NCBI RefSeq assembly: GCF_001429605.1
Contig: NZ_LMSS01000006.1
Span: 331,256-395,255, forward strand
Reading direction: 5' to 3'
DNA length: 64,000 nucleotides
DNA from: Phycicoccus sp. Soil802
Lineage (GTDB): Bacteria > Actinomycetota > Actinomycetes > Actinomycetales > Dermatophilaceae
Shown here: piece by piece, positions 1-64,000 of the stretch
Numbering within the stretch: position 1 is the stretch's first letter
Layout: every line of letters begins with the position of its first letter
The notes under the pieces: model-generated
The model's input: only the letters and a program-made list of their open reading frames with translations
Told to the model about the DNA's origin: nothing
The model's database searches: none
Position numbers and translations under genes: made by a program

Positions 1-2
1 AG

Positions 3-4085
<4,083 letters not shown>

Positions 4086-4115
4086 CCACGCCGACGCCCG
4101 GAGGCATGGGCTGCC

Positions 4116-4982
4116 GTGCCTGAGGGCGACACGGTCTGGCGCACCGCCCATCGGCTCCACCAGGCACTCGCCGGAGCCGAGGTCGTCCTCTGCGACCTGC
4201 GCTTCCCCAGCCTGGCCACGCTCGACCTGCGCGGGGCGAGCACGCTCGAGGTGGTCAGCCGCGGGAAGCACCTGCTCCACCGGTTCGACAACGGCATCAC
4301 GCTGCACTCGCACCTGAAGATGGAGGGACAGTGGCGGGTCGAGGCGCCGGCCGACACGCCCCGCTGGCTGCGTCGCGACGACCTGCGCGCGGCGGTCGGC
4401 AGCACGTCGTGGAGCGCGCTCGGGCTGCGCCTCGGCCTGCTCGAGGCCGTGCCGACCAGCGCCGAAGCCACCCTCGTCGGGCACCTCGGACCCGACCTGC
4501 TCGGCCCCGACTGGGACCTGGCCGCGGCCGTGGCCAACCTGCGCGCCTCCACCGACCCGATCGGGGCGGCCCTGCTCGACCAGCGCAACCTGGCCGGGAT
4601 CGGCACTCTGTGGGCCGCCGAGTCGCTCTTCCTGTCGCGCCTCGGGCCGTGGACCCCGGCCGCCGAGCTCGACCAGGCCGACCTCGAACGGCTGGTCACC
4701 CGGGTGCAGACCCTGCTCGACCAGGCCCGCCACCACGCGGTGCAGTCGAGCACCGGCAACCGCCGGAAGGGCGAGGAGAACTACGTGCACGCCCGGTCGG
4801 GTCGGCCCTGTCGGCGGTGTGGCACCACGGTCCGGGTGGCGGTGATCGGGCCGGCCGGACGGGAGCGGACGATGTTCTACTGTCCCGGGTGCCAGCACGG
4901 GCTGGGGCCCACCGACGACGGCCGGCCGCAGCGACCGCTCGGGTCGACCGCAGGACGAGCGACGCCCTACCGCCGGGCCTGA
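4116..4982 (+). CDS. nei: Endonuclease VIII-type DNA glycosylase (Fpg/Nei family)
   Basis: Base-excision-repair glycosylase/AP lyase of 288 aa that removes oxidised bases. The mature N-terminus PEGDTVWR provides the catalytic Pro2 and Glu3; the helix-two-turn-helix region includes LAGIGTLWAAE (about residues 157-167). A zinc finger with CRRCG...CPGC closes the protein (about 229-257). MPEGDTVWR rather than MPELPEV places it with Nei rather than MutM. I chose the GTG at 4116 because Pro must follow the initiator residue; a GGAGG at 4100-4104 lies 11 nt upstream. It is co-directional with lhr and convergent with clgR. Confidence 0.93.
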   Translation: MPEGDTVWRTAHRLHQALAGAEVVLCDLRFPSLATLDLRGASTLEVVSRGKHLLHRFDNGITLHSHLKMEGQWRVEAPADTPRWLRRDDLRAAVGSTSWSALGLRLGLLEAVPTSAEATLVGHLGPDLLGPDWDLAAAVANLRASTDPIGAALLDQRNLAGIGTLWAAESLFLSRLGPWTPAAELDQADLERLVTRVQTLLDQARHHAVQSSTGNRRKGEENYVHARSGRPCRRCGTTVRVAVIGPAGRERTMFYCPGCQHGLGPTDDGRPQRPLGSTAGRATPYRRA

Positions 4983-4998
4983 CGGACCGCGGCGGAGG

Positions 4999-5298
4999 TC
5001 AGGCGGCGGAGGCGGAGACCATGGCCGATGCGGGCAGCGGCAGGGAGACGGGCGCAGTGAGCGCCTCGGTCTCGGCAACCCGCTCGGAGACCTGCCCGAG
5101 CACCTCGGACAACGGCAGGTGCAGCGCCCCGCAGATCGAGGCCAGCAGCTCGGAGGAGGCTTCCTTCTCGCCACGCTCGACCTCACTGAGGTAGCCGAGC
5201 GAGACGGAGGCGGCGGCGGACACCTCGCGCAGGGTGCGCCCCTGGGTCTGGCGTTGCTCACGGAGCACGTCACCAAGTTCACGACGAAGCAGAATCAT
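4999..5298 (-). CDS. clgR: ClgR-type XRE transcriptional regulator
   Basis: 99-aa helix-turn-helix regulator. In Actinobacteria ClgR activates clp protease and stress genes and is itself a Clp substrate. The XRE domain is visible at about residues 4-65 ([41 protein letters not shown]). The chain ends in Ala-Ala (SASAA), which resembles the C-terminal degradation signal known for ClgR. The start ATG at 5298 is preceded by GGAGG in a GAAGGAGGCGTC leader; the frame stays open further upstream but gives no homologous sequence. It sits next to cinA and pgsA, as clgR does in mycobacteria. A CGC-N5-GCG stretch at 5393-5403 might be an operator but does not match the ClgR consensus well. Confidence 0.88.
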
Positions 5299-5434
5299 GA
5301 CGCCTCCTTCACTGCTCGAGCCTGGTACTTCTCTTGGCGTGGCCACGGCGATGGTGCGGACCGTGGGCACCAACGTTACCCCGAGGCCCTGACGCTTCGC
5401 GCGCAGGATTCGCAGAACACGCGGTACGAGGAGG

Positions 5435-5944
5435 TCAACCGTCCACGGGCCGAGAATCTTCCGTCCCATTCACCCCATCCGCCACGATCTCGGCGACCAG
5501 GTCCAGGGCGGCCTCGACGGTGCCGGCCCTGATGGTCGCGCGATCGCCGGCCAGCGCCAGCTCGCGGACCTGGACGCGACCCTCCGCAGCGACCGCGACG
5601 AACACGGTGCCCACCGGGTGGCCGTCCTGCGGATCCGGACCGGCGACACCGGTGGTGGCGACGCCGACCTCGGCGCCGAGCACGCGGCATACCCCGGTGG
5701 CCATCTGGCGCGCCACCTCGGCCTGGACCGCGCCGCCGGTGGCGAGCAGGTCGGGGTCGACCCCGAGCACCTGCGCCTTCAGCTCGGTCGCGTAGGCGAC
5801 CACCGCCCCCCTGACCACCGCGGAGGCGCCGGGCACGTCGGTCAGCGCCGCGCAGACCAGGCCGCCGGTGAGGGACTCCGCGGTCGCCACGGTCCGTCCC
5901 GCCCCGACCAGTGCGGCCACCACCTGCGACGGTGTCGTCGTCAT
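5435..5944 (-). CDS. CinA C-terminal domain protein (PncC-type nicotinamide-nucleotide amidase)
   Basis: 169-aa protein consisting only of the CinA C-terminal/PncC domain, which deamidates NMN in pyridine-nucleotide recycling. Family hallmarks seen are [10 protein letters not shown] near residue 20, a Tyr-containing VVAYATELK, and [12 protein letters not shown] followed by [10 protein letters not shown] (about 110-130). The ATG at 5944 overlaps the pgsA stop as ATGA, implying translational coupling; a long in-frame extension upstream is shadow sequence of pgsA. The pgsA-cinA-clgR order is conserved in actinobacteria. The molybdopterin-binding N-terminal half of full-length CinA is absent, as is common in PncC proteins. 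Confidence 0.9.
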
Positions 5945-6606
5945 CCCTGCCGGGCCGCGCGGCGGGCTCGCTTCATCGCCGAGCGCTCGCTGGTCTGGCG
6001 CAGCCGCAGGGCCTTGACCGCGATGTCCAGTCCGGTCACGACGGTCACCGTCACCGCGAGGGCCACGATGACGTCGGCCACCGTCGTCCAGGTGTCGGCG
6101 CCCGAGAACGACGCCAGCGGCAGCGTGAAGAGCAGCAGGCCGAAGAACTGCAGGGTGGTCTTGACCTTCCCGCCACGACCGGCCGGCATCACCCCGTGCC
6201 GGATGACGAAGAACCGCAGCACCGTGACGCCCCACTCGCGCACGAGCACCAGGAGCGTGACCCACCACGGGAGCTCGCCGAGGATCGACAACCCCACGAA
6301 CGCCATGCCCATCAACGTCTTGTCGGCGATGGGGTCGGCGATCTTGCCGAAGTTGGTGATCAGCCCCCGACGCCGGGCGAGGTCACCGTCGACGCGGTCG
6401 GTGAGGGTGGCCACGACGAAGACACCTGCAGCGGCCCAGCGCATGCCCGGCCGCTCTCCCCCGTCGAAGAGCAGCAGCCAGGCGTAGACCGGGACGAGCA
6501 GGATCCGGGTCACGGTGAGGGCGTTGGCGATGTTCCAGGAGCTCGGCGGCGGCACCGCCACGGGGGCGGCGGCCGGGTCCGGAGCCGGGGCGGACTCGCT
6601 CAGCAT
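5941..6606 (-). CDS. pgsA: CDP-diacylglycerol--glycerol-3-phosphate 3-phosphatidyltransferase
   Basis: 221-aa membrane CDP-alcohol phosphatidyltransferase that makes phosphatidylglycerol phosphate. The family signature D-x2-DG-x2-AR-x8-G-x3-D-x3-D is seen as [10 protein letters not shown]...[11 protein letters not shown] (about residues 73-98), with several hydrophobic segments around it. A Pro/Ala-rich N-terminal tail precedes the first membrane helix. The ATG lies 7 nt inside the end of rimO, and the stop overlaps the cinA-like start, so rimO-pgsA-cinA form one operon. Actinobacteria have several paralogues (pgsA1-3), so the exact lipid product is inferred from position next to clgR. Confidence 0.88.
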
Positions 6607-8126
6607 GGCGCGGCCAGCAGGTCGATCCCCTCGGTGCCGGTGACCACCGCACGCACGATGTCGCCCACGGCGACGTCGGGGAACTCGGCCGGGTCGAGCA
6701 GGGTGACCCCGTCGACGTCGGGCCCCTGGTGGGCGGCTCGGCCGACCACCGAGGTCTCGTCGTCGTCCGCCCCGTCGCTCGGCACGGACTCGACGAGCAC
6801 GTCCACGTGCTCCCCGATCCGCTCCTCCGCGCGCTGGAGGTTGAGCTCCTCGATCAGGGCGGTGAAGCGCGAAACGCGTTCTGCCACCACGTCTTCGGGC
6901 AGCTTGTCGCCGTAGGACTCCGCCTCGGTGCCGTCCTCGTCGGAGTAACCGAAGACGCCCACCACGTCGAGGCGGGCCGCCACGAGGAACGCCTCGAGCT
7001 CGGCCAGGTCGGCCTCGGTCTCCCCGGGGAAGCCGACGATGACGTTGCTGCGGATACCGGCCAGCGGGACTCGGGCGCGGACCTCGTCGAGCAGCCCGAG
7101 GAAGGCCTCGCGTCCGCCGAACCTTCGCATCGAGCGCAGCAGCGGAGCCGAGGCGTGCTGGAAGGAGATGTCGAAGTAGGGGACGACACCGGGCACGGAC
7201 GCCATGGCGTCCAGCAGCCCGGGGCGGATCTCGGCCGGCTGCAGGTAGCTGACGCGGACCCGCTCGATCCCGGGGACCGCGGCGAGGTCGGGCAGGATCT
7301 TCTCGAGCAACCCGAGGTCACCGAGGTCCTTGCCGTAGGACGTGGAGTTCTCGCTGACGAGGAAGAGCTCCTTGACTCCGCGCTCCCCCAGCCAGCGGGC
7401 CTCGGCGATGATGTCGTGCGGTCGCCGCGAGACGAAGGCGCCGCGGAACATCGGGATGGCGCAGAACGCGCACCTGCGGTCGCAGCCGCTGGCGATCTTC
7501 AGCGGCGCCCAGGGGCGTCCGTCGAGCCGGGCCCGGATGACGCGCGGGCCGGAGGCCGGGACCGGGCCGTCGATCGTGACGTCGACGGGCTCCGACGAGG
7601 GCTGCTCGGGCGATGTGGGGTCGGCGGTGTTGCCGTGGCCCGGGAGGGCCACCCCGGCCGAGCCGTCCTGGCGCTGCACCGGTGACAACGGGAGCAGCTG
7701 GCGACGGTCGGACGGCACGTGCGAGGCGGGGGCGTGCCCGTCGAGGATGGCCCGCAGGTGGGTGGACATGTCGACGTAGGAGTCGAAGCCCAGCACCGCG
7801 TCGGCCTCGGGGAGCTCGTCGGCGAGCTGCTGCCCGTACCGCTCGGCGAGGCACCCGACGGCCACGACCTTCTGCGTCCTGGCGTGGCCCTTGCGGGCGG
7901 AGGCCTCGAGGAGCACGTCGATCGAGTCCTTCTTCGCCTGCTCGACGAACCCGCAGGTGTTGACCACCGCGACGTCCGCGTCGTCGGCGTCGTCGACCAG
8001 GAGCCACCCCTCGGCCGCCAGCCGGCCGGCGAGCTCCTCGGAGTCGACCTCGTTGCGGGTGCATCCGAGGGTCACCAGGGCGACGCTGCGCTGCGCTGTC
8101 GGGGTGCCCTGTGCCGTCGAAACCAT
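6600..8126 (-). CDS. rimO: Ribosomal protein S12 methylthiotransferase
   Basis: 508-aa radical-SAM enzyme that adds a methylthio group to Asp of ribosomal protein S12. The N-terminal MTTase domain carries the cysteines of TLGCTRN, NTCGFV and VGCLAE for the second Fe-S cluster. The radical-SAM motif is CDRRCAFC (about residues 214-221), and a TRAM domain follows near 440-505. The domain junction carries a Pro/Ser-rich insertion at about residues 150-190. The ATG at 8126 has TAGAGT six bases upstream, so the mRNA is probably leaderless. First gene of the rimO-pgsA-cinA operon; divergent from the dipeptidase 32 bp away. Confidence 0.95.
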
Positions 8127-8132
8127 GGGCCC

Positions 8133-8138
8133 ACTCTA
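8133..8138 (-). promoter_or_regulatory. -10 box of rimO, leaderless promoter
   Basis: TAGAGT on the minus strand, separated from the rimO ATG by 6 nt, which places the start of transcription at the start codon. No Shine-Dalgarno sequence fits in between. Confidence 0.6.
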
Positions 8139-8146
8139 CGGGTGGG

Positions 8147-8152
8147 TAGCGT
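8147..8152 (+). promoter_or_regulatory. -10 box of the dipeptidase gene, leaderless promoter
   Basis: TAGCGT followed by 6 nt and the ATG at 8159. A -35 element would have to overlap the rimO start codon. Confidence 0.6.
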
Positions 8153-8158
8153 GGCGTC

Positions 8159-9358
8159 ATGACCGCCACAGCCGATGCGACCAGTGCCCGGATCAGCGCC
8201 CTCCTCGCCCGTCACCCTGTGGTGGACGGCCACAACGACCTCCTGTGGGAGGCGCGCGAGAAGGTCGGGTACGACTTCGACCGGCTCGACATCGAGGCCG
8301 GCGGCACCCCGACCCACACCGATCTCCCCCGCCTGCGCGAGGGCGGGGTCGGCGGACAGTTCTGGTCCGTCTTCGTGCCGGCCTCCCTGAGCGGTGACGA
8401 CGCGGTGAGCGCCACCCTGGAGCAGATCGACGCGGGCCACCAGATGGTGGCGAGGTATGCCGGTCAGCTGGCTTTCGCGCGGACCGCCGACGACATCGAG
8501 GCGGCGTGGGAGTCCGGACGGATCGCCTCACTGCTCGGCGCCGAGGGCGGCCACTCGATCAACAGCTCGCTCGCGACGCTGCGGATGCTGCACGTCCTCG
8601 GCGTGCGGTACCTGACGCTGACCCACAACAGCAACGTCGCCTGGGCCGACTCCGCCACCGACGAGCCGGTCCACGGCGGCCTGTCGGCGTTCGGCGTCGA
8701 GGTGGTGCGGGAGATGAACCGGATCGGCATGCTCGTCGACCTCAGCCACGTGTCGGCCGACACCATGCGGGATGCCCTGCGGGTCGCGGAGGTGCCGGCG
8801 ATCTTCAGCCACTCCTCGGCGCGGGCGATCTGTGACAGCCCGCGCAACGCGCCCGACGACGTGCTGGAGTCGTTGCGCGACAACAACGGGGTCTGCATGG
8901 TCACGTTCGTGCCGACCTTCGTGAGCCCGCAGGCCGCCGCGTGGCGGCAGGAGCTGAACGACCACGCGGCCGGGGAGGGCATCACGCCGGCGGACGCGGC
9001 CTACACCGCGTTCTACGACGACTACGCGGCCGCGCACCCGACGCCGACGGCCACGCTGGCCGATGTCGTCCGGCACGTCGAGCACGTCCGCGAGGTGGCC
9101 GGGGTCGACCACGTCGGGCTCGGTGGCGACTACGACGGCGTCGGCACCCTGCCCGAGGGCCTCGAGGACGTCACCGGCTACCCCCGGCTGCTCGCCGCCC
9201 TGGCCGACCGGGGCTGGTCCGACGACGACCTCGGCAAGCTCACCAGCGGCAACATCGTGCGCGTCCTGCGTGACGCCGAGGCGGGCGCCAGGGCGCTGCA
9301 GGAGCAGCGGGGCCCGAGCCTCGCCACGATCGCCGAGCTCGACGGCGCCCAGGAGTAG
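8159..9358 (+). CDS. Membrane-dipeptidase-like peptidase, family M19
   Basis: 399-aa zinc dipeptidase of the renal dipeptidase fold. Metal-ligand motifs are seen as VDGHND (about residues 21-26), LLGAEGGHS (a bridging Glu, about 124-132), VDLSHVS and FSHSS (two His ligands, about 195-225) and the late GLGGDYDG. There is no signal peptide, so it is probably cytoplasmic despite the family name. The ATG is chosen on the leaderless promoter 6 nt upstream. The gene ends 6 bp from the convergent channel-like gene. The substrate, an L,D- or L,L-dipeptide, cannot be told from sequence. Confidence 0.9.
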
Positions 9359-9364
9359 TGGGGC

Positions 9365-10027
9365 TCAGTTGCGCCAGCGGGTGATCGTCAAGCCGACCAC
9401 GCGCGCGATGATCAGCGCGACGTACATGACGCCGGCCACCTGCTCGATGATGACGACCGACCGGGCCAGCGGCAGCACGGCCGTGACGTCCGACAGCCCG
9501 ACGCTCGTGAGGTTGGCGAACGACAGGTAGAGCAGCTCGAGGAAGGTCCGGTGGCCCTCCCCCTGGTAGGCGGTGAACGACCCGGGGTAGACCACCTGCA
9601 CGGCCATGAAGAGGTGCGCGAACATCCACGAGACCACCGTGAAGTTGGCGCCCACCGCGAAGATCTCGTCGCGGGTGACCCACGAGTCGTCGAAGAGGTA
9701 GCGGATCAGCCCGTAGCCCGTGTAGCCGTAGAACGCCGCGTGCAGCAGGGCGGACCAGAAGACGACCTGCTGGTTCGTGGGGGCGAACCCCTCGGCGATG
9801 GTGAGGGCGACGACCGGGATCCCGAGCACGACCGCCACCCAGGTCAGCGCTGGGGTGGCGCGCACGGCATACACGGCGATCGACAGCACGAGGACGCCGA
9901 ACACCCCGATGAGGGTGCGCCCCAGCGGGGTGTCACCCGCGAACGGGTAGGCGAGCACCTCGAGCAGCTGGGCTGCGAGCAGCACCCCGCTCGGGTGTCC
10001 CTTGACGGCACCGAACCATTCACGCAT
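9365..10027 (-). CDS. Ion-channel-like membrane protein
   Basis: 220-aa integral membrane protein with about six hydrophobic segments. Near the C-terminus, SFANLTSVGLSDVTAVLP followed by a final helix resembles the pore-loop/TM2 of two-TM potassium channels, but the selectivity filter TVGYGD reads TSVGLSD. Potassium selectivity is therefore doubtful. The ATG at 10027 (MREWFG) is preferred to the GTG three codons upstream. It stands alone between a convergent dipeptidase and the exporter gene. Best described as an Ion_trans_2-related protein of unknown function. Confidence 0.65.
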   Translation of the reverse strand: MREWFGAVKGHPSGVLLAAQLLEVLAYPFAGDTPLGRTLIGVFGVLVLSIAVYAVRATPALTWVAVVLGIPVVALTIAEGFAPTNQQVVFWSALLHAAFYGYTGYGLIRYLFDDSWVTRDEIFAVGANFTVVSWMFAHLFMAVQVVYPGSFTAYQGEGHRTFLELLYLSFANLTSVGLSDVTAVLPLARSVVIIEQVAGVMYVALIIARVVGLTITRWRN

Positions 10028-10074
10028 GGCGCCCACCCTAGGGGTGGCCGCCAGCGTGACGGCTCAGTGCAGGG

Positions 10075-11358
10075 TCAGGCCCTGACGACCTGGACTCGCA
10101 GCGTGCGGGCCGCGACCACGGCCGCGAGGGTCGCGGTGGTCGCCATGACCAGCGCCATCGGGACGGCCGAGCCGGAGCCCATGACGCCGATCAGCGGAGC
10201 GGCGGCGCCACCGATGACGAACTGCGACGCACCGAGCAGGGCCGCCGCGGTGCCGGCCGCCTCACCGTGCCGGGTCAGGGCGAGCGCGGGGGTGTTGGGC
10301 AGGGTCAGGCCGCAGGCGAACAGCAGGAACCACAGCGGCACCAGGATCAGCGCCAGGCCACCGAAGCCGGTCGCGGCGGACGCGAGCAGGAGCAGGGCGG
10401 CGGTGGCCCCGATCGACACCCCGGCCCGGACCAGCTGGCGGGGCGCGAACTTCTTGAGCAGGAACGGGTTCAGCTGCGAGCCGGTGAGGAAGCCGAGGGA
10501 GTTGATGCCGAAGGCCAGCCCGAACTGGGCGACGCTGAGGCCGTAGATGTCCTGCAGCACGAACGACGATCCGCCGATGTAGGAGAACAGGGTCGCGAAC
10601 ATCAGGCCGCTGATGAGGACGAGGCCGACGAAGGTCCGGTCGCGCAACAGGCTGGCGTAGGTGGCGAGCACCGGGCGGAAGGCCAGCGGGCGACGCCGCT
10701 CGACGGGGAGGGTCTCGCGGAGCGCGAGGCTCGCGAGCGTCACCATCAGCACCCCGGCGACGGCGAGGATGACGAACACCCCGCGCCACGACGTCAGCTG
10801 GAGGATGAAACCACCGAGGGTCGGTGCGAGCACGGGCGCCAGACCCATGACGAGCATCAGGCGGGAGAGCATCGTCGCCGCGGCGGAGCCGGCGAAGAGG
10901 TCACGGACCATCGCCATCGACACCACCGCGACAGCCGCGTTGCCGAGCCCCTGGATCGCGCGGCCGGCCGTGAGCAGCTCGATGGACGGCGCGAACGCAC
11001 AGAACACCGACGCCGCGATGTGCAGCGCCAGTCCGGCGATCAGCGGGCGACGGCGGCCCACCGCGTCGGCGAGCGGACCCACGAGCAGCTGGCCCAGGCC
11101 CATGCCGAGCAGGATGCCCGTGAGCGTGCCCTGGACGGCGGACTCGGAGGCCGCCAGGTCGCGGGTGATGGAGGGCAGCGCCGGCAGGTAGGTGTCGATG
11201 GTGAGCGGCCCGATGGCGATCAGGGCACCGAGGACGAGGACGAACCGCACGTAGGACCGCCCCGTCGGCGCCACGGTCGCGGCGGGCGCAGTCGGTGCGG
11301 TCGGAGCAGTGGGTGTGGGAGAAAGAGGGGCAGTGGTCGTCTCGGGGGCGGCAGTCAC
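10075..11358 (-). CDS. Bcr/CflA-family multidrug efflux transporter (MFS)
   Basis: 427-aa major facilitator of the drug:H+ antiporter-1 Bcr/CflA group with 12 predicted helices. The signature region TIDTYLPALPSI in TM1 and the TM2-3 loop motif GPLADAVGRRRPL are clear. A Thr/Pro/Ala-rich cytoplasmic N-terminus with three TAP-type repeats precedes TM1. The start is the GTG at 11358; only a weak AAGG precedes it. It is separated from ftsK by a perfect hairpin. The substrate is unknown; the family exports bicyclomycin, sulfonamides or other small molecules. Confidence 0.85.
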   Translation of the reverse strand: MTAAPETTTAPLSPTPTAPTAPTAPAATVAPTGRSYVRFVLVLGALIAIGPLTIDTYLPALPSITRDLAASESAVQGTLTGILLGMGLGQLLVGPLADAVGRRRPLIAGLALHIAASVFCAFAPSIELLTAGRAIQGLGNAAVAVVSMAMVRDLFAGSAAATMLSRLMLVMGLAPVLAPTLGGFILQLTSWRGVFVILAVAGVLMVTLASLALRETLPVERRRPLAFRPVLATYASLLRDRTFVGLVLISGLMFATLFSYIGGSSFVLQDIYGLSVAQFGLAFGINSLGFLTGSQLNPFLLKKFAPRQLVRAGVSIGATAALLLLASAATGFGGLALILVPLWFLLFACGLTLPNTPALALTRHGEAAGTAAALLGASQFVIGGAAAPLIGVMGSGSAVPMALVMATTATLAAVVAARTLRVQVVRA

Positions 11359-11369
11359 CCTTGCGCAAC

Positions 11370-11410
11370 GACCTGGGGCACGGGATGCATTCCATCCCGT
11401 GCCCCAGGTC
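11370..11410 (-). terminator. Perfect 18-bp hairpin downstream of ftsK
   Basis: Two 18-nt arms (11370-11387 and 11393-11410) are exactly complementary around a 5-nt loop, without a T tract. It lies 46 bp beyond the ftsK stop and just upstream of the exporter gene, so it probably ends ftsK transcripts. Confidence 0.7.
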
Positions 11411-11456
11411 TCGCGATGTGTGCAGGGTCACCGCGAAGGCCGCAACCCCGGGCTGC

Positions 11457-14177
11457 TCAGTCCCGGCCGGTCAGCTCCCAGGCGTCCACGGACTCCTCGA
11501 CCTCGTCGAGCCCGTCGTAGGCCCGGGCCACCGGGTCGTTCGCGTAGCGCGGGTCGGGCTCCGCGGCATACCCGGTGGGGACCTCGTCGGTGCGGTCGAC
11601 GGACTCGTGGGTGGTGGACGGCGTCCCGGAGAGCGCGTCCACGTCGAACACCGGCTCGGGGTCGGCGATCTCGTCGCCGCGCATCAGCGCCAGCGTCATC
11701 GGCAGGTCGTCGAGCTTGACCAGCACGTCACGCGCCTTGGAGCCCTCGGAGGGACCCACCACGCCACGCGACTCGAGCAGGTCCATGAGCCGCCCGGCCT
11801 TCGCGAAGCCGACGCGCAGCTTGCGCTGGAGCATCGACGTCGAGCCGAACTGCGTGGTCACGACGAGCTCGGTGGCCTGCAGCAGCAGCTCGAGGTCGTC
11901 ACCGATGTCGTCGTCCACCTGCTTCTTGGCGGCGACCACGGTGACGTCGTCGCGGTAGTCGGGCTTGAGCTGGCCGGTGACGTGCTTGACCACCTGCTGG
12001 ATCTCGGACTCGGTGACCCAGGCGCCCTGCACGCGCATCGTCTTGGAGGCACCCATCGGCAGGAACAGCGCGTCACCCTGGCCGATCAGCTTCTCCGCCC
12101 CCGGCTGGTCGAGCACGACCCGGCTGTCGGCGAGCGAGGACGTCGCGAACGCCATCCGCGACGGCACGTTGGCCTTGATCAGGCCGGTGACGACGTCGAC
12201 GGACGGGCGCTGCGTCGCGAGCACGAGGTGGATGCCGGCGGCGCGGGCGAGCTGGGTGATGCGGACGATCGACTCCTCGACGTCCCGCGGCGCGACCATC
12301 ATCAGGTCGGCGAGCTCGTCGACGATGACCAGCAGGTAGGGGTACGGGTGGATCGTCCGCTCCGACCCGGGCAGCGGCTTGACCTTGCCGGCCTTGACCG
12401 CCTTGTTGAAGTCGTCGATGTGCTTGAACCCGAACTGGGCGAGGTCGTCGTACCGGGTGTCCATCTCGCGGACCACCCACGCCAGCGCCTCGGCGGCCTT
12501 CTTGGGGTTCGTGATGATCGGGGTGATGAGGTGCGGGATGCCCTCGTAGGCGGTGAGCTCCACCCGCTTGGGGTCGACCAGGACCATCCGCACCTCGTCG
12601 GGCGTCGCCCGCATGAGGATCGAGGTGATCATCGAGTTCACGAAGCTCGACTTGCCCGCGCCGGTGGCGCCCGCGACGAGCAGGTGGGGCATCTTGGCGA
12701 GGTTGGCGATGACGTAGCCGCCCTCGACGTCCTTGCCGACCCCCATGACCATCGGGTGCTCGTTGCCCCGCGCCGCCTGGCTGCGCAGGACGTCGCCGAG
12801 GCTGACCTTCTCGCGGTCGGCGTTGGGGATCTCGATGCCGATCGCCGACTTGCCGGGGATCGGGGAGAGGATGCGCACGTCCGCCGACGCGACGGCATAC
12901 GCGATGTTCTTGGACAGTGCGGTGACCCGCTCCACCTTCGTGCCGCGGCCGAGCTCGACCTCGTAGCGGGTGACCGTCGGACCGCGGCTGAAGCCGGTGA
13001 CCTGGGCGTCGATGTCGAACTGCTCGAGCACCTGGCTGAGCGACTCGACGACGCGGTCGTTGGCGGCGCTGCGGGTCTTGTGGGGCGAGCCGGGCTCGAG
13101 GATCGCGTTGTCGGGCAACGTGTAGGTGATGTCGCCGGCGAGCGCCAGCTGTTCCACGCGCTGCGGCAGCGGCGTCGTGGGCGGGGCCTCGAGGGCGGCC
13201 TTGACCTCGATCACGGGGCTCTTCGCCGGAGTCGACTCCGGGGCGAGGACGCCGGGACTGGTCGGACGCTTCTCGCCGGGACGGAACCGACGGCCGTCGG
13301 GGGCCACCAGGGCAGCCTGCTCGAACGCCTCGTCGCCCTCGAGCGGGCCCTCCGGGTCGATCACCCGGCGGCGACGCTTGGGCTTCTCCTCGGCGACCTC
13401 CTCGGGCGCGGAGGCTCCGTCGTCGAGGTGGCCACGGTGCAGGAGGTGGTCGCGCAGCTCGGTGAGGCGCGTCGGGATCATGTGCACCGGGGTCGCGGTC
13501 ATGACCAGCAGTCCGAAGAAGCCCAGCATCAGCAGGATCGGCACGGTGCCGTAGACCGACACCGCCGCCTCCAGCGGGCTGGAGGCCAGGAAGCCGATGA
13601 TGCCGCCACCGTCACGCATGCCGTCGGCGCCCTGGGGCGGGGTCGGGATGTCCGCGGCGACGTGGGCCAGGCCGGCGGCCGCGAACGCGAGCGCACCCAG
13701 GCCCACCCCGATGCGGGAGTTGGCCGAGTCCTCCTGCGGCGCGCGCAGGAAGCGGATGCCCAGGAAGAGCAGGGCGAGCGGCACGGCATACGCGACGCGC
13801 CCGAAGGTGCCCGCGACGACGGCGTGCACGATGTCACCGAGCGCGCCCTCGAAGGCCCACCACTCACGGGCGGCCACGAGGATCGACAGCCCGATGAGGA
13901 AGAACCCGAGCCCGTCACGGCGGTGCTCGGGCTCGAGCTCACGGGCGCTGGTGCCGACCCGGCGCACGGCGCCACCGGCCACGTGCGCCATACCCATCCA
14001 GGTGCCCCGGACGGCGCGCAGGGGCAGCGGCAGCCCGCCCCCCTTGGTCTTGCCACGGGCGGAGGTCTTGCGGGGTGCACTGGTCTTGCGGTTGGCGGGG
14101 CGGGTTGCGCTGCCCCGGCTCCCGGTCGAGCGCGACCCTGCTGCTGATCGTGCGGAGGTGGACGGACGTGTCGCCAT
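11457..14177 (-). CDS. ftsK: DNA translocase FtsK/SpoIIIE
   Basis: 906-aa septal DNA pump that clears chromosome ends and activates XerCD at dif. A basic Ser/Arg/Lys-rich N-terminal tail (1-60) precedes four membrane helices (about 90-245) and a short variable linker. The motor carries Walker A GATGAGKSS near residue 500 and Walker B LLVIVDELADLM near 616. The C-terminal gamma winged helix (SMLQRKLRVGFAKAGRLMD) reads KOPS. The linker is short compared with E. coli FtsK and typical of actinobacteria. ATG start; TAGCCT sits 7 nt upstream, consistent with a leaderless mRNA. Confidence 0.97.
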   Translation of the reverse strand: MATRPSTSARSAAGSRSTGSRGSATRPANRKTSAPRKTSARGKTKGGGLPLPLRAVRGTWMGMAHVAGGAVRRVGTSARELEPEHRRDGLGFFLIGLSILVAAREWWAFEGALGDIVHAVVAGTFGRVAYAVPLALLFLGIRFLRAPQEDSANSRIGVGLGALAFAAAGLAHVAADIPTPPQGADGMRDGGGIIGFLASSPLEAAVSVYGTVPILLMLGFFGLLVMTATPVHMIPTRLTELRDHLLHRGHLDDGASAPEEVAEEKPKRRRRVIDPEGPLEGDEAFEQAALVAPDGRRFRPGEKRPTSPGVLAPESTPAKSPVIEVKAALEAPPTTPLPQRVEQLALAGDITYTLPDNAILEPGSPHKTRSAANDRVVESLSQVLEQFDIDAQVTGFSRGPTVTRYEVELGRGTKVERVTALSKNIAYAVASADVRILSPIPGKSAIGIEIPNADREKVSLGDVLRSQAARGNEHPMVMGVGKDVEGGYVIANLAKMPHLLVAGATGAGKSSFVNSMITSILMRATPDEVRMVLVDPKRVELTAYEGIPHLITPIITNPKKAAEALAWVVREMDTRYDDLAQFGFKHIDDFNKAVKAGKVKPLPGSERTIHPYPYLLVIVDELADLMMVAPRDVEESIVRITQLARAAGIHLVLATQRPSVDVVTGLIKANVPSRMAFATSSLADSRVVLDQPGAEKLIGQGDALFLPMGASKTMRVQGAWVTESEIQQVVKHVTGQLKPDYRDDVTVVAAKKQVDDDIGDDLELLLQATELVVTTQFGSTSMLQRKLRVGFAKAGRLMDLLESRGVVGPSEGSKARDVLVKLDDLPMTLALMRGDEIADPEPVFDVDALSGTPSTTHESVDRTDEVPTGYAAEPDPRYANDPVARAYDGLDEVEESVDAWELTGRD

Positions 14178-14184
14178 GCTCCGC

Positions 14185-14190
14185 AGGCTA
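14185..14190 (-). promoter_or_regulatory. -10 box of ftsK, leaderless promoter
   Basis: TAGCCT on the minus strand, 7 nt from the ftsK ATG. Confidence 0.55.
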
Positions 14191-14361
14191 CGCGAAGGTC
14201 ACACCGGAAACACGCGTCACACGCGTATCACGGCGGGGCAATCTGCCCCGGCCGCCCCTCATCCGAACGGTCGACATCTGGTCGCGATTGGGTCGCACGG
14301 GCCGGTTTCCCCTTACCAAGAGGCGACCGCAGGTGACACGCTCAGCAGTGCGTCTGGCGGG

Positions 14362-14399
14362 GCCTGCGCCGACGACCAGCAATGGTCGTCGGCGCAGGC
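14362..14399. other. Orphan perfect hairpin with GCAA loop between divergent genes
   Basis: Seventeen complementary bases (14362-14378 with 14383-14399) close a GCAA tetraloop of the GNRA type. Both flanking genes point away from it, so it is not the terminator of an annotated gene. It could end an unannotated small RNA from either strand or be a protein-binding site. The rest of 14191-14544 shows no coding sequence that I can support. Confidence 0.6.
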
Positions 14400-14544
14400 G
14401 CGCATCGAGGGGGAACCGGTCGCGGGGACCGGCCAGGCCGACCCCCCGCCAGGCCACGGCGCCGACCGCTCGAGTCCGCGCGGTCCATGTCTCAGATGAC
14501 GGGAACCTGCGCCCACAGGGTGGCTCGACCCCGTGTCGACGCCC

Positions 14545-14550
14545 TACCCT
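14545..14550 (+). promoter_or_regulatory. -10 box for the SAM-IV riboswitch transcript
   Basis: TACCCT 8 nt before the first paired base of the riboswitch (14559), so transcription would start at about 14557. Confidence 0.5.
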
Positions 14551-14558
14551 CGACACCA

Positions 14559-14673
14559 GGTCATGAGTGTCAGCGCGAAGCCCCGGCTTGCTGACCAGCA
14601 ACCCTCCTCCGCGGTGGGGTGCTCCGGGTGACGACCGGGCCGTCTGCACCCGCAGCCGGCAAGCGCGGACCCG
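14559..14673 (+). promoter_or_regulatory. SAM-IV riboswitch
   Basis: The leader matches the actinobacterial SAM-IV riboswitch closely. It opens with GGTCATGAG, followed by AAGCCCCGGCTTGCTG, CCAGCAACCCTCC, CGCGGTGGGGTGCTCCGGG, a closing GACC near 14636, and the distal pseudoknot piece GGCAAGCGCGG (14658-14668). All of these blocks are known from the M. tuberculosis SAM-IV RNA. Downstream, GGACCCG/CGGGTCC (about 14667-14689) and GGTCC/GGACC (about 14686-14700) can form competing hairpins next to the AGGAG ribosome site at 14701-14705. This suggests control of translation. It controls the class V aminotransferase at 14714. Confidence 0.88.
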
Positions 14674-14713
14674 TGAGCACTCTCGGGTCCCACCCGGACC
14701 AGGAGCACCCCTC

Positions 14714-16117
14714 ATGTCGATCGCGAGCACCCCGCCCCCCGCCTTCCGCCGGAGCGCGCCCCTCGCCCACGCCCGCACGCACCTGCGCCCCGTGCCGGAC
14801 GCGCGCACGTGGGGCGAGGTCGGGCCGCTGCCCGCCGTCGTCTCCGAGGCGCTGCCGGTGCCGACCCTCGACGGCACGGTCGACTACGCCAACTTCGACC
14901 ACGCCGCCTCGACCCCGGCCCTGGTCAGCGTCAAGGCAGCCGTCGACAGCGCGCTGCGCACCTACTCCTCGGTGCACCGCGGCAACGGCTGGGCCTCCCG
15001 CGTGACCTCCTCCTGGTACGAGCAGGCCCGCGCCGAGGTGCGCGCCTTCGTCGGGGCGCGCGAGGGCGACGAGGTCGTCTTCACCCGCAACAGCACCGAC
15101 TCGTTCAACCTGCTGGCCCGCTGCCTGCCCCGCGACACCCACGTCTTCGTCTTCGAGACCGAGCACCACGCGGCCCTCCTGCCGTGGGCGCCCAAGCGGA
15201 CCCACCGCCTCCCGGTGCCCGGCAGCGTCGGCGACGCCGCCGTCCTGCTGCGGACCGCACTGCGTGAGCACCCCGGCCGGCACAAGCTGGTCGTCCTCGC
15301 CGGTGCCTCCAACGTCACCGGCGAGATCTGGCCGATCCGCGAGCTCGCGGCGATCGCGCGCCGCGGTGGTGCCCGGGTCGTCCTCGACGCGGCGCAGTAC
15401 GCCCCGCACCGCCCGGTCGACCTCGACGACCTCGGCGTGGACTACCTGGTGCTGTCGGGGCACAAGCTCTACGCGCCCTTCGGCGCCGGGGTGCTGGCCG
15501 GCCGGGCCGACTGGCTCGACGCGGCCGCCCCCTACCTGGCCGGCGGTGGGGCCACCAAGGCGGTGACCACCCGTGGGGTCGTGTGGCAGGACGGTGCGGC
15601 CCGCCACGAGGCCGGCAGCCCCAATGTCATCGGCGCGGTCGCCCTCGCCGCGGCTTGTCACAGCCTGCGGTCGCACGCCGAGGCGATCGAGGCCCACGAG
15701 GCCGCCCTCGGGAAGCGACTGCTCGACGGCCTGGCCGCCATCGACGGCGTCGAGACCTACTCGCTGTTCGCCGCCGACCACGAGCGGGTGGCCGTCGCGA
15801 CCTTCACCGTCGACGGCGTCGAGTCGTCGCTGGTCTCCGCCGCCCTGTCCGCCGAGCACGGGATCGGCGTCCGGGACGGCAAGTTCTGCGCGCACCTGTG
15901 CGTCGACGCCCTGCTCGACGACCCGTATGCCGCGGCGTCCACGACCGCCGTCCGCGCCAGTGTCGGCCTGGCCACCACGGCCGAGCACGTCGACCGGCTG
16001 CTCGCCGCCGTGGCCGAGCTCGCCGAGCACGGCCCGCGGGCCGAGTACGTCGAGGGACCGCAGGGCTGGGCGCCGGTCAACGACCCGCGCGCCCTGGACG
16101 TCGCCCGCCCCTGGTAG
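14714..16117 (+). CDS. Class V aminotransferase, cysteine-desulfurase-like, SAM-IV controlled
   Basis: 467-aa PLP enzyme of the NifS/SufS fold. Visible sites are FTRNSTDSFNLLA (cofactor phosphate region), ETEHHAALLPW, VLDAAQYAPH (Asp and Gln that contact PLP) and LSGHKLYAPFGAG with the Schiff-base Lys. Between them, VLAGASNVTGEIWPI is typical of cysteine desulfurases and isopenicillin epimerase-like proteins. ATG at 14714 with AGGAG at 14701; frame upstream is riboswitch, not protein. Control by SAM points to sulfur or methionine metabolism, for instance sulfur mobilisation from cysteine, but the exact substrate is not determined. No suf partner genes are adjacent. Confidence 0.85.
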   Translation: MSIASTPPPAFRRSAPLAHARTHLRPVPDARTWGEVGPLPAVVSEALPVPTLDGTVDYANFDHAASTPALVSVKAAVDSALRTYSSVHRGNGWASRVTSSWYEQARAEVRAFVGAREGDEVVFTRNSTDSFNLLARCLPRDTHVFVFETEHHAALLPWAPKRTHRLPVPGSVGDAAVLLRTALREHPGRHKLVVLAGASNVTGEIWPIRELAAIARRGGARVVLDAAQYAPHRPVDLDDLGVDYLVLSGHKLYAPFGAGVLAGRADWLDAAAPYLAGGGATKAVTTRGVVWQDGAARHEAGSPNVIGAVALAAACHSLRSHAEAIEAHEAALGKRLLDGLAAIDGVETYSLFAADHERVAVATFTVDGVESSLVSAALSAEHGIGVRDGKFCAHLCVDALLDDPYAAASTTAVRASVGLATTAEHVDRLLAAVAELAEHGPRAEYVEGPQGWAPVNDPRALDVARPW

Positions 16118-16145
16118 CCGCCCCCGCGGCATACCGAACCTCATC

Positions 16146-16228
16146 TTTATCGGGTGACCCGATAAACGTCGGCTTCACCCCGGAACCGTTCCGGGGTGAA
16201 GCCGGCGTTTGTCCCTAGACCCGATAAA
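16146..16228. repeat. Palindromic TTTATCGGGT element, copy A
   Basis: TTTATCGGGT-g-ACCCGATAAA (16146-16166) is followed by a 15-bp perfect stem (16171-16185 with 16189-16203, extendable to 19 bp) and a further ACCCGATAAA at 16219-16228. It lies between convergent genes, 14 nt after the rnj stop, and probably terminates transcription in both directions. Related copies occur at 43407 and 56370; 19 bases (16211-16229, read in reverse) are identical to copy C at 56381-56399. Confidence 0.75.
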
Positions 16229-16241
16229 GGTGATTCCAGGG

Positions 16242-17927
16242 CTAGGCCTGGATGACGACCGGGATGATCATCGGGCGGCGGCGGATCTTGCCGCCGACCC
16301 AGCCGCCGATGGCCCGGCGCATGACCTGCTCGAGCTGGTGGGAGTCGGTGACGCCGTTGCCGGTCGCCTCCGCCAGCGCCTGCTCGATCTTGGGACGCAC
16401 CTGGCTGAAGATCTCGTCGTCCTCGGCGAAACCGCGCGCCTGGATCTCCGGGCCCGCCGCGATCTTGCCGGTCGCGGCGTCGATCACGACGATGACGGAG
16501 ATGAAGCCCTCGTCGCGCAGGATGCGACGGTCCTTGAGCAGCGCCTCGTCGAACTCGCCCACCGACGACCCGTCGACGTAGACGTAGCCGCACGGCACGG
16601 CCCCGACGATGCGGGCGACTCCGTCGACCAGGTCGACGACCACACCGTCCTCGGCCAGCACGACCTGCTCACGCGGCACGCCGGTCTGGACGGCGAGCTC
16701 GGCGTTGGCGACCAGGTGGCGCCACTCACCGTGCACCGGCATCACGTTGCGGGGCTTGACGATGTTGTAGCAGTAGAGCAGCTCGCCGGCGCTGGCGTGT
16801 CCCGAGACGTGCACCTTGGCGTTGCCCTTGTGCACGACGTTGACGCCGAGTCGCATGAGCCCGTTGATGATGCGGTAGACGGCGTTCTCGTTGCCCGGGA
16901 TCAGGGACGAGGCCATCAGCACCGTGTCGCCCTCGCCGACGTCGATGCGGTGGTCGCGGTTGGCCATCCGGGACAAGGCGGCCATCGGCTCACCCTGGGA
17001 CCCGGTGCAGATCAGGACGACCTGGTCGTCGGGGAAGTTGTCGAGCTTCTTGACGTCGACGAGCACGCCGTCAGGCACGTGGAGGTAGCCCAGCTCGGCC
17101 GCGATGCCCATGTTGCGCACCATCGAACGACCCACCATGGCGACCTTGCGGCCGGCCTGCTCGGCCGCGTTGAGCACCTGCTGGACCCGGTGCACGTGCG
17201 AGGAGAAGCACGCCACGATGATCCGGCGCTCGGCGTCGCGGAAGACCTTGTCGATGGCCGGCGCGATGTCCTTCTCCGGCGTCGTGAACCCCGGGACCTC
17301 GGCGTTGGTCGAGTCCGTCATGAACAGGTCGACGCCCTCCTCCCCCAACCGGGCGAAGGCGCGCAGGTCGGTGAGGCGGTTGTCCAGCGGCAGCTGGTCC
17401 ATCTTGAAGTCACCGGTGTGCAGGATCGTGCCGCCGGGCGTCCGCACGAACACCGCGAGCGCGTCGGGGATCGAGTGGTTGACCGCCACGAACTCGCAGT
17501 CGAAGACGCCGAGCTTCTCGCGCATCCCCTCCTTCACCCCGAGGGTGTAGGGGGTGATCCGGTGCTCCTTGAGCTTGGCCTCGATGAGCGCCAGCGTCAG
17601 CATCGAGCCCACGACCGGGATGTCGCGCTTCAGCTTGAGCAGGTAGGGCACGGCACCGATGTGGTCCTCGTGGCCGTGCGTCAGCACGATCGCCTGGATG
17701 TCGTCCAGCCGGTCCTCGAGGTACTCGAAGTCGGGCAGGATCAGGTCGACGCCCGGGTGGTGGTCCTCGGGGAAGAGCACCCCGCAGTCGATGACCAGCA
17801 GCTGTCCGTCGTGCTCGATGACCGCCATGTTGCGACCGACCTCGCCGAGCCCACCGAGCGCGATGATGCGCACGCCGTTCTTGGGCAGCGGCCGGGGCAG
17901 GTTGAGCTCGGGGTGGGGATGACTCAC
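16242..17927 (-). CDS. rnj: Ribonuclease J
   Basis: 561-aa metallo-beta-lactamase/beta-CASP ribonuclease that degrades and matures mRNA and rRNA in the cytoplasm. The zinc motif HxHxDH is seen as LTHGHEDHIG near residue 85, with NHSIPDA and HTGDFK further on. The beta-CASP and C-terminal domains (about 215-561) include the HVSGHAS motif. The GTG at 17927 overlaps the dapA stop as GTGA; a 124-codon extension upstream in frame is dapA shadow. The length suits the family (about 555 aa). The dapA-rnj pair matches Rv2753c-Rv2752c. Confidence 0.95.
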   Translation of the reverse strand: MSHPHPELNLPRPLPKNGVRIIALGGLGEVGRNMAVIEHDGQLLVIDCGVLFPEDHHPGVDLILPDFEYLEDRLDDIQAIVLTHGHEDHIGAVPYLLKLKRDIPVVGSMLTLALIEAKLKEHRITPYTLGVKEGMREKLGVFDCEFVAVNHSIPDALAVFVRTPGGTILHTGDFKMDQLPLDNRLTDLRAFARLGEEGVDLFMTDSTNAEVPGFTTPEKDIAPAIDKVFRDAERRIIVACFSSHVHRVQQVLNAAEQAGRKVAMVGRSMVRNMGIAAELGYLHVPDGVLVDVKKLDNFPDDQVVLICTGSQGEPMAALSRMANRDHRIDVGEGDTVLMASSLIPGNENAVYRIINGLMRLGVNVVHKGNAKVHVSGHASAGELLYCYNIVKPRNVMPVHGEWRHLVANAELAVQTGVPREQVVLAEDGVVVDLVDGVARIVGAVPCGYVYVDGSSVGEFDEALLKDRRILRDEGFISVIVVIDAATGKIAAGPEIQARGFAEDDEIFSQVRPKIEQALAEATGNGVTDSHQLEQVMRRAIGGWVGGKIRRRPMIIPVVIQA

Positions 17928-18814
17928 AGCAGGCCAGACTCCTTGAGACCGGCGCGCAGGATGTCCAGGTGCTCCGGTGGTGACTCGACGAGCGGCAACC
18001 GCACCGTCGCGTGGTCGATGACGCCGAGCTCGACGAGCGCGGCCTTCGCCATGATCGCACCCTGGGAGGTGCTCATGATGGCGTCGACGGCGGGGACCAG
18101 CCGTCGGTGGATGTCGCGGGCGGTCGCGAGGTCGCCGCGGTCGACGGCGGCGACCATCGCGGCATACTCGTTGCCGGCCACGTGGCCGACGACGCTGACC
18201 GTGCCCACGGCACCCAGCGCGAGCCAGGGCAGGGTGGTCGCGTCGTCGCCGGAGAAGTAGAGCAGGTCGGTCTCGGCCAGCACGTGCGTCGAGGCCCACG
18301 GGTCACCCTTGGCGTCCTTGACGGCCACGATGCGGTCGTGGGCGGCGAGCTCGATGAGCGTCGCGGTGTCGAACGGGATGCCGGTGCGCCCCGGGATGTC
18401 GTAGAGCATGACCGGCAGGTCGGTGCTGTCGGCGACCGCATGGCAGTGCGCGACCAGCCCGGGCTGGGTCGGCTTGTTGTAGTAGGGCGACACGAGCAGC
18501 AGCCCGGTCGCGCCGGCGTCGACCGCACGGGCCGCCATCTCGACGCTGTGCGCGGTCGCGTTGGAGCCGACCCCGGCCACCACCGCAGCGGCTCCCCCGA
18601 CGGCCTCGGCGACGACCCGGACCATCTCGATCGACTCGTCGTCGCTGAGCGTGGCGGCCTCACCGGTCGTGCCGTTGACGACGAGGCCGTCGTGGCCGTG
18701 GTCGAGCAGGTGGGCGACCAGTCGGCGGGTGCCCTCGAGGTCGAGGCTCCCGTCAGCCTTCATCGGGCTGACCATGGCGGTCAGGACGCGGCCGAACGGG
18801 GACGAGGTGCTCAT
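17924..18814 (-). CDS. dapA: 4-hydroxy-tetrahydrodipicolinate synthase
   Basis: 296-aa class I aldolase-type TIM barrel that condenses pyruvate with aspartate semialdehyde, the first committed step to diaminopimelate and lysine. [12 protein letters not shown] (about 46-57), the Tyr of YYNKPTQ and YDIPGRTG, and the Schiff-base Lys in VAVKDAKGD (about 166) are all present. Translationally coupled to rnj. TAGCCT stands 6 nt before the ATG, so the mRNA is probably leaderless. dapB is encoded 4 kb downstream on the same strand. Confidence 0.97.
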
Positions 18815-18820
18815 GCCTGC

Positions 18821-18826
18821 AGGCTA
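18821..18826 (-). promoter_or_regulatory. -10 box of dapA-rnj, leaderless promoter
   Basis: TAGCCT on the minus strand, 6 nt from the dapA ATG. Confidence 0.6.
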
Positions 18827-18941
18827 TCGCCCCGCCGAGCAGGCCCCGCGCAGCGGACACCGACCGGGACCCGATTTGGCGGGAAGGCGACGTCGCGTGG
18901 CGCCAACGCCGCGTCGGCACGGCGATGTCGCCGGCCGGCGT

Positions 18942-18947
18942 TACGCT
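18942..18947 (+). promoter_or_regulatory. -10 box of thyA, leaderless promoter
   Basis: TACGCT followed by 6 nt and the GTG at 18954. Confidence 0.6.
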
Positions 18948-18953
18948 GCCTCC

Positions 18954-19745
18954 GTGCAGCAGTACCTCGATCTCCTCGACCACGTCATGACGACCGGCAC
19001 GGACAAGTCCGACCGCACCGGCACCGGCACCCGTTCGGTGTTCGGCTACCAGATGCGCTTCGACCTGTCCGAGGGCTTCCCGGTGCTCACGACCAAGAAG
19101 CTCCACCTCAAGTCGATCATCGGTGAGCTGCTCTGGTTCCTCCGGGGCGACTCCAACGTCAAGTGGCTGCAGGACCGTGGCATCACCATCTGGGACGAGT
19201 GGGCCGACGAGAACGGCGACCTCGGGCCGGTCTACGGCTACCAGTGGCGGTCCTGGCCGACCCCCGACGGCCGGCACATCGACCAGATCGCCAAGGTCAT
19301 CGAGTCGATCCGCACCAACCCGGACAGCCGGCGGCACATCGTGTCCGCCTGGAACGTCGCCGACGTCGACTCGATGGCGCTCCCCCCGTGCCACACGATG
19401 TTCCAGTTCTACGTCGCGAACGGGCGGCTGTCCTGCCAGCTCTACCAGCGCTCGGCCGACATCTTCCTCGGCGTCCCGTTCAACATCGCGTCCTACGCCC
19501 TGCTGACGATGATGGTGGCGCAGGTCTGCGACCTCGAGCCCGGCGACTTCGTGCACACCCTCGGCGACGCCCACCTCTACTCCAACCACGTCGAGCAGGC
19601 GACCCTCCAGCTCACCCGTGAGCCGCGACCGCTGCCCACCATGCGGATCACCCCGGGCAAGGACATCGACCAGTTCGACCTCGATGACTTCGAGCTGGTC
19701 GGCTACGACGCCCACCCGTCGATCAAGGCGCCGATCGCGGTCTGA
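18954..19745 (+). CDS. thyA: Thymidylate synthase ThyA
   Basis: 263-aa folate-dependent thymidylate synthase that converts dUMP to dTMP. Seen are the dUMP-binding Arg region [10 protein letters not shown], catalytic [11 protein letters not shown] with the nucleophilic Cys (about residue 145), and [19 protein letters not shown]. The GTG at 18954 gives MQQYLDLL and the normal family length; upstream in-frame codons read a promoter. Paired with folA 50 bp downstream, which regenerates tetrahydrofolate from the dihydrofolate it produces. This is the classical ThyA, not flavin-dependent ThyX. Confidence 0.97.
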
Positions 19746-19782
19746 GCCCGCTGTCCCGGCCGGGTGCGGCGGCGGCTGTCGA

Positions 19783-19788
19783 TAGCCT
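19783..19788 (+). promoter_or_regulatory. -10 box of folA, leaderless promoter
   Basis: TAGCCT, then 7 nt, then ATG at 19796; suggests folA can be transcribed separately from thyA. Confidence 0.55.
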
Positions 19789-19795
19789 GTACGCC

Positions 19796-20263
19796 ATGAC
19801 CAACGTGACGCTCATTGCCGCGGTCGGCCGCAACGGCGTCATCGGGGCCGACAACGACATGCCGTGGCACCTGCCCGAGGACTTCGCGTTCTTCAAGCGC
19901 ACCACGATGGGCCACCCGATGGTGATGGGGCGCAAGACCTTCGACTCGATCGGTCGGGTGCTCCCCGGCCGGCGCACGATCGTGGTGACCCGGCAGGACG
20001 ACTGGGCCCACTCCGAGGTGGAGACCGCGCACTCCCTCAGCGAGGCCCTCTCGCTGGCCGGACCGGCCGACGAGGTGTTCATCTGTGGTGGCGGTCAGGT
20101 CTACGCCGAGGCGATGCCCTGGGCCCGTCGGCTCCTCATCACCGAGGTCGACCAGTCCCCCGAGGGCGACGTGCGCTTCCCCGAGATCGACCCGGAGGAA
20201 TGGCAGGAGGTCGCGCGCGAGCCCCGCGACGGCTTCAGCTGGGTCACCTACGAGCGCAGCTGA
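19796..20263 (+). CDS. folA: Dihydrofolate reductase
   Basis: 155-aa NADPH-dependent reductase. The N-terminal LIAAVGRNGVIG, the MPWHLPEDFAFFKRTT substrate and Met20-loop region, MGRKTFDSIGRVLPGR and the FICGGGQVYAEA nucleotide-binding strand are all present at the expected places. Length is normal. Follows thyA on the same strand as part of the thymidylate cycle. Confidence 0.97.
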   Translation: MTNVTLIAAVGRNGVIGADNDMPWHLPEDFAFFKRTTMGHPMVMGRKTFDSIGRVLPGRRTIVVTRQDDWAHSEVETAHSLSEALSLAGPADEVFICGGGQVYAEAMPWARRLLITEVDQSPEGDVRFPEIDPEEWQEVAREPRDGFSWVTYERS

Positions 20264-20317
20264 CCGCCCGGCGGGCGGCCCACGGGCGGCCATCCCCCGA
20301 ATGGCAGGATGCAGGCC

Positions 20318-20917
20318 ATGGCACCGCAGCACGACCACCCCCACGACCCCCAGCACAGCCACTCCCCGGGCCCGCTCGCGGACGCGAGCGTGCGGGTGGC
20401 TCGCGAGACCGACGCCCCCGCCGTGGGCCTGGTCCAGGCGGTGGTGTGGCGCGAGGCGTATGCCGCGGTGCTGCCCGAGGAGGTCCTCGCCACCTTCGAG
20501 CCGCAGGCCTTCGCGTCGGTCTGGCGCCAGTCCCTGGCGTCCCCACCCCAGGGCGTCTACCGGTTGCTGGCGGCGTGCGCCGGTGACCAGGTGGTCGGGT
20601 TCGCCTCGATCGGGCCCAGCCAGGACCCGGACGCGTCACCCGAGACCGGTGAGCTGTCCGCGCTCGGCGTGCACCCCGACGCCCGCCGGGTCGGGCACGG
20701 CTCCCGGCTGCTGAACGCCGTCGTCGACACCCTGCGCGGAGCCGGCGCCACCCGGATGCACACCTGGGTGCTCGCCTCCGACGAGGCGACCCGCGGGTTC
20801 CTGCTGGCCGGTGGGCTCGGCCCCGACGGCGCGTTCCGCGACCGGGTGGTCTCCCCCGACGGCGCCACGGCCCGTGAGGTGCGGCTCGTCGCCGACCTGG
20901 ACACCCCTGCCCCGTGA
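20318..20917 (+). CDS. GNAT-family N-acetyltransferase with His-rich N-terminus
   Basis: 199-aa acetyltransferase-like protein. The acetyl-CoA-binding beta4-alpha3 region is seen as LSALGVHPDARRVGHGSRLL (about 112-131). The first 20 residues hold seven His in a HDHPHDPQHSHS-type stretch, which may bind metal or be disordered. I prefer the ATG at 20318 to the one three codons upstream because a CAGGAT -10-like hexamer sits 7 nt before it. Its stop overlaps the azlC start (GTGA), so acetyltransferase and exporter are coupled. The substrate is unknown. Confidence 0.75.
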   Translation: MAPQHDHPHDPQHSHSPGPLADASVRVARETDAPAVGLVQAVVWREAYAAVLPEEVLATFEPQAFASVWRQSLASPPQGVYRLLAACAGDQVVGFASIGPSQDPDASPETGELSALGVHPDARRVGHGSRLLNAVVDTLRGAGATRMHTWVLASDEATRGFLLAGGLGPDGAFRDRVVSPDGATAREVRLVADLDTPAP

Positions 20918-21633
20918 CCCGCGACTCGCGGGTCCTGCGGCAGGCCTTCTCGGTGGCCGTCGCGACCGGCGCCTACGGCATCAGCTTCGGCGCGCTCTCG
21001 GTCGCTGCCGGACTGTCGGTCCTCCAGACGCAGGCGCTGTCACTGCTGCTCTTCTCCGGTGGGTCGCAGTTCGCCCTCGTGGGCGTCCTGGCGGCCGGCC
21101 CCGCCGGGGCACCCGCTGCCGTCGCCGCCTCCAGCCTGCTGGGCGTGCGCAACGGCCTCTACGGCCTCCAGGTGTCGAAGATGCTCGACGTCCGCGGTTG
21201 GCGCCGGGTCGCCGCGGCACAGCTGACCATCGACGAGTCGACGGCGGTCGCGGTGGGACAGCGCGACGCGGCCGCAGCACGCACCGGTTTCTGGGCCACC
21301 GGCCTCGGCGTCTTCGTCTGCTGGAACCTGATGACCCTCCTGGGTTCCCTGCTCGGCGACGCGCTGGGCGACCCCCGCCGGTACGGGCTCGACGCAGCGG
21401 CCGCCGCGGCGTTCTGCGCCCTGCTGTGGCCACGGCTGCGATCGGTCGACGCCTGCGCCATCGCCGCCCTGGCCGCGCTCGTGGCGGTGCTCGTCGCGCC
21501 CCACGCGCCGTCCGGCATACCCGTGCTCGTCGCCGCGACCACCGCCCTCCTGGCCGGGGTGTGGCGCCGCGCCCACCACGACCCACCACCGCCGCACCAC
21601 TGGGAGCACGAGGGCGAAGGAGCCGCCGCGTGA
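20914..21633 (+). CDS. azlC: AzlC-family branched-chain amino acid exporter, large subunit
   Basis: 239-aa membrane protein with about seven helices. The family pattern AYGISFGALSVAAGLS and LLFSGGSQFALVG near the N-terminus and LGVRNGLYGLQ are clear. AzlC and AzlD together export branched-chain amino acids or analogues. The GTG start overlaps the GNAT stop and its own stop overlaps the azlD GTG, so all three are translationally coupled. Confidence 0.88.
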   Translation: MTRDSRVLRQAFSVAVATGAYGISFGALSVAAGLSVLQTQALSLLLFSGGSQFALVGVLAAGPAGAPAAVAASSLLGVRNGLYGLQVSKMLDVRGWRRVAAAQLTIDESTAVAVGQRDAAAARTGFWATGLGVFVCWNLMTLLGSLLGDALGDPRRYGLDAAAAAAFCALLWPRLRSVDACAIAALAALVAVLVAPHAPSGIPVLVAATTALLAGVWRRAHHDPPPPHHWEHEGEGAAA

Positions 21634-21944
21634 GCACCTGGACGGCCGTCCTCCTGGCCTCGGCCCTGGCCTTCGCGCTCAAGCTGTCGGGCTATGTCGT
21701 GCCGGCCCGCTGGCTCGACGGCGACCGCACGACCCGGATCACGTCGGCGCTGCCGATCGCGCTGCTCGCGGCCCTCGTGGGCGTGCAGACCCTGACCGAC
21801 ACCGACGGTTCGATCGCCGTCGACTCGCGGCTGGCCGCCGTGGCGGTCGCGGTCATGGCGCTCGTCCTCCGGGCCCCGTTCATCGTTGTCGTGGTGCTGG
21901 CGGCCGCTGTCGCGGCCGGCCTGCGGCTACTCGGCCTGCCCTGA
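21630..21944 (+). CDS. azlD: AzlD-family branched-chain amino acid exporter, small subunit
   Basis: 104-aa protein with about four hydrophobic helices and the AzlD pattern SGYVVPARWLDG followed by ITSALPIALLAALVG. The GTG at 21630 forms a GTGA overlap with azlC. Partner of AzlC. Ends 2 bp from the convergent VOC gene with no terminator-like hairpin between them. Confidence 0.85.
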   Translation: MSTWTAVLLASALAFALKLSGYVVPARWLDGDRTTRITSALPIALLAALVGVQTLTDTDGSIAVDSRLAAVAVAVMALVLRAPFIVVVVLAAAVAAGLRLLGLP

Positions 21945-21946
21945 CC

Positions 21947-22315
21947 TCACGGCCACTCCCGGGCGTCCTCCTCGAACCGGTCCCCCGTCTGGATGCCCAC
22001 CACGCAGAACACCACGCCGCCGGGGTCGGCCATGATCACGTAGCCGTCGCGGCGCTCCAGCACGGTGGCACCGAGCGCCTCGAGCCGGGCCACCTCGGCC
22101 GGGATGTCGTCACTCTCGATGTCGAGGTGGACCCTGGGCTGCCCCTCGTCGAGGCGCTGGACCTCGAGGTTCAGCGACCCGATCTCCCCCACGCTGGCGT
22201 ACGGCCCGTCGGGGACGGGACGGACCCCCTGGACCCCGGCCCAGAAGGCCAGCGCCGCGTCGTGGTGCTCGCCGGGGTGGTCGACCAGGACGATGCCGAT
22301 GCGCGAACGGTGCAT
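21947..22315 (-). CDS. VOC (glyoxalase/bleomycin-resistance) family protein
   Basis: 122-aa vicinal-oxygen-chelate fold protein. RIGIVLVDHPGEHHDAALAFW begins with a beta strand but carries Asp-His rather than the usual first metal His. VHLDIESDDIPAEVARLEALGA and MADPGGVVFCVV form the second repeat. The ATG at 22315 lies 6 nt after a TACCGT -10 box. Function unknown; possibly a small-molecule-modifying enzyme or a binding protein. Confidence 0.8.
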   Translation of the reverse strand: MHRSRIGIVLVDHPGEHHDAALAFWAGVQGVRPVPDGPYASVGEIGSLNLEVQRLDEGQPRVHLDIESDDIPAEVARLEALGATVLERRDGYVIMADPGGVVFCVVGIQTGDRFEEDAREWP

Positions 22316-22321
22316 GCCACC

Positions 22322-22327
22322 ACGGTA
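22322..22327 (-). promoter_or_regulatory. -10 box of the VOC gene, leaderless promoter
   Basis: TACCGT on the minus strand, 6 nt from the ATG; it overlaps a CGGCATAC octamer. Confidence 0.5.
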
Positions 22328-22355
22328 TGCCGCGCAGGCGCCGCTGGCGCCCCGG

Positions 22356-22706
22356 TCACCCCACCCGGCTCGCGCGCCAGGCCCGCACGGCGGCTCGGTA
22401 GTGCCGCTGCTCCCCGGCCCGGTCACCGGCGACCCGGCTCGCCTCGGCCTGCTCGAGCTCGGCGCCCCAGGCGCCCTCGGCGCCGTGCTCGCGGGCCTGC
22501 GCCAGCATCGCCGAACCGTCCCTGGCCAACCGCACCAGGGGCACCATGGCGAGGAGCGCGACCACCGGGATGAGGATGACGGCCAGCCCGAGGAGCACGG
22601 GGACCGGTCGTCCGTCCCGGACCAGCTCGACCCCACGCCACCCGATCGTGGCGGAGTAGAAGCCCAGGACCACGAGGAGGACGAGGGCGGTGACCTTCTC
22701 GCGCAC
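22356..22706 (-). CDS. Conserved small membrane protein downstream of dapB
   Basis: 116-aa protein with two hydrophobic segments (about residues 5-25 and 37-60) and a hydrophilic Ala/Glu/Arg-rich C-terminal helix region. The GTG directly follows the dapB stop (TGAGTG), so it is co-translated. A membrane protein of this size follows dapB in mycobacteria as well (Rv2772c). No function is known. Confidence 0.75.
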   Translation of the reverse strand: MREKVTALVLLVVLGFYSATIGWRGVELVRDGRPVPVLLGLAVILIPVVALLAMVPLVRLARDGSAMLAQAREHGAEGAWGAELEQAEASRVAGDRAGEQRHYRAAVRAWRASRVG

Positions 22707-23483
<777 letters not shown>

Positions 23484-23503
23484 GCGACCGTCCACCGACG
23501 GCA

Positions 23504-23534
23504 GCGGGCCCGGTGATGGTGGCACCGGACCCGC
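23504..23534 (-). terminator. Terminator hairpin of the secreted nuclease gene
   Basis: Arms 23504-23515 and 23523-23534 pair over 12 positions with one C/A mismatch and a 7-nt loop, 30 nt past the nuclease stop. Confidence 0.65.
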
Positions 23535-23564
23535 TGAACCGCTGGGTGATCCCCACTACGTGGC

Positions 23565-26126
23565 CTACTGCACGAAGGCCTTGAGACCGAGGACCACGGG
23601 GTCGTGGTCGGACGAGCGGTAGGGGCCGGACTGGTGGAAGTCGGTCGAGTGGTAGTTGTACCGGCTGTACTCCAGCGCCACCGACTCACCGGAGTTGATG
23701 TTCCAGTGGTCGGCCCCCGTCGACATCCGCAGGGCGTGGTCGTTGACGAGGATGTGGTCCAGCGAGCCGGACAGGCCACTGAAGGAGTACGAGTAGCTGG
23801 ACGGGTCGAACGTGCTCCCGACATCGGTGTAGCCGGCCCGGTACAGCACGTCGAGCGGGTCCTCCATCGTGTAGGAGTTGTAGTCGCCGGCCATCACGAC
23901 GGCCTTGGCGCCGTACTCCGCCGCGACCCCGGGCACCCAGTCGCGCAGGGCCTGGGCCTGCAGGATGCGGCTGGTCACCGAGGCGCCCTGGCCGTCCCCG
24001 GTGTCCTCGTCGCCCGGGAACGGACCGGCCGAGCCCTTGGACTTGAAGTGGTTGACGACGAAGAGGAACTTGTCGGCCTTGCCGGTCTTCTTCTTGAAGG
24101 TCTGGGCGATCGGCTCACGGGCGTTCCCGAACGCCTGCGTCGGCCCACTCTGGTCACCCAGGGCGCGCGACCGGTCGACCCGCATGACCTTGGCCGGCTG
24201 GTAGATGATCGCGCTGGTGATGAAGTCCTGGTCGTCGGCCGACGGCAGGTCCGTCGACGACGGGACGAACGCCCAGGTGCCGGCCCCCACCTTGGCGTTG
24301 AGGGCTGCCACGAGGGCGGCGAGCGCAGTGTCACGCGGGTGGCCGAACTTGGCCGAGTTCTCGATCTCCATCAGCCCGACGACGTCGGCGTCCAGCGCGG
24401 TGATCGCCGACACCTCCTTCTCGGTCTGGCGAGCCAGGTCACCGGCATCCCAGGCACCACGGCGGTCGCAGCCGTCGCGTACCGTGACGCCGTCGTCGTC
24501 GCGGTCGTAGTAGGCCAGGCAGGTGGGGTCCTGGTCACCCAGGTCGGTGAAGTAGTTGAGGACGTTGAACGAGGCGACCTTCAGGTCGGCCGTGCCGAGC
24601 TGGTTGATGTCTGCGGTGTCCGGTGCCGCGGTGCGGGTGTTCTCGAAGCTCACCGGCGACGTGGCGTTGTCGGGACCGACGACCTGGGCCGTGGGCTGGA
24701 AGCGCCACAGGCTGAAGCGGTAGTCGACGACGACGGGGGCACTGAAGCTCGCCGCCTCGCCGACCCGGACCGGCTTGGTGTTGGACACATAGGCCGGGGT
24801 GAGGTCAGCGTTGAGCAGGCACGGGATCGGCCGGGTGCCACACGTCGAGGTGGCGAAGCTGCTCGCCGTGAAGTTGCTCGACGCGCCGTCGTCCAGGGTG
24901 ACCGCACGCTTGGCGTTGTCGGTCACGACTGCCGCGGCCTCCGGGCTGCCCGGGGCGCCGACCTCGGTGTTCTGGAGCAGCGGGTGGTCACCCACGGCCA
25001 GGCCCACCTCGCCGAACTGGTTGGTGCCGAAGGTGTTGGTGACGGTGTAGTCGCCGGTCGGCTGGAACAGCATCCCCTCGAGCGACTCACGACCGGCATC
25101 GGTGATGGGCCACGGCACCGTGAGTGCCTGCACGGGGCTGAAGTCCTCGCCCGCGTCGACGATGTCCGCACCGGCAGCGGTCACCTCGGTGAGCCCGCTG
25201 AACTCGCTGACCTTGCCGGTGACCTCGACGTAGTTGCCGACGACGGCGTCAGCGTCGAGCGGGGTGGAGCTCCCGGACTGGAACACGAAGACGCCGTCCG
25301 AGGCACCGGACGCGCTCGGCTCGGGGCCGGTGCCCTGCGTCTGCAGGTAGAAGCCGTGGAAACCGCCGGTCGGGTAGGCGGCCGTGACGACACCCTTGAC
25401 GATGACGTTCTGGCCGACCAGCGGCGAGGTGGAGCCAGTGCCCTGGACCTCGGCGATGGTCTTGGGGACCGGGGTGCCGGGAGGCGGCGGGGTGCCTGCA
25501 CCCGGCGTCGGCGTCCCGACCGTGAAGTCGGTCGCGTTGTTCGCCGTGTTGGTGCTGGTGCTGTTGCGCGACACCGAGGTCGCGTTGGCCGTGCCCGGGG
25601 CGGCGCCCGCGCCGGCCCAGTCGTTGGCCGTGCCGTAGCCGACGAAGTCGACGACCTGGGGCAGGTCGGAACAGGCGTCGGTGCACGTGGTGCCGGGCAA
25701 GGCGGTCTGGGTGTCGACCAGCGCGACCTTGCCGGCGCTGCCGCTGAGGTTGATGCCGCCGTCGACGTCGGCTGTGATGGGGGCGCCGTTGGCCCCGCTG
25801 GCGCCACCGACGACGACCCGACCGCCGGCCGGGATCGTGACGCCGGTCAGGTTGGTCTTGGTCGACCAGCTGGTTCCGGCCGCCGACGCGTACTGCACCG
25901 ACCAGGTCGACAGGTCGACGGCCGCGGTGGTCTTGTTCACCAGCTCGATGAAGTCGCGGTTGAACGTGGCGCCGGAGTTGCCGCCGCCGCCGTACACCTC
26001 GTTGATCACCACGGCTGCTCCCGGCGACGGCGCGCCCAGCGCACTCGTCGGAGCCACACCGACAACTCCAGCAGTGAGGGCGATCGCGCCCACCGCTCCC
26101 ATCACGTGCTTGCGGGGTACGCGCAC
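23565..26126 (-). CDS. Secreted ExeM/NucH-type extracellular endonuclease
   Basis: 853-aa exported nuclease. A signal peptide (about 1-31, ending SALGA) is followed by a lamin-tail-like domain (VVINEVYGGGGNSG...DFIELVN, about 38-195), a Thr/Pro linker, an OB-fold region (about 220-330), and a C-terminal endonuclease/exonuclease/phosphatase domain (about 515-853). In that last domain KVASFNVLNYF, VGLMEIEN, NHFKSKGS, VMAGDYNSY and SSDHDPVVLGL supply the metal and catalytic residues. Cysteines occur in pairs, fitting an extracellular protein. No LPXTG motif or C-terminal helix, so it is probably released. GTG start preceded by GGAGGA. Likely scavenges extracellular DNA for phosphate or nucleosides. 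Confidence 0.92.
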   Translation of the reverse strand: MRVPRKHVMGAVGAIALTAGVVGVAPTSALGAPSPGAAVVINEVYGGGGNSGATFNRDFIELVNKTTAAVDLSTWSVQYASAAGTSWSTKTNLTGVTIPAGGRVVVGGASGANGAPITADVDGGINLSGSAGKVALVDTQTALPGTTCTDACSDLPQVVDFVGYGTANDWAGAGAAPGTANATSVSRNSTSTNTANNATDFTVGTPTPGAGTPPPPGTPVPKTIAEVQGTGSTSPLVGQNVIVKGVVTAAYPTGGFHGFYLQTQGTGPEPSASGASDGVFVFQSGSSTPLDADAVVGNYVEVTGKVSEFSGLTEVTAAGADIVDAGEDFSPVQALTVPWPITDAGRESLEGMLFQPTGDYTVTNTFGTNQFGEVGLAVGDHPLLQNTEVGAPGSPEAAAVVTDNAKRAVTLDDGASSNFTASSFATSTCGTRPIPCLLNADLTPAYVSNTKPVRVGEAASFSAPVVVDYRFSLWRFQPTAQVVGPDNATSPVSFENTRTAAPDTADINQLGTADLKVASFNVLNYFTDLGDQDPTCLAYYDRDDDGVTVRDGCDRRGAWDAGDLARQTEKEVSAITALDADVVGLMEIENSAKFGHPRDTALAALVAALNAKVGAGTWAFVPSSTDLPSADDQDFITSAIIYQPAKVMRVDRSRALGDQSGPTQAFGNAREPIAQTFKKKTGKADKFLFVVNHFKSKGSAGPFPGDEDTGDGQGASVTSRILQAQALRDWVPGVAAEYGAKAVVMAGDYNSYTMEDPLDVLYRAGYTDVGSTFDPSSYSYSFSGLSGSLDHILVNDHALRMSTGADHWNINSGESVALEYSRYNYHSTDFHQSGPYRSSDHDPVVLGLKAFVQ

Positions 26127-26207
26127 AGCAGTCCTCCAACAGCGAACTCAGGATCGGCAGCCCCAGGACGGTGGTCCGGGCCGTCGAGCATCACATCACG
26201 AGGACGG

Positions 26208-26229
26208 GGAATGCGGAATGTCTGGAATG
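26208..26229. repeat. Triple GGAATG repeat upstream of the nuclease gene
   Basis: GGAATG occurs at 26208-26213, 26215-26220 and 26224-26229 in the 153-bp gap before the nuclease start, in a stretch less GC-rich than its surroundings. Direct repeats here could be an activator site, for example for a two-component regulator; unproven. Confidence 0.3.
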
Positions 26230-26279
26230 GGTCAGGAAGGTAAAGTTCGGGTCAGATTCTGCGAGAGGTCAGGGCGCGG

Positions 26280-27506
26280 TCAGCGAGCGATCGCCTCGAG
26301 CTCGACCTCCGGGTCGGCCAGCTGGTCGCGGTCCACGACCGTGCGCGAGCGGATCAGCGCCTTGATGCCGTCGCCGACGTCCCACACGTTGACGTTCATG
26401 CCGGCCACCACGCGGCCCTCGCGCAGCCAGAACGCGACGAACTCCCGGTCGGCCAGGCTCCCCCGGACCACCACGTCGTCGTCGGGGCCCCCCAGCCCGT
26501 GGTACTCCATGCCGAGGTCGTACTGGTCGGTGAAGAAGTAGGGCAGTTCGGGCTCGGGGCCGTCCTGGTCGAGCATCGCGGCAGCCACGACGTCGGGCTG
26601 GTTGAGCGCGTTGGCCCAGTGCTCCACCCGCACGCGGTGGCCGAGGAACGGGTGCTCGACGTTGGCGAGGTCACCTGCGACGAAGATGTCGGGGTCGCTG
26701 GTGCGACCGACCGCGTCGGCGCTCACCCCGTTGTCGACCGCGAGGCCGGCCGCCTCGGCGAGCGCCACGTTGGGGGCCGCGCCGATGCCGACCACCACGG
26801 CGTCCGCGGGCACGACGGAGCCGTCGGCGAGCCGGACCCCGCTCGCAGCGCCGTCCGAGCCCTCGATCGCCTCGACGGTGACCGAGGTGCGCAGGTCAAC
26901 CCCGTGCTCGCGGTGCAGGTCGGCGAAGACCTGGGCGACCCGTGACCCGAGCACCCGCACCAGCGGCAGCTCCAGGCTTTCGAGCACCACGACGTCCGCG
27001 CCCGCCTCGCGCGCGGCCGACGCCACCTCGAGGCCGATCCAGCCGCCCCCGATGAACACCAACCGCGCGCCGGGCTGCATCAGCGCGCGGATCCGGTCGC
27101 TGTCCTCGATGGTCCGCAGCGACAGCACCCCACCGAGGTCGTGGCCGGGCAGGGTGAGCGTGCGCGGCGAGCTGCCGGTGGCCAGCAGGAGCCGGTCGTA
27201 TGCCGTGCGCTCACCGTCCGCGGTGACGACCTCCCCGGCGTCGCGGTCGATCGCCGTGACGGTGGTGCCGGTGCGCACCTCCACGTCGTGCGCGGCATAC
27301 CACTGACGGGTGTGGACGTAGGCCTCGTCGAGGCCCTCGCCGGTCTTGAGGTAGCCCTTGGACAGTGGCGGGCGCTCGTAGGGCAGGTGCTCCTCGGTCC
27401 CGAAGACCACGATGGACCCCTGGAAGCCGCGCTCCCGCAACGCCTCCGCGCCCTTTGCCCCGGCGAGCCCGCCACCGACGATCACGAACCTGCGCTGGTC
27501 AGCCAT
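26280..27506 (-). CDS. NAD(P)/FAD-dependent oxidoreductase, ferredoxin-reductase type
   Basis: 408-aa flavoprotein of the rhodocoxin/putidaredoxin reductase group. It has the FAD-binding VIVGGGLAGAKGAEALR (about 7-23), ERPPLSKGYL, a central NAD-binding VFIGGGWIGLEVAS (about 148-161), the FAD-contacting DIFVAGDLA (about 274-282) and a C-terminal reductase domain. The ATG at 27506 places the dinucleotide fold at the N-terminus; a longer in-frame start adds nothing homologous. It lies 4 bp from doxX on the same strand. No ferredoxin gene is adjacent, so its electron acceptor is unknown. Confidence 0.88.
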   Translation of the reverse strand: MADQRRFVIVGGGLAGAKGAEALRERGFQGSIVVFGTEEHLPYERPPLSKGYLKTGEGLDEAYVHTRQWYAAHDVEVRTGTTVTAIDRDAGEVVTADGERTAYDRLLLATGSSPRTLTLPGHDLGGVLSLRTIEDSDRIRALMQPGARLVFIGGGWIGLEVASAAREAGADVVVLESLELPLVRVLGSRVAQVFADLHREHGVDLRTSVTVEAIEGSDGAASGVRLADGSVVPADAVVVGIGAAPNVALAEAAGLAVDNGVSADAVGRTSDPDIFVAGDLANVEHPFLGHRVRVEHWANALNQPDVVAAAMLDQDGPEPELPYFFTDQYDLGMEYHGLGGPDDDVVVRGSLADREFVAFWLREGRVVAGMNVNVWDVGDGIKALIRSRTVVDRDQLADPEVELEAIAR

Positions 27507-27510
27507 ACCC

Positions 27511-27942
27511 TCATCCTCTGCGCAGGTGCACCGGTGGCGCCAGCCGGGACAGCGCCACCGCGCCCGCGAGCAGTCCCACGTCACGGAGGGCGACGTCGTA
27601 GTAGTCGCCCAGCGTCAGGAGATCCACGATGATGCCGGCCAGCCAGGCCGCGACGACGAGGCCCCCGAGTCGCGGTGCGAGGGCGACGAGGAGCCCGGCC
27701 ACGACCTCGGTCACGCCGACCGCGTACATCGCCTGTTGCGCCGTCCCCGGCACCAGGTCGTCGATCCACGGCGCGAGGTAGCCGGGCCAGTCGGTCATCA
27801 GGTTGGTGAACTTGTCGAGGCCGAAGAGGATCGGCGCGACGGTGAAGGCGGTCCGCAGGAGGAGGAACGCCTGCCTGGCTCCCGCTGGAGCCGCGACAGC
27901 CTCGGGGGCTGGTGCTGCGGTGGTTGACCGGGTCGTGTCCAT
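27511..27942 (-). CDS. DoxX-family membrane protein
   Basis: 143-aa protein with four hydrophobic helices and the DoxX pattern RTAFTVAPILFGLDKFTNLMTDWP followed by an acidic loop and VGVTEVVAGLLVALAPR. ATG at 27942 with GGGAG 10 nt upstream. It is co-oriented with the flavoprotein and divergent from an HTH regulator, an arrangement expected for a redox-linked membrane function. DoxX proteins associate with redox or sulfur stress systems in mycobacteria, but the biochemical role here is inferred. Confidence 0.82.
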   Translation of the reverse strand: MDTTRSTTAAPAPEAVAAPAGARQAFLLLRTAFTVAPILFGLDKFTNLMTDWPGYLAPWIDDLVPGTAQQAMYAVGVTEVVAGLLVALAPRLGGLVVAAWLAGIIVDLLTLGDYYDVALRDVGLLAGAVALSRLAPPVHLRRG

Positions 27943-27977
27943 GAGTTGCTCCCAGCTTCTTCTATCGGAGTGATATT

Positions 27978-28010
27978 TTGACTTTACGATCGCGCGACCG
28001 AATTAGTCAA
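27978..28010. promoter_or_regulatory. AT-rich divergent promoter with TTGACT/AGTCAA inverted repeat
   Basis: TTGACT at 27978-27983 and AGTCAA at 28005-28010 are inverted around 21 bp. On the minus strand TTGACT-N18-TAAAGT makes a good -35/-10 pair for doxX. The AT-rich gap (27943-28047) between doxX and the HTH gene is the natural operator region for that regulator. Confidence 0.5.
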
Positions 28011-28047
28011 TGAATATGTCTTTTAGAAGGAACTCAGGGAGAGGCCC

Positions 28048-28734
28048 ATGACCACCAGTGACGACCTGACCGTCCTCGGTGCGCTCGCCGAGCCGTCGCG
28101 ACGGGCGCTCTACGACCACGTCGCCGCGGCCGACTCCCCGGTCAGTCGCGAACACGCCGCGCAGGCGGTGGGGCTGCCGGTCCACTCGGCGAAGTTCCAC
28201 CTCGACCGGCTGGTGGAGGAGGGCCTCCTGGACGTCGAGTTCAAGCGGCTCTCCGGCCGGTCCGGCCCGGGCGCCGGCCGGCCGACCAAGCTCTACCGCC
28301 GCTCGGGTCGCACCCTCGATGTCTCCCTGCCGCCGCGACGCTACGACCTGGCCGGGGCCATCCTCGCCGAGGCCTTCGACGCGGCGACGGCCACGGGCGG
28401 GTCGCTCCCGGACGCGGTCGCGACGGCCGCCGCCACGACCGGGCGGGAGCTCGCGGCGCAGCCCCCGGCGCCACCGGCTCGTCGCCCGCTGGCCAGGGTG
28501 GCACAGCTGTTGGAGCGGTACGGCTACGAGCCGCGCCTCAGTCCGGACGGCACCGAGCTGGCCCTGGACAACTGCCCCTTCGACCGACTCGCCAGGGAGC
28601 ACACCGACCTCGTGTGCTCGCTGAACCTCGCCCTGGTCGAGGGCGCGGTCGACGGGCTGGGCTGCCCCGAGGTGCGCCCTCGGCTCGACCCGACCCCGGG
28701 CCACTGCTGCGTCCGAGCCACCACCACGACCTGA
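28048..28734 (+). CDS. ArsR-like winged-helix regulator with Cys-rich C-terminus
   Basis: 228-aa transcriptional regulator. The N-terminal wHTH (about 5-70: LTVLGALAEPSRRALYDHV, AAQAVGLPVHSAKFHLDRL) fits the ArsR type. The C-terminal half has a pattern DNCPFDRL...HTDLVCSLN...LGCPEV...GHCCV (about 174-222). Five Cys and two His there could bind metal or an Fe-S cluster, as in SufR-like regulators (inference). ATG preceded by GGGAGAGG. Divergent from doxX and its flavoprotein, which are the likely targets. A 20-bp tandem duplication covers its stop codon. Confidence 0.8.
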   Translation: MTTSDDLTVLGALAEPSRRALYDHVAAADSPVSREHAAQAVGLPVHSAKFHLDRLVEEGLLDVEFKRLSGRSGPGAGRPTKLYRRSGRTLDVSLPPRRYDLAGAILAEAFDAATATGGSLPDAVATAAATTGRELAAQPPAPPARRPLARVAQLLERYGYEPRLSPDGTELALDNCPFDRLAREHTDLVCSLNLALVEGAVDGLGCPEVRPRLDPTPGHCCVRATTTT

Positions 28735-28767
28735 CCGGCACGACAGCGACCTGACCGGCACAACAGC
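28728..28767 (+). repeat. 20-bp tandem duplication across a stop codon
   Basis: GACCTGACCGGCACGACAGC at 28728-28747 is repeated at 28748-28767 with one change. The first copy contains the stop codon of the HTH regulator gene. Confidence 0.75.
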
Positions 28768-28805
28768 GAGCGGGCCGGCCCACCGAATGGTGGACCGGCC
28801 CGCTC
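28768..28805. terminator. Bidirectional terminator between HTH regulator and pnp
   Basis: Arms of 17 nt (28768-28784 and 28789-28805) pair with one C/A mismatch around a GAAT loop, 20 bp past the pnp stop between convergent genes. Confidence 0.7.
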
Positions 28806-28825
28806 GTCAGGCGTGTTTCAGTCGA

Positions 28826-31225
28826 TCAGCCTGCGGCGTCCTCGGACGTGGCCGCGGCCGCGCCCTCCGGGGCGTCGCCGCCACGGTCGTCGCCACGGTC
28901 GTCGCCACGGCCGCCACGACGGCGGTTGCGGCTGCGACCACCTTCACGACGCTCGCCGCGGTCCTCGCGGGGTGCCTCGTCGGTGCTGGCCTCGGAGGCC
29001 GGGGCCTCGTCGGAGTCGCCGGCCTCGGCGTCGCCACCCTCACCCTCGGCCAGGACGGCCGCCAGCGAGAGCTTGCCGCGCGGGTCGATCTCCTTGAGCT
29101 CGACCTGGACCTTCTGGCCGACAGCCAGGACGTCCTCGACGGCCTCGATCCGCTTGCCACCGACGAGCTTGCGCACCTCGGAGATGTGCAGCAGGCCGTC
29201 CTTGCCCGGCAGGAGGGAGATGAACGCACCGAACGTCGTGGTCTTCACCACGGTGCCCAGGAAGCGCTCGCCGATCTCCGGCATCTGCGGGTTCGCGATG
29301 GCGTTGATCTGCGCGCGGGCGGCCTCGGCCGAGGGGCCGTCGGTCGCACCGATGTAGATCGTGCCGTCGTCCTCGATCGAGATCTGGGCGCCGGTCTCGT
29401 CCTGGATCTGGTTGATCATCTTGCCCTTCGGCCCGATGACCTCGCCGATCTTGTCGATCGGGACCTGCACCGAGATGACGCGAGGAGCGAAGGGGCTCAT
29501 CTCGTCGGGTGCGTCGATGGCCTCGTTCATGACGTCGAGGATGTGCAGGCGCGCGTCGCGGGCCTGGGTCAGCGCGCCGGCCAGGACCGACGCGGGGATG
29601 CCGTCGAGCTTGGTGTCGAGCTGGATGGCCGTGACGAACTCGCGGGTGCCGGCGACCTTGAAGTCCATGTCGCCGAACGCGTCCTCGGCGCCGAGGATGT
29701 CGGTCAGCGCGGCGTACTGCGTCTCACCGTCGACCTCGTCGGACACCAGGCCCATGGCGATGCCGGCGACCGGGGCGCGCAGCGGCACACCGGCGTTGAG
29801 CATCGAGAGGGTGGACGCGCAGACGGAGCCCATCGACGTCGAGCCGTTGGAGCCGAGCGCCTCGGACACCTGACGGATCGCGTAGGGGAACTCCTCGCGG
29901 GTCGGGAGCACCGGCATGAGCGCACGCTCGGCGAGCGCTCCGTGACCGATCTCGCGACGCTTCGGCGAACCCACCCGACCGGTCTCACCGGTGGAGTAGG
30001 GCGGGAAGTTGTAGTTGTGCATGTAGCGCTTGCGCGTCACCGGCGACAACGTGTCGAGCTGCTGCTCCATGCGGAGCATGTTCAGCGTGGTGACACCCAT
30101 GATCTGGGTCTCGCCACGCTCGAAGATGGCCGAGCCGTGCACGCGCGGCAGGACCTCGACCTCGGCGCCCAGGGCGCGGATGTCGGCGAGGCCACGGCCG
30201 TCGATGCGGACCTTGTCGCGCAGGATGCGCTGACGGATCAGCTTCTTCTGCACGGACCGGTAGGCCGCGGACAGCTCCTTCTCGCGACCCTCGAACTCCG
30301 CGGCGAGCTTCTCCTTCATGGAGTCCTTCAGCTCGTCGATGCGCTCCTCGCGCTCCTGCTTGCCGGCGATGGTGAGCGCCTGCGCCAGGTCGTCCGCGGT
30401 CGCAGCCTCGACGGCGGCATACGCGTCGTCCTCGTAGTCGAGGAAGATCGGGAACTCCTGGACCGGCTTGGCGGACTTGCTCGCCAGCTCGGCCTGGGCC
30501 TCGCAGAGGACCTTGATGAACTTCTTGGCGGCCTCGAGGCCCTCGGCGACGACCTCTTCGGTCGGGGCCTGCTTGCCCTCGTTCTTGACCAGGTCCCAGG
30601 TGGACTCGGTGGACTCGGCCTCGACCATCATGATGGCGACGTCGTCACCCGCGACCCGGCCGGCGACGACCATGTCGAAGGTCGAGCGCTCGATGTCGGA
30701 GAAGTTCGGGAACGCGACCCACTGGCCGTCGATCAGGGAGACGCGGACGCCGCCGATCGGACCGGAGAAGGGCAGACCCGAGATCTGCGTGGAGGCACTG
30801 GCCGCGTTGATGGCGAGCACGTCGTACTGGTGGTCGGGGTTGAGCGCGAGCACCGTGATGACGACCTGGACCTCGTTGCGCAGACCCTTGGTGAAGGTCG
30901 GGCGCAGCGGGCGGTCGATCAGGCGGCAGGTGAGGATCGCGTCGGTCGACGGACGACCCTCGCGGCGGAAGAACGAGCCGGGGATCTTGCCCGCGGCGTA
31001 CATCCGCTCCTCGACGTCGACCGTCAGGGGGAAGAAGTCAAAACCCTCGCGAGGGGACTTCCCGGCGGTGGTGGTGGAGAGGAGCATCGTGTCCTCGTCC
31101 AGGTAGGCGGCGACTGCGCCACCGGCCTGCTTGGCCAGGCGTCCGGTCTCGAACCGGACCGTGCGGGTGCCGAACGAACCGTTGTCGATGGTTGCTTCGG
31201 CGAACTGGATCTCTGGACCCTCCAT
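28826..31225 (-). CDS. pnp: Polynucleotide phosphorylase / guanosine pentaphosphate synthetase
   Basis: 799-aa 3'-5' phosphorolytic exoribonuclease with two RNase PH-like repeats (about 1-240 and 320-560), a KH domain (about 595-655, [16 protein letters not shown]) and an S1 domain (about 665-735, [27 protein letters not shown]). The catalytic [32 protein letters not shown]-type ([10 protein letters not shown]) and DMDFKVAGT motifs are present. A Glu/Arg/Gly-rich tail of about 60 residues ends the protein, common in actinobacterial GpsI. ATG with GAAGGAGG upstream. Follows rpsO, as in most bacteria. Confidence 0.97.
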
Positions 31226-31297
31226 GGGCCCTCCTTCTCTTCAGTTGAGAGTTCTGTCTCTCATACGACCCTGTGCATCGTCGTTGTGCACGGGTTC

Positions 31298-31332
31298 TTC
31301 TTCGGGGTGGTGCTGTTCTTCGGGGTGGTGCT
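31298..31332. repeat. 17-bp direct repeat between rpsO and pnp
   Basis: TTCTTCGGGGTGGTGCT occurs at 31298-31314 and again at 31316-31332. It lies in the leader of pnp, where RNase or PNPase autoregulation acts in other bacteria; role here unknown. Confidence 0.7.
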
Positions 31333-31365
31333 CTCGGGCGGCACGGGTGCCACCCTCATGCGAGA

Positions 31366-31394
31366 GGGACGGTCCTCGTGGTGAGGACCGTCCC
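31366..31394 (-). terminator. rpsO terminator hairpin
   Basis: Perfect 12-bp stem (31366-31377 with 31383-31394) and 5-nt loop, 10 nt past the rpsO stop. Partial read-through would give rpsO-pnp co-transcription. Confidence 0.75.
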
Positions 31395-31404
31395 TGTCGA
31401 ATGC

Positions 31405-31674
31405 TTAGCGGCGCAGACCGAGGCGCTTGATCAGCGAGCGGTAACGCTCGACGTCGACGCTCTCGAGGTAGCGCAGGAGCCGGCGGCGCTGGCCGACCAG
31501 CAGCAGCAGGCCGCGCCGGCTGTGGTGGTCGTGCTTGTGCTGGCGGCTGTGCTCGGTGAGGTCGAGGATGCGCTGCGTGAGCATCGCCACCTGGACCTCG
31601 GGGGAGCCGGTGTCGCCCTCGTGCGTGGCGTACTCGGACATGATCTTCTGCTTGACGTCTGCGCTCAACGGCAT
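31405..31674 (-). CDS. rpsO: 30S ribosomal protein S15
   Basis: 89-aa primary 16S rRNA-binding protein. Its whole length fits the family: [37 protein letters not shown] and the rRNA-contacting C-terminal [16 protein letters not shown] at 31674 with AAGGAG about 13 nt upstream. Upstream of pnp as usual. Confidence 0.98.
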
Positions 31675-31796
31675 GGGTCGGCACTGCTCCTTCGTGTGAT
31701 CGTTGCGCGGTGCGCCAGGGCTGGTTCACCTGGGCTCTCTGAATCCGCGGCCGGTCTACGGCGGTCCCAAGGCTACCAGCGCCGTGCTGCACCCCC

Positions 31797-32336
31797 CTAA
31801 TCGTCGTCGGGCCCTGGGGCGAGGCCCCACGCCTCGCGCAGGGTGGCCTCGCGCCGCGGCCAGGTGGGCGACCTCCCGTAGAGGGTCTTCTGGCGGGCGA
31901 GCTCGACCTCGGCGACCGTGGGGTGGTCCGCTCGTGGTCCGACGGCCCCCTCCCTGGGGGCGTCGGCCCGAAGGCGGTACCAGCCCTTCGCGGGCGGGCG
32001 GTCGTAGCGCGGTGACGCCACTCGGGTCGGCGGGACCCGATCCGGTGGCAGGACGTCGAGGTGCGCCGGGAAACGCCGGCCCGCGTTGTCGCGGACGGCC
32101 TCGTCAGGAAATGGCGCGAGCTCGACGCCGTCGGCGTCGACAACGGCAAGACGGAGCCCACTCGCCCGCAGCAGGCGGTCCAGCAGCTCGACGCTCGGAT
32201 GCCGCGCTCCGGACTCGATGGCCGCCACCGTCGACGGCGCAACGCCGACCGCCACCGCCAGCTCACGTTGGCTCATCCGTGCGTGCCTTCGTGCGCGCGC
32301 GAGCAGGGCATCTGCCCGAAAGCCCCGTTTCTCCAT
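31797..32336 (-). CDS. XRE-family helix-turn-helix protein
   Basis: 179-aa protein with an N-terminal XRE domain (about 5-65: LLARARRHARMSQRELAVAVG, STVAAIESGARHPSVELLDRLL). The C-terminal part is Pro/Arg-rich with no recognised domain but contains GWYRLRADAP and a segment VAEVELARQKTLYG. ATG at 32336 with a G-rich leader. Targets unknown; a toxin gene is not adjacent, so an antitoxin role is not supported. Function not recognised beyond DNA binding. Confidence 0.7.
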   Translation of the reverse strand: MEKRGFRADALLARARRHARMSQRELAVAVGVAPSTVAAIESGARHPSVELLDRLLRASGLRLAVVDADGVELAPFPDEAVRDNAGRRFPAHLDVLPPDRVPPTRVASPRYDRPPAKGWYRLRADAPREGAVGPRADHPTVAEVELARQKTLYGRSPTWPRREATLREAWGLAPGPDDD

Positions 32337-32360
32337 CGTCCCCCCTTGCCGCCTGGTGCG

Positions 32361-32412
32361 GGTACCTCCCACGGGCACCTCCCACGGGCATCTCGCACAG
32401 GCACCTCGCACA
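32361..32412. repeat. Four 13-bp tandem repeats upstream of the XRE gene
   Basis: Units at 32361, 32374, 32387 and 32400 follow the pattern GGCAYCTCSCACR. They lie 25-76 bp upstream of the XRE start and could be an operator array for its own product (inference). Confidence 0.7.
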
Positions 32413-32486
32413 GGCCAGCGTGGCATTCCGCACCGACAGCCTCGACCGGCCGGACGCCGGGCGGAGCCACCACCCAGGCCGTTCGT

Positions 32487-32531
32487 GGAACTACGACACT
32501 GCTCACTCTCAGCGAGCAGTGTCGTAGTTCC
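32487..32531 (-). terminator. Long perfect palindrome, probable terminator of the acyltransferase gene
   Basis: Arms 32487-32504 and 32514-32531 are perfectly complementary (18 bp, extendable by three pairs with a G-T) with a 9-nt loop. It lies about 100 bp past the acyltransferase stop. Its AT content is clearly higher than the surroundings. The rest of 32413-32633 shows nothing else I can name. Confidence 0.6.
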
Positions 32532-32633
32532 GCGACAGCGCGTGCTCGCCCGAGTGGGGCGCTCGTCATCGAGGCGGACGAGGCCACATCCCCAGCCCGT
32601 GCCTCAGCCGTCCGTGTCTCAGCCGCACGTGTC

Positions 32634-33788
32634 TCAGCCGCGCGTCACGGCGAGCTCGCGCTCCGGCTCGGGGCTGAGGCGGGCTGCGCGCGCGTGGAGG
32701 ACGTGCCTGGCCGGGCGTTCGACCAGCACGTGCACCAGCCACGCGGCGGCACCCAGCGCCAGCACGAGCGCGACGACGGCCAGACCCGCCGACCACCAGG
32801 CGTCGTCACCCCACTCGCGCAGCCACGTCACGACCGGCCGCATCAGGTAGTGCGTCATGTAGAGGCAGTAGGACGCCTCCCCCGCCGCGACCATGAGTGG
32901 GGTCGACAGCCAGGCGCCGACCCACCCGCCGGCCGAGGCCACGACGGCGACCACGAGCCCCATCACCGGAGCCATCCAGTAGTCGCCCGACGAGAGCGCC
33001 GGCACGAGCGCGACCGCCACCACCACGAGCGGCAGCACCGGCGCCAGCCGACCCAGGGCCAGGCCACCGCGCACCCACGCGAGGCACAGGAACATCCCGG
33101 CGACGAACTCCCCCATGATCCGCACGTAGAACATGTGCTCGAGGTTGCCGTTGGGCAGGGCGAGCCCGGCGAAGACGGTGAGCATCGCGGCATACGAGAG
33201 GACGGCGAGCAGGAGCGAGGTGCGCGCCCGCACCACCCGCGCGACGAGCACGAACAGCAGCGGCGCGAGGAGGTAGGCGAACCATTCCGACGCGATCGAC
33301 CACGCCGGGCCGTTGAAGCTCGGGCGGTCGTTGAACCAGTTGTGCACCATCAGCACGTTCTGCCCGTATGCCGCGGGCGTGCGACGGTGCCCTCCCTCAC
33401 CGGTGCCGAGGGTCCCCATCGCGACGGCCATCGCCAGGTCGATGTTCAGCGCGACGAAGTGCACCGGCCACACGCGGGCGAACCGGTTGCGCACGAAGGA
33501 GGAGGCCGACCCCCGCGAGAAGGTGCGCATCGAGTCGGCGTAGTTGTACGCGAGGATGAAGCCGCTCAAGGGGAAGAAGAGGTCGACACCGAGGTACCCG
33601 GCCCGCATGAAGGTGTCGGCGGGCAGCGTCCACGGTGCGAGTGCCTCGAGGTCGGCGCGGTAGTGGAAGAGCACCACCCACGTGGCGGCCAGCACGCGCA
33701 GTCCGGTCAGCGCCGGGAGCGGGGAGCGACGCTCCGAGGTCCCCGGCGTCGTCGTGGCGGAGGTCAGGAGCTGTCCCCGGACGTCCAC
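32634..33788 (-). CDS. Acyltransferase family 3 membrane protein
   Basis: 384-aa integral membrane O-acyltransferase with about ten helices. It has LPALTGLRVLAATWVVLFHYRA at the N-terminus (catalytic His region) and GYLGVDLFFPLSGFILAY, the family hallmarks. Such enzymes acylate surface sugars, peptidoglycan or antibiotics. The GTG at 33788 is the most likely start; it overlaps the end of the upstream GNAT gene by 25 nt. The start is uncertain because several GTG codons follow. Acceptor unknown. Confidence 0.82.
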   Translation of the reverse strand: MDVRGQLLTSATTTPGTSERRSPLPALTGLRVLAATWVVLFHYRADLEALAPWTLPADTFMRAGYLGVDLFFPLSGFILAYNYADSMRTFSRGSASSFVRNRFARVWPVHFVALNIDLAMAVAMGTLGTGEGGHRRTPAAYGQNVLMVHNWFNDRPSFNGPAWSIASEWFAYLLAPLLFVLVARVVRARTSLLLAVLSYAAMLTVFAGLALPNGNLEHMFYVRIMGEFVAGMFLCLAWVRGGLALGRLAPVLPLVVVAVALVPALSSGDYWMAPVMGLVVAVVASAGGWVGAWLSTPLMVAAGEASYCLYMTHYLMRPVVTWLREWGDDAWWSAGLAVVALVLALGAAAWLVHVLVERPARHVLHARAARLSPEPERELAVTRG

Positions 33789-34333
33789 TCGTCGGCGCGG
33801 ATCGCGTAGATGGCCAGGTCGGTCCACCGTTCCTTGAACCAGGATCCCTGCTCGAAGTACGCCTCGCGCCGCATGCCGAGCCGCTCGCAGATCCGCGACG
33901 ACCCGGTGTTCTCCGGCTCGAGCTGCGCCCAGACCCGGTGCGCCCCGATCTCCGTGAACGCGACCTCGGCCAGCGCGCGGGCCGCCTCGGTGGCGTAGCC
34001 CTGCCCCTGCACGTCGGGCGTGAACACCCAGCCCAGCTCGACCTGCTTGCCGTCGGAGCCGTCGAGCCCGTTGAGGGCCAGCATGACGTCGCCGATCACC
34101 CGTCCGCCGAGGTCGACCGCGAGCGTGAGGTGGGTGCGCTTCTCGTCGACCAGGCCGGCCGTCGTCGAGTGGGCGACGAGGTCGGACACCTGCTCGCGGT
34201 CCCGCGGCTCCCCCGGGATGTAGCGCACCACGTCGGGCTGCGACCGGTAGGCGTGCACGTCGTCGACGTCCCGCGGCAGGAAGCTGCGCAGCACGAGTCG
34301 CTCGGTCGTGATCGGCAGGCTGACGCGCGGCAT
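33764..34333 (-). CDS. RimJ/RimL-type GNAT acetyltransferase
   Basis: 189-aa GNAT enzyme of the Acetyltransf_3 type. It begins LPITTERLVLRSFLPRDVDD and has the CoA-binding VFTPDVQGQGYATEAARALAE (about 104-124) and RICERLGMRREAYF. ATG at 34333 with GGAGGA 6 nt upstream. Overlaps the acyltransferase start, so the two may be co-translated. The substrate could be a protein N-terminus or a small amine. Confidence 0.85.
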   Translation of the reverse strand: MPRVSLPITTERLVLRSFLPRDVDDVHAYRSQPDVVRYIPGEPRDREQVSDLVAHSTTAGLVDEKRTHLTLAVDLGGRVIGDVMLALNGLDGSDGKQVELGWVFTPDVQGQGYATEAARALAEVAFTEIGAHRVWAQLEPENTGSSRICERLGMRREAYFEQGSWFKERWTDLAIYAIRADEWTSGDSS

Positions 34334-34376
34334 ACCGCGTCCTCCGAACTGTCCGCGGACGGACGGTGGGGTGCGG

Positions 34377-35771
34377 TCAGAGGTTGATCATGTGGCCGGC
34401 GATGCCCTCGACGGCTTCCTTGACGGCCTCCGACAGGGTCGGGTGGGCGAAGACGTTGCGGGCGACCTCGTCGGCGGTGAGGTCCCACTTCTGGGCGAGC
34501 GTCAAGGCGGGCAGCAGCTCGGTGACGTCCGGGCCGATCAGGTGGGCACCGATGATCTCGTTGTGGGTCGCGTCGGCGACCACCTTGACGAAGCCGACGG
34601 CGTCGCCGAGGCCCATCGCCTTGCCGTTGGCCGAGAACGGGAACTTCGCGACCTTGACGTCGAAGCCCTTCTCCTTGGCCTGGGCCTCGGTGTAGCCGAA
34701 CGACGCGATCTGCGGCTGGCAGTAGGTCGCCCGCGGAATGAAGTCGTACTCGACCGGCATGGTCTCCGCGCCCGCCATGGTCTCGGCGGCGACGACGCCC
34801 TGGGCCTCGGCGGTGTGGGCCAGCATGAGCTTCCCGGTCACGTCGCCGATGGCGTAGACGTTGTCGATGTTGGTGCGGCAGTAGTCGTCGATGACGATGG
34901 CGCCCCGCTCCGTGGCCACGCCGAGCGCCTCGAGGCCGTAGCCCTCGAGGCGCGGCGCGAAGCCGATCGCCTGGAGCACCTTGTCGGTCTCGATGACCTG
35001 CGAGTCGCCGCCGGCCGCCGGCGAGACGGTGACCTTGACCTTCTCGCCGCTGTCGTCGATCGACTCGACCTTGGTGGACAGCAGGACGGTGATGCCGAGC
35101 TTCTTGTAGTGCTTGAGCAGCTCCTTGGAGACCTCGGCGTCCTCGGTCGGCACCATCCGGTCGAGGAACTCCACGATGGTGACGTCGACCCCGAAGTTCT
35201 TCATCACGTAGGCGAACTCGACGCCGATGGCCCCCGAGCCGGCAATGACGATCGAGCCGGGCAGCTGGTCGGTGAGGATCTGCTCCTCGTAGGTCACGAC
35301 CCGGTCGGACAGCGAGGTGCCGGGGATCAGGCGGGTGGTGGCTCCGGTCGCGATGATCAGCTTGTCGAAGGTCACCGTCTGCTTCTCGCCCGAGCTCAGC
35401 GCGACGTCCATCGAGGTCGGGCTGGTCAGGGTGCCCCAGCCGTCGATCTCGGTGATCTTGTTCTTCTTCATCAGGAAGTGGACGCCCTTGACGATCCCCG
35501 CGGACACCGCGCGCGAGCGGGCGTGCGTCGGGCCGAACGACATGGTGGCGTCGCCCTCGATCCCGAACTTGTCCTTCTCGTGGGTCAGGATGTGGCTGAG
35601 CTCGGCGTTGCGCAGCAACGCCTTCGACGGGATGCAGCCGACGTTGAGGCAGACCCCGCCCCAGTACTTCGACTCGACCACTGCGGCCCGCAGGCCCAGC
35701 TGGGAGGCGCGGATCGCCGCGACGTAACCGCCAGGACCAGCACCGAGAACTACGACATCGAAGTCAGCCAT
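34377..35771 (-). CDS. lpdA: Dihydrolipoyl dehydrogenase
   Basis: 464-aa FAD/NAD disulfide oxidoreductase, the E3 subunit of 2-oxo-acid dehydrogenase complexes. FAD-binding [16 protein letters not shown], redox-active [16 protein letters not shown] (Cys pair about 41/46), NAD-binding [13 protein letters not shown] and the C-terminal [12 protein letters not shown] with the catalytic His-Glu are present. Leaderless promoter TAGGCT 7 nt upstream. Stands alone: E1 and E2 genes are not in the window. Confidence 0.96.
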
Positions 35772-35778
35772 GCGCGCC

Positions 35779-35784
35779 AGCCTA
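35779..35784 (-). promoter_or_regulatory. -10 box of lpdA, leaderless promoter
   Basis: TAGGCT on the minus strand, 7 nt from the ATG. Confidence 0.55.
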
Positions 35785-35819
35785 CTGACTCGTCCGACGA
35801 GTCCCCACTTCGCCCGTGC

Positions 35820-37826
35820 CTAGCGCAGGGTGCGCAGGACGTCGTGGATGGCGCGAGCCGCGGGGGCCGCGGCCTCGGCGCCGGTCCCGCCCTGCGAGAC
35901 CACGACCGCGACGGCGTACCTCGGTCTGGTGGTCGGCGCGTAGGACACGAACCACGAGGTGTCCTGCTTGTCGAACGCCTCGGCGGTGCCCGTCTTGCCC
36001 GCCACCGGCCACTGCGCCAGCGGGAAGCCGGCAAAGGCACCCCGGGCCGTGCCGTGCGTGACGACCCCGCCGAGCGCACCCCGCAGGAAGGCGAGGGTGC
36101 CGGGCGGGAACCGCACCGTCCCCGCCTTCACCGGCGCCACCTTCCGCGTCGCCCCACCGGGCGTGACGAAGGCCCGCGCCACCTCCGGCTTCCAGAGCGT
36201 GCCGCCGTTGGCGATCGCGGCGTAGACCTGGGCCATCTGGAGCGGGGTCACCGTGATGTCGCCCTGGCCGATCGCGAAGTTGGCGGCGTCACCGGCCCGG
36301 AACTGGAAGCCGGTCTGACAGTTCTCGACGGCCAGCTGCTTGAGGTATGCCGCGCGGCTGGGGTCCGTGGCAGCCACCTCCGGGTAGCCGGACCGGGCCC
36401 GTCTGCAGGTGTCGACCCTGGTGTCGGCCCACTGGCTCTGCTTCCACTGGCGGTCGGGGATCCGGCCGGCCTGCTCGCCGGGCAGGTCGATGCCGGTCCT
36501 GCGGCCGAGCCCGAACCGGTCGGCCATCTCGACGAACGGGTCCTGCGCGTCGGACTTCGCCGTGAGTCCGCCCTGCGCCAGCCACGACCGGTAGGCGAAG
36601 TCGTAGAAGATCGTGTCGCAGGAGACCTCGATGGCCTTGCGCAGCCGGATGGGTCCGTAGGCCCGCGACTCGAAGTTGGCGAACCTGCGGTTGCCGATCG
36701 TGTAGCTGGACGTGCAGTTGTACGTGCCGCCGAGGGAGTTTCCCGCCGCGACTGCGGCCGGCAGGCTGACCACCTTGAACGTCGAGGCCGGTGAGAACGC
36801 CGCCGAGGTCACCCGCGAGACCAGTGGTGTGCCGGCCTTCGGGTCGGTGAGCCGGGCGAGCTCGTCGGCGCCGAGGCCACCGGTCCACACCTGCGGGTCG
36901 TAGGACGGGTAGCTCGCCGCCGCCACCACCGCGCCGGTGGTGACGTCGAGGACCACGGCGGCAGCCGAGTCGGCCCGGTCGCCCCGCTTCCGGGCGTTGG
37001 TGACTGCGGTGGCCAAGGCCTGCTCGGCGGCGGACTGGACGCGGGCGTCGAGGTTGGTGACGAGGTCCTGCCCAGGCACCGGGTCGGCGTGCGCGAGCTG
37101 GCTCGTGACGATCCCGCGGGGGTCGACCGCGACGGTGGTCGTGCCCGGCGTGCCCCGCAGCTGCTGGTCGTACTGCTGCTCCAGGCCGGCCCGGCCGACG
37201 AGGTCGAGGTCGCCGATCGCGCCCCTCGACGTCCTGACGTCGTCGGCGTCGGAGCGCCCGAGGTACCCGAGGAGGTGGGCGGCGTTGACGGTCCGCTCGG
37301 CGGGGTAGTCCCGCACGGGCTCGGCGGAGACGCCGACGCCCGGGTAGCGGTCCGGGCGCTCGAGGAGGCTGAGGGCCTTGCGGGGATCCACGCCGCTGAC
37401 CAGCGGGATGGGCACGTAGGCGGAGCCGGCCCAGCAGACCGGGGCGGGCGGGGCTCCCGCGACGCCGCAGAGCTGGGTCCGCCCCCACAGCTGCTCGAAC
37501 GGGGCGCCCACGACCTTCGCCACCCGCCCGACGAGGTCACGGCCACCGTCGGCGGAGTCGACGAGCACGGCCCGGTCGACCGTGACGACGGTCTCGGTGG
37601 TGTTGTCGACCAAGGGAGTGCCGGTGCGGTCGAGGATCCTGCCCCGCACCGCCGCTTCGGTCACGGTGCGCGTGTTGACCGTGGCCGCGGCTGCCCGGTA
37701 GTCCGCGTGGCCGGCGATCTGCACCTGTCCCAGCCGCCCGAGCAGGGCGCCCATGAACACCAGCACGACCAGGGCCAGTACCCACACCCGCGGCGAGTGG
37801 TCGGCGCGGGTGGCCGGGAGCCTCAT
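35820..37826 (-). CDS. Penicillin-binding protein 2 (elongasome transpeptidase)
   Basis: 668-aa class B PBP. A membrane anchor (about 14-35) is followed by a PBP dimerisation region (about 55-270) and the transpeptidase domain with SPASTFK (SxxK, about 345), SCD (SxN position reads SCD, about 392) and KTGTAE (KTG, about 612). The ATG overlaps the mreD stop (ATGA). It is the last gene of mreB-mreC-mreD-pbp2, so it makes side-wall peptidoglycan with MreBCD. rodA, which normally follows, is absent; lpdA comes next. Confidence 0.94.
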   Translation of the reverse strand: MRLPATRADHSPRVWVLALVVLVFMGALLGRLGQVQIAGHADYRAAAATVNTRTVTEAAVRGRILDRTGTPLVDNTTETVVTVDRAVLVDSADGGRDLVGRVAKVVGAPFEQLWGRTQLCGVAGAPPAPVCWAGSAYVPIPLVSGVDPRKALSLLERPDRYPGVGVSAEPVRDYPAERTVNAAHLLGYLGRSDADDVRTSRGAIGDLDLVGRAGLEQQYDQQLRGTPGTTTVAVDPRGIVTSQLAHADPVPGQDLVTNLDARVQSAAEQALATAVTNARKRGDRADSAAAVVLDVTTGAVVAAASYPSYDPQVWTGGLGADELARLTDPKAGTPLVSRVTSAAFSPASTFKVVSLPAAVAAGNSLGGTYNCTSSYTIGNRRFANFESRAYGPIRLRKAIEVSCDTIFYDFAYRSWLAQGGLTAKSDAQDPFVEMADRFGLGRRTGIDLPGEQAGRIPDRQWKQSQWADTRVDTCRRARSGYPEVAATDPSRAAYLKQLAVENCQTGFQFRAGDAANFAIGQGDITVTPLQMAQVYAAIANGGTLWKPEVARAFVTPGGATRKVAPVKAGTVRFPPGTLAFLRGALGGVVTHGTARGAFAGFPLAQWPVAGKTGTAEAFDKQDTSWFVSYAPTTRPRYAVAVVVSQGGTGAEAAAPAARAIHDVLRTLR

Positions 37827-38314
37827 CCTCGACCCCTGGCCAACCGCTGCTCGCAGCGCACCAGGACGGGGACGAGGACCGCGCACAGGACGACGGTCAG
37901 GAGGAGCTCCACGCCCACCACCGGCCACTGCACCGGCGCACCGGTCAGGGCCGCGACGGCCAGCCGCCCCGTCGTGACCACCACCGCGGCAGCCGCACCG
38001 ACGGTGGCGATCCAGCCGAACGGTGTCTGCCCCTCGCGGCGGCCCGCGCCGGCGACGAGGCCGGCCGCGGCATACAGGAGGGCTGCGGTGCCGAGCACCG
38101 CGGAACCGGGGGGCATCAGGTCGACCAGCCAGCCGCCGACCAGCCCGAGGATGGCTCCGCGGGACGGCCCCACCCAGAGCGCCCCGGCCACGACGACCGG
38201 GAGGACGAGGTCGGGCAGGGCGAGCTGCGTGCGCGCGGAGAGGACGACCGAGGTGACGGCCGCGAGCAGCAGGACCAGGCTCCGGAAGGTCAGCGTCAGC
38301 GACGGCAGCGGCAC
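37823..38314 (-). CDS. mreD: Rod shape-determining protein MreD
   Basis: 163-aa membrane protein with about five helices and the MreD-like GALWVGPSRGAILGLVGGWLVDL. The GTG at 38314 lies 4 nt after the mreC stop with GGTGAGG before it; upstream codons in frame are mreC shadow. Scaffold of the elongasome linking MreC and PBP2. Confidence 0.85.
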   Translation of the reverse strand: MPLPSLTLTFRSLVLLLAAVTSVVLSARTQLALPDLVLPVVVAGALWVGPSRGAILGLVGGWLVDLMPPGSAVLGTAALLYAAAGLVAGAGRREGQTPFGWIATVGAAAAVVVTTGRLAVAALTGAPVQWPVVGVELLLTVVLCAVLVPVLVRCEQRLARGRG

Positions 38315-38318
38315 GGCC

Positions 38319-39137
38319 TCACCCCGTCGCCGTGCTGGGGGTGCGTGGCGTGGTGCGCGGGCCGGCGAGCAGGACACCGACGACGTCGAGGGTGGTCAGG
38401 TCGACGGCGGGCCGCACCGACGCGGTCGGCGTGAGGTCACCGGGCGCCTCGTCGACGTGCTGCACCGAACCGACCCGTAGACCTGCCGGGAAGGGCGAGC
38501 CACCGACGCTGCCCAGGGTGGTCACCGCGTCGCCGGTCCGGACCGTGCCGCGCTCGACGACGGTGAGGTTGAGCTGCCCGGCCGGGCGGTGCTGGGGACC
38601 GCGAGCGCCGCTGCCCACCGAGCCGAGCGTGCCCGCTGCGCCGACGCGGACGCCGACGACCAGGTCGGCACTGCCGACGAGCAGCACGTCGCAGGTCCAC
38701 GGCGACACCGCCACGACGCGGCCGACCAGCCCCTCGGCGGCGACCACCGACAGGTCGGTCCGCACCCCGTCGCGGGCCCCGAGGTCGAGGGTGACGCGCT
38801 CGGGCCCGGCAGCCCCCTGGCGCCCGACGCCGACCACGCGAGCCGGCAGGAAGGTGCTCCCCGCGAGGTCGGGCGCCCCGGAGAGGGCGGCCAGCTCACG
38901 GGCCTCACGGGACTGCGCGACGAGCTGGTCGCGCAGCACCCCGGCGCGGGCCTCGGACGCGCCGGCACCGGCGGCGTCGGCCCCCGGCGACAGGAACCGC
39001 TCGACCGGTCCGAACGCCGCACCCCCGGCGGCCCGCAGCTGCCCCGCTCCCGGGCCTCCTGCGACGTCGACCCCGAGCAGGACCACGGTCAGGGCCAGCA
39101 GCACCACGAGGAGCCGGCGGCGAGAGGTGTCACGCAT
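38319..39137 (-). CDS. mreC: Rod shape-determining protein MreC
   Basis: 272-aa bitopic protein: one N-terminal helix (about 7-27), then a helical segment and two beta-barrel domains (PARVVGVGRQGAAGPERVTLDLGARDG, GLVGRVVAVSPWTCDVLLV). A Pro/Thr-rich tail closes it. ATG start 16 bp after mreB. Organises PBP2 at the periplasmic face. Confidence 0.9.
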   Translation of the reverse strand: MRDTSRRRLLVVLLALTVVLLGVDVAGGPGAGQLRAAGGAAFGPVERFLSPGADAAGAGASEARAGVLRDQLVAQSREARELAALSGAPDLAGSTFLPARVVGVGRQGAAGPERVTLDLGARDGVRTDLSVVAAEGLVGRVVAVSPWTCDVLLVGSADLVVGVRVGAAGTLGSVGSGARGPQHRPAGQLNLTVVERGTVRTGDAVTTLGSVGGSPFPAGLRVGSVQHVDEAPGDLTPTASVRPAVDLTTLDVVGVLLAGPRTTPRTPSTATG

Positions 39138-39153
39138 CGGTCACCTGCGCCGG

Positions 39154-40191
39154 TCAGAAACGGCGGGTGTCGATGAGGACCCGCTCCAGTGTCGAGAACT
39201 CCTCCACGCACCGGCCGGAGCCGCGCACGACGGCCCGCAACGGGTCGTCGGCGACCCGCACCGGCACGCCGAGCTCGTGGCGGAGCCGCTCGTCCAGCCC
39301 ACGCAGGAGCGCTCCTCCGCCGGTGAGCGTGACGCCGTTGTCGAGGATGTCGCCGGCCAGCTCGGGCGGGCACACGTCGAGGGTGGCCCGCACCACGTCG
39401 ACGATCTGCAGGACCGGGGCCTCGATCGCGCGGCGCACCTCCTGGCTGGTGATCGTCACGGTCTTCGGGAGCCCGCTCACCAGGTCGCGACCCCGCACCC
39501 GGGCGCTGGTCTCCTCGCTGAGCGGGAACGCGGAGCCGGCCGCCACCTTGATGTCCTCGGCGCTGCGCTCCCCCAGCAACAGGGAGTACTCGCTCTTGAC
39601 GTGCGCGATCACCGCCTCGTCGATCTCGTCGCCGGCGACGCGCACCGACCTGGCGGTCACGATCCCGCCCAGGCTGATCACGGCGACATCCGTCGTGCCG
39701 CCCCCGATGTCGACGACCATCGAGGCCGACGTCTCGTTGACCGGGAGGCCGGCCCCGATCGCGGCGGCCATCGGCTCCTCGATCACGTAGACCCGGCGAG
39801 CGCCCGAGCGCACCGCGGCGTCCTCGAGGGCCCGGCGCTCGACCCCGGTGACCTCGCTCGGGACGCACACCACCATCCGCGGGCGGACCAGCCGCGACGG
39901 GCGGACCTGGTCGACGAAGTAGCGCAGCATCTGCTCGGTGACATCGGCGTCCGAGATGACGCCGTCGGCCAGCGGGCGCACGGCCCGGACGTGCCCGGGC
40001 GTGCGCCCGAGCATCTCCTTGGCCCGGGTGCCGGCGGCGATCAGCCGGCCGGTGCCCGCCTCGACCGCCACGACCGAGGGCTCGTCGAGGACGACGCCCC
40101 GACCGCGCTCGTAGACGAGGGTGTTGGCGGTGCCGAGGTCGATGGCCAGGTCCCTGCCCATCGTCATCCAGCCGCGCGCACCGCTCCTCAC
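39154..40191 (-). CDS. mreB: Rod shape-determining protein MreB
   Basis: 345-aa bacterial actin. Phosphate-1 AIDLGTANTLVY, the connect region, phosphate-2 VVDIGGGTTDVAVIS and adenosine TLTGGGALLRGLDERL are all present. The GTG at 40191 is favoured because TAGCAT sits 6 nt upstream (leaderless mRNA); starting at the ATG at 40167 would give the usual family N-terminus, so the first eight residues are uncertain. First gene of the mreBCD-pbp2 operon; an MFS gene rather than ndk is immediately upstream. Confidence 0.95.
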   Translation of the reverse strand: MRSGARGWMTMGRDLAIDLGTANTLVYERGRGVVLDEPSVVAVEAGTGRLIAAGTRAKEMLGRTPGHVRAVRPLADGVISDADVTEQMLRYFVDQVRPSRLVRPRMVVCVPSEVTGVERRALEDAAVRSGARRVYVIEEPMAAAIGAGLPVNETSASMVVDIGGGTTDVAVISLGGIVTARSVRVAGDEIDEAVIAHVKSEYSLLLGERSAEDIKVAAGSAFPLSEETSARVRGRDLVSGLPKTVTITSQEVRRAIEAPVLQIVDVVRATLDVCPPELAGDILDNGVTLTGGGALLRGLDERLRHELGVPVRVADDPLRAVVRGSGRCVEEFSTLERVLIDTRRF

Positions 40192-40197
40192 GCCGCG

Positions 40198-40203
40198 ATG
40201 CTA
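40198..40203 (-). promoter_or_regulatory. -10 box of the mreB operon, leaderless promoter
   Basis: TAGCAT on the minus strand, 6 nt from the GTG. A perfect 10-bp hairpin (40209-40218 with 40225-40234) occupies the expected -35 region. Confidence 0.55.
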
Positions 40204-40208
40204 GGTCG

Positions 40209-40234
40209 GCGGCTCCCCGCGATCGGGGAGCCGC
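40209..40234. other. Hairpin/inverted repeat in the mreB promoter
   Basis: GCGGCTCCCC and GGGGAGCCGC are exact inverted repeats around GCGATC, placed directly upstream of the mreB -10 box. Either a regulator site or a terminator for the upstream exporter. Confidence 0.5.
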
Positions 40235-40294
40235 GCCCGAGCCACCCCGAGGATGGTGCGGGTGTGACTGGTGTGACCAAGACTCGCCTCGGTC

Positions 40295-40332
40295 GAGGTG
40301 AACACGCCGGTGCTCACCGGCGGGTTCACCTC
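40295..40332 (-). terminator. Terminator hairpin of the MFS exporter gene
   Basis: Nine bp GAGGTGAAC/GTTCACCTC enclose an 8-bp CGCCGGTG/CACCGGCG stem with one mismatch and a 2-nt loop, about 28 nt past the exporter stop. Confidence 0.65.
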
Positions 40333-40359
40333 GAATCGGCGGGTGTGCCGCGGGGATCC

Positions 40360-41622
40360 TCAGGCGGCCAACGCCGCCGCCTCCCGGACCGGCTGGGCCA
40401 CCTCGCGAGGCTGGCGCATCGCGGCCCGCAGGCGCCAGGCGGCGAACACGGCCACCAGGCTGATGGCCACGTGCAGGCCGATGAACAGGCTGCCCAGCCC
40501 GGCGCCGAGGACCACCCCGGCGACCAGCGGACCCACGGCCGAGAACCCGGTCTGCAACGCCGTGAACATGCCGAGGGTGGTGCCCACCAGCCCGGACGGG
40601 GCCAGGCTCGCGGTCAGCGGGTTGAGCACCGGCGCGTACATCGTCTCGCCGACGGCGAAGATGCCGAAGGTCGTCACGAACAGCGCTGCCGAGAGCTCGG
40701 GGCTGAGCGACGCGGCAGCCAGCACCAGCCAGGACACGGTCCAGATCGCGCCCACGCCCATCAGCAGGGTGGCGCCACTGCGCTTCGCCGTCAGCCGGAC
40801 CACGAGCATCTGGAGGGCGATGATGACGACGCAGTTGACCGCCGCGGCCAGGCCGATGGTGGTCTCCTGGACGTGCAGGACGGTGAGGGCGTAGGCCGGG
40901 AGGCCCGACTCGAACTGGGCGTAGAAGCCCAGCGCCAGGGTCACCGTGATGAGGGCGGTCCACCGCAGCGCCGGGATCGCCCAGATGGCCCGCAGCGCCT
41001 CGCGGGGGCTGGTCGACCCGACGCCCTGGGAGGTGAGGCCGGGCTCGTCGACCGAGCCGACCGGCATACCCCAGCGGCGGGCACCGGCCGCGACGAGCAG
41101 GACACCCGAGACGAGGAAGCCGACGGCGGCGGCGGCGAACGCCGGCCACATGCCGGTGGCGCGGTCGAGGTCGACGACGTAGCCGGCCGCGAACGCGCCG
41201 ACCGCCATGCCGAGGGCCTGCCCGGTGAACTGCCACGCGAAGACCTTGCGGCGGTCCGCCCCGCCCACCCAGCGCAGCACGAGGACGGACTGGGCCGGAC
41301 CCGCGGCGGTGATGCCGAGGCCGAAGACGAACATGCCGACGAGGAAGGAGACGGGACCGTTCGCCCAGATCAGCGACGCGGCTCCCGCTGCGGCCACGAC
41401 CTTGGCGGCCACGGCGACGGTCACCGGTGAGATGCGGTCGGCCAGCCGCCCACCGACGGGCGCGGCGAGCAGCGCGCCCACCGAGAACAGGCTCGACGCG
41501 GCGGCCGCGACGAGCGCGCCCCAGCCACGCGTGGTGGCGGCGTAGGCGTACTGGTAGGGCAGCACGGTGCCCCAGCCGAGCATGGCTACGGCTGAGGCGA
41601 TGATCAGGAGGCGGGCGCGCAT
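40360..41622 (-). CDS. MFS exporter, probable MarR-regulated
   Basis: 420-aa major facilitator with about 12 helices and the loop motif APVGGRLADRISPV after TM2. The ATG at 41622 (MRARLLIIAS) is chosen at the start of TM1; the longer frame runs through an AT-rich operator. It is divergent from a marR gene and separated by palindromic TCGAAA sites, a classical efflux arrangement. The substrate is unknown. The pair lies between ndk and mreB, which are closer together in related genomes. Confidence 0.83.
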   Translation of the reverse strand: MRARLLIIASAVAMLGWGTVLPYQYAYAATTRGWGALVAAAASSLFSVGALLAAPVGGRLADRISPVTVAVAAKVVAAAGAASLIWANGPVSFLVGMFVFGLGITAAGPAQSVLVLRWVGGADRRKVFAWQFTGQALGMAVGAFAAGYVVDLDRATGMWPAFAAAAVGFLVSGVLLVAAGARRWGMPVGSVDEPGLTSQGVGSTSPREALRAIWAIPALRWTALITVTLALGFYAQFESGLPAYALTVLHVQETTIGLAAAVNCVVIIALQMLVVRLTAKRSGATLLMGVGAIWTVSWLVLAAASLSPELSAALFVTTFGIFAVGETMYAPVLNPLTASLAPSGLVGTTLGMFTALQTGFSAVGPLVAGVVLGAGLGSLFIGLHVAISLVAVFAAWRLRAAMRQPREVAQPVREAAALAA

Positions 41623-41639
41623 GGGAGGGTCAACAGTTC

Positions 41640-41690
41640 TTCGAGTCCGAATATTTCGATATCGAAATCTTAGCAGTCGAAAACTTAGCA
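41640..41690. promoter_or_regulatory. Probable MarR operator region
   Basis: ATTTCGAT/ATCGAAAT (41653-41668) is a perfect 16-bp palindrome. TTCG-N4-CGAA lies at 41640-41651, and TCGAAATCTTAGCA (41662-41675) is repeated as TCGAAAACTTAGCA (41677-41690), 15 bp apart. The AT-rich patch lies between divergent exporter and marR genes. Confidence 0.6.
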
Positions 41691-41705
41691 TGTGAAGATG
41701 GAGCC

Positions 41706-42227
41706 ATGCCTCCCCGCGGAAAGCGCGCCCCGAGCGCCCAGGAGCAATACCAGGAAGCCGTCGCGACCTACGTGGCGGCCGGCGGTGACGAGTCGGTGCA
41801 GCGGGTCATCACGGCGGTGAACTCGATGAGCCGCAAGCTCGAGCAGTGGTACACCCGCCAGCTGGTCGACCTCGACCTGTCGCACGGCGAGTGGTCGGTC
41901 GTGGCGCAGCTGGCCACCGCCGATGGCGCCCCCATGACACCGAGCCGCCTCGCCGACGCCAGCAACGTGGCGGCGTCCTCGATGACCCACCGGCTCGACA
42001 AGATGACCGAACGCGGCCTGGTGCGCCGCTCCCCCGACCCCGACAACCGCACCCGCGTGCGCGTCGAGCTCACCGACCAGGGCTGGGAGCTGTTCGGTGC
42101 CGCCGTGCGCGAGGCGAACGTCGTCGAGTCCGACGTCCTCGCGGGCCTGACCCGCAAGGAGCGCAGCCAGCTGGCCGCGCTCCTCGAAGTGGTGATCAGC
42201 AGGCTCGACGACCTCGAGACGCCGTAG
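41706..42227 (+). CDS. MarR-family transcriptional regulator
   Basis: 173-aa wHTH repressor. The DNA-binding part is seen as MTPSRLADASNVAASSMTHRL (about 76-96) followed by the wing DPDNRTRVRVELTDQG (about 109-124). A dimerisation helix ends it. Likely represses its own gene and the divergent MFS exporter through the palindromes between them. GAAGAT six nt upstream of the ATG may be a leaderless -10. Its stop is 3 bp from the convergent ndk. Confidence 0.9.
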   Translation: MPPRGKRAPSAQEQYQEAVATYVAAGGDESVQRVITAVNSMSRKLEQWYTRQLVDLDLSHGEWSVVAQLATADGAPMTPSRLADASNVAASSMTHRLDKMTERGLVRRSPDPDNRTRVRVELTDQGWELFGAAVREANVVESDVLAGLTRKERSQLAALLEVVISRLDDLETP

Positions 42228-42230
42228 GAC

Positions 42231-42659
42231 CTAGAGGTTCGGGAACCAGATCGCGATCTCGCGGGCGGCCGACTCCGGGGAGTCGGAGCCGTGGACGATG
42301 TTCTCCTGCACCTTCTTGCCCCAGTCGCGGCCGAGGTCGCCGCGGATCGTGCCGGGCAGCGCCGCGGTCGGGTCGGTGGCACCGGCCAGGGCCCGGAAGC
42401 CCTCGATGCAGCGGTTGCCCTCGATGACGATCGCGGTGACCTGGCCGCTGGACATGAACTCGACGAGCGGCTCGTAGAACGGCTTGCCCTCGTGCTCGGC
42501 GTAGTGCTTGGCGAGCTGCTCCCGGGTCGGCGTGGTGATCGCGAGCGCGGCCAGCGTGTAGCCCTTCGCCTCGATGCGGCGCAGGACCTCGCCGGAGAGG
42601 CCGCGGGCGAACCCGTCGGGCTTGACCAGGACAAGGGAACGTTCGGTCTGAGTCGTCAC
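42231..42659 (-). CDS. ndk: Nucleoside-diphosphate kinase
   Basis: 142-aa housekeeping kinase. KPDGFARGL, RNCI-like (GNRCIEGFRALAG) and the phospho-His motif NIVHGSDSPESAA (His about 118) are present. GTG start with TAGGCT 6 nt upstream (leaderless). It follows DUF4233 and folC in the conserved folC-DUF4233-ndk order of actinobacteria. Confidence 0.97.
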   Translation of the reverse strand: MTTQTERSLVLVKPDGFARGLSGEVLRRIEAKGYTLAALAITTPTREQLAKHYAEHEGKPFYEPLVEFMSSGQVTAIVIEGNRCIEGFRALAGATDPTAALPGTIRGDLGRDWGKKVQENIVHGSDSPESAAREIAIWFPNL

Positions 42660-42665
42660 GGCGCC

Positions 42666-42671
42666 AGCCTA
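42666..42671 (-). promoter_or_regulatory. -10 box of ndk, leaderless promoter
   Basis: TAGGCT on the minus strand, 6 nt from the GTG start. Confidence 0.6.
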
Positions 42672-43061
42672 CCGAGCCGCAGAGGCCCGGTCCCGCTCGG
42701 CCACCTGGTCCTCGACCCGCCGGCACAACACCAGCGAGCCCACCCACAGCACCAGGAAGATGACCCCGACGCCGATCATCGCCGGCACCACCACGGCGCT
42801 CGCGAAGGTGAGCACCTGGATCAGCCAGCCCAGCGTGACGCCCCACGGGCGCCGCATCAGCCCGGCGGCGAGGAAGCACAGCAGCGCCAGCCCGACCCCG
42901 GTCCACAGCCACGCGTGGCTGCGGCTGTCACCCTCGGCGCTGGCGAGCCCGCGCGCGACCAGGGCCCCCAGGAACACGACGACTCCCTGGCTGCCCAGCA
43001 CGGTGGCGAGCATCCGCCAGGTGAACGTGCCGAGGGACCCGTAGAAGACGATCCCCTTCAT
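42669..43061 (-). CDS. DUF4233 membrane protein
   Basis: 130-aa protein with four hydrophobic helices of the DUF4233 type, a membrane protein found between folC and ndk in actinobacteria (Rv2446c in M. tuberculosis). I start it at the ATG at 43061 because a tiny upstream gene ends there as ATGA; an internal ATG at 43013 would begin exactly at the first helix and is a possible alternative. Function unknown. Confidence 0.75.
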   Translation of the reverse strand: MKGIVFYGSLGTFTWRMLATVLGSQGVVVFLGALVARGLASAEGDSRSHAWLWTGVGLALLCFLAAGLMRRPWGVTLGWLIQVLTFASAVVVPAMIGVGVIFLVLWVGSLVLCRRVEDQVAERDRASAAR

Positions 43062-43147
43062 CGACCACCCCGGCCGTTGTCACGGAACCTCGTGACGAGC
43101 CAGAACACGACCGCCACCACGAGGACGAGCACCACGAGCTTTCCCAT
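43058..43147 (-). CDS. 29-aa single-helix membrane peptide
   Basis: A short frame encodes MGKLVVLVLVVAVVFWLVTR and ends RFRDNGRGGR: one hydrophobic helix followed by a basic tail. Its TGA overlaps the DUF4233 ATG, and TACGCT lies exactly 6 nt before its ATG, the same leaderless promoter spacing as neighbouring real genes. It is therefore likely the first gene of a small-peptide-DUF4233-ndk operon. Short membrane peptides of this kind often sit next to a membrane partner; that role is inferred. Confidence 0.6.
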   Translation of the reverse strand: MGKLVVLVLVVAVVFWLVTRFRDNGRGGR

Positions 43148-43153
43148 GCCTCG

Positions 43154-43159
43154 AGCGTA
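43154..43159 (-). promoter_or_regulatory. -10 box of the 29-aa membrane peptide gene
   Basis: TACGCT on the minus strand, 6 nt from the ATG; it overlaps a CGGCATAC octamer. Confidence 0.5.
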
Positions 43160-43250
43160 TGCCGTGCGGTCACGGCCGCGTGCAGGCACCGGAACGGCGT
43201 ACTGTCAGAGCACGGAGTCATTCAGGCTTCCTAGCGCTGGGAGCACAGCC

Positions 43251-43382
43251 ATGGCCGACAAGTCACCTCGACAACACCTGGCCAAGAAGGCGGGCAAGTC
43301 CATCAAGGAGAAGCGCGCCGAGAAGCACGCGAAGGCCGACGCGAAGACCCACCTCGACGTGGGCCAGATCGGCAAGAAGTAG
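43251..43382 (+). CDS. Small basic Lys/Ala-rich protein
   Basis: 43 aa, about a quarter lysine: MADKSPRQHLAKKAGKSIKE followed by KRAEKHAKADAKTH and ending VGQIGKK. The ATG is preceded by GGGAG 8 nt upstream. Proteins of this type are found near ndk/folC in actinobacteria, but none has a known function; nucleic-acid binding is plausible from charge alone. Convergent with folC, with palindromic element B between them. Confidence 0.65.
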   Translation: MADKSPRQHLAKKAGKSIKEKRAEKHAKADAKTHLDVGQIGKK

Positions 43383-43406
43383 CGCACCGGATCGGCACGT
43401 CGCCTC

Positions 43407-43478
43407 ACCCGGCAAAGGTCGGCTCCACCCCGGAACCGTTTCGGGGTGGAGCCGACCTTTATCGGGTCACCCGATAAA
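43407..43478. repeat. Palindromic TTTATCGGGT element, copy B
   Basis: A 19-bp perfect stem (43414-43432 with 43442-43460, 9-nt loop) is extended across a 2-nt mismatch by ACCCG/CGGGT. The right side reads TTTATCGGGT-c-ACCCGATAAA (43458-43478), the same unit as copy A but on the other side of the stem. It lies between convergent small-protein and folC genes and should act as a terminator in both directions. Confidence 0.75.
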
Positions 43479-43502
43479 GGGGGGACGCGTGGGGTCTCCC
43501 GG

Positions 43503-44888
43503 TCAGACCTCGGTGGCGCCGAGGAGCATGCGCACCTCGGCCGCGGTCGTCACCGAACCGGTGGCCAGCACTCCCCCGCCGACGCCGCCCTCGTCGGCCA
43601 GGCCCGCTGCGGTGTCGAGGGCGTCGGGCAGGTCCTGCACGACCGTGACGCGGTCCTCGCCGAAGATGTCGACCGCCAGCTCGCCGAGCTCGTCGGGGCG
43701 CATCGCCCGCGGTGAGGTGGTCCGGGAGACGACGACGTGGTCGAGCACCGGCTCGAGGATCTCGAGAATCTCGGTGGCGTCCTTGTCCTTGAGGATCGCC
43801 ACCACCCCGATGATCCTGGCGAAGTTGAAGGAGTCCTCGAGGGCGGCCCGCAGCGCCAGGGCGCCGGCGGGGTTGTGCGCCGCGTCGACCAGCACGGTGG
43901 GCGACCTCCGCACGATCTCGAGGCGCCCCGGTGAGGCGACGGCCGCGATCCCCGCCCGCACGATGTCGGGCTCGAGGCGCTGTTCGCCGCCGCCGAGGAA
44001 CGCCTCCACGGCCACGATGGCGAGCACGGTGTTGTGGGCCTGGTGGGCACCGTGCAGGGGCAGCAGGAGGTCCTCGTAGTCGCCGCCGAGGCCGCGCACC
44101 GAGATCTGCTGCCCACCGACGGCGACTTCTCTCGTCAACAGACCGAAGTCGTTGCCCTCCAAGGCGATTCGTGCACCCACCGCTTCCGCCCGTGCCGCCA
44201 TGATCTCGGTGACCTCGGGCTCCTGGACGCCGATGACGGCCACGGCGCCGGCCTTGATGATGCCGGACTTCTCGTCGGCGATGGCCTCGACGGTGTCGCC
44301 GAGCATGCGGGTGTGGTCGAGGCTCACCGGGGTGACCACGGCGACCTGGCCGTCGGCGACGTTGGTCGCGTCCCACGCCCCGCCCAACCCGACCTCCACG
44401 ATGGCGACGTCGACCGGCGCATCGGCGAACGCGGCATACGCGATGGCCACCAGCATCTGGAAGTAGTTCATCCGCGGACGCCCGGCCTCCGCGGACTGGG
44501 CGTCGACGAGCTCGACGAACGGCAGCACCTCGTCGTAGGCGGCGATGAACCGCTCCGGGCTGATCGGCACCCCGGACAGGGCGATCCGCTCGCGCATCGA
44601 GTGCAGGTGCGGCGAGGTGAACCGCCCCGTCTTCAGCCCCATCTCGCGCAGCAGCGAGTCGATGATCCGGGTCGTCGACGTCTTGCCGTTGGTGCCGGTC
44701 AGGTGGATCACCGGGTAGCTGCGCTGGGGGTCGCCGAGGAGGTCCATGACCGCACGGATCTGGTCGAGGGACGGCTCGATGTCGGACTCCGGCGCGCGGG
44801 CGTCGATGGCCTGCTCGACCTCACGGAGCCGTTTCATGACCTCGAGGTTGTGCGCGGCCTCGCGCTGGGCGGCATCAGGGGCGGGCAT
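43503..44888 (-). CDS. folC: Folylpolyglutamate synthase / dihydrofolate synthase
   Basis: 461-aa Mur-ligase-like enzyme that adds glutamate to folates. P-loop HLTGTNGKTSTTRIID (about 62-77), SPHLHSMRERI, EVGLGGAWDATNV and the C-terminal VLVDAAHNPAGALAL are present. The ATG at 44888 starts MPAPDAAQ; a longer frame lacks homology. Downstream of ileS with 95 bp between them, and upstream of the DUF4233-ndk group. Confidence 0.95.
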   Translation of the reverse strand: MPAPDAAQREAAHNLEVMKRLREVEQAIDARAPESDIEPSLDQIRAVMDLLGDPQRSYPVIHLTGTNGKTSTTRIIDSLLREMGLKTGRFTSPHLHSMRERIALSGVPISPERFIAAYDEVLPFVELVDAQSAEAGRPRMNYFQMLVAIAYAAFADAPVDVAIVEVGLGGAWDATNVADGQVAVVTPVSLDHTRMLGDTVEAIADEKSGIIKAGAVAVIGVQEPEVTEIMAARAEAVGARIALEGNDFGLLTREVAVGGQQISVRGLGGDYEDLLLPLHGAHQAHNTVLAIVAVEAFLGGGEQRLEPDIVRAGIAAVASPGRLEIVRRSPTVLVDAAHNPAGALALRAALEDSFNFARIIGVVAILKDKDATEILEILEPVLDHVVVSRTTSPRAMRPDELGELAVDIFGEDRVTVVQDLPDALDTAAGLADEGGVGGGVLATGSVTTAAEVRMLLGATEV

Positions 44889-44926
44889 GCCACCCATCCT
44901 CCCGCAGTGACCACCCTCGACGCGAA

Positions 44927-44958
44927 ACGGGCAGCGGTCCCGGAGGACCACCGCCCGT
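44927..44958 (-). terminator. ileS terminator hairpin
   Basis: ACGGGC/GCCCGT and GGTCC/GGACC form a two-part stem with a CGGA loop about 26 nt past the ileS stop. Confidence 0.55.
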
Positions 44959-44983
44959 CTCGTCCAGCCGGGTCAGGGCCGGG

Positions 44984-47900
44984 TCAGAGCTTCATCACCT
45001 TGATGCGCACCGGCTCGCCGTCACCGACCGTGGCACCGACGACGTCGGCGCGCTCCGGCAAGGCGTCGAGCTGCGGCGCCGACCCGAACTGGCTGGCCAG
45101 CGTCTCCTCGACGATCAGCGTCTGGTGGGCCACCGTCGCCTCCCAGACCGCCTGGGAGCCCGTGACCGTCAACGAGATCCGGTCGGACACGTCGAGCCCG
45201 CCGTCGCGCCGGGCCTGCTGGACGGCCCGGACGATGTCGCGAGCCAGGCCCTCCTGCGCGAGCTCGGGCGTGACGAGGGTGTCGAGGACCACGACGCCAC
45301 CGCCGTCGGGCAGCAGGGCCCGGCTGTGCCGCTCGTCCTTCTCCCCGAGGAAGGCCTGCTCGAGGGTGAACTCGCCCTCCTGCAGCACCATCCCGCCGGC
45401 CTGCACCGTGCCGTCCTCGTCCACCGTCCAGTCGCCGGACTTCGAGGCCTGGATGACCTTCTGCACCTCGCGACCGAGTCGGGGCCCGGCCACCCGCGCG
45501 TGCACCGTCAGCCGCTGGTCGACCGCGAACGCAGCGGCCGCCGGGTCACTCTCGTCGATGAGGGTGACCTGCTTGACGTTGACCTCGTCGGCGATGATCG
45601 GCGTGTAGGCCTGCAGGGACGCGGCATCGGCCACGACCACGGTGAGGTCACCCAGCGGCAGGCGGGTGCGCAGCCCGTCGGCCTTGCGCAGCGACGAGGC
45701 GACGGAGCAGACGTCGCGGACCCGGTCCATCGCCGCCACGAGCGCGTCGTCAGCAGGCAGGTCCGAGGCCTCCGGCCAGTCCGTGAGGTGCACCGAACGG
45801 CCACCGGTCAGGCCCCGCCAGATCTCCTCGGTCACCAGCGGGAGCAGCGGCGCCGTCACGCGGCACAGCACCTCCAGCGCGGTGTAGAGGGTGTCGAACG
45901 CCTGCGCGGCACCACCGCCGGCTGCACCGCCGGTCGCTCCGGTGTCCCAGAACCGCTCGCGCGAACGCCGCACGTACCAGTTGGTCAGCACGTCGAGGAA
46001 GCCGCGCGTCGTCTCGCAGGCCGAGGCCACCTCGTACCCGTCGAGCTGGGTCGTCATGGTCTCGACGTACTGGCGCAGCTTGGCCAGCAGGTAGCGGTCG
46101 AGCGGGTCGGTGGACGCCGTCGACCACTTCGCCTCGTACCCGGCCCCACCACCACTGCCACCCTTCCCCCCAGTGCCACCAAACGCGTTGGCGTACAACG
46201 AGAAGAAGTACCAGGTGTTCCACAGCGGGATGATCACCTGGCGCACCCCGTCCCGGATGCCCTGCTCGGTAACGATGAGGTTGCCACCGCGCAGGATCGG
46301 GCTGCCCATGAGGAACCAGCGCATGGCGTCGGCCCCGTCGCGGTCGAACACCTCGCGGACGTCGGGGTAGTTGCGCAGCGACTTCGACATCTTCTGGCCG
46401 TCGGACCCGAGCACGATCCCGTGGCAGATCACCGAGCTGAAGGCCGGTCGGTCGAACAGCGACGTCGAGAGGATGTGGAGCATGTAGAACCAGCCGCGGG
46501 TCTGCCCGATGTACTCGACGATGAAGTCGGCCGGGAAGTGGTGCTCGAACCACTCGGCGTTCTCGAACGGGTAGTGCACCTGGGCGTAGCTCATCGAGCC
46601 GGAGTCGAACCACACGTCGAGGACGTCCTCGACGCGACGCATCGTCGACTGCCCGGTCGGGTCGTCCGGGTTGGGCCGGGTCAGCTCGTCGACGAACGGG
46701 CGGTGCAGGTCGACCTGGCCGTCGGCGCTGCGGGGCAGCCGGCCGAAGTCGCGCTCGATCTCCTCGAAGGACCCGTAGACGTCGATCCGCGGGTACTGCG
46801 GGTCGTCGGACCGCCACACCGGAACGGGGCTGCCCCAGAAGCGGTTGCGGGTGATCGACCAGTCGCGGGCGTTGTCGAGCCACTTGCCGAACTGGCCGTT
46901 CTTGATGTGGTCGGGGGTCCAGTCGATCTGCTCGTTGAGCTCGAGCATGCGGTCCTTGAACTTGGTCACCTCGACGAACCAGCTCGACACCGCCTTGTAG
47001 ATCAACGGCTGCCGGCAACGCCAGCAGTGCGGGTAGGAGTGGTCGTAGGTCTCCCGGCGCACCAGGACGGTGCCGTCCGTGACCGAGCCGTGGTCGGCCT
47101 CGCCGCGGGTGGCGGCCTTGAGGTGGTCGATGATCGGCAGGTTGGCGTCGAACACGAGCATGCCCTCGTACTCCGCGACCGGGAAGGTGAAGCACCCGTC
47201 CGGGCCGACCGGCATGACCGGCTCGATGCCCTCGCGGTCGGTCACGATCTTGTCGTCCTCGCCGAAGGCGCCGGCGCTGTGCACCAGCCCGGTGCCGTCG
47301 CCGGTCGTGACGAAGTCGGCCTCGACCACGCGGTGGGCGTTCTCGTGGCCCTCGTAGTAGCTGAACGGCGGCGTGTAGGAGCGGCCCAGCAGGTCGCGGC
47401 CCTTGAGCCGCTCGACGACGAAGGACTCCACGTCGGACTTGGGGTCGCCGAACAGGTCCCGCGCGTAGCTGGGCAGCCGCTCCGCACCGATGACGTAGCG
47501 CTCGGTGCTGCCGGTGGGCAGGGCGGACTCCACGACGACGTAGTCGATGTCGGGGTGGACCATCACCGCGAGGTTCGACGGCAGGGTCCACGGCGTGGTC
47601 GTCCAGACCAGGGCCAGCTCGCCGGTGGACAGCCGGACGCCGACGGTGACGGCCGGGTCCTGGCGCATCTGGTAGACGTCGTCGTCCATCCGCAGCTCGT
47701 GGTTCGACAGCGGCGTCTGGTCGTTCCAGCAGTAGGGCAGGACGCGGAAGCCCTCGTAGATCAGGCCCTTGTCGTGCAGCGACTTGAACGCCCAGATGAC
47801 CGACTCCATGTAGTCGGGGTTGAGCGTCTTGTAGTCGTTGTCGAAGTCGACCCAGCGGGCCTGGCGCGTGACGTACTCACGCCACTCCCCCGTGTACTTC

Positions 47901-48337
47901 AGCACCGACTGGCGGCACTTGGCGTTGAACTCCTCGATGCCGATCTCGAGGATCTCGTCCTTGGTCTTGATGCCGAGCTGGGCCATCGCCTCGAGCTCGG
48001 CGGGCAGGCCGTGGGTGTCCCACCCGAACCGGCGCTCGACCCGGCGACCGCGCATCGTCTGGTAGCGCGGGATCAGGTCCTTGACGTAGCCGGTGAGCAG
48101 GTGGCCGTAGTGGGGCAGGCCGTTGGCGAACGGCGGGCCGTCGTAGAAGACGAACTCGTTGTCGCCGTTGGTGCCGGCCGACCGGTTCTCCACCGACGCG
48201 ATGAAGGTGCCGTCCTCGTCCCAGTACTTCAGGATTCGCTCCTCGATCTCCGGGAAGCGCGGGGACGCGGGCACGCCCGAGGGAGTGCCCGGGGCGTCGC
48301 TGGAGACGGTGTCGCTGGAGACCTTGGGGTAGGTCAT
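44984..48337 (-). CDS. ileS: Isoleucyl-tRNA synthetase, HYGH (type 2) form
   Basis: 1117-aa class I synthetase that charges tRNA-Ile with editing of valine. ATP motif [16 protein letters not shown] (HYGH instead of HIGH, about 64-79), a CP1 editing domain (about 190-410) and KMSKS in [12 protein letters not shown] are clear. Length and HYGH fit the eukaryote-like IleS2 group, typically mupirocin-tolerant (family knowledge). Two Gly/Ser/Ala-rich stretches (about residues 720-732 and 795-807) look like flexible insertions. I start at the ATG at 48337 because GAGGAC lies 10 nt upstream and the preceding RNA is a T-box; the longer frame is leader sequence. Confidence 0.96.
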
Positions 48338-48586
48338 GGTGTCGGCGGTCCTCACATCACTCGTGTTCTCACACGAGGACGACGTCGCCGGGTTTCCCGA
48401 CGGCACCGTGGTGCCACCTCGCTTGCCGTGCCCCGCGTGCTCCGCACGCGGCATACGGCCGCTCTTGCCGAAGGTTGTGACGGACCCACCCGTCCGGTTC
48501 TAGTGAGCCGGGTGCCCTGCGTATGCCGCGGGGCGCCCTGCCGTTCTTCCGGAGGCTCCCCGGTGATGGCCGGTTCGACGCCTGTG
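48338..48586 (-). promoter_or_regulatory. Translational T-box riboswitch of ileS
   Basis: Read on the minus strand, the leader has a stem I region with GGCCATCACCGG (candidate AUC specifier at 48565-48567) and CCTCCGGAAGAACGG. A T-box sequence TGGCACCACGG lies at about 48406-48416. Nearer the gene, GTCCTC (48375-48380) can pair with the ribosome site GAGGAC (48348-48353). Uncharged tRNA-Ile would free the ribosome site, the mechanism known for actinobacterial ileS T-boxes. Confidence 0.88.
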
Positions 48587-48592
48587 CAGCCC

Positions 48593-48598
48593 AGTCTA
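48593..48598 (-). promoter_or_regulatory. -10 box of the ileS T-box transcript
   Basis: TAGACT on the minus strand just before the T-box leader; transcription should start near 48586. Confidence 0.55.
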
Positions 48599-48652
48599 GC
48601 CGTCCGTGACGAACGGCACGTGCGCACGACGGGAGGACGCCCTCCAGCGGTG

Positions 48653-48658
48653 TAGTCT
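48653..48658 (+). promoter_or_regulatory. -10 box of the cobalamin riboswitch operon
   Basis: TAGTCT a few bases before the start of the riboswitch; predicted transcription start near 48665, only about 80 bp from the divergent ileS start. Confidence 0.55.
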
Positions 48659-48664
48659 GAGCGG

Positions 48665-48889
48665 CGTTGCCCTGAGGTCCCGACCGCTTGGCAACACCCA
48701 CGACGCGACACCAGGGGAAGCCGGTCAGATGCCGGCGCTGACCCGCAACCGTAGGCCGCCTGAAACGCGGCAAGCCGGAACACCTGGTACGCGAAGCGGC
48801 TCCATTTCCGTCGAGGTACGCGGGGCGGAGCCCGGACACCCAGTCCGAGGCCGCCCCCCGATGTCGCTCCAGCGACGCCGGGGGTCTTT
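48665..48889 (+). promoter_or_regulatory. Cobalamin (B12) riboswitch with intrinsic terminator
   Basis: The core reads CACCAGGGGAAGCCGGT, then GATGCCGGCGCTGACCCGC and AACCGTAGGCCG, matching the cobalamin riboswitch consensus (GGGAA...GGTG...GC-GACCCGC-AC-GT). The ACACCAGG/CACCTGGT helix (48709-48716 with 48782-48789) closes the core. Behind it, CCCCCG-GTCGCT/AGCGAC-CGGGGG plus TCTTT (48855-48889) forms a terminator. B12 excess should therefore switch off the downstream transport operon. Confidence 0.9.
48855..48889 (+). terminator. Riboswitch-controlled terminator
   Basis: A 6-bp and a second 6-bp stem separated by a 2x2 internal loop end in TCTTT, one of the few T-tailed hairpins in this window. 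Confidence 0.65.
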
Positions 48890-48943
48890 CACGTTCTGGT
48901 GCCGGTGCACCCGTCGCGACACCGTTCGCTTTGAAGAGGCACC

Positions 48944-50554
48944 ATGCACCGCACCCTTCGCACCGCCCGTCCGGCGGCTGCCCTCGCCCTGGCCCTGGCG
49001 GCCACCCTGGTCGTCCCCAGCGCGGCGTTCGCCGGCACGACCGAGCCGACCGGCACGAGCACCGGCAGCACGAGCACCACCACGCCGTCGACGACGACCA
49101 CGACGGCCACCGAGTCGCCCACGACGACGACACCGCCGACCACCGGCACCGCGACGACGAGCACCGAGTCGTCCACGACGTCGACGACCCCGCCCCCCGC
49201 CACGACGACGACCGCGTCGAAGCCGAAGACCGCCGCGAAGGCCAAGGCCCCGGCCGCGTCGAAGGAGCGGATGCCGTTCGGCGCCAGCTCCTCCCTGCGG
49301 GCCGCCCTCGTGCCGGGTGACAGCTCGGACCAGGCCGCCTACGCCGCGGGCTTCGTGGTCCGCACCCTCGCCGCGCGCGACGACCACTACAACTACCCTG
49401 CCTCGACCTTCTTCGATGGCGGCAACACCATCGACGCGATCCTCGCGCTGGACGGGGCGGGCGCCGGGCTCGACCAGGCGGATGCCACCACCGACTACCT
49501 CGCCGCCCACGTCAACGACTACGTCGGCTACCCCGACCCGCCCGGCTCACCCACCGCCGAGACCTACGCCGGCCCGCTGGGCAAGCTCATCGTCGGCGTG
49601 GTCGCCCAGGGCGGCGACCCCACCGACTTCGGCGGCCAGGACCTGGTCGCGCGGCTCGAGGGCCTGATGACCGTCGACGGCCGGTTCTCCGACAAGTCCA
49701 ACTTCGGTGACCCGACCAACCCGAGCGGCGACTACTCCAACACCATCGGCCAGGTCCTCGACATCATCGCCCTCGGTCGCGCGACCGGCTCGGTCCCGGA
49801 CGCGGCTGGCGACTACCTCCTCGACCAGCAGTGCTCCGACGGCGGGTTCCGCGGCAACCTCGACGTCGCGGGTGCCGCCTGCACGAGCGACGCGGATGCC
49901 ACTGCCTTCGCCGCCCAGGCCCTCGTCGGCCTGCTGGGGGCGGACGACCCGGCCACGCTCGACGCACTCGACTGGCTCTCGTCGCGCCAGGCGCCCAACG
50001 GTGGCTTCCTCAACCAGGACGGCCAGTACAACGCCAACACCGCCGGTGTCGCGGCGCAGGCCTTCGCCGCCGGTGGCCTCGACGACGAGCTCGCGAGCGC
50101 CCAGGAGTTCCTGGCCTCGCTCCAGTTCGACTGCTCCTTCGCAGCCGGCCTGCGCGGCGGGATCGCCTTCACCGCAGCCGACCACGCCACCCTCAAGGCA
50201 GCCCCGACCACGACGGCTGCGATCGACCGCGCGCTGCGGGCCACGCCCCAGGCCACCCTGGGCCTGGCCGGCGACTCGCTGCTGACGGTCAGCGCGGACG
50301 GAGCCGCGGCCACCGCGCCGACGCTCGACTGCCGCACCAGCACGACGACCACCACGTCGCCCGCGACGTCGACGAGCACGTCCTCAGCTCCCTCGACCGG
50401 TAGCAACGACCCGGCTGACCCCGGGTCGGCCACGCCCGGGTCGCTGGCCCTCACCGGCACCGACGTGGCGGCGATGAGCCTGTTGGGCACACTGCTCCTG
50501 CTGGCCGGGGTCGGCGCCATCGTGCTCGCCCGGCGCAAGGGCGTGCACGCCTGA
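48944..50554 (+). CDS. Sortase-anchored alpha-toroid (prenyltransferase-like) protein, candidate B12-binding
   Basis: 536-aa exported protein. Signal peptide 1-30 (PSAAFA), a Thr/Ser-rich stalk (31-100), then an alpha/alpha toroid (about 112-460) with prenyltransferase/squalene-cyclase-type repeats such as LLDQQCSDGGFRG (292-304) and SSRQAPNGGFLN (356-367). Four Cys (297, 313, 397, 463) could form disulfides. A second Thr/Ser linker leads to LALTG (501-505), a helix (511-528) and RRK: an LAxTG signal for class E sortase. The toroid is the fold of the alpha domain of intrinsic factor and transcobalamin. With a cobalamin riboswitch upstream and an ECF importer downstream, a B12-capturing role is likely (inference). 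Its stop overlaps the DUF4430 start. Confidence 0.8.
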   Translation: MHRTLRTARPAAALALALAATLVVPSAAFAGTTEPTGTSTGSTSTTTPSTTTTTATESPTTTTPPTTGTATTSTESSTTSTTPPPATTTTASKPKTAAKAKAPAASKERMPFGASSSLRAALVPGDSSDQAAYAAGFVVRTLAARDDHYNYPASTFFDGGNTIDAILALDGAGAGLDQADATTDYLAAHVNDYVGYPDPPGSPTAETYAGPLGKLIVGVVAQGGDPTDFGGQDLVARLEGLMTVDGRFSDKSNFGDPTNPSGDYSNTIGQVLDIIALGRATGSVPDAAGDYLLDQQCSDGGFRGNLDVAGAACTSDADATAFAAQALVGLLGADDPATLDALDWLSSRQAPNGGFLNQDGQYNANTAGVAAQAFAAGGLDDELASAQEFLASLQFDCSFAAGLRGGIAFTAADHATLKAAPTTTAAIDRALRATPQATLGLAGDSLLTVSADGAAATAPTLDCRTSTTTTTSPATSTSTSSAPSTGSNDPADPGSATPGSLALTGTDVAAMSLLGTLLLLAGVGAIVLARRKGVHA

Positions 50555-51399
50555 TGCGGCTCGTCGCGCGCTTCGTCGCCGTCGCCGGTCTGGTCCTCGC
50601 CGGTGGCCTCGCCCTCCCGGGCGGGGCCGCCCAGGCGGCGGCCTGCAGCAACACGACCGGCGTGACGGTGGTGATCGACTACGGCTCGAGCAGCAGCACG
50701 CTCTGCGCCGCGGACGACACCTCCGCCATGAAGGTGCTCAAGAAGGTCGCCACGGTCGTCAGCCCGGTCCAGTACCCGGGCACGGTGGTCTGCAAGATCA
50801 ACAGCGTCCCCTCCGACCAGTCCTGCCAGCGGATGCCTCCGGCGAGCGCCTACTGGGCGTTCTTCCACGCGCCCCGCGGAGGTTCGTGGACCTACAGCAG
50901 CTCCGGCGTGGCGGACTACGACCCTGCGCCGGGCAGCGTCATCGGGTTCGCGTTCGGCTCCGGTGGGGCCCCCAGCAGCCCCCCTCCCGCCAAGGCTGCC
51001 CCCAAGCCGTCGCCGTCGCCCAGCCCGTCCTCGTCGTCGAGCCGGCCGCCGGCGCCCAAGCCGAAGCCCGCGAGCACCACTCCCCCGCGTCCCAGCAGCT
51101 CGAGCAGCTCGGCCGGCGCGAAGCCCGGCACCACCTCGGCCGCCGGCTCGGTGACCAGGCCCGGCCCGAGGCCGTCGACCACGGCGCCGGGCAGCACGAC
51201 CACCACGGCGCCGAGTGGCACCACCACCGGCACGACCCCCTCGACGGACTCGACCGGCGACGGCGCGAACGCCGCAGCGGCCCGGGCGGACTCGACCGAC
51301 TCGGGCTCGCCGACCACCCTGCTGGCCGGTCTCGGCCTGGTCGGGCTGGTCGGCGCCGGCGCGGCATACCTGGCGATCCGTCGCCGAGCCGCCAGCTGA
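50554..51399 (+). CDS. DUF4430-domain membrane-anchored protein, candidate B12-binding beta domain
   Basis: 281 aa. Signal peptide 1-29 (AAQAA), then a DUF4430 domain (about 33-136) with GVTVVIDYG, four Cys (31, 51, 80, 91) and the hallmark YWAFFHAPRGGSWTYSSSG (100-118) followed by PAPGSVIGFAFGSG. A long Pro/Ser/Thr wall-spanning linker (139-250) ends in one helix and RRRAAS, so it stays in the membrane. DUF4430 is the family of the beta domain of intrinsic factor/transcobalamin, which covers the cobalamin held by the alpha toroid. Encoded directly after the toroid protein (TGATG overlap), it looks like its functional other half (inference). Confidence 0.8.
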   Translation: MRLVARFVAVAGLVLAGGLALPGGAAQAAACSNTTGVTVVIDYGSSSSTLCAADDTSAMKVLKKVATVVSPVQYPGTVVCKINSVPSDQSCQRMPPASAYWAFFHAPRGGSWTYSSSGVADYDPAPGSVIGFAFGSGGAPSSPPPAKAAPKPSPSPSPSSSSSRPPAPKPKPASTTPPRPSSSSSSAGAKPGTTSAAGSVTRPGPRPSTTAPGSTTTTAPSGTTTGTTPSTDSTGDGANAAAARADSTDSGSPTTLLAGLGLVGLVGAGAAYLAIRRRAAS

Positions 51400-51404
51400 G
51401 GCTC

Positions 51405-52493
51405 GTGCGCACGGCAGGCTCCCCGCTGGCCCGACACCTCCACCCGGTCGCCTGGTGGGTGTGGGCGATCGGGCTGGCGGTGGCCTGCTCCCGCACCAGT
51501 AACCCCCTGTTGCTCCTGCTCGCCGTGACCGTCGCCTGCCTCGTGGTCGCGGCCAAGCGCGGCAGCTCCCCGTGGGCGCGGGCGTTCCGGCTGTACCTCG
51601 TGCTCGGGGCGGTGATCATCGTCCTGCGGGTCCTGCTGCACGTCGTGGTCGGCTACAAGCTCGGCAGCACCCGGCTCTACACCCTGCCCAGTGTCGAGCT
51701 GCCCGGCATCACCCTCCTCGGCCCGCTCTACCTCGAGGGGCTGCTGGCCGCGGCGGTCGAGGGTCTGCGGCTGGCCAGCCTGATCGCCTGCATCGGCGCA
51801 GCCAACGCGCTGGCCAACCCCAAGCGCCTCCTGCGGGCGCTGCCGAGTGCGCTGCACGAGATCGGCACCGCCGTCGTCATCTCGGTCACGGTCGCACCGC
51901 AGCTGGCGGAGAGCGTCCAGCGGGTCCGGCGCGCCCGGGTGCTGCGGGGCGAGGGTGGCACCGGCCTACGGTCGGTCGGCCGGGTAGCGCTGCCGGTCCT
52001 CCAGGACACCCTCGACCGGTCGCTCTCGCTCGCCTCGGCGATGGACTCGCGCGGGTACGGGCGCCGGACCGAGCAGTCGCCGGCCACGCGGCGGGTCACC
52101 GCCGCCCTGACCCTCACCGGGCTGCTGGGCGCCGGTATCGGGATGTACGGCCTGCTCGACAGCACGGCGCCGGCGGCCATCGGCCTGCCCATGCTCGTCC
52201 TCGGCCTCGCCCTGTCGGCGATCGGCCTGCGGGTGGGCGGCCGCAGCGTGCAGCGCAGCGTCTACCGGCCCGACCCGTGGGCGCTGCCCGAGTGGCTCGT
52301 CGCCGCCTCGGGCCTGCTGGCCGCCGTCCTCGTGGTCGTGCAGTCCGCCCGTGCGCCGGGCACCCTCGTCCTCCCCGTCGACCCGCTTGCTGCCCCCGCG
52401 TTGCCGCTGCTGCCCGTCCTCGGGATCCTCGTGGCCGCCCTCCCGGCGTTCGTCGCCCCCGACCCGCCGGTGGCCCGGCGAGGAGAGCCATGA
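51405..52493 (+). CDS. ECF transporter transmembrane subunit (EcfT/CbiQ family)
   Basis: 362-aa membrane protein with about 7-8 helices. The two ATPase-coupling motifs of EcfT are seen: RRARVLRG (about 177-184) and LASAMDSRGYG (about 209-219). GTG start 5 nt after the DUF4430 stop; its stop overlaps the ATPase start (ATGA). The C-terminal third contains extra helices beyond a minimal EcfT. It joins the S subunit to the fused ATPase. Names in use for B12 ECF systems include CbrV. Confidence 0.85.
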   Translation: MRTAGSPLARHLHPVAWWVWAIGLAVACSRTSNPLLLLLAVTVACLVVAAKRGSSPWARAFRLYLVLGAVIIVLRVLLHVVVGYKLGSTRLYTLPSVELPGITLLGPLYLEGLLAAAVEGLRLASLIACIGAANALANPKRLLRALPSALHEIGTAVVISVTVAPQLAESVQRVRRARVLRGEGGTGLRSVGRVALPVLQDTLDRSLSLASAMDSRGYGRRTEQSPATRRVTAALTLTGLLGAGIGMYGLLDSTAPAAIGLPMLVLGLALSAIGLRVGGRSVQRSVYRPDPWALPEWLVAASGLLAAVLVVVQSARAPGTLVLPVDPLAAPALPLLPVLGILVAALPAFVAPDPPVARRGEP

Positions 52494-54169
52494 GCGGCCC
52501 CGTCGACCCGCACGCCCCCGTCGTCTTCGACCGCGTCACCATCCGGTATGCCGATCGCCCTCGTCCCGCGCTCCGCGCGGCGTCGTTCGCCCTCCAGGAG
52601 GGTGAGCTCGTCGTCGTCACCGGCCGAACGGGCTCGGGCAAGTCGACCCTGCTGGGCGCGGTCAACGGCACCGTCCCCCACTTCACCGGTGGCCACCTCT
52701 CGGGCCGGGTGTCGGTCTTCGGCCGGGACACCCGCAACCACCGGCCGCGGGACCTCGCGGGCGTGGTCGGCGTCGTGCGCCAGGACCCGTTGGCAGGCTT
52801 CGTGACGGACACCGTGGAGGAGGAGCTCGCCTACACGCTCGAACAGCTGGCGCTCGACCCGGCAGCCATGCGCCGCCGGGTGGAGGAGGTGCTCGACCTG
52901 CTGGGCATCGCCGACCTGCGCGACGCGCCGTTGCGCGACCTCTCGGGCGGGCAGCAGCAGCGGGTGGCCATCGGGTCGGTGCTCACGGCCAGCCCGCGCC
53001 TCCTCGTGCTCGACGAACCCACCTCGGCCCTCGACCCGACCGGCGCCGAGGAGGTGCTCGCGACGCTCTCGCGGCTGGTGCACGACCTCGGCCTGACCGT
53101 CCTGCTCTCGGAGCACCGGCTGGAGCGGATCGTCGGGGCGGCCGACCGGGTCATCGAGGTGCACGACGACGGCACGGTCAGCGACGGCCGACCGAGCGAC
53201 GTCATGGCCACCTCGGCCCTCGCGCCACCGGTGGTCCACCTCGGACGCTGGGCCGGCTGGGACCCGCTGCCCCTGACGGTCCGGGATGCCCGGCGTGCAG
53301 CGACTGGACTCCGCGCCGACCTTTCCCGCAACCTGGGCGCCCCGGGGGGTGCTCAGGTTGCGGGAGTGGAGACACACCCCCTCGGGCCTGAGCGCCTCAT
53401 CGCCTCGGCCGTCTCGGTCACCCACGGCACGGTGGCCGCGGTGCGCTCGGTGGACCTGTCCCTGCGTGACGGTGAGCTCGCAGTCCTCATGGGCCGCAAC
53501 GGTTCTGGCAAGTCCTCGTTGCTCTGGGCCCTGCACGGCAGCGGCACCCGCAGTGACGGTGCGGTCACCGTCGTCACGGCCACCGGCGCACGGGTCGACC
53601 CCGCCGCCGAGGCTCCGCGCACCCGGCGCGGCCACGTCGGGCTGGTCCCCCAGAGCGCCCCGGACCTGCTCTACCTCGACTCGGTGCACGCCGAGTGCCA
53701 GCAGTCCGACCACGAGTCGGGAGCCGCACCGGGCGCAACGCGCGCCACGCTCGACCGGCTCGCACCCGGCATACCGGACGACCACCACCCGCGCGACCTG
53801 TCCGAGGGGCAGCAGCTGGCCCTCGTGCTCGCGATCCAGCTCTCCGCGTCTCCGGGGGCGCTGCTCCTCGACGAACCCACCCGGGGGCTGGACTACCCCG
53901 GCAAGGCGGCCCTGGCCACCGTCCTGCGCGATCTCGCCGCAGGGGGGACCGCGCTGGCGGTGGCGACCCACGACGTGGAGTTCGCCGCCACGGCGGCCGA
54001 CCGGGTCGTGGTGCTGGCCGAGGGGAAGGTCGTCGCGGACGGGCCGGCCACCGACATCCTGTGCGACTCCCCCGCGTTCGCACCACAGGTGGCCAAGGTG
54101 CTCGCCCCGGCGCGAGTGCTGCGCCTCGACCAGGTGCTGGGCGCCGCCACCAGGCTCGGGGCACCCTGA
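52490..54169 (+). CDS. ECF transporter fused double ATPase (EcfA-EcfA')
   Basis: 559-aa ABC ATPase with two nucleotide-binding domains in one chain. First half: Walker A GRTGSGKST (45-53), LSGGQQQR (about 151), LLVLDEPTSALD (about 170-181) and SEHRLER. Second half: GRNGSGKSS (about 335-343), a variant signature LSEGQQ (about 437), LLLDEPTRGLD (about 456) and VATHDVEF. Both sites keep the catalytic Glu. The joining linker (about 279-292) is encoded by a 12-bp perfect inverted repeat. It powers the EcfT/S complex. ATGA overlap with the T gene, TGATG with the S gene. Confidence 0.9.
   Translation: MSGPVDPHAPVVFDRVTIRYADRPRPALRAASFALQEGELVVVTGRTGSGKSTLLGAVNGTVPHFTGGHLSGRVSVFGRDTRNHRPRDLAGVVGVVRQDPLAGFVTDTVEEELAYTLEQLALDPAAMRRRVEEVLDLLGIADLRDAPLRDLSGGQQQRVAIGSVLTASPRLLVLDEPTSALDPTGAEEVLATLSRLVHDLGLTVLLSEHRLERIVGAADRVIEVHDDGTVSDGRPSDVMATSALAPPVVHLGRWAGWDPLPLTVRDARRAATGLRADLSRNLGAPGGAQVAGVETHPLGPERLIASAVSVTHGTVAAVRSVDLSLRDGELAVLMGRNGSGKSSLLWALHGSGTRSDGAVTVVTATGARVDPAAEAPRTRRGHVGLVPQSAPDLLYLDSVHAECQQSDHESGAAPGATRATLDRLAPGIPDDHHPRDLSEGQQLALVLAIQLSASPGALLLDEPTRGLDYPGKAALATVLRDLAAGGTALAVATHDVEFAATAADRVVVLAEGKVVADGPATDILCDSPAFAPQVAKVLAPARVLRLDQVLGAATRLGAP
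53324..53365. repeat. In-frame palindrome in the ATPase linker
   Basis: TCCCGCAACCTG (53324-53335) and CAGGTTGCGGGA (53354-53365) are exact inverted repeats inside coding sequence, joining the two ATP-binding halves. The stem shows no other constraint of the protein family and resembles the intergenic palindromes. Confidence 0.7.
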
Positions 54170-55017
54170 TGGCCACCCCGATGCGCGCCATCGCCCTGCG
54201 TCCGCGCTCCACGGCGGCGCTCGTCCTGGTGTCCGTGGCCGGGCTGCTGGCCTTCCTCTGGCCGCTCTTCGCGACGGCCGGCTCGCGGCTCGGCCAGCAC
54301 GCCGACGCCCCGCTGGTCTTCGCGCTCCTGCTGCCGCTGCTGATGGCGGTGGTGCTGTTCGAGATCAGCGAGGGTGGCCTGGACGTCAAGGCGGTGGCGA
54401 TGCTTGGCGTGCTGTCGGCGGTCGGTGCTGCGCTGCGCCCGCTGGGCGCCGGCACTGCCGGGCTCGAGACGGTCTTCTTCCTGCTCGTCCTGGGGGGCCG
54501 GGTCTTCGGTCCCGCCTTCGGGTTCGTGCTCGGCTCGACCACGCTGTTCGCCTCGGCGCTGGTCACCGGTGGGGTCGGCCCGTGGCTGCCCTACCAGATG
54601 CTCGGTGCCGCCTGGGTGGGTCTGGGCGCCGGCCTGCTCCCGCGGGTCCCCGGGCGCTGGGAGCTGCTCCTCCTGGCCGGCTACGGCGCGGTGGCCGGGC
54701 TGCTCTACGGGGTGGCGCTCAACTTCTCGTTCTGGCCGTTCGCCAGCGGGTTGGCCAGCGACCTGTCGTTCGTCGCCGGTGCCGCACCGTGGGAGAACCT
54801 GCGGCGGTTCGGGCTCTTCTCGCTGGCCACGTCGGTCTGGTGGGACGTCGGGCGCGCGGTCACCAACGTCGTCCTCATCGCCGTCACCGGGCGGGCTGTC
54901 CTGGGCACGCTGCGCCGGGCCTCGCGACGGGCCGCCTTCGACGCGGACGTGGAGTTCGCCGACGTGGAGCTCGCCGACGCCGACGAGCCGGCCACGCGGC
55001 ATACGCTGCACGGGTGA
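54169..55017 (+). CDS. ECF transporter S component, probable cobalamin specificity
   Basis: 282-aa membrane protein with about six helices and a charged C-terminal tail. The central VKAVAMLGVLSAVGAALRPLG and FGPAFGFVLGSTTLFASALVTGGVGPWLPYQML regions have the Ala/Gly pattern of ECF substrate-binding S subunits. It completes an S-A-A'-T set behind a cobalamin riboswitch, so it likely binds B12 or a precursor (CbrT-type; inference). ATG overlaps the ATPase stop. The last codons hold a -10 box for the next gene. Confidence 0.83.
   Translation: MATPMRAIALRPRSTAALVLVSVAGLLAFLWPLFATAGSRLGQHADAPLVFALLLPLLMAVVLFEISEGGLDVKAVAMLGVLSAVGAALRPLGAGTAGLETVFFLLVLGGRVFGPAFGFVLGSTTLFASALVTGGVGPWLPYQMLGAAWVGLGAGLLPRVPGRWELLLLAGYGAVAGLLYGVALNFSFWPFASGLASDLSFVAGAAPWENLRRFGLFSLATSVWWDVGRAVTNVVLIAVTGRAVLGTLRRASRRAAFDADVEFADVELADADEPATRHTLHG
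55002..55007 (+). promoter_or_regulatory. -10 box of the GlcD-like gene, leaderless promoter
   Basis: TACGCT, then 6 nt, then GTG at 55014, inside the last codons of the S-component gene. It would uncouple the oxidase from B12 control. Confidence 0.45.
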
Positions 55018-56369
55018 GCACGCCCACCTCGCTGCCCATCCGCACCGTCACCGACCCCGACGTCAAGGCGACCTACGCCGTCGACCAGTCGGTGGGCGCG
55101 GTCGCCCCGGCCGACTTCGAGGTCGTGCGCGCGCGGGACCTCGGTGACGTCGTCGAGGTGATGCGGTGGGCCCACGAGACCCGGACGCCGGTCGTGCCAC
55201 AGGGCGCGCGCAGCGGCCTGACCGGCAGCTCGGTGGCGATCGAGGGCGGCGTCGTCCTCAACACGGAGGGCCTCGACACGATCACCACGGTCGACCAGCT
55301 CGAGGGCCTGGCCGTGCTCGGGCCGGGCGTCGTCACCAAGGCGCTCAAGGACGCGGCGGCCGCCGAAGGGTTGTTCTACCCACCCGACCCCGCCAGCTCG
55401 GCGTTCTGCACGGTCGGCGGCAACGTCGCCACCAATGCCGGCGGCCTCTGCTGCGTGAAGTACGGCGTCACGGCCGACTACGTCCGCGCCCTCCAGGTCG
55501 TGCTGCCCGGCGGGGAGGTCATCCGCACCGGCCACCGCACCGCGAAGGGGGTGGCCGGCCTCGACCTCACCGGCCTGTTCGTCGGGTCGGAGGGCACGCT
55601 CGGGGTGGTCACGGAGGTCACCACCCGCCTGGTGCCCGCGCCCGACCCTGCCCTCACCGTGCTGGCGACCTTCGACTCGCTCGACGCCGCCTCCGTGGCG
55701 ATCGTCGCCCTGCGCCGCGAGCGGCACGTGCCCTCGCTGGTCGAGCTGCTCGACCGGGCCGCGGTGGCGGCCGTGCAGGCGCTCGCGGACTACGGCTTCC
55801 CGCAGGACTGCGCGGCGGTGCTGCTCGTGCAGTCCGACCGCCCCGACCACACCAGCGAGGACGTGCAGCGGTATGCCGCGTTGCTCACCGACGCGGGGGC
55901 CGTGGACGTGGCCGTGGCGGACGACCCGGCGGAGGCCGACCTGCTGCTCGCGGGCCGCCGTGCGCTCAGCCCGGCCCTGGAGGCCAAGGGCTCGCGCTAC
56001 CTCGAGGACGTCTGCGTCCCCGTGGGTCGGCTGACCGACCTGATCCGCATCGGTCAGGGCATCGCCGCCACCCACGGTGTCGAGATCGTGATGGCCGGCC
56101 ATGCCGGGGACGGCAACCTGCACCCGAGCATCTTCTTCGACCCGGCCGACCCGACCAGCCGGCAGCGGGCCCACCAGGCGTTCTCCGCGATGGTCACGGC
56201 GGCCCTGCAGATGGGCGGCACGATCACCGGCGAGCACGGGGTGGGCACGCTGAAGGCGCCGTGGCTCGCGCAGGAGCTCGGCCAGCCCGAGCTCGAGCGC
56301 CAGCGCGCGGTGAAGGCGCTCTTCGACCCGCGCGGAATCCTCAACCCCGGCCGGGTCTACTGGTCCTGA
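55014..56369 (+). CDS. FAD-linked oxidase, D-lactate/glycolate dehydrogenase (GlcD) type
   Basis: 451-aa flavoprotein with an N-terminal PCMH FAD domain (VVPQGARSGLTGSSVA, about 62-77; CTVGGNVATNAGGLCCVKYG, about 128-147) and a C-terminal FAD-oxidase cap (about 225-450) with the metal-binding HAGDGNLHPSIFF and GTITGEHGVGTLK. It oxidises a 2-hydroxy acid such as D-lactate or glycolate. No GlcE/GlcF partners are adjacent, which suits a soluble D-lactate dehydrogenase. GTG start overlaps the S-component stop. Confidence 0.92.
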   Translation: MSTPTSLPIRTVTDPDVKATYAVDQSVGAVAPADFEVVRARDLGDVVEVMRWAHETRTPVVPQGARSGLTGSSVAIEGGVVLNTEGLDTITTVDQLEGLAVLGPGVVTKALKDAAAAEGLFYPPDPASSAFCTVGGNVATNAGGLCCVKYGVTADYVRALQVVLPGGEVIRTGHRTAKGVAGLDLTGLFVGSEGTLGVVTEVTTRLVPAPDPALTVLATFDSLDAASVAIVALRRERHVPSLVELLDRAAVAAVQALADYGFPQDCAAVLLVQSDRPDHTSEDVQRYAALLTDAGAVDVAVADDPAEADLLLAGRRALSPALEAKGSRYLEDVCVPVGRLTDLIRIGQGIAATHGVEIVMAGHAGDGNLHPSIFFDPADPTSRQRAHQAFSAMVTAALQMGGTITGEHGVGTLKAPWLAQELGQPELERQRAVKALFDPRGILNPGRVYWS

Positions 56370-56476
56370 CCCAGTCACAGCTTTATCGGGTCTAGGGACT
56401 TCGTTGACCCTCGCACGACTTCGCAACCGGGGTGAAGGTCAACGTTCCTGCTTGACCCGATAAAGCTGGGACTGGG
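56370..56476. repeat. Palindromic TTTATCGGGT element, copy C
   Basis: Outer arms 56370-56391 and 56455-56476 pair over 22 bp with one mismatch and contain TTTATCGGGT and ACCCGATAAA. An inner GTTGACC/GGTCAAC pair (56403-56409 with 56437-56443) sits in the loop. CTTTATCGGGTCTAGGGAC (56381-56399) is identical to copy A. Begins right after the GlcD-like stop and likely ends that transcript. Confidence 0.75.
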
Positions 56477-56499
56477 GGGTGACTGGTAGAAACAGGGTC

Positions 56500-57036
56500 A
56501 TGAGCAACCTCGAACTCGACCGCAGTGAGGCCTGGTTGACCCGCGAGGAGCTCGACGCCGCCCGCGAGCGGCTGCCCATCCTCTACGTCGACGCCGTCCC
56601 GGTGCGGGTCGACGAGCGCGGGGCCGTGAGCGCGGTCGGCCTGCTCCTGCGCGCCTCCGACGGGGCGATCAACCGCGAGCTCGTCTCCGGCCGAGTGCTC
56701 TACCACGAGCGGGTCCGCGACGCCCTGATCCGGCACATCGAAAAGGACCTCGGGCCGATGGCCCTGCCCCAGGTCCCCGCCAGCCCGCAACCCTTCACTG
56801 TGGCGGAGTACTTCCCGACACCCGGTGTCACGCCGTTCCACGACCCTCGCCAGCACGCGGTGTCGCTCGCGTTCGTGGTGCCGGTGGCCGGTGACTGCCA
56901 GCCGCAGCAGGACGCCCTCGACCTCGCCTGGCTGACCCCCGAGGAGGCCGTGGCACCCTCGCTCCTCGAGGAGATGGACGGCGGGCACGGTGTGCTCCTG
57001 CGCCAGGCGATGGCCCACCTGGGACACCCGCTCTGA
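56500..57036 (+). CDS. NUDIX-like protein (DUF4916)
   Basis: 178-aa protein resembling the DUF4916/NUDIX-like family of actinobacteria: PILYVDAVPVRVDERG at the N-terminus and AVSLAFVVPVAGDCQPQQDALDLAWLTPEEA near the end. The NUDIX box itself (GX5EX7REUXEEXGU) is not recognisable, so catalytic activity is uncertain. ATG at 56500 with TAGAAA seven nt upstream. Stands alone after palindromic element C. Confidence 0.75.
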   Translation: MSNLELDRSEAWLTREELDAARERLPILYVDAVPVRVDERGAVSAVGLLLRASDGAINRELVSGRVLYHERVRDALIRHIEKDLGPMALPQVPASPQPFTVAEYFPTPGVTPFHDPRQHAVSLAFVVPVAGDCQPQQDALDLAWLTPEEAVAPSLLEEMDGGHGVLLRQAMAHLGHPL

Positions 57037-57074
57037 GCGCGGCCGGGCCCGGCCGAACCCACCTTTGTACGGCT

Positions 57075-57118
57075 GAGGTCGACGGTTGCGCGACCTCATT
57101 CGGCCAACATCGGCCGAA
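57075..57118. terminator. Paired inverted repeats after the DUF4916 gene
   Basis: GAGGTCG/CGACCTC (57075-57081 with 57091-57097) and TTCGGCC/GGCCGAA (57099-57105 with 57112-57118) lie in tandem. The first is a likely terminator, the second could be an operator for the sigma-like gene that follows. Confidence 0.5.
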
Positions 57119-57121
57119 CGG

Positions 57122-58714
57122 ATGACGCGTATTCGCACGCAAGAGGACGAAACTGGGTACGTGCCGGGGGAAATCGCCACATACCTCCACGGCGCCCAAG
57201 GGGGCGTCGCGGACGATTTCGCACGCCTCCACGCGGCCACCAACCCGGTGCTGCTGCGCTACCTGCGGGTGACTGCCGACGGCGACCACGCCGAGCTCGC
57301 CCGCGCGGCCTGGACGACGGCGTTGCCCCAGCTGCAGGTCTGCCCCCCTGACGACGACGCCTGGCTCGAGCTGGTCGTGGGCGCTGCCCGCACCGCCGTA
57401 CTGGCCGGAGACGGCGCCTCCTCGCTGGCACCAGCAGGCACGTCGGAGAGTCCCTCCGACGTCGAGCCCGAGGCCCTCGGCCGGGCCATCGCAGCACTGC
57501 GCGCCTGCCCGCCGGCAGAGGCGGAGGTCCTGGCCATGGGTGCCGTGGCCAACCTCGGCCGCGAGGCCGTCTCGCGACTGACCGGCCTCGAGCCCAACAC
57601 CGTCCTGGCCCTCGTGCGCCAGGGCCAGCAGCACCTGCCCGTGACGCTCGAGGTGCTGATCGACTCCCTGCGGGTGCCGGCGACTCCGAGCGAGCTCGCC
57701 GACCTGCCCTTCGCCGCTGGGCTGTTCGCGGCGGGGTTCCCCGTGGTGCTCAGGCCAGTGGCACCGGCCGCAGCGACTTCGGCTGCGCCGGCACCGGCAC
57801 CGGCTGCGGTTGGCGCGTTCGGCGCCGCAGCCGCCGCGGGACCGGCCGTGGTGCCGGTCGGGGCGCTCCAGCAGCCGTCGGTCGTCGACATCCACAGCCT
57901 GCAGTCGTCCGCCCCCGCCAGCGCCCAGCGGACCCTCGGCACCCCCAGTCGGTCGGCCCGGACCGCCGCCGCAGCCGCCGCGTGGCTGCTCGCCGTCGGC
58001 GGCATCAGCACGGCCGCGGCCATGAGCGGCCTGCTCAGCGTGGCCATCGACGGCGTCCTGGGCCGGGACCGCGGTCCACTCGTCACGGCCGACGGCCCGG
58101 TGGTCCCCGGCCCGCTGCCCTCCACCCCGGGTGACACACCCTCGCCCGGACGGGTGCCCACCCCCACGCCAACGAAGCCCGCCACCGGCCCGACCGACTC
58201 CGGCGGAGGTCAGGACGGCAGCGGCGGCACCGACGAGGTCGTGAGCCCGCCTCGCGGGACCGGGGTCCAGGTCGTGGTCGCCGTCTTCCACCCAACCCCC
58301 CAGACGCCGTCGACGCCCGTCGACACCCCGACCCCCACGCCCACCGAGCCGCCCGTCACGCCCACCACTCCGGAGGTCCCCACCCCGCCGAAGCCGCGGC
58401 CGCCCGTGGTGCCCGCGGGCAACGGGGAGGGCAACGGGCACGGCAAGGGCCAGGCCATCGGGAAGGGCAGCGGTAACGGCCGGGGCAACGGCACCGTCAA
58501 GCCGGCCGTCAGCGGGAACGGCCACGGCAAGGGCCACCCCAAGCACCAGGGCAAGCACCTCGCCAAGGGCCACGCCAAGCACCACGGTAAGCACCTCGCC
58601 AAGGGCCACGCCAAGCACCTGACCAAGGCGCAGGCCAAGGCGCACGCCAAGCACCTGACCAAGGCGCAGGCCAAGGCGCACGGCAAGGGCCACACCAACC
58701 AGGGCAAGCGCTAG
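57122..58714 (+). CDS. Sigma-factor-like membrane protein with Lys/His/Gly-rich tail
   Basis: 530 aa with an unusual layout. Residues about 20-195 resemble degenerate ECF sigma regions 2 and 4 (FARLHAATNPVLLRYLR; CPPAEAEVLAMGAVANLG, EAVSRLTGLEPNTVLALVRQG). An Ala/Pro linker leads to one hydrophobic helix (about 280-308). Behind it come a Pro/Thr-rich stretch and a tail (about 430-530) of GNGHGKG and KHLAKGHAKHHG / KHLTKAQAKAHA repeats. The tail would be outside the cell if the sigma-like part is inside. ATG at 57122 chosen; a TTG 12 codons upstream is possible. Function not known; a membrane-tethered regulator is one possibility. Confidence 0.6.
   Translation: MTRIRTQEDETGYVPGEIATYLHGAQGGVADDFARLHAATNPVLLRYLRVTADGDHAELARAAWTTALPQLQVCPPDDDAWLELVVGAARTAVLAGDGASSLAPAGTSESPSDVEPEALGRAIAALRACPPAEAEVLAMGAVANLGREAVSRLTGLEPNTVLALVRQGQQHLPVTLEVLIDSLRVPATPSELADLPFAAGLFAAGFPVVLRPVAPAAATSAAPAPAPAAVGAFGAAAAAGPAVVPVGALQQPSVVDIHSLQSSAPASAQRTLGTPSRSARTAAAAAAWLLAVGGISTAAAMSGLLSVAIDGVLGRDRGPLVTADGPVVPGPLPSTPGDTPSPGRVPTPTPTKPATGPTDSGGGQDGSGGTDEVVSPPRGTGVQVVVAVFHPTPQTPSTPVDTPTPTPTEPPVTPTTPEVPTPPKPRPPVVPAGNGEGNGHGKGQAIGKGSGNGRGNGTVKPAVSGNGHGKGHPKHQGKHLAKGHAKHHGKHLAKGHAKHLTKAQAKAHAKHLTKAQAKAHGKGHTNQGKR
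58553..58684 (+). repeat. Tandem coding repeats of 36 bp
   Basis: Units at 58553 (36 bp), 58589 (24 bp), 58613 (36 bp) and 58649 (36 bp) all begin AAGCACCT and encode KHLAKGHAKHHG, KHLAKGHA and twice KHLTKAQAKAHA/G. Confidence 0.85.
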
Positions 58715-58751
58715 TCCGCTCGCCGCCGCGACCCTGCGAAGGCGGCCCGCC

Positions 58752-59495
58752 TCAGTGGCTGCTGCGCCGGCGCCGGTCGGCCCGGTCCATCTCCTCGGCC
58801 TCGTCGACGGTGGGTGCGGTGCCCCCGAGGCGGACCGGCAACAGGTGTCGCTCCGCGTCCGGCCAGTGCGGGTAGCGGTCCTGGTCGGCGCGCAGCTGGG
58901 CGTCCATGGCGGCCCGCACCCGAACCGTGGCCAGACCCGGCTTCTCGTCGGCGCCGACCACGATGGGTGCGCCGACCGTGATGAAGAGGGGTATGCGGTG
59001 CCGGCCCATCTTGCGCGGCTGGCCCTTGGTCCAGACCCGCTGCGAACCCCAGATCGTGACCGGCAGGATCGGCACGCCGGCCTCTTGCGCGAGGCGGACG
59101 GTGCCGGACTTGAAGGCCTTGAGCTCGAAGGACCTGGAGATGGTGGCCTCGGGGAAGACGCCGATGATCTCACCGCTGCGCAGCGCGTCGCGCGCGGCGT
59201 CGAACGACCCCAGACCGGCCTCGCGGTCGACCGGGATGTGCTTCATCCCCCTCATCAACGGGCCGGCCACCGGGTTCGACCAGATCGACTTCTTGGCCAT
59301 GAACCGTACGTAGCGCCCGGCCTTCACACCGACCAACCCGGCATACGTGAAGTCGAAGTAGCCGGTGTGGTTGATCGCCATCACGGCACCACCGTGACGC
59401 GGCACGTGCTCGGTACCGGTCATCGTGATCTTGAGGCCCTGGGCGGCGAACAGCGCTCGGGCCAACCCGATGACCGGGGTGTACACGGGTTCCAT
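58752..59495 (-). CDS. 1-acyl-glycerol-3-phosphate acyltransferase-like protein
   Basis: 247-aa PlsC-family acyltransferase. The catalytic NHxxxxD is INHTGYFD (about 38-45), followed by FMAKKSIW, the FPEATISRS block (about 113-121) and VPILPVTIWG. It likely acylates lysophosphatidic acid in membrane lipid synthesis; several paralogues occur in actinobacteria, so the exact acceptor is open. TAGGGT six nt upstream of the ATG marks a leaderless promoter. Divergent from valS. Confidence 0.9.
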   Translation of the reverse strand: MEPVYTPVIGLARALFAAQGLKITMTGTEHVPRHGGAVMAINHTGYFDFTYAGLVGVKAGRYVRFMAKKSIWSNPVAGPLMRGMKHIPVDREAGLGSFDAARDALRSGEIIGVFPEATISRSFELKAFKSGTVRLAQEAGVPILPVTIWGSQRVWTKGQPRKMGRHRIPLFITVGAPIVVGADEKPGLATVRVRAAMDAQLRADQDRYPHWPDAERHLLPVRLGGTAPTVDEAEEMDRADRRRRSSH

Positions 59496-59501
59496 GCCGC
59501 A

Positions 59502-59507
59502 ACCCTA
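59502..59507 (-). promoter_or_regulatory. -10 box of the plsC-like gene, leaderless promoter
   Basis: TAGGGT on the minus strand, 6 nt from the ATG. Confidence 0.6.
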
Positions 59508-59599
59508 TGTGGTGGTCGTCGACGGCCCCTAGGGGTGAGCCCGCGGCATACCCGTATCCCGTTGGTCACCACTGGTGAGGGGATGGGAAGATTGACGCC

Positions 59600-62221
59600 A
59601 TGACCGATGCACCCACCACGTCCGGCGCCGCCACGATCCCCGACAAGCCCTCCATCGAGGGGCTCGAGGACAAGTGGGCGCAGGTATGGCGGGAGCAGGG
59701 CACCTACACCTTCGACCGGGCCACGGCGCTCGCCCAGGGGCGTGAGTCGGTCTTCTCGATCGACACTCCCCCGCCGACCGCCTCGGGTTCCCTGCACATG
59801 GGGCACGTGTTCTCCTACACGCACACCGACTGCATGGCCCGGTACAAGCGGATGCAGGGCCTGGAGGTCTTCTACCCGATCGGCTGGGACGACAACGGCC
59901 TGCCGACCGAGAAGCGGGTCCAGAACTACTACGGCGTGCGGGGCGACGCGTCGCTGCCCTACGTCGAGGGTTTCGAGCCGCCGCACCGCGGTGACGCCAA
60001 GAGCCTCAAGGCCGCCGACACCCTGCCGATCTCCCGGCAGAACTTCATCGAGCTGTGCGATGAGCTCACCGTCGAGGACGAGAAGGCCTTCGAGTCACTG
60101 TTCCGCCGGATGGGCTTCAGCCTCGACTGGGACATCAGCTACCGCACCATCGACGACCACTCCCGCGCGACGGCCCAGCAGGCCTTCCTGCGCAACCTCG
60201 CCCGCGGTGAGGCCTACCAGTCCGAGGCGCCCGGCCTCTGGGACGTCACCTTCCAGACCGCGGTCGCCCAGGCCGAGCTCGAGGCCCGCGACTACCCCGG
60301 CGCCTACCACCGGGTCGCCTTCCACGGCGCCGACGGCCCGATCCACATCGAGACGACACGGCCCGAGCTCATCCCGTCCGCGGTCGCGCTGATCGCCCAC
60401 CCCGACGACGAGCGGTATGCCGCGCTGTTCGGGACCACGGTCCGCTCACCATTGTTCGGGGTCGAGATCCCGGTGGTGGCCCACCCCGCGGCCGAGCCCG
60501 ACAAGGGCGCCGGCATCGCGATGTGCTGCACCTTCGGCGACCTGACCGACGTGCTGTGGTGGCGTGAGCTGCAGCTGCCGACCCGGTCGGTGATCACCCG
60601 GTCCGGACGCATCCAGGCCGAGACGCCCGAGTGGCTGGCCGGCAGCCCGGGTGAGCAGCTGTTCGCCGAGCAGGTCGCGGGCAAGACCACCTTCAGCGCC
60701 CGGGAGGCGATCGTCACCGCGCTGCGCGAGTCCGGCGACCTCGACGGGGAGCCCACCCCGACCCAGCGCAAGGCGAACTTCTACGAGCGCGGGGAGAAGC
60801 CGCTCGAGATCGTCACCTCGCGGCAGTGGTACATCCGCAACGGTGGCCGCGACGCCGACCTCAACGCCGAGATGATCGAGCGCGGCCGGCAGGTCGACTT
60901 CCACCCCGCCTTCATGCGGGCCCGCTTCGAGAACTGGGTCAGCGGTCTCAACGGCGACTGGCTGGTCTCCCGCCAGCGTTTCTTCGGCGTGCCGATCCCG
61001 GTCTGGTACCCGCTCGACGACCAGGGCGAGCCGGTCTGGGACAAGCAGCTCGTGCCCTCCGAGGACCAGCTGCCCGTCGACCCGGCCGCGCAGGCGCCCG
61101 AGGGCTACGACGAGTCGCAGCGCGGGCAGGCCGGCGGCTTCGTCGGCGACCCCGACATCATGGACACCTGGGCCACCTCGTCCCTGACGCCGCAGATCGC
61201 CGGGCGCTGGCGCGACGACCCCGAGCTGTTCGCGGGGGTGTTCCCGATGGACGTCCGCCCGCAGGGGCACGACATCATCCGCACCTGGCTGTTCTCCACC
61301 GTCGTGCGCTCGCACTTCGAGTTCGGCTCGGTGCCGTGGCGCAACGCCGCGCTGTCCGGGTGGATCCTCGACCCCGACCGCAAGAAGATGAGCAAGTCCA
61401 AGGGCAACGTCGTGACGCCCGAGGACGTGGTCAAGGAGCACAGCACCGACGCCGTCCGCTACTGGGCGGCCTCGGGCCGGCTCGGCGCCGACGCCGCCTA
61501 CGACACCGGGCAGATGAAGGTCGGCCGCCGGCTGGCCATCAAGATCCTCAACGCCACGAAGTTCGCGCTCAGCTTTGGTGAGGTGGATGGCGACCTGGCT
61601 GCTGCGGTGACCAACCCGCTCGACCGCGCCGTGCTCGCCCAGCTCGGCGACGTCGTCACGAAGGCGACCGCGGGCTTCGAGGCGTGGGACCACACCCGTG
61701 CGCTCGAGGTCAGCGAGACCTTCTTCTGGACGTTCTGCGACGACTACCTCGAGCTCGTCAAGGACCGCGCCTACGGCGGGCAGGGCGACGGCGAGGCCGC
61801 GTCCGCGCGGGCTGCGCTGCGCATCGCGCTCGACGTGCTGCTGCGGCTGTTCGCGCCGATGCTGCCCTACGTCACCGAGGAGGCCTGGTCGTGGTGGCAC
61901 GAGGGCTCCGTGCACCGGGCCCCGTGGCCGACGGCTGCTGACGCCGCAGCCGGCGACGGGGGCGACCCCGCACTCCTGGCCGCCGTGGGCGAGGCCCTGG
62001 CCGGTGTCCGCAAGGCCAAGTCCGAGGCGAAGGTCGGCATGCGCGCCGAGGTGGCGTCGATCGTGCTGGCCGGACCGGGTGCGTGGACCGACCACGTCCG
62101 GCTCGCCGAGACCGACCTGCGGGCGGCAGGCCGGATCACCGGGACGGTCGACTACGCCGAGGCCGAGACGCCCGAGGTGCGCGACGCGGAGCTGATCCCG
62201 GTGGCGAAGCCGAAGGCCTGA
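59600..62221 (+). CDS. valS: Valyl-tRNA synthetase, archaeal-like form
   Basis: 873-aa class I synthetase. ATP-binding PPPTASGSLHMGHVFSYTHTD (HMGH for HIGH, about 54-74), an editing domain (about 190-360, CTFGDLTDVLWWRE) and KKMSKSKGN (about 594-602). Compared with standard bacterial ValRS it lacks an obvious C-terminal coiled-coil arm and has the sequence style of the archaeal-like ValRS found in some actinobacteria (family knowledge). Not next to folC as valS is in mycobacteria. ATG preceded by AAGATT 6 nt upstream. Its last 70 bp overlap the next gene on the other strand. Confidence 0.94.
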   Translation: MTDAPTTSGAATIPDKPSIEGLEDKWAQVWREQGTYTFDRATALAQGRESVFSIDTPPPTASGSLHMGHVFSYTHTDCMARYKRMQGLEVFYPIGWDDNGLPTEKRVQNYYGVRGDASLPYVEGFEPPHRGDAKSLKAADTLPISRQNFIELCDELTVEDEKAFESLFRRMGFSLDWDISYRTIDDHSRATAQQAFLRNLARGEAYQSEAPGLWDVTFQTAVAQAELEARDYPGAYHRVAFHGADGPIHIETTRPELIPSAVALIAHPDDERYAALFGTTVRSPLFGVEIPVVAHPAAEPDKGAGIAMCCTFGDLTDVLWWRELQLPTRSVITRSGRIQAETPEWLAGSPGEQLFAEQVAGKTTFSAREAIVTALRESGDLDGEPTPTQRKANFYERGEKPLEIVTSRQWYIRNGGRDADLNAEMIERGRQVDFHPAFMRARFENWVSGLNGDWLVSRQRFFGVPIPVWYPLDDQGEPVWDKQLVPSEDQLPVDPAAQAPEGYDESQRGQAGGFVGDPDIMDTWATSSLTPQIAGRWRDDPELFAGVFPMDVRPQGHDIIRTWLFSTVVRSHFEFGSVPWRNAALSGWILDPDRKKMSKSKGNVVTPEDVVKEHSTDAVRYWAASGRLGADAAYDTGQMKVGRRLAIKILNATKFALSFGEVDGDLAAAVTNPLDRAVLAQLGDVVTKATAGFEAWDHTRALEVSETFFWTFCDDYLELVKDRAYGGQGDGEAASARAALRIALDVLLRLFAPMLPYVTEEAWSWWHEGSVHRAPWPTAADAAAGDGGDPALLAAVGEALAGVRKAKSEAKVGMRAEVASIVLAGPGAWTDHVRLAETDLRAAGRITGTVDYAEAETPEVRDAELIPVAKPKA

Positions 62222-62853
62222 ATCCGACGGGTTCCGTTGGGCTGCACCGCGATCCACGGCACGTCCCACCCGGCGATCCGCAGCTCACGGCTGGCGAACC
62301 TGCCCTCGTCCAGCAGGGTCACCTGACCCGTCGCCGGGTCGTAGACGTCGAGCACCCGGTCGCCGTCACCCGGGAGGACCAGCGTGACGTGGCGCGGCAG
62401 CAGGCCGTTGCCGATGTAGAGCAGGGCCGGCTCGCCGTCGGCGACGACCTCCACGAGGCGCGCGTGCGCGTCCCGCAGCGCGCGCCGGGTGAGCTGCCGG
62501 AGCACCCGCAGCTCGTAGTCGGTCCCCCGCCGCGACGCCCCGAACTCGAGCTCCTTGCGAGCACCCCAGGGTGGGGTGCCCAGCGACCGGGGCCACGGGA
62601 CGTTGAGCCGGCCGCCGCCGGAGAACAGCCGGTTGGTGCGCCCCATCACGACCCGTTCGTATGCCGCGAAGCGCTCCTTCTCGGTGGCGCCGGGTGGGGC
62701 GTCGGCCCGTGGGCCCTCACCGGAGGTGATCCACCGCGCGAAGACCGGGTTGACCAGCATCCTGGCCACCGTCAGGCAGGCCGAACCACACGTCACCGGG
62801 GACTGCTGGACCGGCCCGATGTCACCGCTGCGCAACCGGTACCCCGAGGACAT
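62152..62853 (-). CDS. C39-peptidase-like protein
   Basis: 233 aa without a signal peptide. QQSPVTCGSACLTVARML (about 16-33) resembles the catalytic Cys motif of papain-like C39 peptidases, and GLLPRHVTLVLPGDGDRVLDVYDPATGQV (about 158-186) supplies a possible His and Asp. No further domain is recognised. Start chosen at the ATG at 62853. The 3' end runs 70 nt into valS on the opposite strand, so the last 23 codons are constrained twice. Function unknown. Confidence 0.6.
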   Translation of the reverse strand: MSSGYRLRSGDIGPVQQSPVTCGSACLTVARMLVNPVFARWITSGEGPRADAPPGATEKERFAAYERVVMGRTNRLFSGGGRLNVPWPRSLGTPPWGARKELEFGASRRGTDYELRVLRQLTRRALRDAHARLVEVVADGEPALLYIGNGLLPRHVTLVLPGDGDRVLDVYDPATGQVTLLDEGRFASRELRIAGWDVPWIAVQPNGTRRIQAFGFATGISSASRTSGVSASA

Positions 62854-62902
62854 GGCCTCATCCTCGCGGGTGACGCCGCAAACTTCCACCAACGGCGCGC
62901 GG

Positions 62903-63511
62903 TCACCAGCAGGTCGACCGACCGGCGTGGGCCAGGAGCCGGGCGGCAGGCGTCGCCCAGTCCGACAGCTCGACCGGTTGACCGAACCGAATCGGCCGGT
63001 CGGCGTCGGTGATGTGGTCCCGGGCGACCGGCCACAGGTCCATCGCCAGAGCCGGGGGGATCGAGCGGGGCCGGCCGATCGACTCGGCGACGTCCCAGCC
63101 GTGCAGGGCGATCTCCAGCGCCCCGACCGCCCCGAGGAGCTCCCGCGACAGGCTCAGGTCACCCAGCCGCACCGGGCCGGCCGGCACGTCGTCCTCGGGG
63201 TGCCAGTGCGCGAGCAACCCCCGCGCCCGGTGGCAGATGCTGTCGAGCAGGTCGGCGTCCTCGGTCGGCGGGACGGGCGGCACGAGGCTGAGCGAGGTGG
63301 CCCGGGCCGCCGCGACCATGGCCTCCAGCGAGTCGTCCATGTGCGTGAGCAGGTCGTGGAGCAGCCACCCCCGGCACGGAGTGCGCCGCCCCAGGTCGGC
63401 CTCGGTCACCAGGACCAGGCTGGTCCGGGTGTAGCCGATCGCCCGCTCGAGCAGCTCGACGGCCCGCGGTGGCCGGCTGTGGCCGGCCGCGCTGGACACC
63501 GGCTGCCTCAC
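62903..63511 (-). CDS. DinB/maleylpyruvate-isomerase-like (TIGR03086-type) protein
   Basis: 202-aa four-helix-bundle protein of the mycothiol-dependent/DinB superfamily. LGRRTPCRGWLLHDLLTHMDDSL (about 38-60) carries the N-terminal metal His, and EIALHGWDVAESIGRP (about 130-145) the second. Its GTG overlaps the stop of the upstream sigma factor (GTGA), so they form an operon. Members act as thiol-dependent isomerases or transferases; the substrate is not known. Confidence 0.8.
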   Translation of the reverse strand: MRQPVSSAAGHSRPPRAVELLERAIGYTRTSLVLVTEADLGRRTPCRGWLLHDLLTHMDDSLEAMVAAARATSLSLVPPVPPTEDADLLDSICHRARGLLAHWHPEDDVPAGPVRLGDLSLSRELLGAVGALEIALHGWDVAESIGRPRSIPPALAMDLWPVARDHITDADRPIRFGQPVELSDWATPAARLLAHAGRSTCW

Positions 63512-64000
63512 GTCGGGCCGGAGTAACCGGCCGGGAGCGAGGCGGGCAGGCCGAAGGTCTCGAAGAGCGTCAGGTCGAAGAAGGCGGCGACGTGGCTGAC
63601 CCCACCCGAGGCGTCGAGGGTGAGCACCTGCAGGTGGAAGGGGGTGAACGTGCCGTCGGGCTGGCGCATGTAGAGGCCGAAGGCCGGCTGGCCGTTGGCA
63701 CGGGTCGCCACCATCGGCATGTCGTGGCGTTCGCCGGGGCACTGGGTGTCGATGAGGCGGCCGATGTTCTCGGCACCGGTGTACCAGCCGGTGAACGGGG
63801 GCATCTCCCAGACGGCGTCGCGGGTGAGCATCGCGACGATGGCGTCGACGTCCTTGTCCCAGAACGCCGTGACGTAGCGGTCGAGCAGCTCCTGCTGCTC
63901 GGCGTCCAGCTCGGCGGGCACCTCGTCCTGGCTGACCTTCGCCTTGGCGATCTGGGCGTGCGCGCGCTGCAGGGCGCTGTTGACCGCGGCCTCGCTCGTC
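63508..64000 (-). CDS. ECF sigma factor with SnoaL-like C-terminal domain, truncated by the window
   Basis: The frame is open to the window edge. Residues next to the edge read TSEAAVNSALQRAHAQIA, the end of sigma region 4. A SnoaL-like domain of about 130 residues follows (YVTAFWDKDVDAIVAMLTRDAVWEMPPFTGWYTG...). This is the layout of SigG/SigJ-type (TIGR02960) sigma factors, in which the SnoaL domain modulates activity. A GTG at 63921 would give only the SnoaL part and is not the true start. Upstream sequence lies outside the window. Confidence 0.85.
   Translation of the reverse strand, partial: TSEAAVNSALQRAHAQIAKAKVSQDEVPAELDAEQQELLDRYVTAFWDKDVDAIVAMLTRDAVWEMPPFTGWYTGAENIGRLIDTQCPGERHDMPMVATRANGQPAFGLYMRQPDGTFTPFHLQVLTLDASGGVSHVAAFFDLTLFETFGLPASLPAGYSGPT

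Follow-up and report, generated by a model that had tools for sequence, protein, structure and literature searches.

An actinobacterial cobalamin-riboswitch operon pairing secreted toroid and SLBB proteins with an ECF importer

Vertebrate transcobalamin and intrinsic factor combine an α/α toroid with an SLBB β domain, and haptocorrin shares this build. In Bacteroides, the lipoprotein BtuG captures B12 at the cell surface. ECF transporters of group I draw dedicated T, A, A′ and S components from one operon, and those of group II, such as CbrT, use a module common to other S components. For Gram-positive bacteria, Burroughs et al. 2007 (PMC1796856) proposed that secreted proteins with toroid and SLBB domains scavenge B12 together with CbiO and CbiQ. 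As set out in the accessible part of that paper, this SLBB clade is found in low-GC Gram-positives, planctomycetes and euryarchaea; its members are secreted, some carry Gram-positive anchors, fusions to toroids are common in either order, and the operons encode a CbiO-like ATPase and a CbiQ-like protein. The abstract of the paper proposes that animals acquired their B12 carriers from bacteria. Two further systems import B12, or are proposed to, through ECF modules: ECF-CbrT (PMC5997447), for which the available text describes no secreted carrier proteins, and the ECF module of acI Actinobacteria (PMC5301498), which lies behind cobalamin/AdoCbl riboswitches and has been proposed as a cobalamin transporter, with toroid or SLBB proteins not mentioned in the excerpt available.

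Here we analyse an operon in a 64,000-nt stretch of the Phycicoccus sp. Soil802 genome (the window), in which a cobalamin riboswitch precedes genes for a toroid protein, an SLBB protein and an ECF importer. Its riboswitch-linked ECF module resembles that of acI Actinobacteria, and it shares with the Burroughs clade a secreted SLBB protein, anchors, a toroid, CbiO/CbiQ-like genes and a predicted role in B12 scavenging; actinobacterial members, the split into two proteins, the riboswitch and the S component are not named in the accessible part of PMC1796856. The first-pass annotation had proposed a split B12 carrier. Its general idea, scavenging by toroid and SLBB domains, was thus already in that paper, whereas the actinobacterial split form and its riboswitch link appear, as far as our searches show, to be new; a literature search with most subscription papers outside its coverage identified no description of the split form. 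Compared with the vertebrate carriers, the window has the same two domain types in two separate anchored proteins. Like BtuG, these would capture B12 at the surface ahead of an importer, but BtuG has an unrelated fold and an outer-membrane setting.

Operon, riboswitch and importer

The riboswitch aptamer core (48714–48841, + strand) matches RF00174 over model positions 45–169 with 35.1 bits, above the gathering threshold of 31.5. A GC-rich hairpin 3′ of the aptamer (48855–48884, +) is a weak candidate for an expression platform; its stem is present in the predicted fold of 48842–48900, with a z-score of only −1.1. An intrinsic terminator at this position found no support, as none was predicted. 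Five abutting genes follow, all on the + strand. The toroid (48944–50554, 536 amino acids) and SLBB (50554–51399, 281 amino acids) genes overlap by 1 nt, and a 5-nt gap separates the latter from the gene for EcfT (51405–52493, 362 amino acids), which starts with GTG. EcfT overlaps the fused EcfA–A′ gene (52490–54169, 559 amino acids) by 4 nt, which in turn overlaps the S-component gene (54169–55017, 282 amino acids) by 1 nt. This layout is not a product of chance, because it is conserved across dozens of genomes.

The importer is complete. EcfT matches Pfam CbiQ (3.8e-11), and EcfA–A′ contains two ABC_tran stretches (3e-45) and matches ECF_ATPase_1 at 2.6e-74, below the cut-off of that model. 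The S component just misses the ECF_trnsprt (PF12822) cut-off (5.2e-7; 30.3 bits against 30.7) and belongs to a conserved family, of which we aligned 30 members. It has no Pfam match to CbiM, and its family profile (A1), searched against PDB sequences, retrieved neither CbrT nor any other solved S component. One operon thus supplies a full set of dedicated T, A, A′ and S components, the arrangement of group I. Both the five-gene operon behind a cobalamin riboswitch and the complete importer, as described in the first-pass annotation, were borne out.

The two secreted proteins

Inspection of the translation by eye is consistent with the stalked, anchored character that had been ascribed to both secreted proteins. 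The toroid protein has a signal-peptide-like N terminus, an N-terminal Thr/Ser stalk and, at its C terminus, an LALTG sorting-like motif (50444–50458, +) followed by a hydrophobic stretch and an RRK tail. LAXTG is the signal of class E sortases (PMC5148588, accessible part); the NCBIfam LAXTG/LAVTG models score the protein under their cut-offs, with the motif and tail visible by eye. The SLBB protein likewise has a signal-peptide-like N terminus, a Pro/Ser/Thr stalk, and a hydrophobic stretch and RRR tail at its C terminus.

The toroid domain (about 49280–50350, +) matches NCBIfam SCO2321_fam at 9.6e-21 (74.1 bits, under the cut-off of 300) and Prenyltrans at 0.023. Its family profile (A5) found squalene-hopene cyclase among PDB sequences (3.5e-28), as well as complement and macroglobulin domains; transcobalamin is absent among the 60 matches listed of 79, which are terpene cyclases and complement domains instead. 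At E values up to 1, SQHop_cyclase_C is matched by 21 of 25 aligned toroids and TED by 18. Pfam Cobalamin_bind (PF01122) has no match in the window proteins and is weak in three of the 25 toroids (best 0.04) and in a toroid–SLBB fusion from a relative (L094; 0.11).

For the SLBB domain (about 50638–50970, +), the evidence comes from structure. As modelled with AF2 (pLDDT 87.8), the domain is of the transcobalamin β-domain fold: in a Foldseek search of the PDB, ranks 1–7 are all transcobalamin (E = 8.5e-4 to 6.3e-3), with the next match at 0.076. The first-pass annotation had labelled this protein DUF4430. The fold implied by that label stands but the profile does not, as PF14478 has no Pfam match in the window protein, in the 27 aligned SLBB domains that include it or anywhere in the Soil802 genome; the β-domain assignment therefore rests on fold and not on a Pfam profile. 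NCBIfam SCO2322_fam scores the protein at 23.6 bits, below its cut-off of 85, and the SLBB profile (A4) found antibody chains only, and no transcobalamin, among PDB sequences. Searching PDB sequences with the window proteins one at a time gave nothing useful, the best matches being carbonic anhydrase (0.19) and Vps45 (0.0086, over a segment that takes in the Pro/Ser-rich part). Among 72,556 plasmid records, 5 matched the SLBB domain.

The SCO2321 (NF053823, SCO2321 family membrane protein) and SCO2322 (NF040672) families are neighbouring families in the same operon type. Compared with those of the window type, their toroid and SLBB domains seem to be circularly permuted, so that both halves would have been permuted between the two types. 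This apparent permutation and a function for the two families are, as far as our searches show, also new.

Conservation, fusions and riboswitch linkage

To relate the genes across genomes we used 60 loci picked by the S gene alone, each with 6.5 kb or more of upstream sequence. EcfT and EcfA are present in 60/60, SLBB in 58/60, and toroid and SLBB together in 48/60, which provides the co-occurrence beside ECF genes that the first-pass annotation had called for. Ten of the 58 SLBB-containing loci have no recognisable toroid in the stretch covered, and in ten further S-containing stretches the toroid is found in only four. Of the 10 toroid-less loci among the 58, seven were scanned, and in four of these a riboswitch at gathering level immediately precedes the SLBB domain. 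RF00174 also lies just upstream in 40/40 toroid loci examined, over gathering in 19 and under it in 21. In 38/38 of these it is 54–402 bp from the first domain and on the same strand (18 over gathering), and the two others score 28.8 (G008) and 32.4 bits (G130); the proposed link to cobalamin riboswitches elsewhere thus holds. Three loci (L041, L063 and L070) have a riboswitch and a toroid–SLBB pair with ECF genes absent from the stretch covered. In four genomes of the same order without an RF00174 match (E ≤ 0.01), a lone SLBB protein and a single-chain ECF lie within 2.6 kb of metH (4/4).

Toroid and SLBB are fused into a single protein beside ECF genes at eight loci (L080, L084, L094, L096, L111, L138, L069 and L160), and a further fusion (L104) lies at the end of a contig, on the opposite strand. 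L072, with a weak, 40-bit SLBB part, was left out of the count, and L052 was rejected as a fusion, its two matches being in different, overlapping frames. For mixed toroid and SLBB sequences we used an alignment of 56 rows (A8), chosen for clean placement from a larger set; an earlier version (A7) was discarded, its toroid rows being spread over SLBB columns. Both domains occupy one chain, as in the transcobalamin family, in L094, L084 and L160, whereas the window is split. The L094 linker is shorter than 10 residues. Its model (pLDDT 90.5, pTM 0.81) has transcobalamin or intrinsic factor as its 12 best PDB chains (1.5e-9 to 3.4e-7), and the alignment with transcobalamin is colinear over 465–487 columns, its toroid falling on the α domain. 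Superposed whole, however, the apo model fits transcobalamin poorly (TM 0.34–0.39, r.m.s.d. about 24–25 Å). Identity in the transcobalamin and intrinsic-factor matches of both models is 13–19%. The claimed likeness to these carriers is therefore upheld for the β fold and for the matches of the fused relative, and not for the domain arrangement.

Readings of the operon

That the operon serves B12 uptake is strongly supported, because of the riboswitch linkage, the co-occurrence at S loci, the transcobalamin matches of the window SLBB model and of the L094 fusion, and the proximity to metH in relatives; riboswitch and metH linkage also led us to reject the description 'function unknown'. Our overall proposal, to which we give a probability of roughly 0.7, is a corrinoid uptake operon with capture by SLBB and toroid and hand-over to the ECF importer. 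When B12 is scarce, the riboswitch would permit expression. Anchored in the membrane on its flexible stalk, the SLBB protein would capture the corrinoid at the surface of the cell. The toroid protein, attached to the wall by way of LALTG, would close over this ligand like the α domain of transcobalamin. The SLBB protein would then pass the ligand to the S component, and the EcfT–A–A′ module would drive the S-bound ligand into the cell. SLBB would be the core part of the receptor, with the toroid as its frequent partner.

Joint clamping of B12 by the two window proteins is plausible but unproven, because the fused model lacks the transcobalamin arrangement and 10/58 SLBB loci lack a toroid. A two-component transcobalamin, with separately anchored halves that close on B12 and were circularly permuted in parallel as a matched pair, is a tentative reading with slightly less than even odds; parallel permutation with the pairing kept would be expected if, in each half, the termini point away from the conserved interface between the two. 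The same fused model and toroid-less loci, four of the seven scanned with gathering-level riboswitches, as well as the lone SLBB proteins with single-chain ECF near metH in four genomes, favour a B12 receptor of SLBB alone that docks on the ECF module, the toroid doing something else without a clamp; it may reach through the wall or take B12 from other carriers. We consider this unlikely in view of the toroids at 48/60 S-selected loci, the direct fusions in L094, with its short linker, and L160, the riboswitch-linked pairs without ECF genes and the colinearity of the fusion with transcobalamin.

Cobalamin riboswitches also control cobalt importers, and EcfT is a CbiQ family member; both would suit import of cobalt, or of a corrinoid precursor (cobinamide), in place of complete B12. 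This alternative is improbable as a whole, although cobinamide may yet be a substrate: the Soil802 genome has no CbiC match, so that imported cobalt would not serve a de novo pathway, the S component matches ECF_trnsprt and not CbiM, metH is nearby in relatives, and the SLBB domain has the transcobalamin β fold. Least probable is a terpene-cyclase-like or complement-TED-like toroid with a role unrelated to B12, to which the profile matches to cyclases and to complement and macroglobulin domains might point. The α/α toroid fold is common to terpene cyclases, complement TED and transcobalamin, and the toroid is linked to the riboswitch, SLBB and ECF, and in places fused to SLBB.

B12 uptake by capture and hand-over would give a predicted function to two NCBIfam families that are named only by locus tag (SCO2321 and SCO2322) in a large bacterial phylum. 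With bacterial versions of the animal B12 carriers that are split, fused and, it appears, permuted, clamp assembly and ligand hand-over to an ECF S component could be studied. The split and fused actinobacterial forms also bear on the bacterial origin of animal carriers, as proposed in the abstract of PMC1796856.

For actinobacteria that use B12 and perhaps do not make it, this operon is likely to encode the importer of the vitamin. For BtuC- and BacA-type importers, the Soil802 genome has one weak FecCD match and no ABC_membrane_2 match; it has six matches to the B12-binding domain PF02310. Across a sample of 79 genomes of the order, G611 has the S component and no B12-binding domain match; the domain is over its cut-off in 21/22 genomes with a strong S match compared with 14/57 without (Fisher p = 5e-9, kinship ignored).

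Architecture of the operon and proposed import route

The cobalamin riboswitch (window positions 48714–48841, + strand; above the Rfam gathering score) is followed on its 3′ side by five genes in the same direction. The first and second genes overlap by 1 nt, 5 nt separate the second from the third, and the last two junctions are overlaps of 4 and 1 nt. The translated product of the first gene (48944–50554; 536 aa) consists of a signal-peptide-like N terminus, a Thr/Ser-rich stalk, an α/α toroid and an LALTG-hydrophobic-RRK tail. The second product (50554–51399; 281 aa) likewise has a signal-peptide-like N terminus; its small domain (SLBB, a transcobalamin β-domain-like β-grasp domain) is linked by a Pro/Ser/Thr stalk to a hydrophobic stretch that precedes an RRR tail. 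Genes 3–5 encode EcfT (51405–52493), a double ATPase (EcfA-A′; 52490–54169) and an S component (54169–55017), as read from the translations, with Pfam and NCBIfam concordant for these ECF genes. The riboswitch search, translations and profile matches agree with all parts of the operon described in the first-pass annotation, except that the DUF4430 domain named there was not detected by profile search of the secreted SLBB protein, of 27 aligned domains that include its own, or of the organism's genome. A strong SAM-IV riboswitch (110.7 bits) at 14559–14671 is separate from this operon.

The operon is best read as a system for corrinoid import under riboswitch control, in which a one-operon ECF transporter is fed by a two-protein, anchored surface receptor, both proteins being related in fold to transcobalamin. 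The riboswitch would control operon expression, the toroid protein would be anchored to the wall, and the receptor would capture the ligand at the surface, close over it and hand it over to the transporter. The toroid, where present, probably completes the ligand pocket. Earlier papers already contain a 2007 prediction of B12 scavenging by secreted SLBB/toroid proteins in CbiO and CbiQ operons (Burroughs et al., PMC1796856) and a 2017 proposal, in the acI paper, of a riboswitch-headed ECF module as an actinobacterial cobalamin transporter (PMC5301498). In a literature search covering few subscription journals, we identified no published account of a pair split in this way in actinobacteria, of its connection to the riboswitch or of the apparent permutation.

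Conservation, riboswitch linkage and apparent permutation

At E ≤ 0.001, 100 of the 197 class genomes contain a match to the NCBIfam toroid family (SCO2321_fam), and 15 of these exceed the family cut-off; many weak ones probably represent other toroid proteins. Because the 40 regions fetched around such matches were selected by the toroid, its presence in them is no evidence. SLBB accompanies the toroid in 38 of these regions; in the remaining two (L034 and L044) the toroid reaches the contig end. One or more ECF genes are present in 35 of the 40. Three loci (L041, L063 and L070) have the toroid–SLBB pair and a riboswitch, with no ECF gene within the fetched stretch.

An independent sample, chosen by the S component alone, comprised the best 80 of at least 495 confirmed relatives; the closest among the matches listed is from Phycicoccus sp. 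Root101 (89% identity), and one locus, L124, carries the record title Chloroflexi. Sixty of these loci extend at least 6.5 kb upstream; all 60 carry EcfT and EcfA, 58 carry SLBB and 48 the toroid. Its presence in 58 of the 60 makes SLBB the likelier core part of the receptor; in ten SLBB loci of this set, permissive thresholds did not reveal a toroid either. A further ten stretches, with intermediate S scores, all have SLBB (in L161 at only 24 bits and on the opposite strand), and four (L157–L160) have a toroid. In the phylum sample of 396 genomes, 134 have an S match at E ≤ 0.001; many of these matches are weak. At L050, L088, L139 and L145, one ECF set is preceded by two tandem toroid–SLBB pairs, which suggests receptor duplication.

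The link to cobalamin riboswitches recurs in relatives. We searched 38 genomes, that of Soil802 among them, genome-wide with the Rfam cobalamin riboswitch model RF00174 (gathering score 31.5 bits). A match lies 54–402 bp 5′ of the first toroid/SLBB domain, on the same strand, in all 38 fetched loci covered (18 matches above gathering), and the other two toroid loci also have one (28.8 bits in G008, 32.4 bits in G130). Among the first 30 short loci, 17 were scanned with Rfam, and nine of these have a gathering-level cobalamin-type riboswitch (seven RF00174, two AdoCbl-II). Seven of the ten toroid-less loci were scanned: a riboswitch above gathering lies just 5′ of SLBB in L077, L078, L086 and L107, and none reaches that score in L128, L133 and L136.

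Eight clear toroid/SLBB fusions adjoin ECF genes, three in toroid–SLBB order (L084, L094 and L160) and five in SLBB–toroid order (L069, L080, L096, L111 and L138); a ninth, in L104, occupies a contig end and is on the opposite strand. Six fusion loci and L071, the nearest relative, were scanned at the gathering score: a cobalamin riboswitch lies just 5′ of the fusion in L094, L096 and L138 and at another position in L111, and none was found in L071, L080 and L084. The L160 fusion has one of 62.6 bits.

Toroids and SLBBs of the SCO2321/SCO2322 type occur in, among others, Streptomyces records such as L115 and L119, and the window type in other Streptomyces (for example, L087 and L101). Judged from sequence, the former appear circularly permuted relative to the latter: the N-terminal part of the window toroid resembles SCO2321_fam positions 244–352 and its C-terminal part positions 50–253. 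Permuted-type sequences were written twice and checked for one continuous match and a bit gain. Doubled toroids gave such a match with a gain above 10 bits in 8 of 14, and doubled SLBBs with a gain of about 5 bits or more in 11 of 14. The reverse test produced a gain in six of six toroids and more than about 2 bits in none of six SLBBs; same-type controls showed no gain (12 of 12). Permuted-looking toroid and SLBB are both present in L051, L052, L054–L065, L067 and L070.

Fold of the proposed receptor proteins

Fewer than 10 residues separate the toroid and SLBB profile matches in the natural fusion L094, for which AlphaFold2, given a mostly unpaired alignment and no ligand, returned a model with pLDDT 90.5 and pTM 0.81. 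In the PDB, Foldseek places transcobalamin and intrinsic factor at ranks 1–12 (1.5e-9 to 3.4e-7; alignments spanning 465–487 columns), followed by a squalene-hopene cyclase (3.9e-7); we take the matched 381–409-residue chains in TC:CD320 entries to be transcobalamin. Over whole chains, the transcobalamin and intrinsic factor structures superpose with a TM-score of only 0.34–0.39 (rmsd roughly 24–25 Å), below that of the squalene-hopene cyclase (0.49). The model therefore supports both folds and their order, but not the domain arrangement of transcobalamin.

Modelled alone, the window SLBB domain (pLDDT 87.8) matches transcobalamin at ranks 1–7, including the isolated β domain 5no0, with E values of 8.5e-4 to 6.3e-3 (the first alone below 0.001) and TM-scores of 0.54–0.60; the first match beyond transcobalamin has E = 0.076. 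The L094 toroid scores 243 bits with a window-type model, and the putative fold of the window toroid rests on this likeness.

Likely substrate of the transporter

The substrate is likely B12 or a close corrinoid, given the content of the organism's own genome, the metH neighbourhood of related transporters and an association across the order, in addition to the riboswitch. The genome contains six B12-binding domains and, by family search, no CbiC; of the two importer families searched, FecCD gave a single weak, partial match and ABC_membrane_2 none. Its second cobalamin riboswitch (83.7 bits; L151, G000:C1:384000–393000) lies upstream of a frame that reads as ribonucleotide-reductase-like.

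Four genomes of the same order (G002, G094, G117 and G148) encode a lone SLBB protein followed by a single polypeptide of about 1,000 aa that combines EcfT, both ATPase domains and S in the order EcfT-EcfA-EcfA′-S (L154:5608–8625; L152:6037–9060; L155:5617–8811; L156:5842–9243; all − strand). The lone SLBB protein of L154 has a lipobox-like motif. No toroid was seen in the fetched stretches of these genomes, and RF00174 has no genome-wide match in them at E ≤ 0.01. In each of the four, a convergent metH, scoring above the NCBIfam equivalog cut-off, terminates no more than 2.6 kb from the ECF gene, which it adjoins directly in G002 and G148, and holds the sole B12-binding domain of the genome. 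In G573 and G620, B12-binding frames (1,214 and 1,234 aa, respectively) lie about 3.2 kb or less from S.

The order sample of 79 genomes includes 22 whose S match is strong (E < 1e-60), and all of these except G611 (21 of 22) have a B12-binding domain above cut-off, compared with 14 of the 57 others, among which G599 (weak S, 3.3e-18) was counted (Fisher p = 5e-9, ignoring kinship of the genomes). In G081, a member of the same family with no S match, five RF00174 matches, four of them above 84 bits, fall within 50 kb (C2:180963–231146), perhaps a B12 biosynthesis region.
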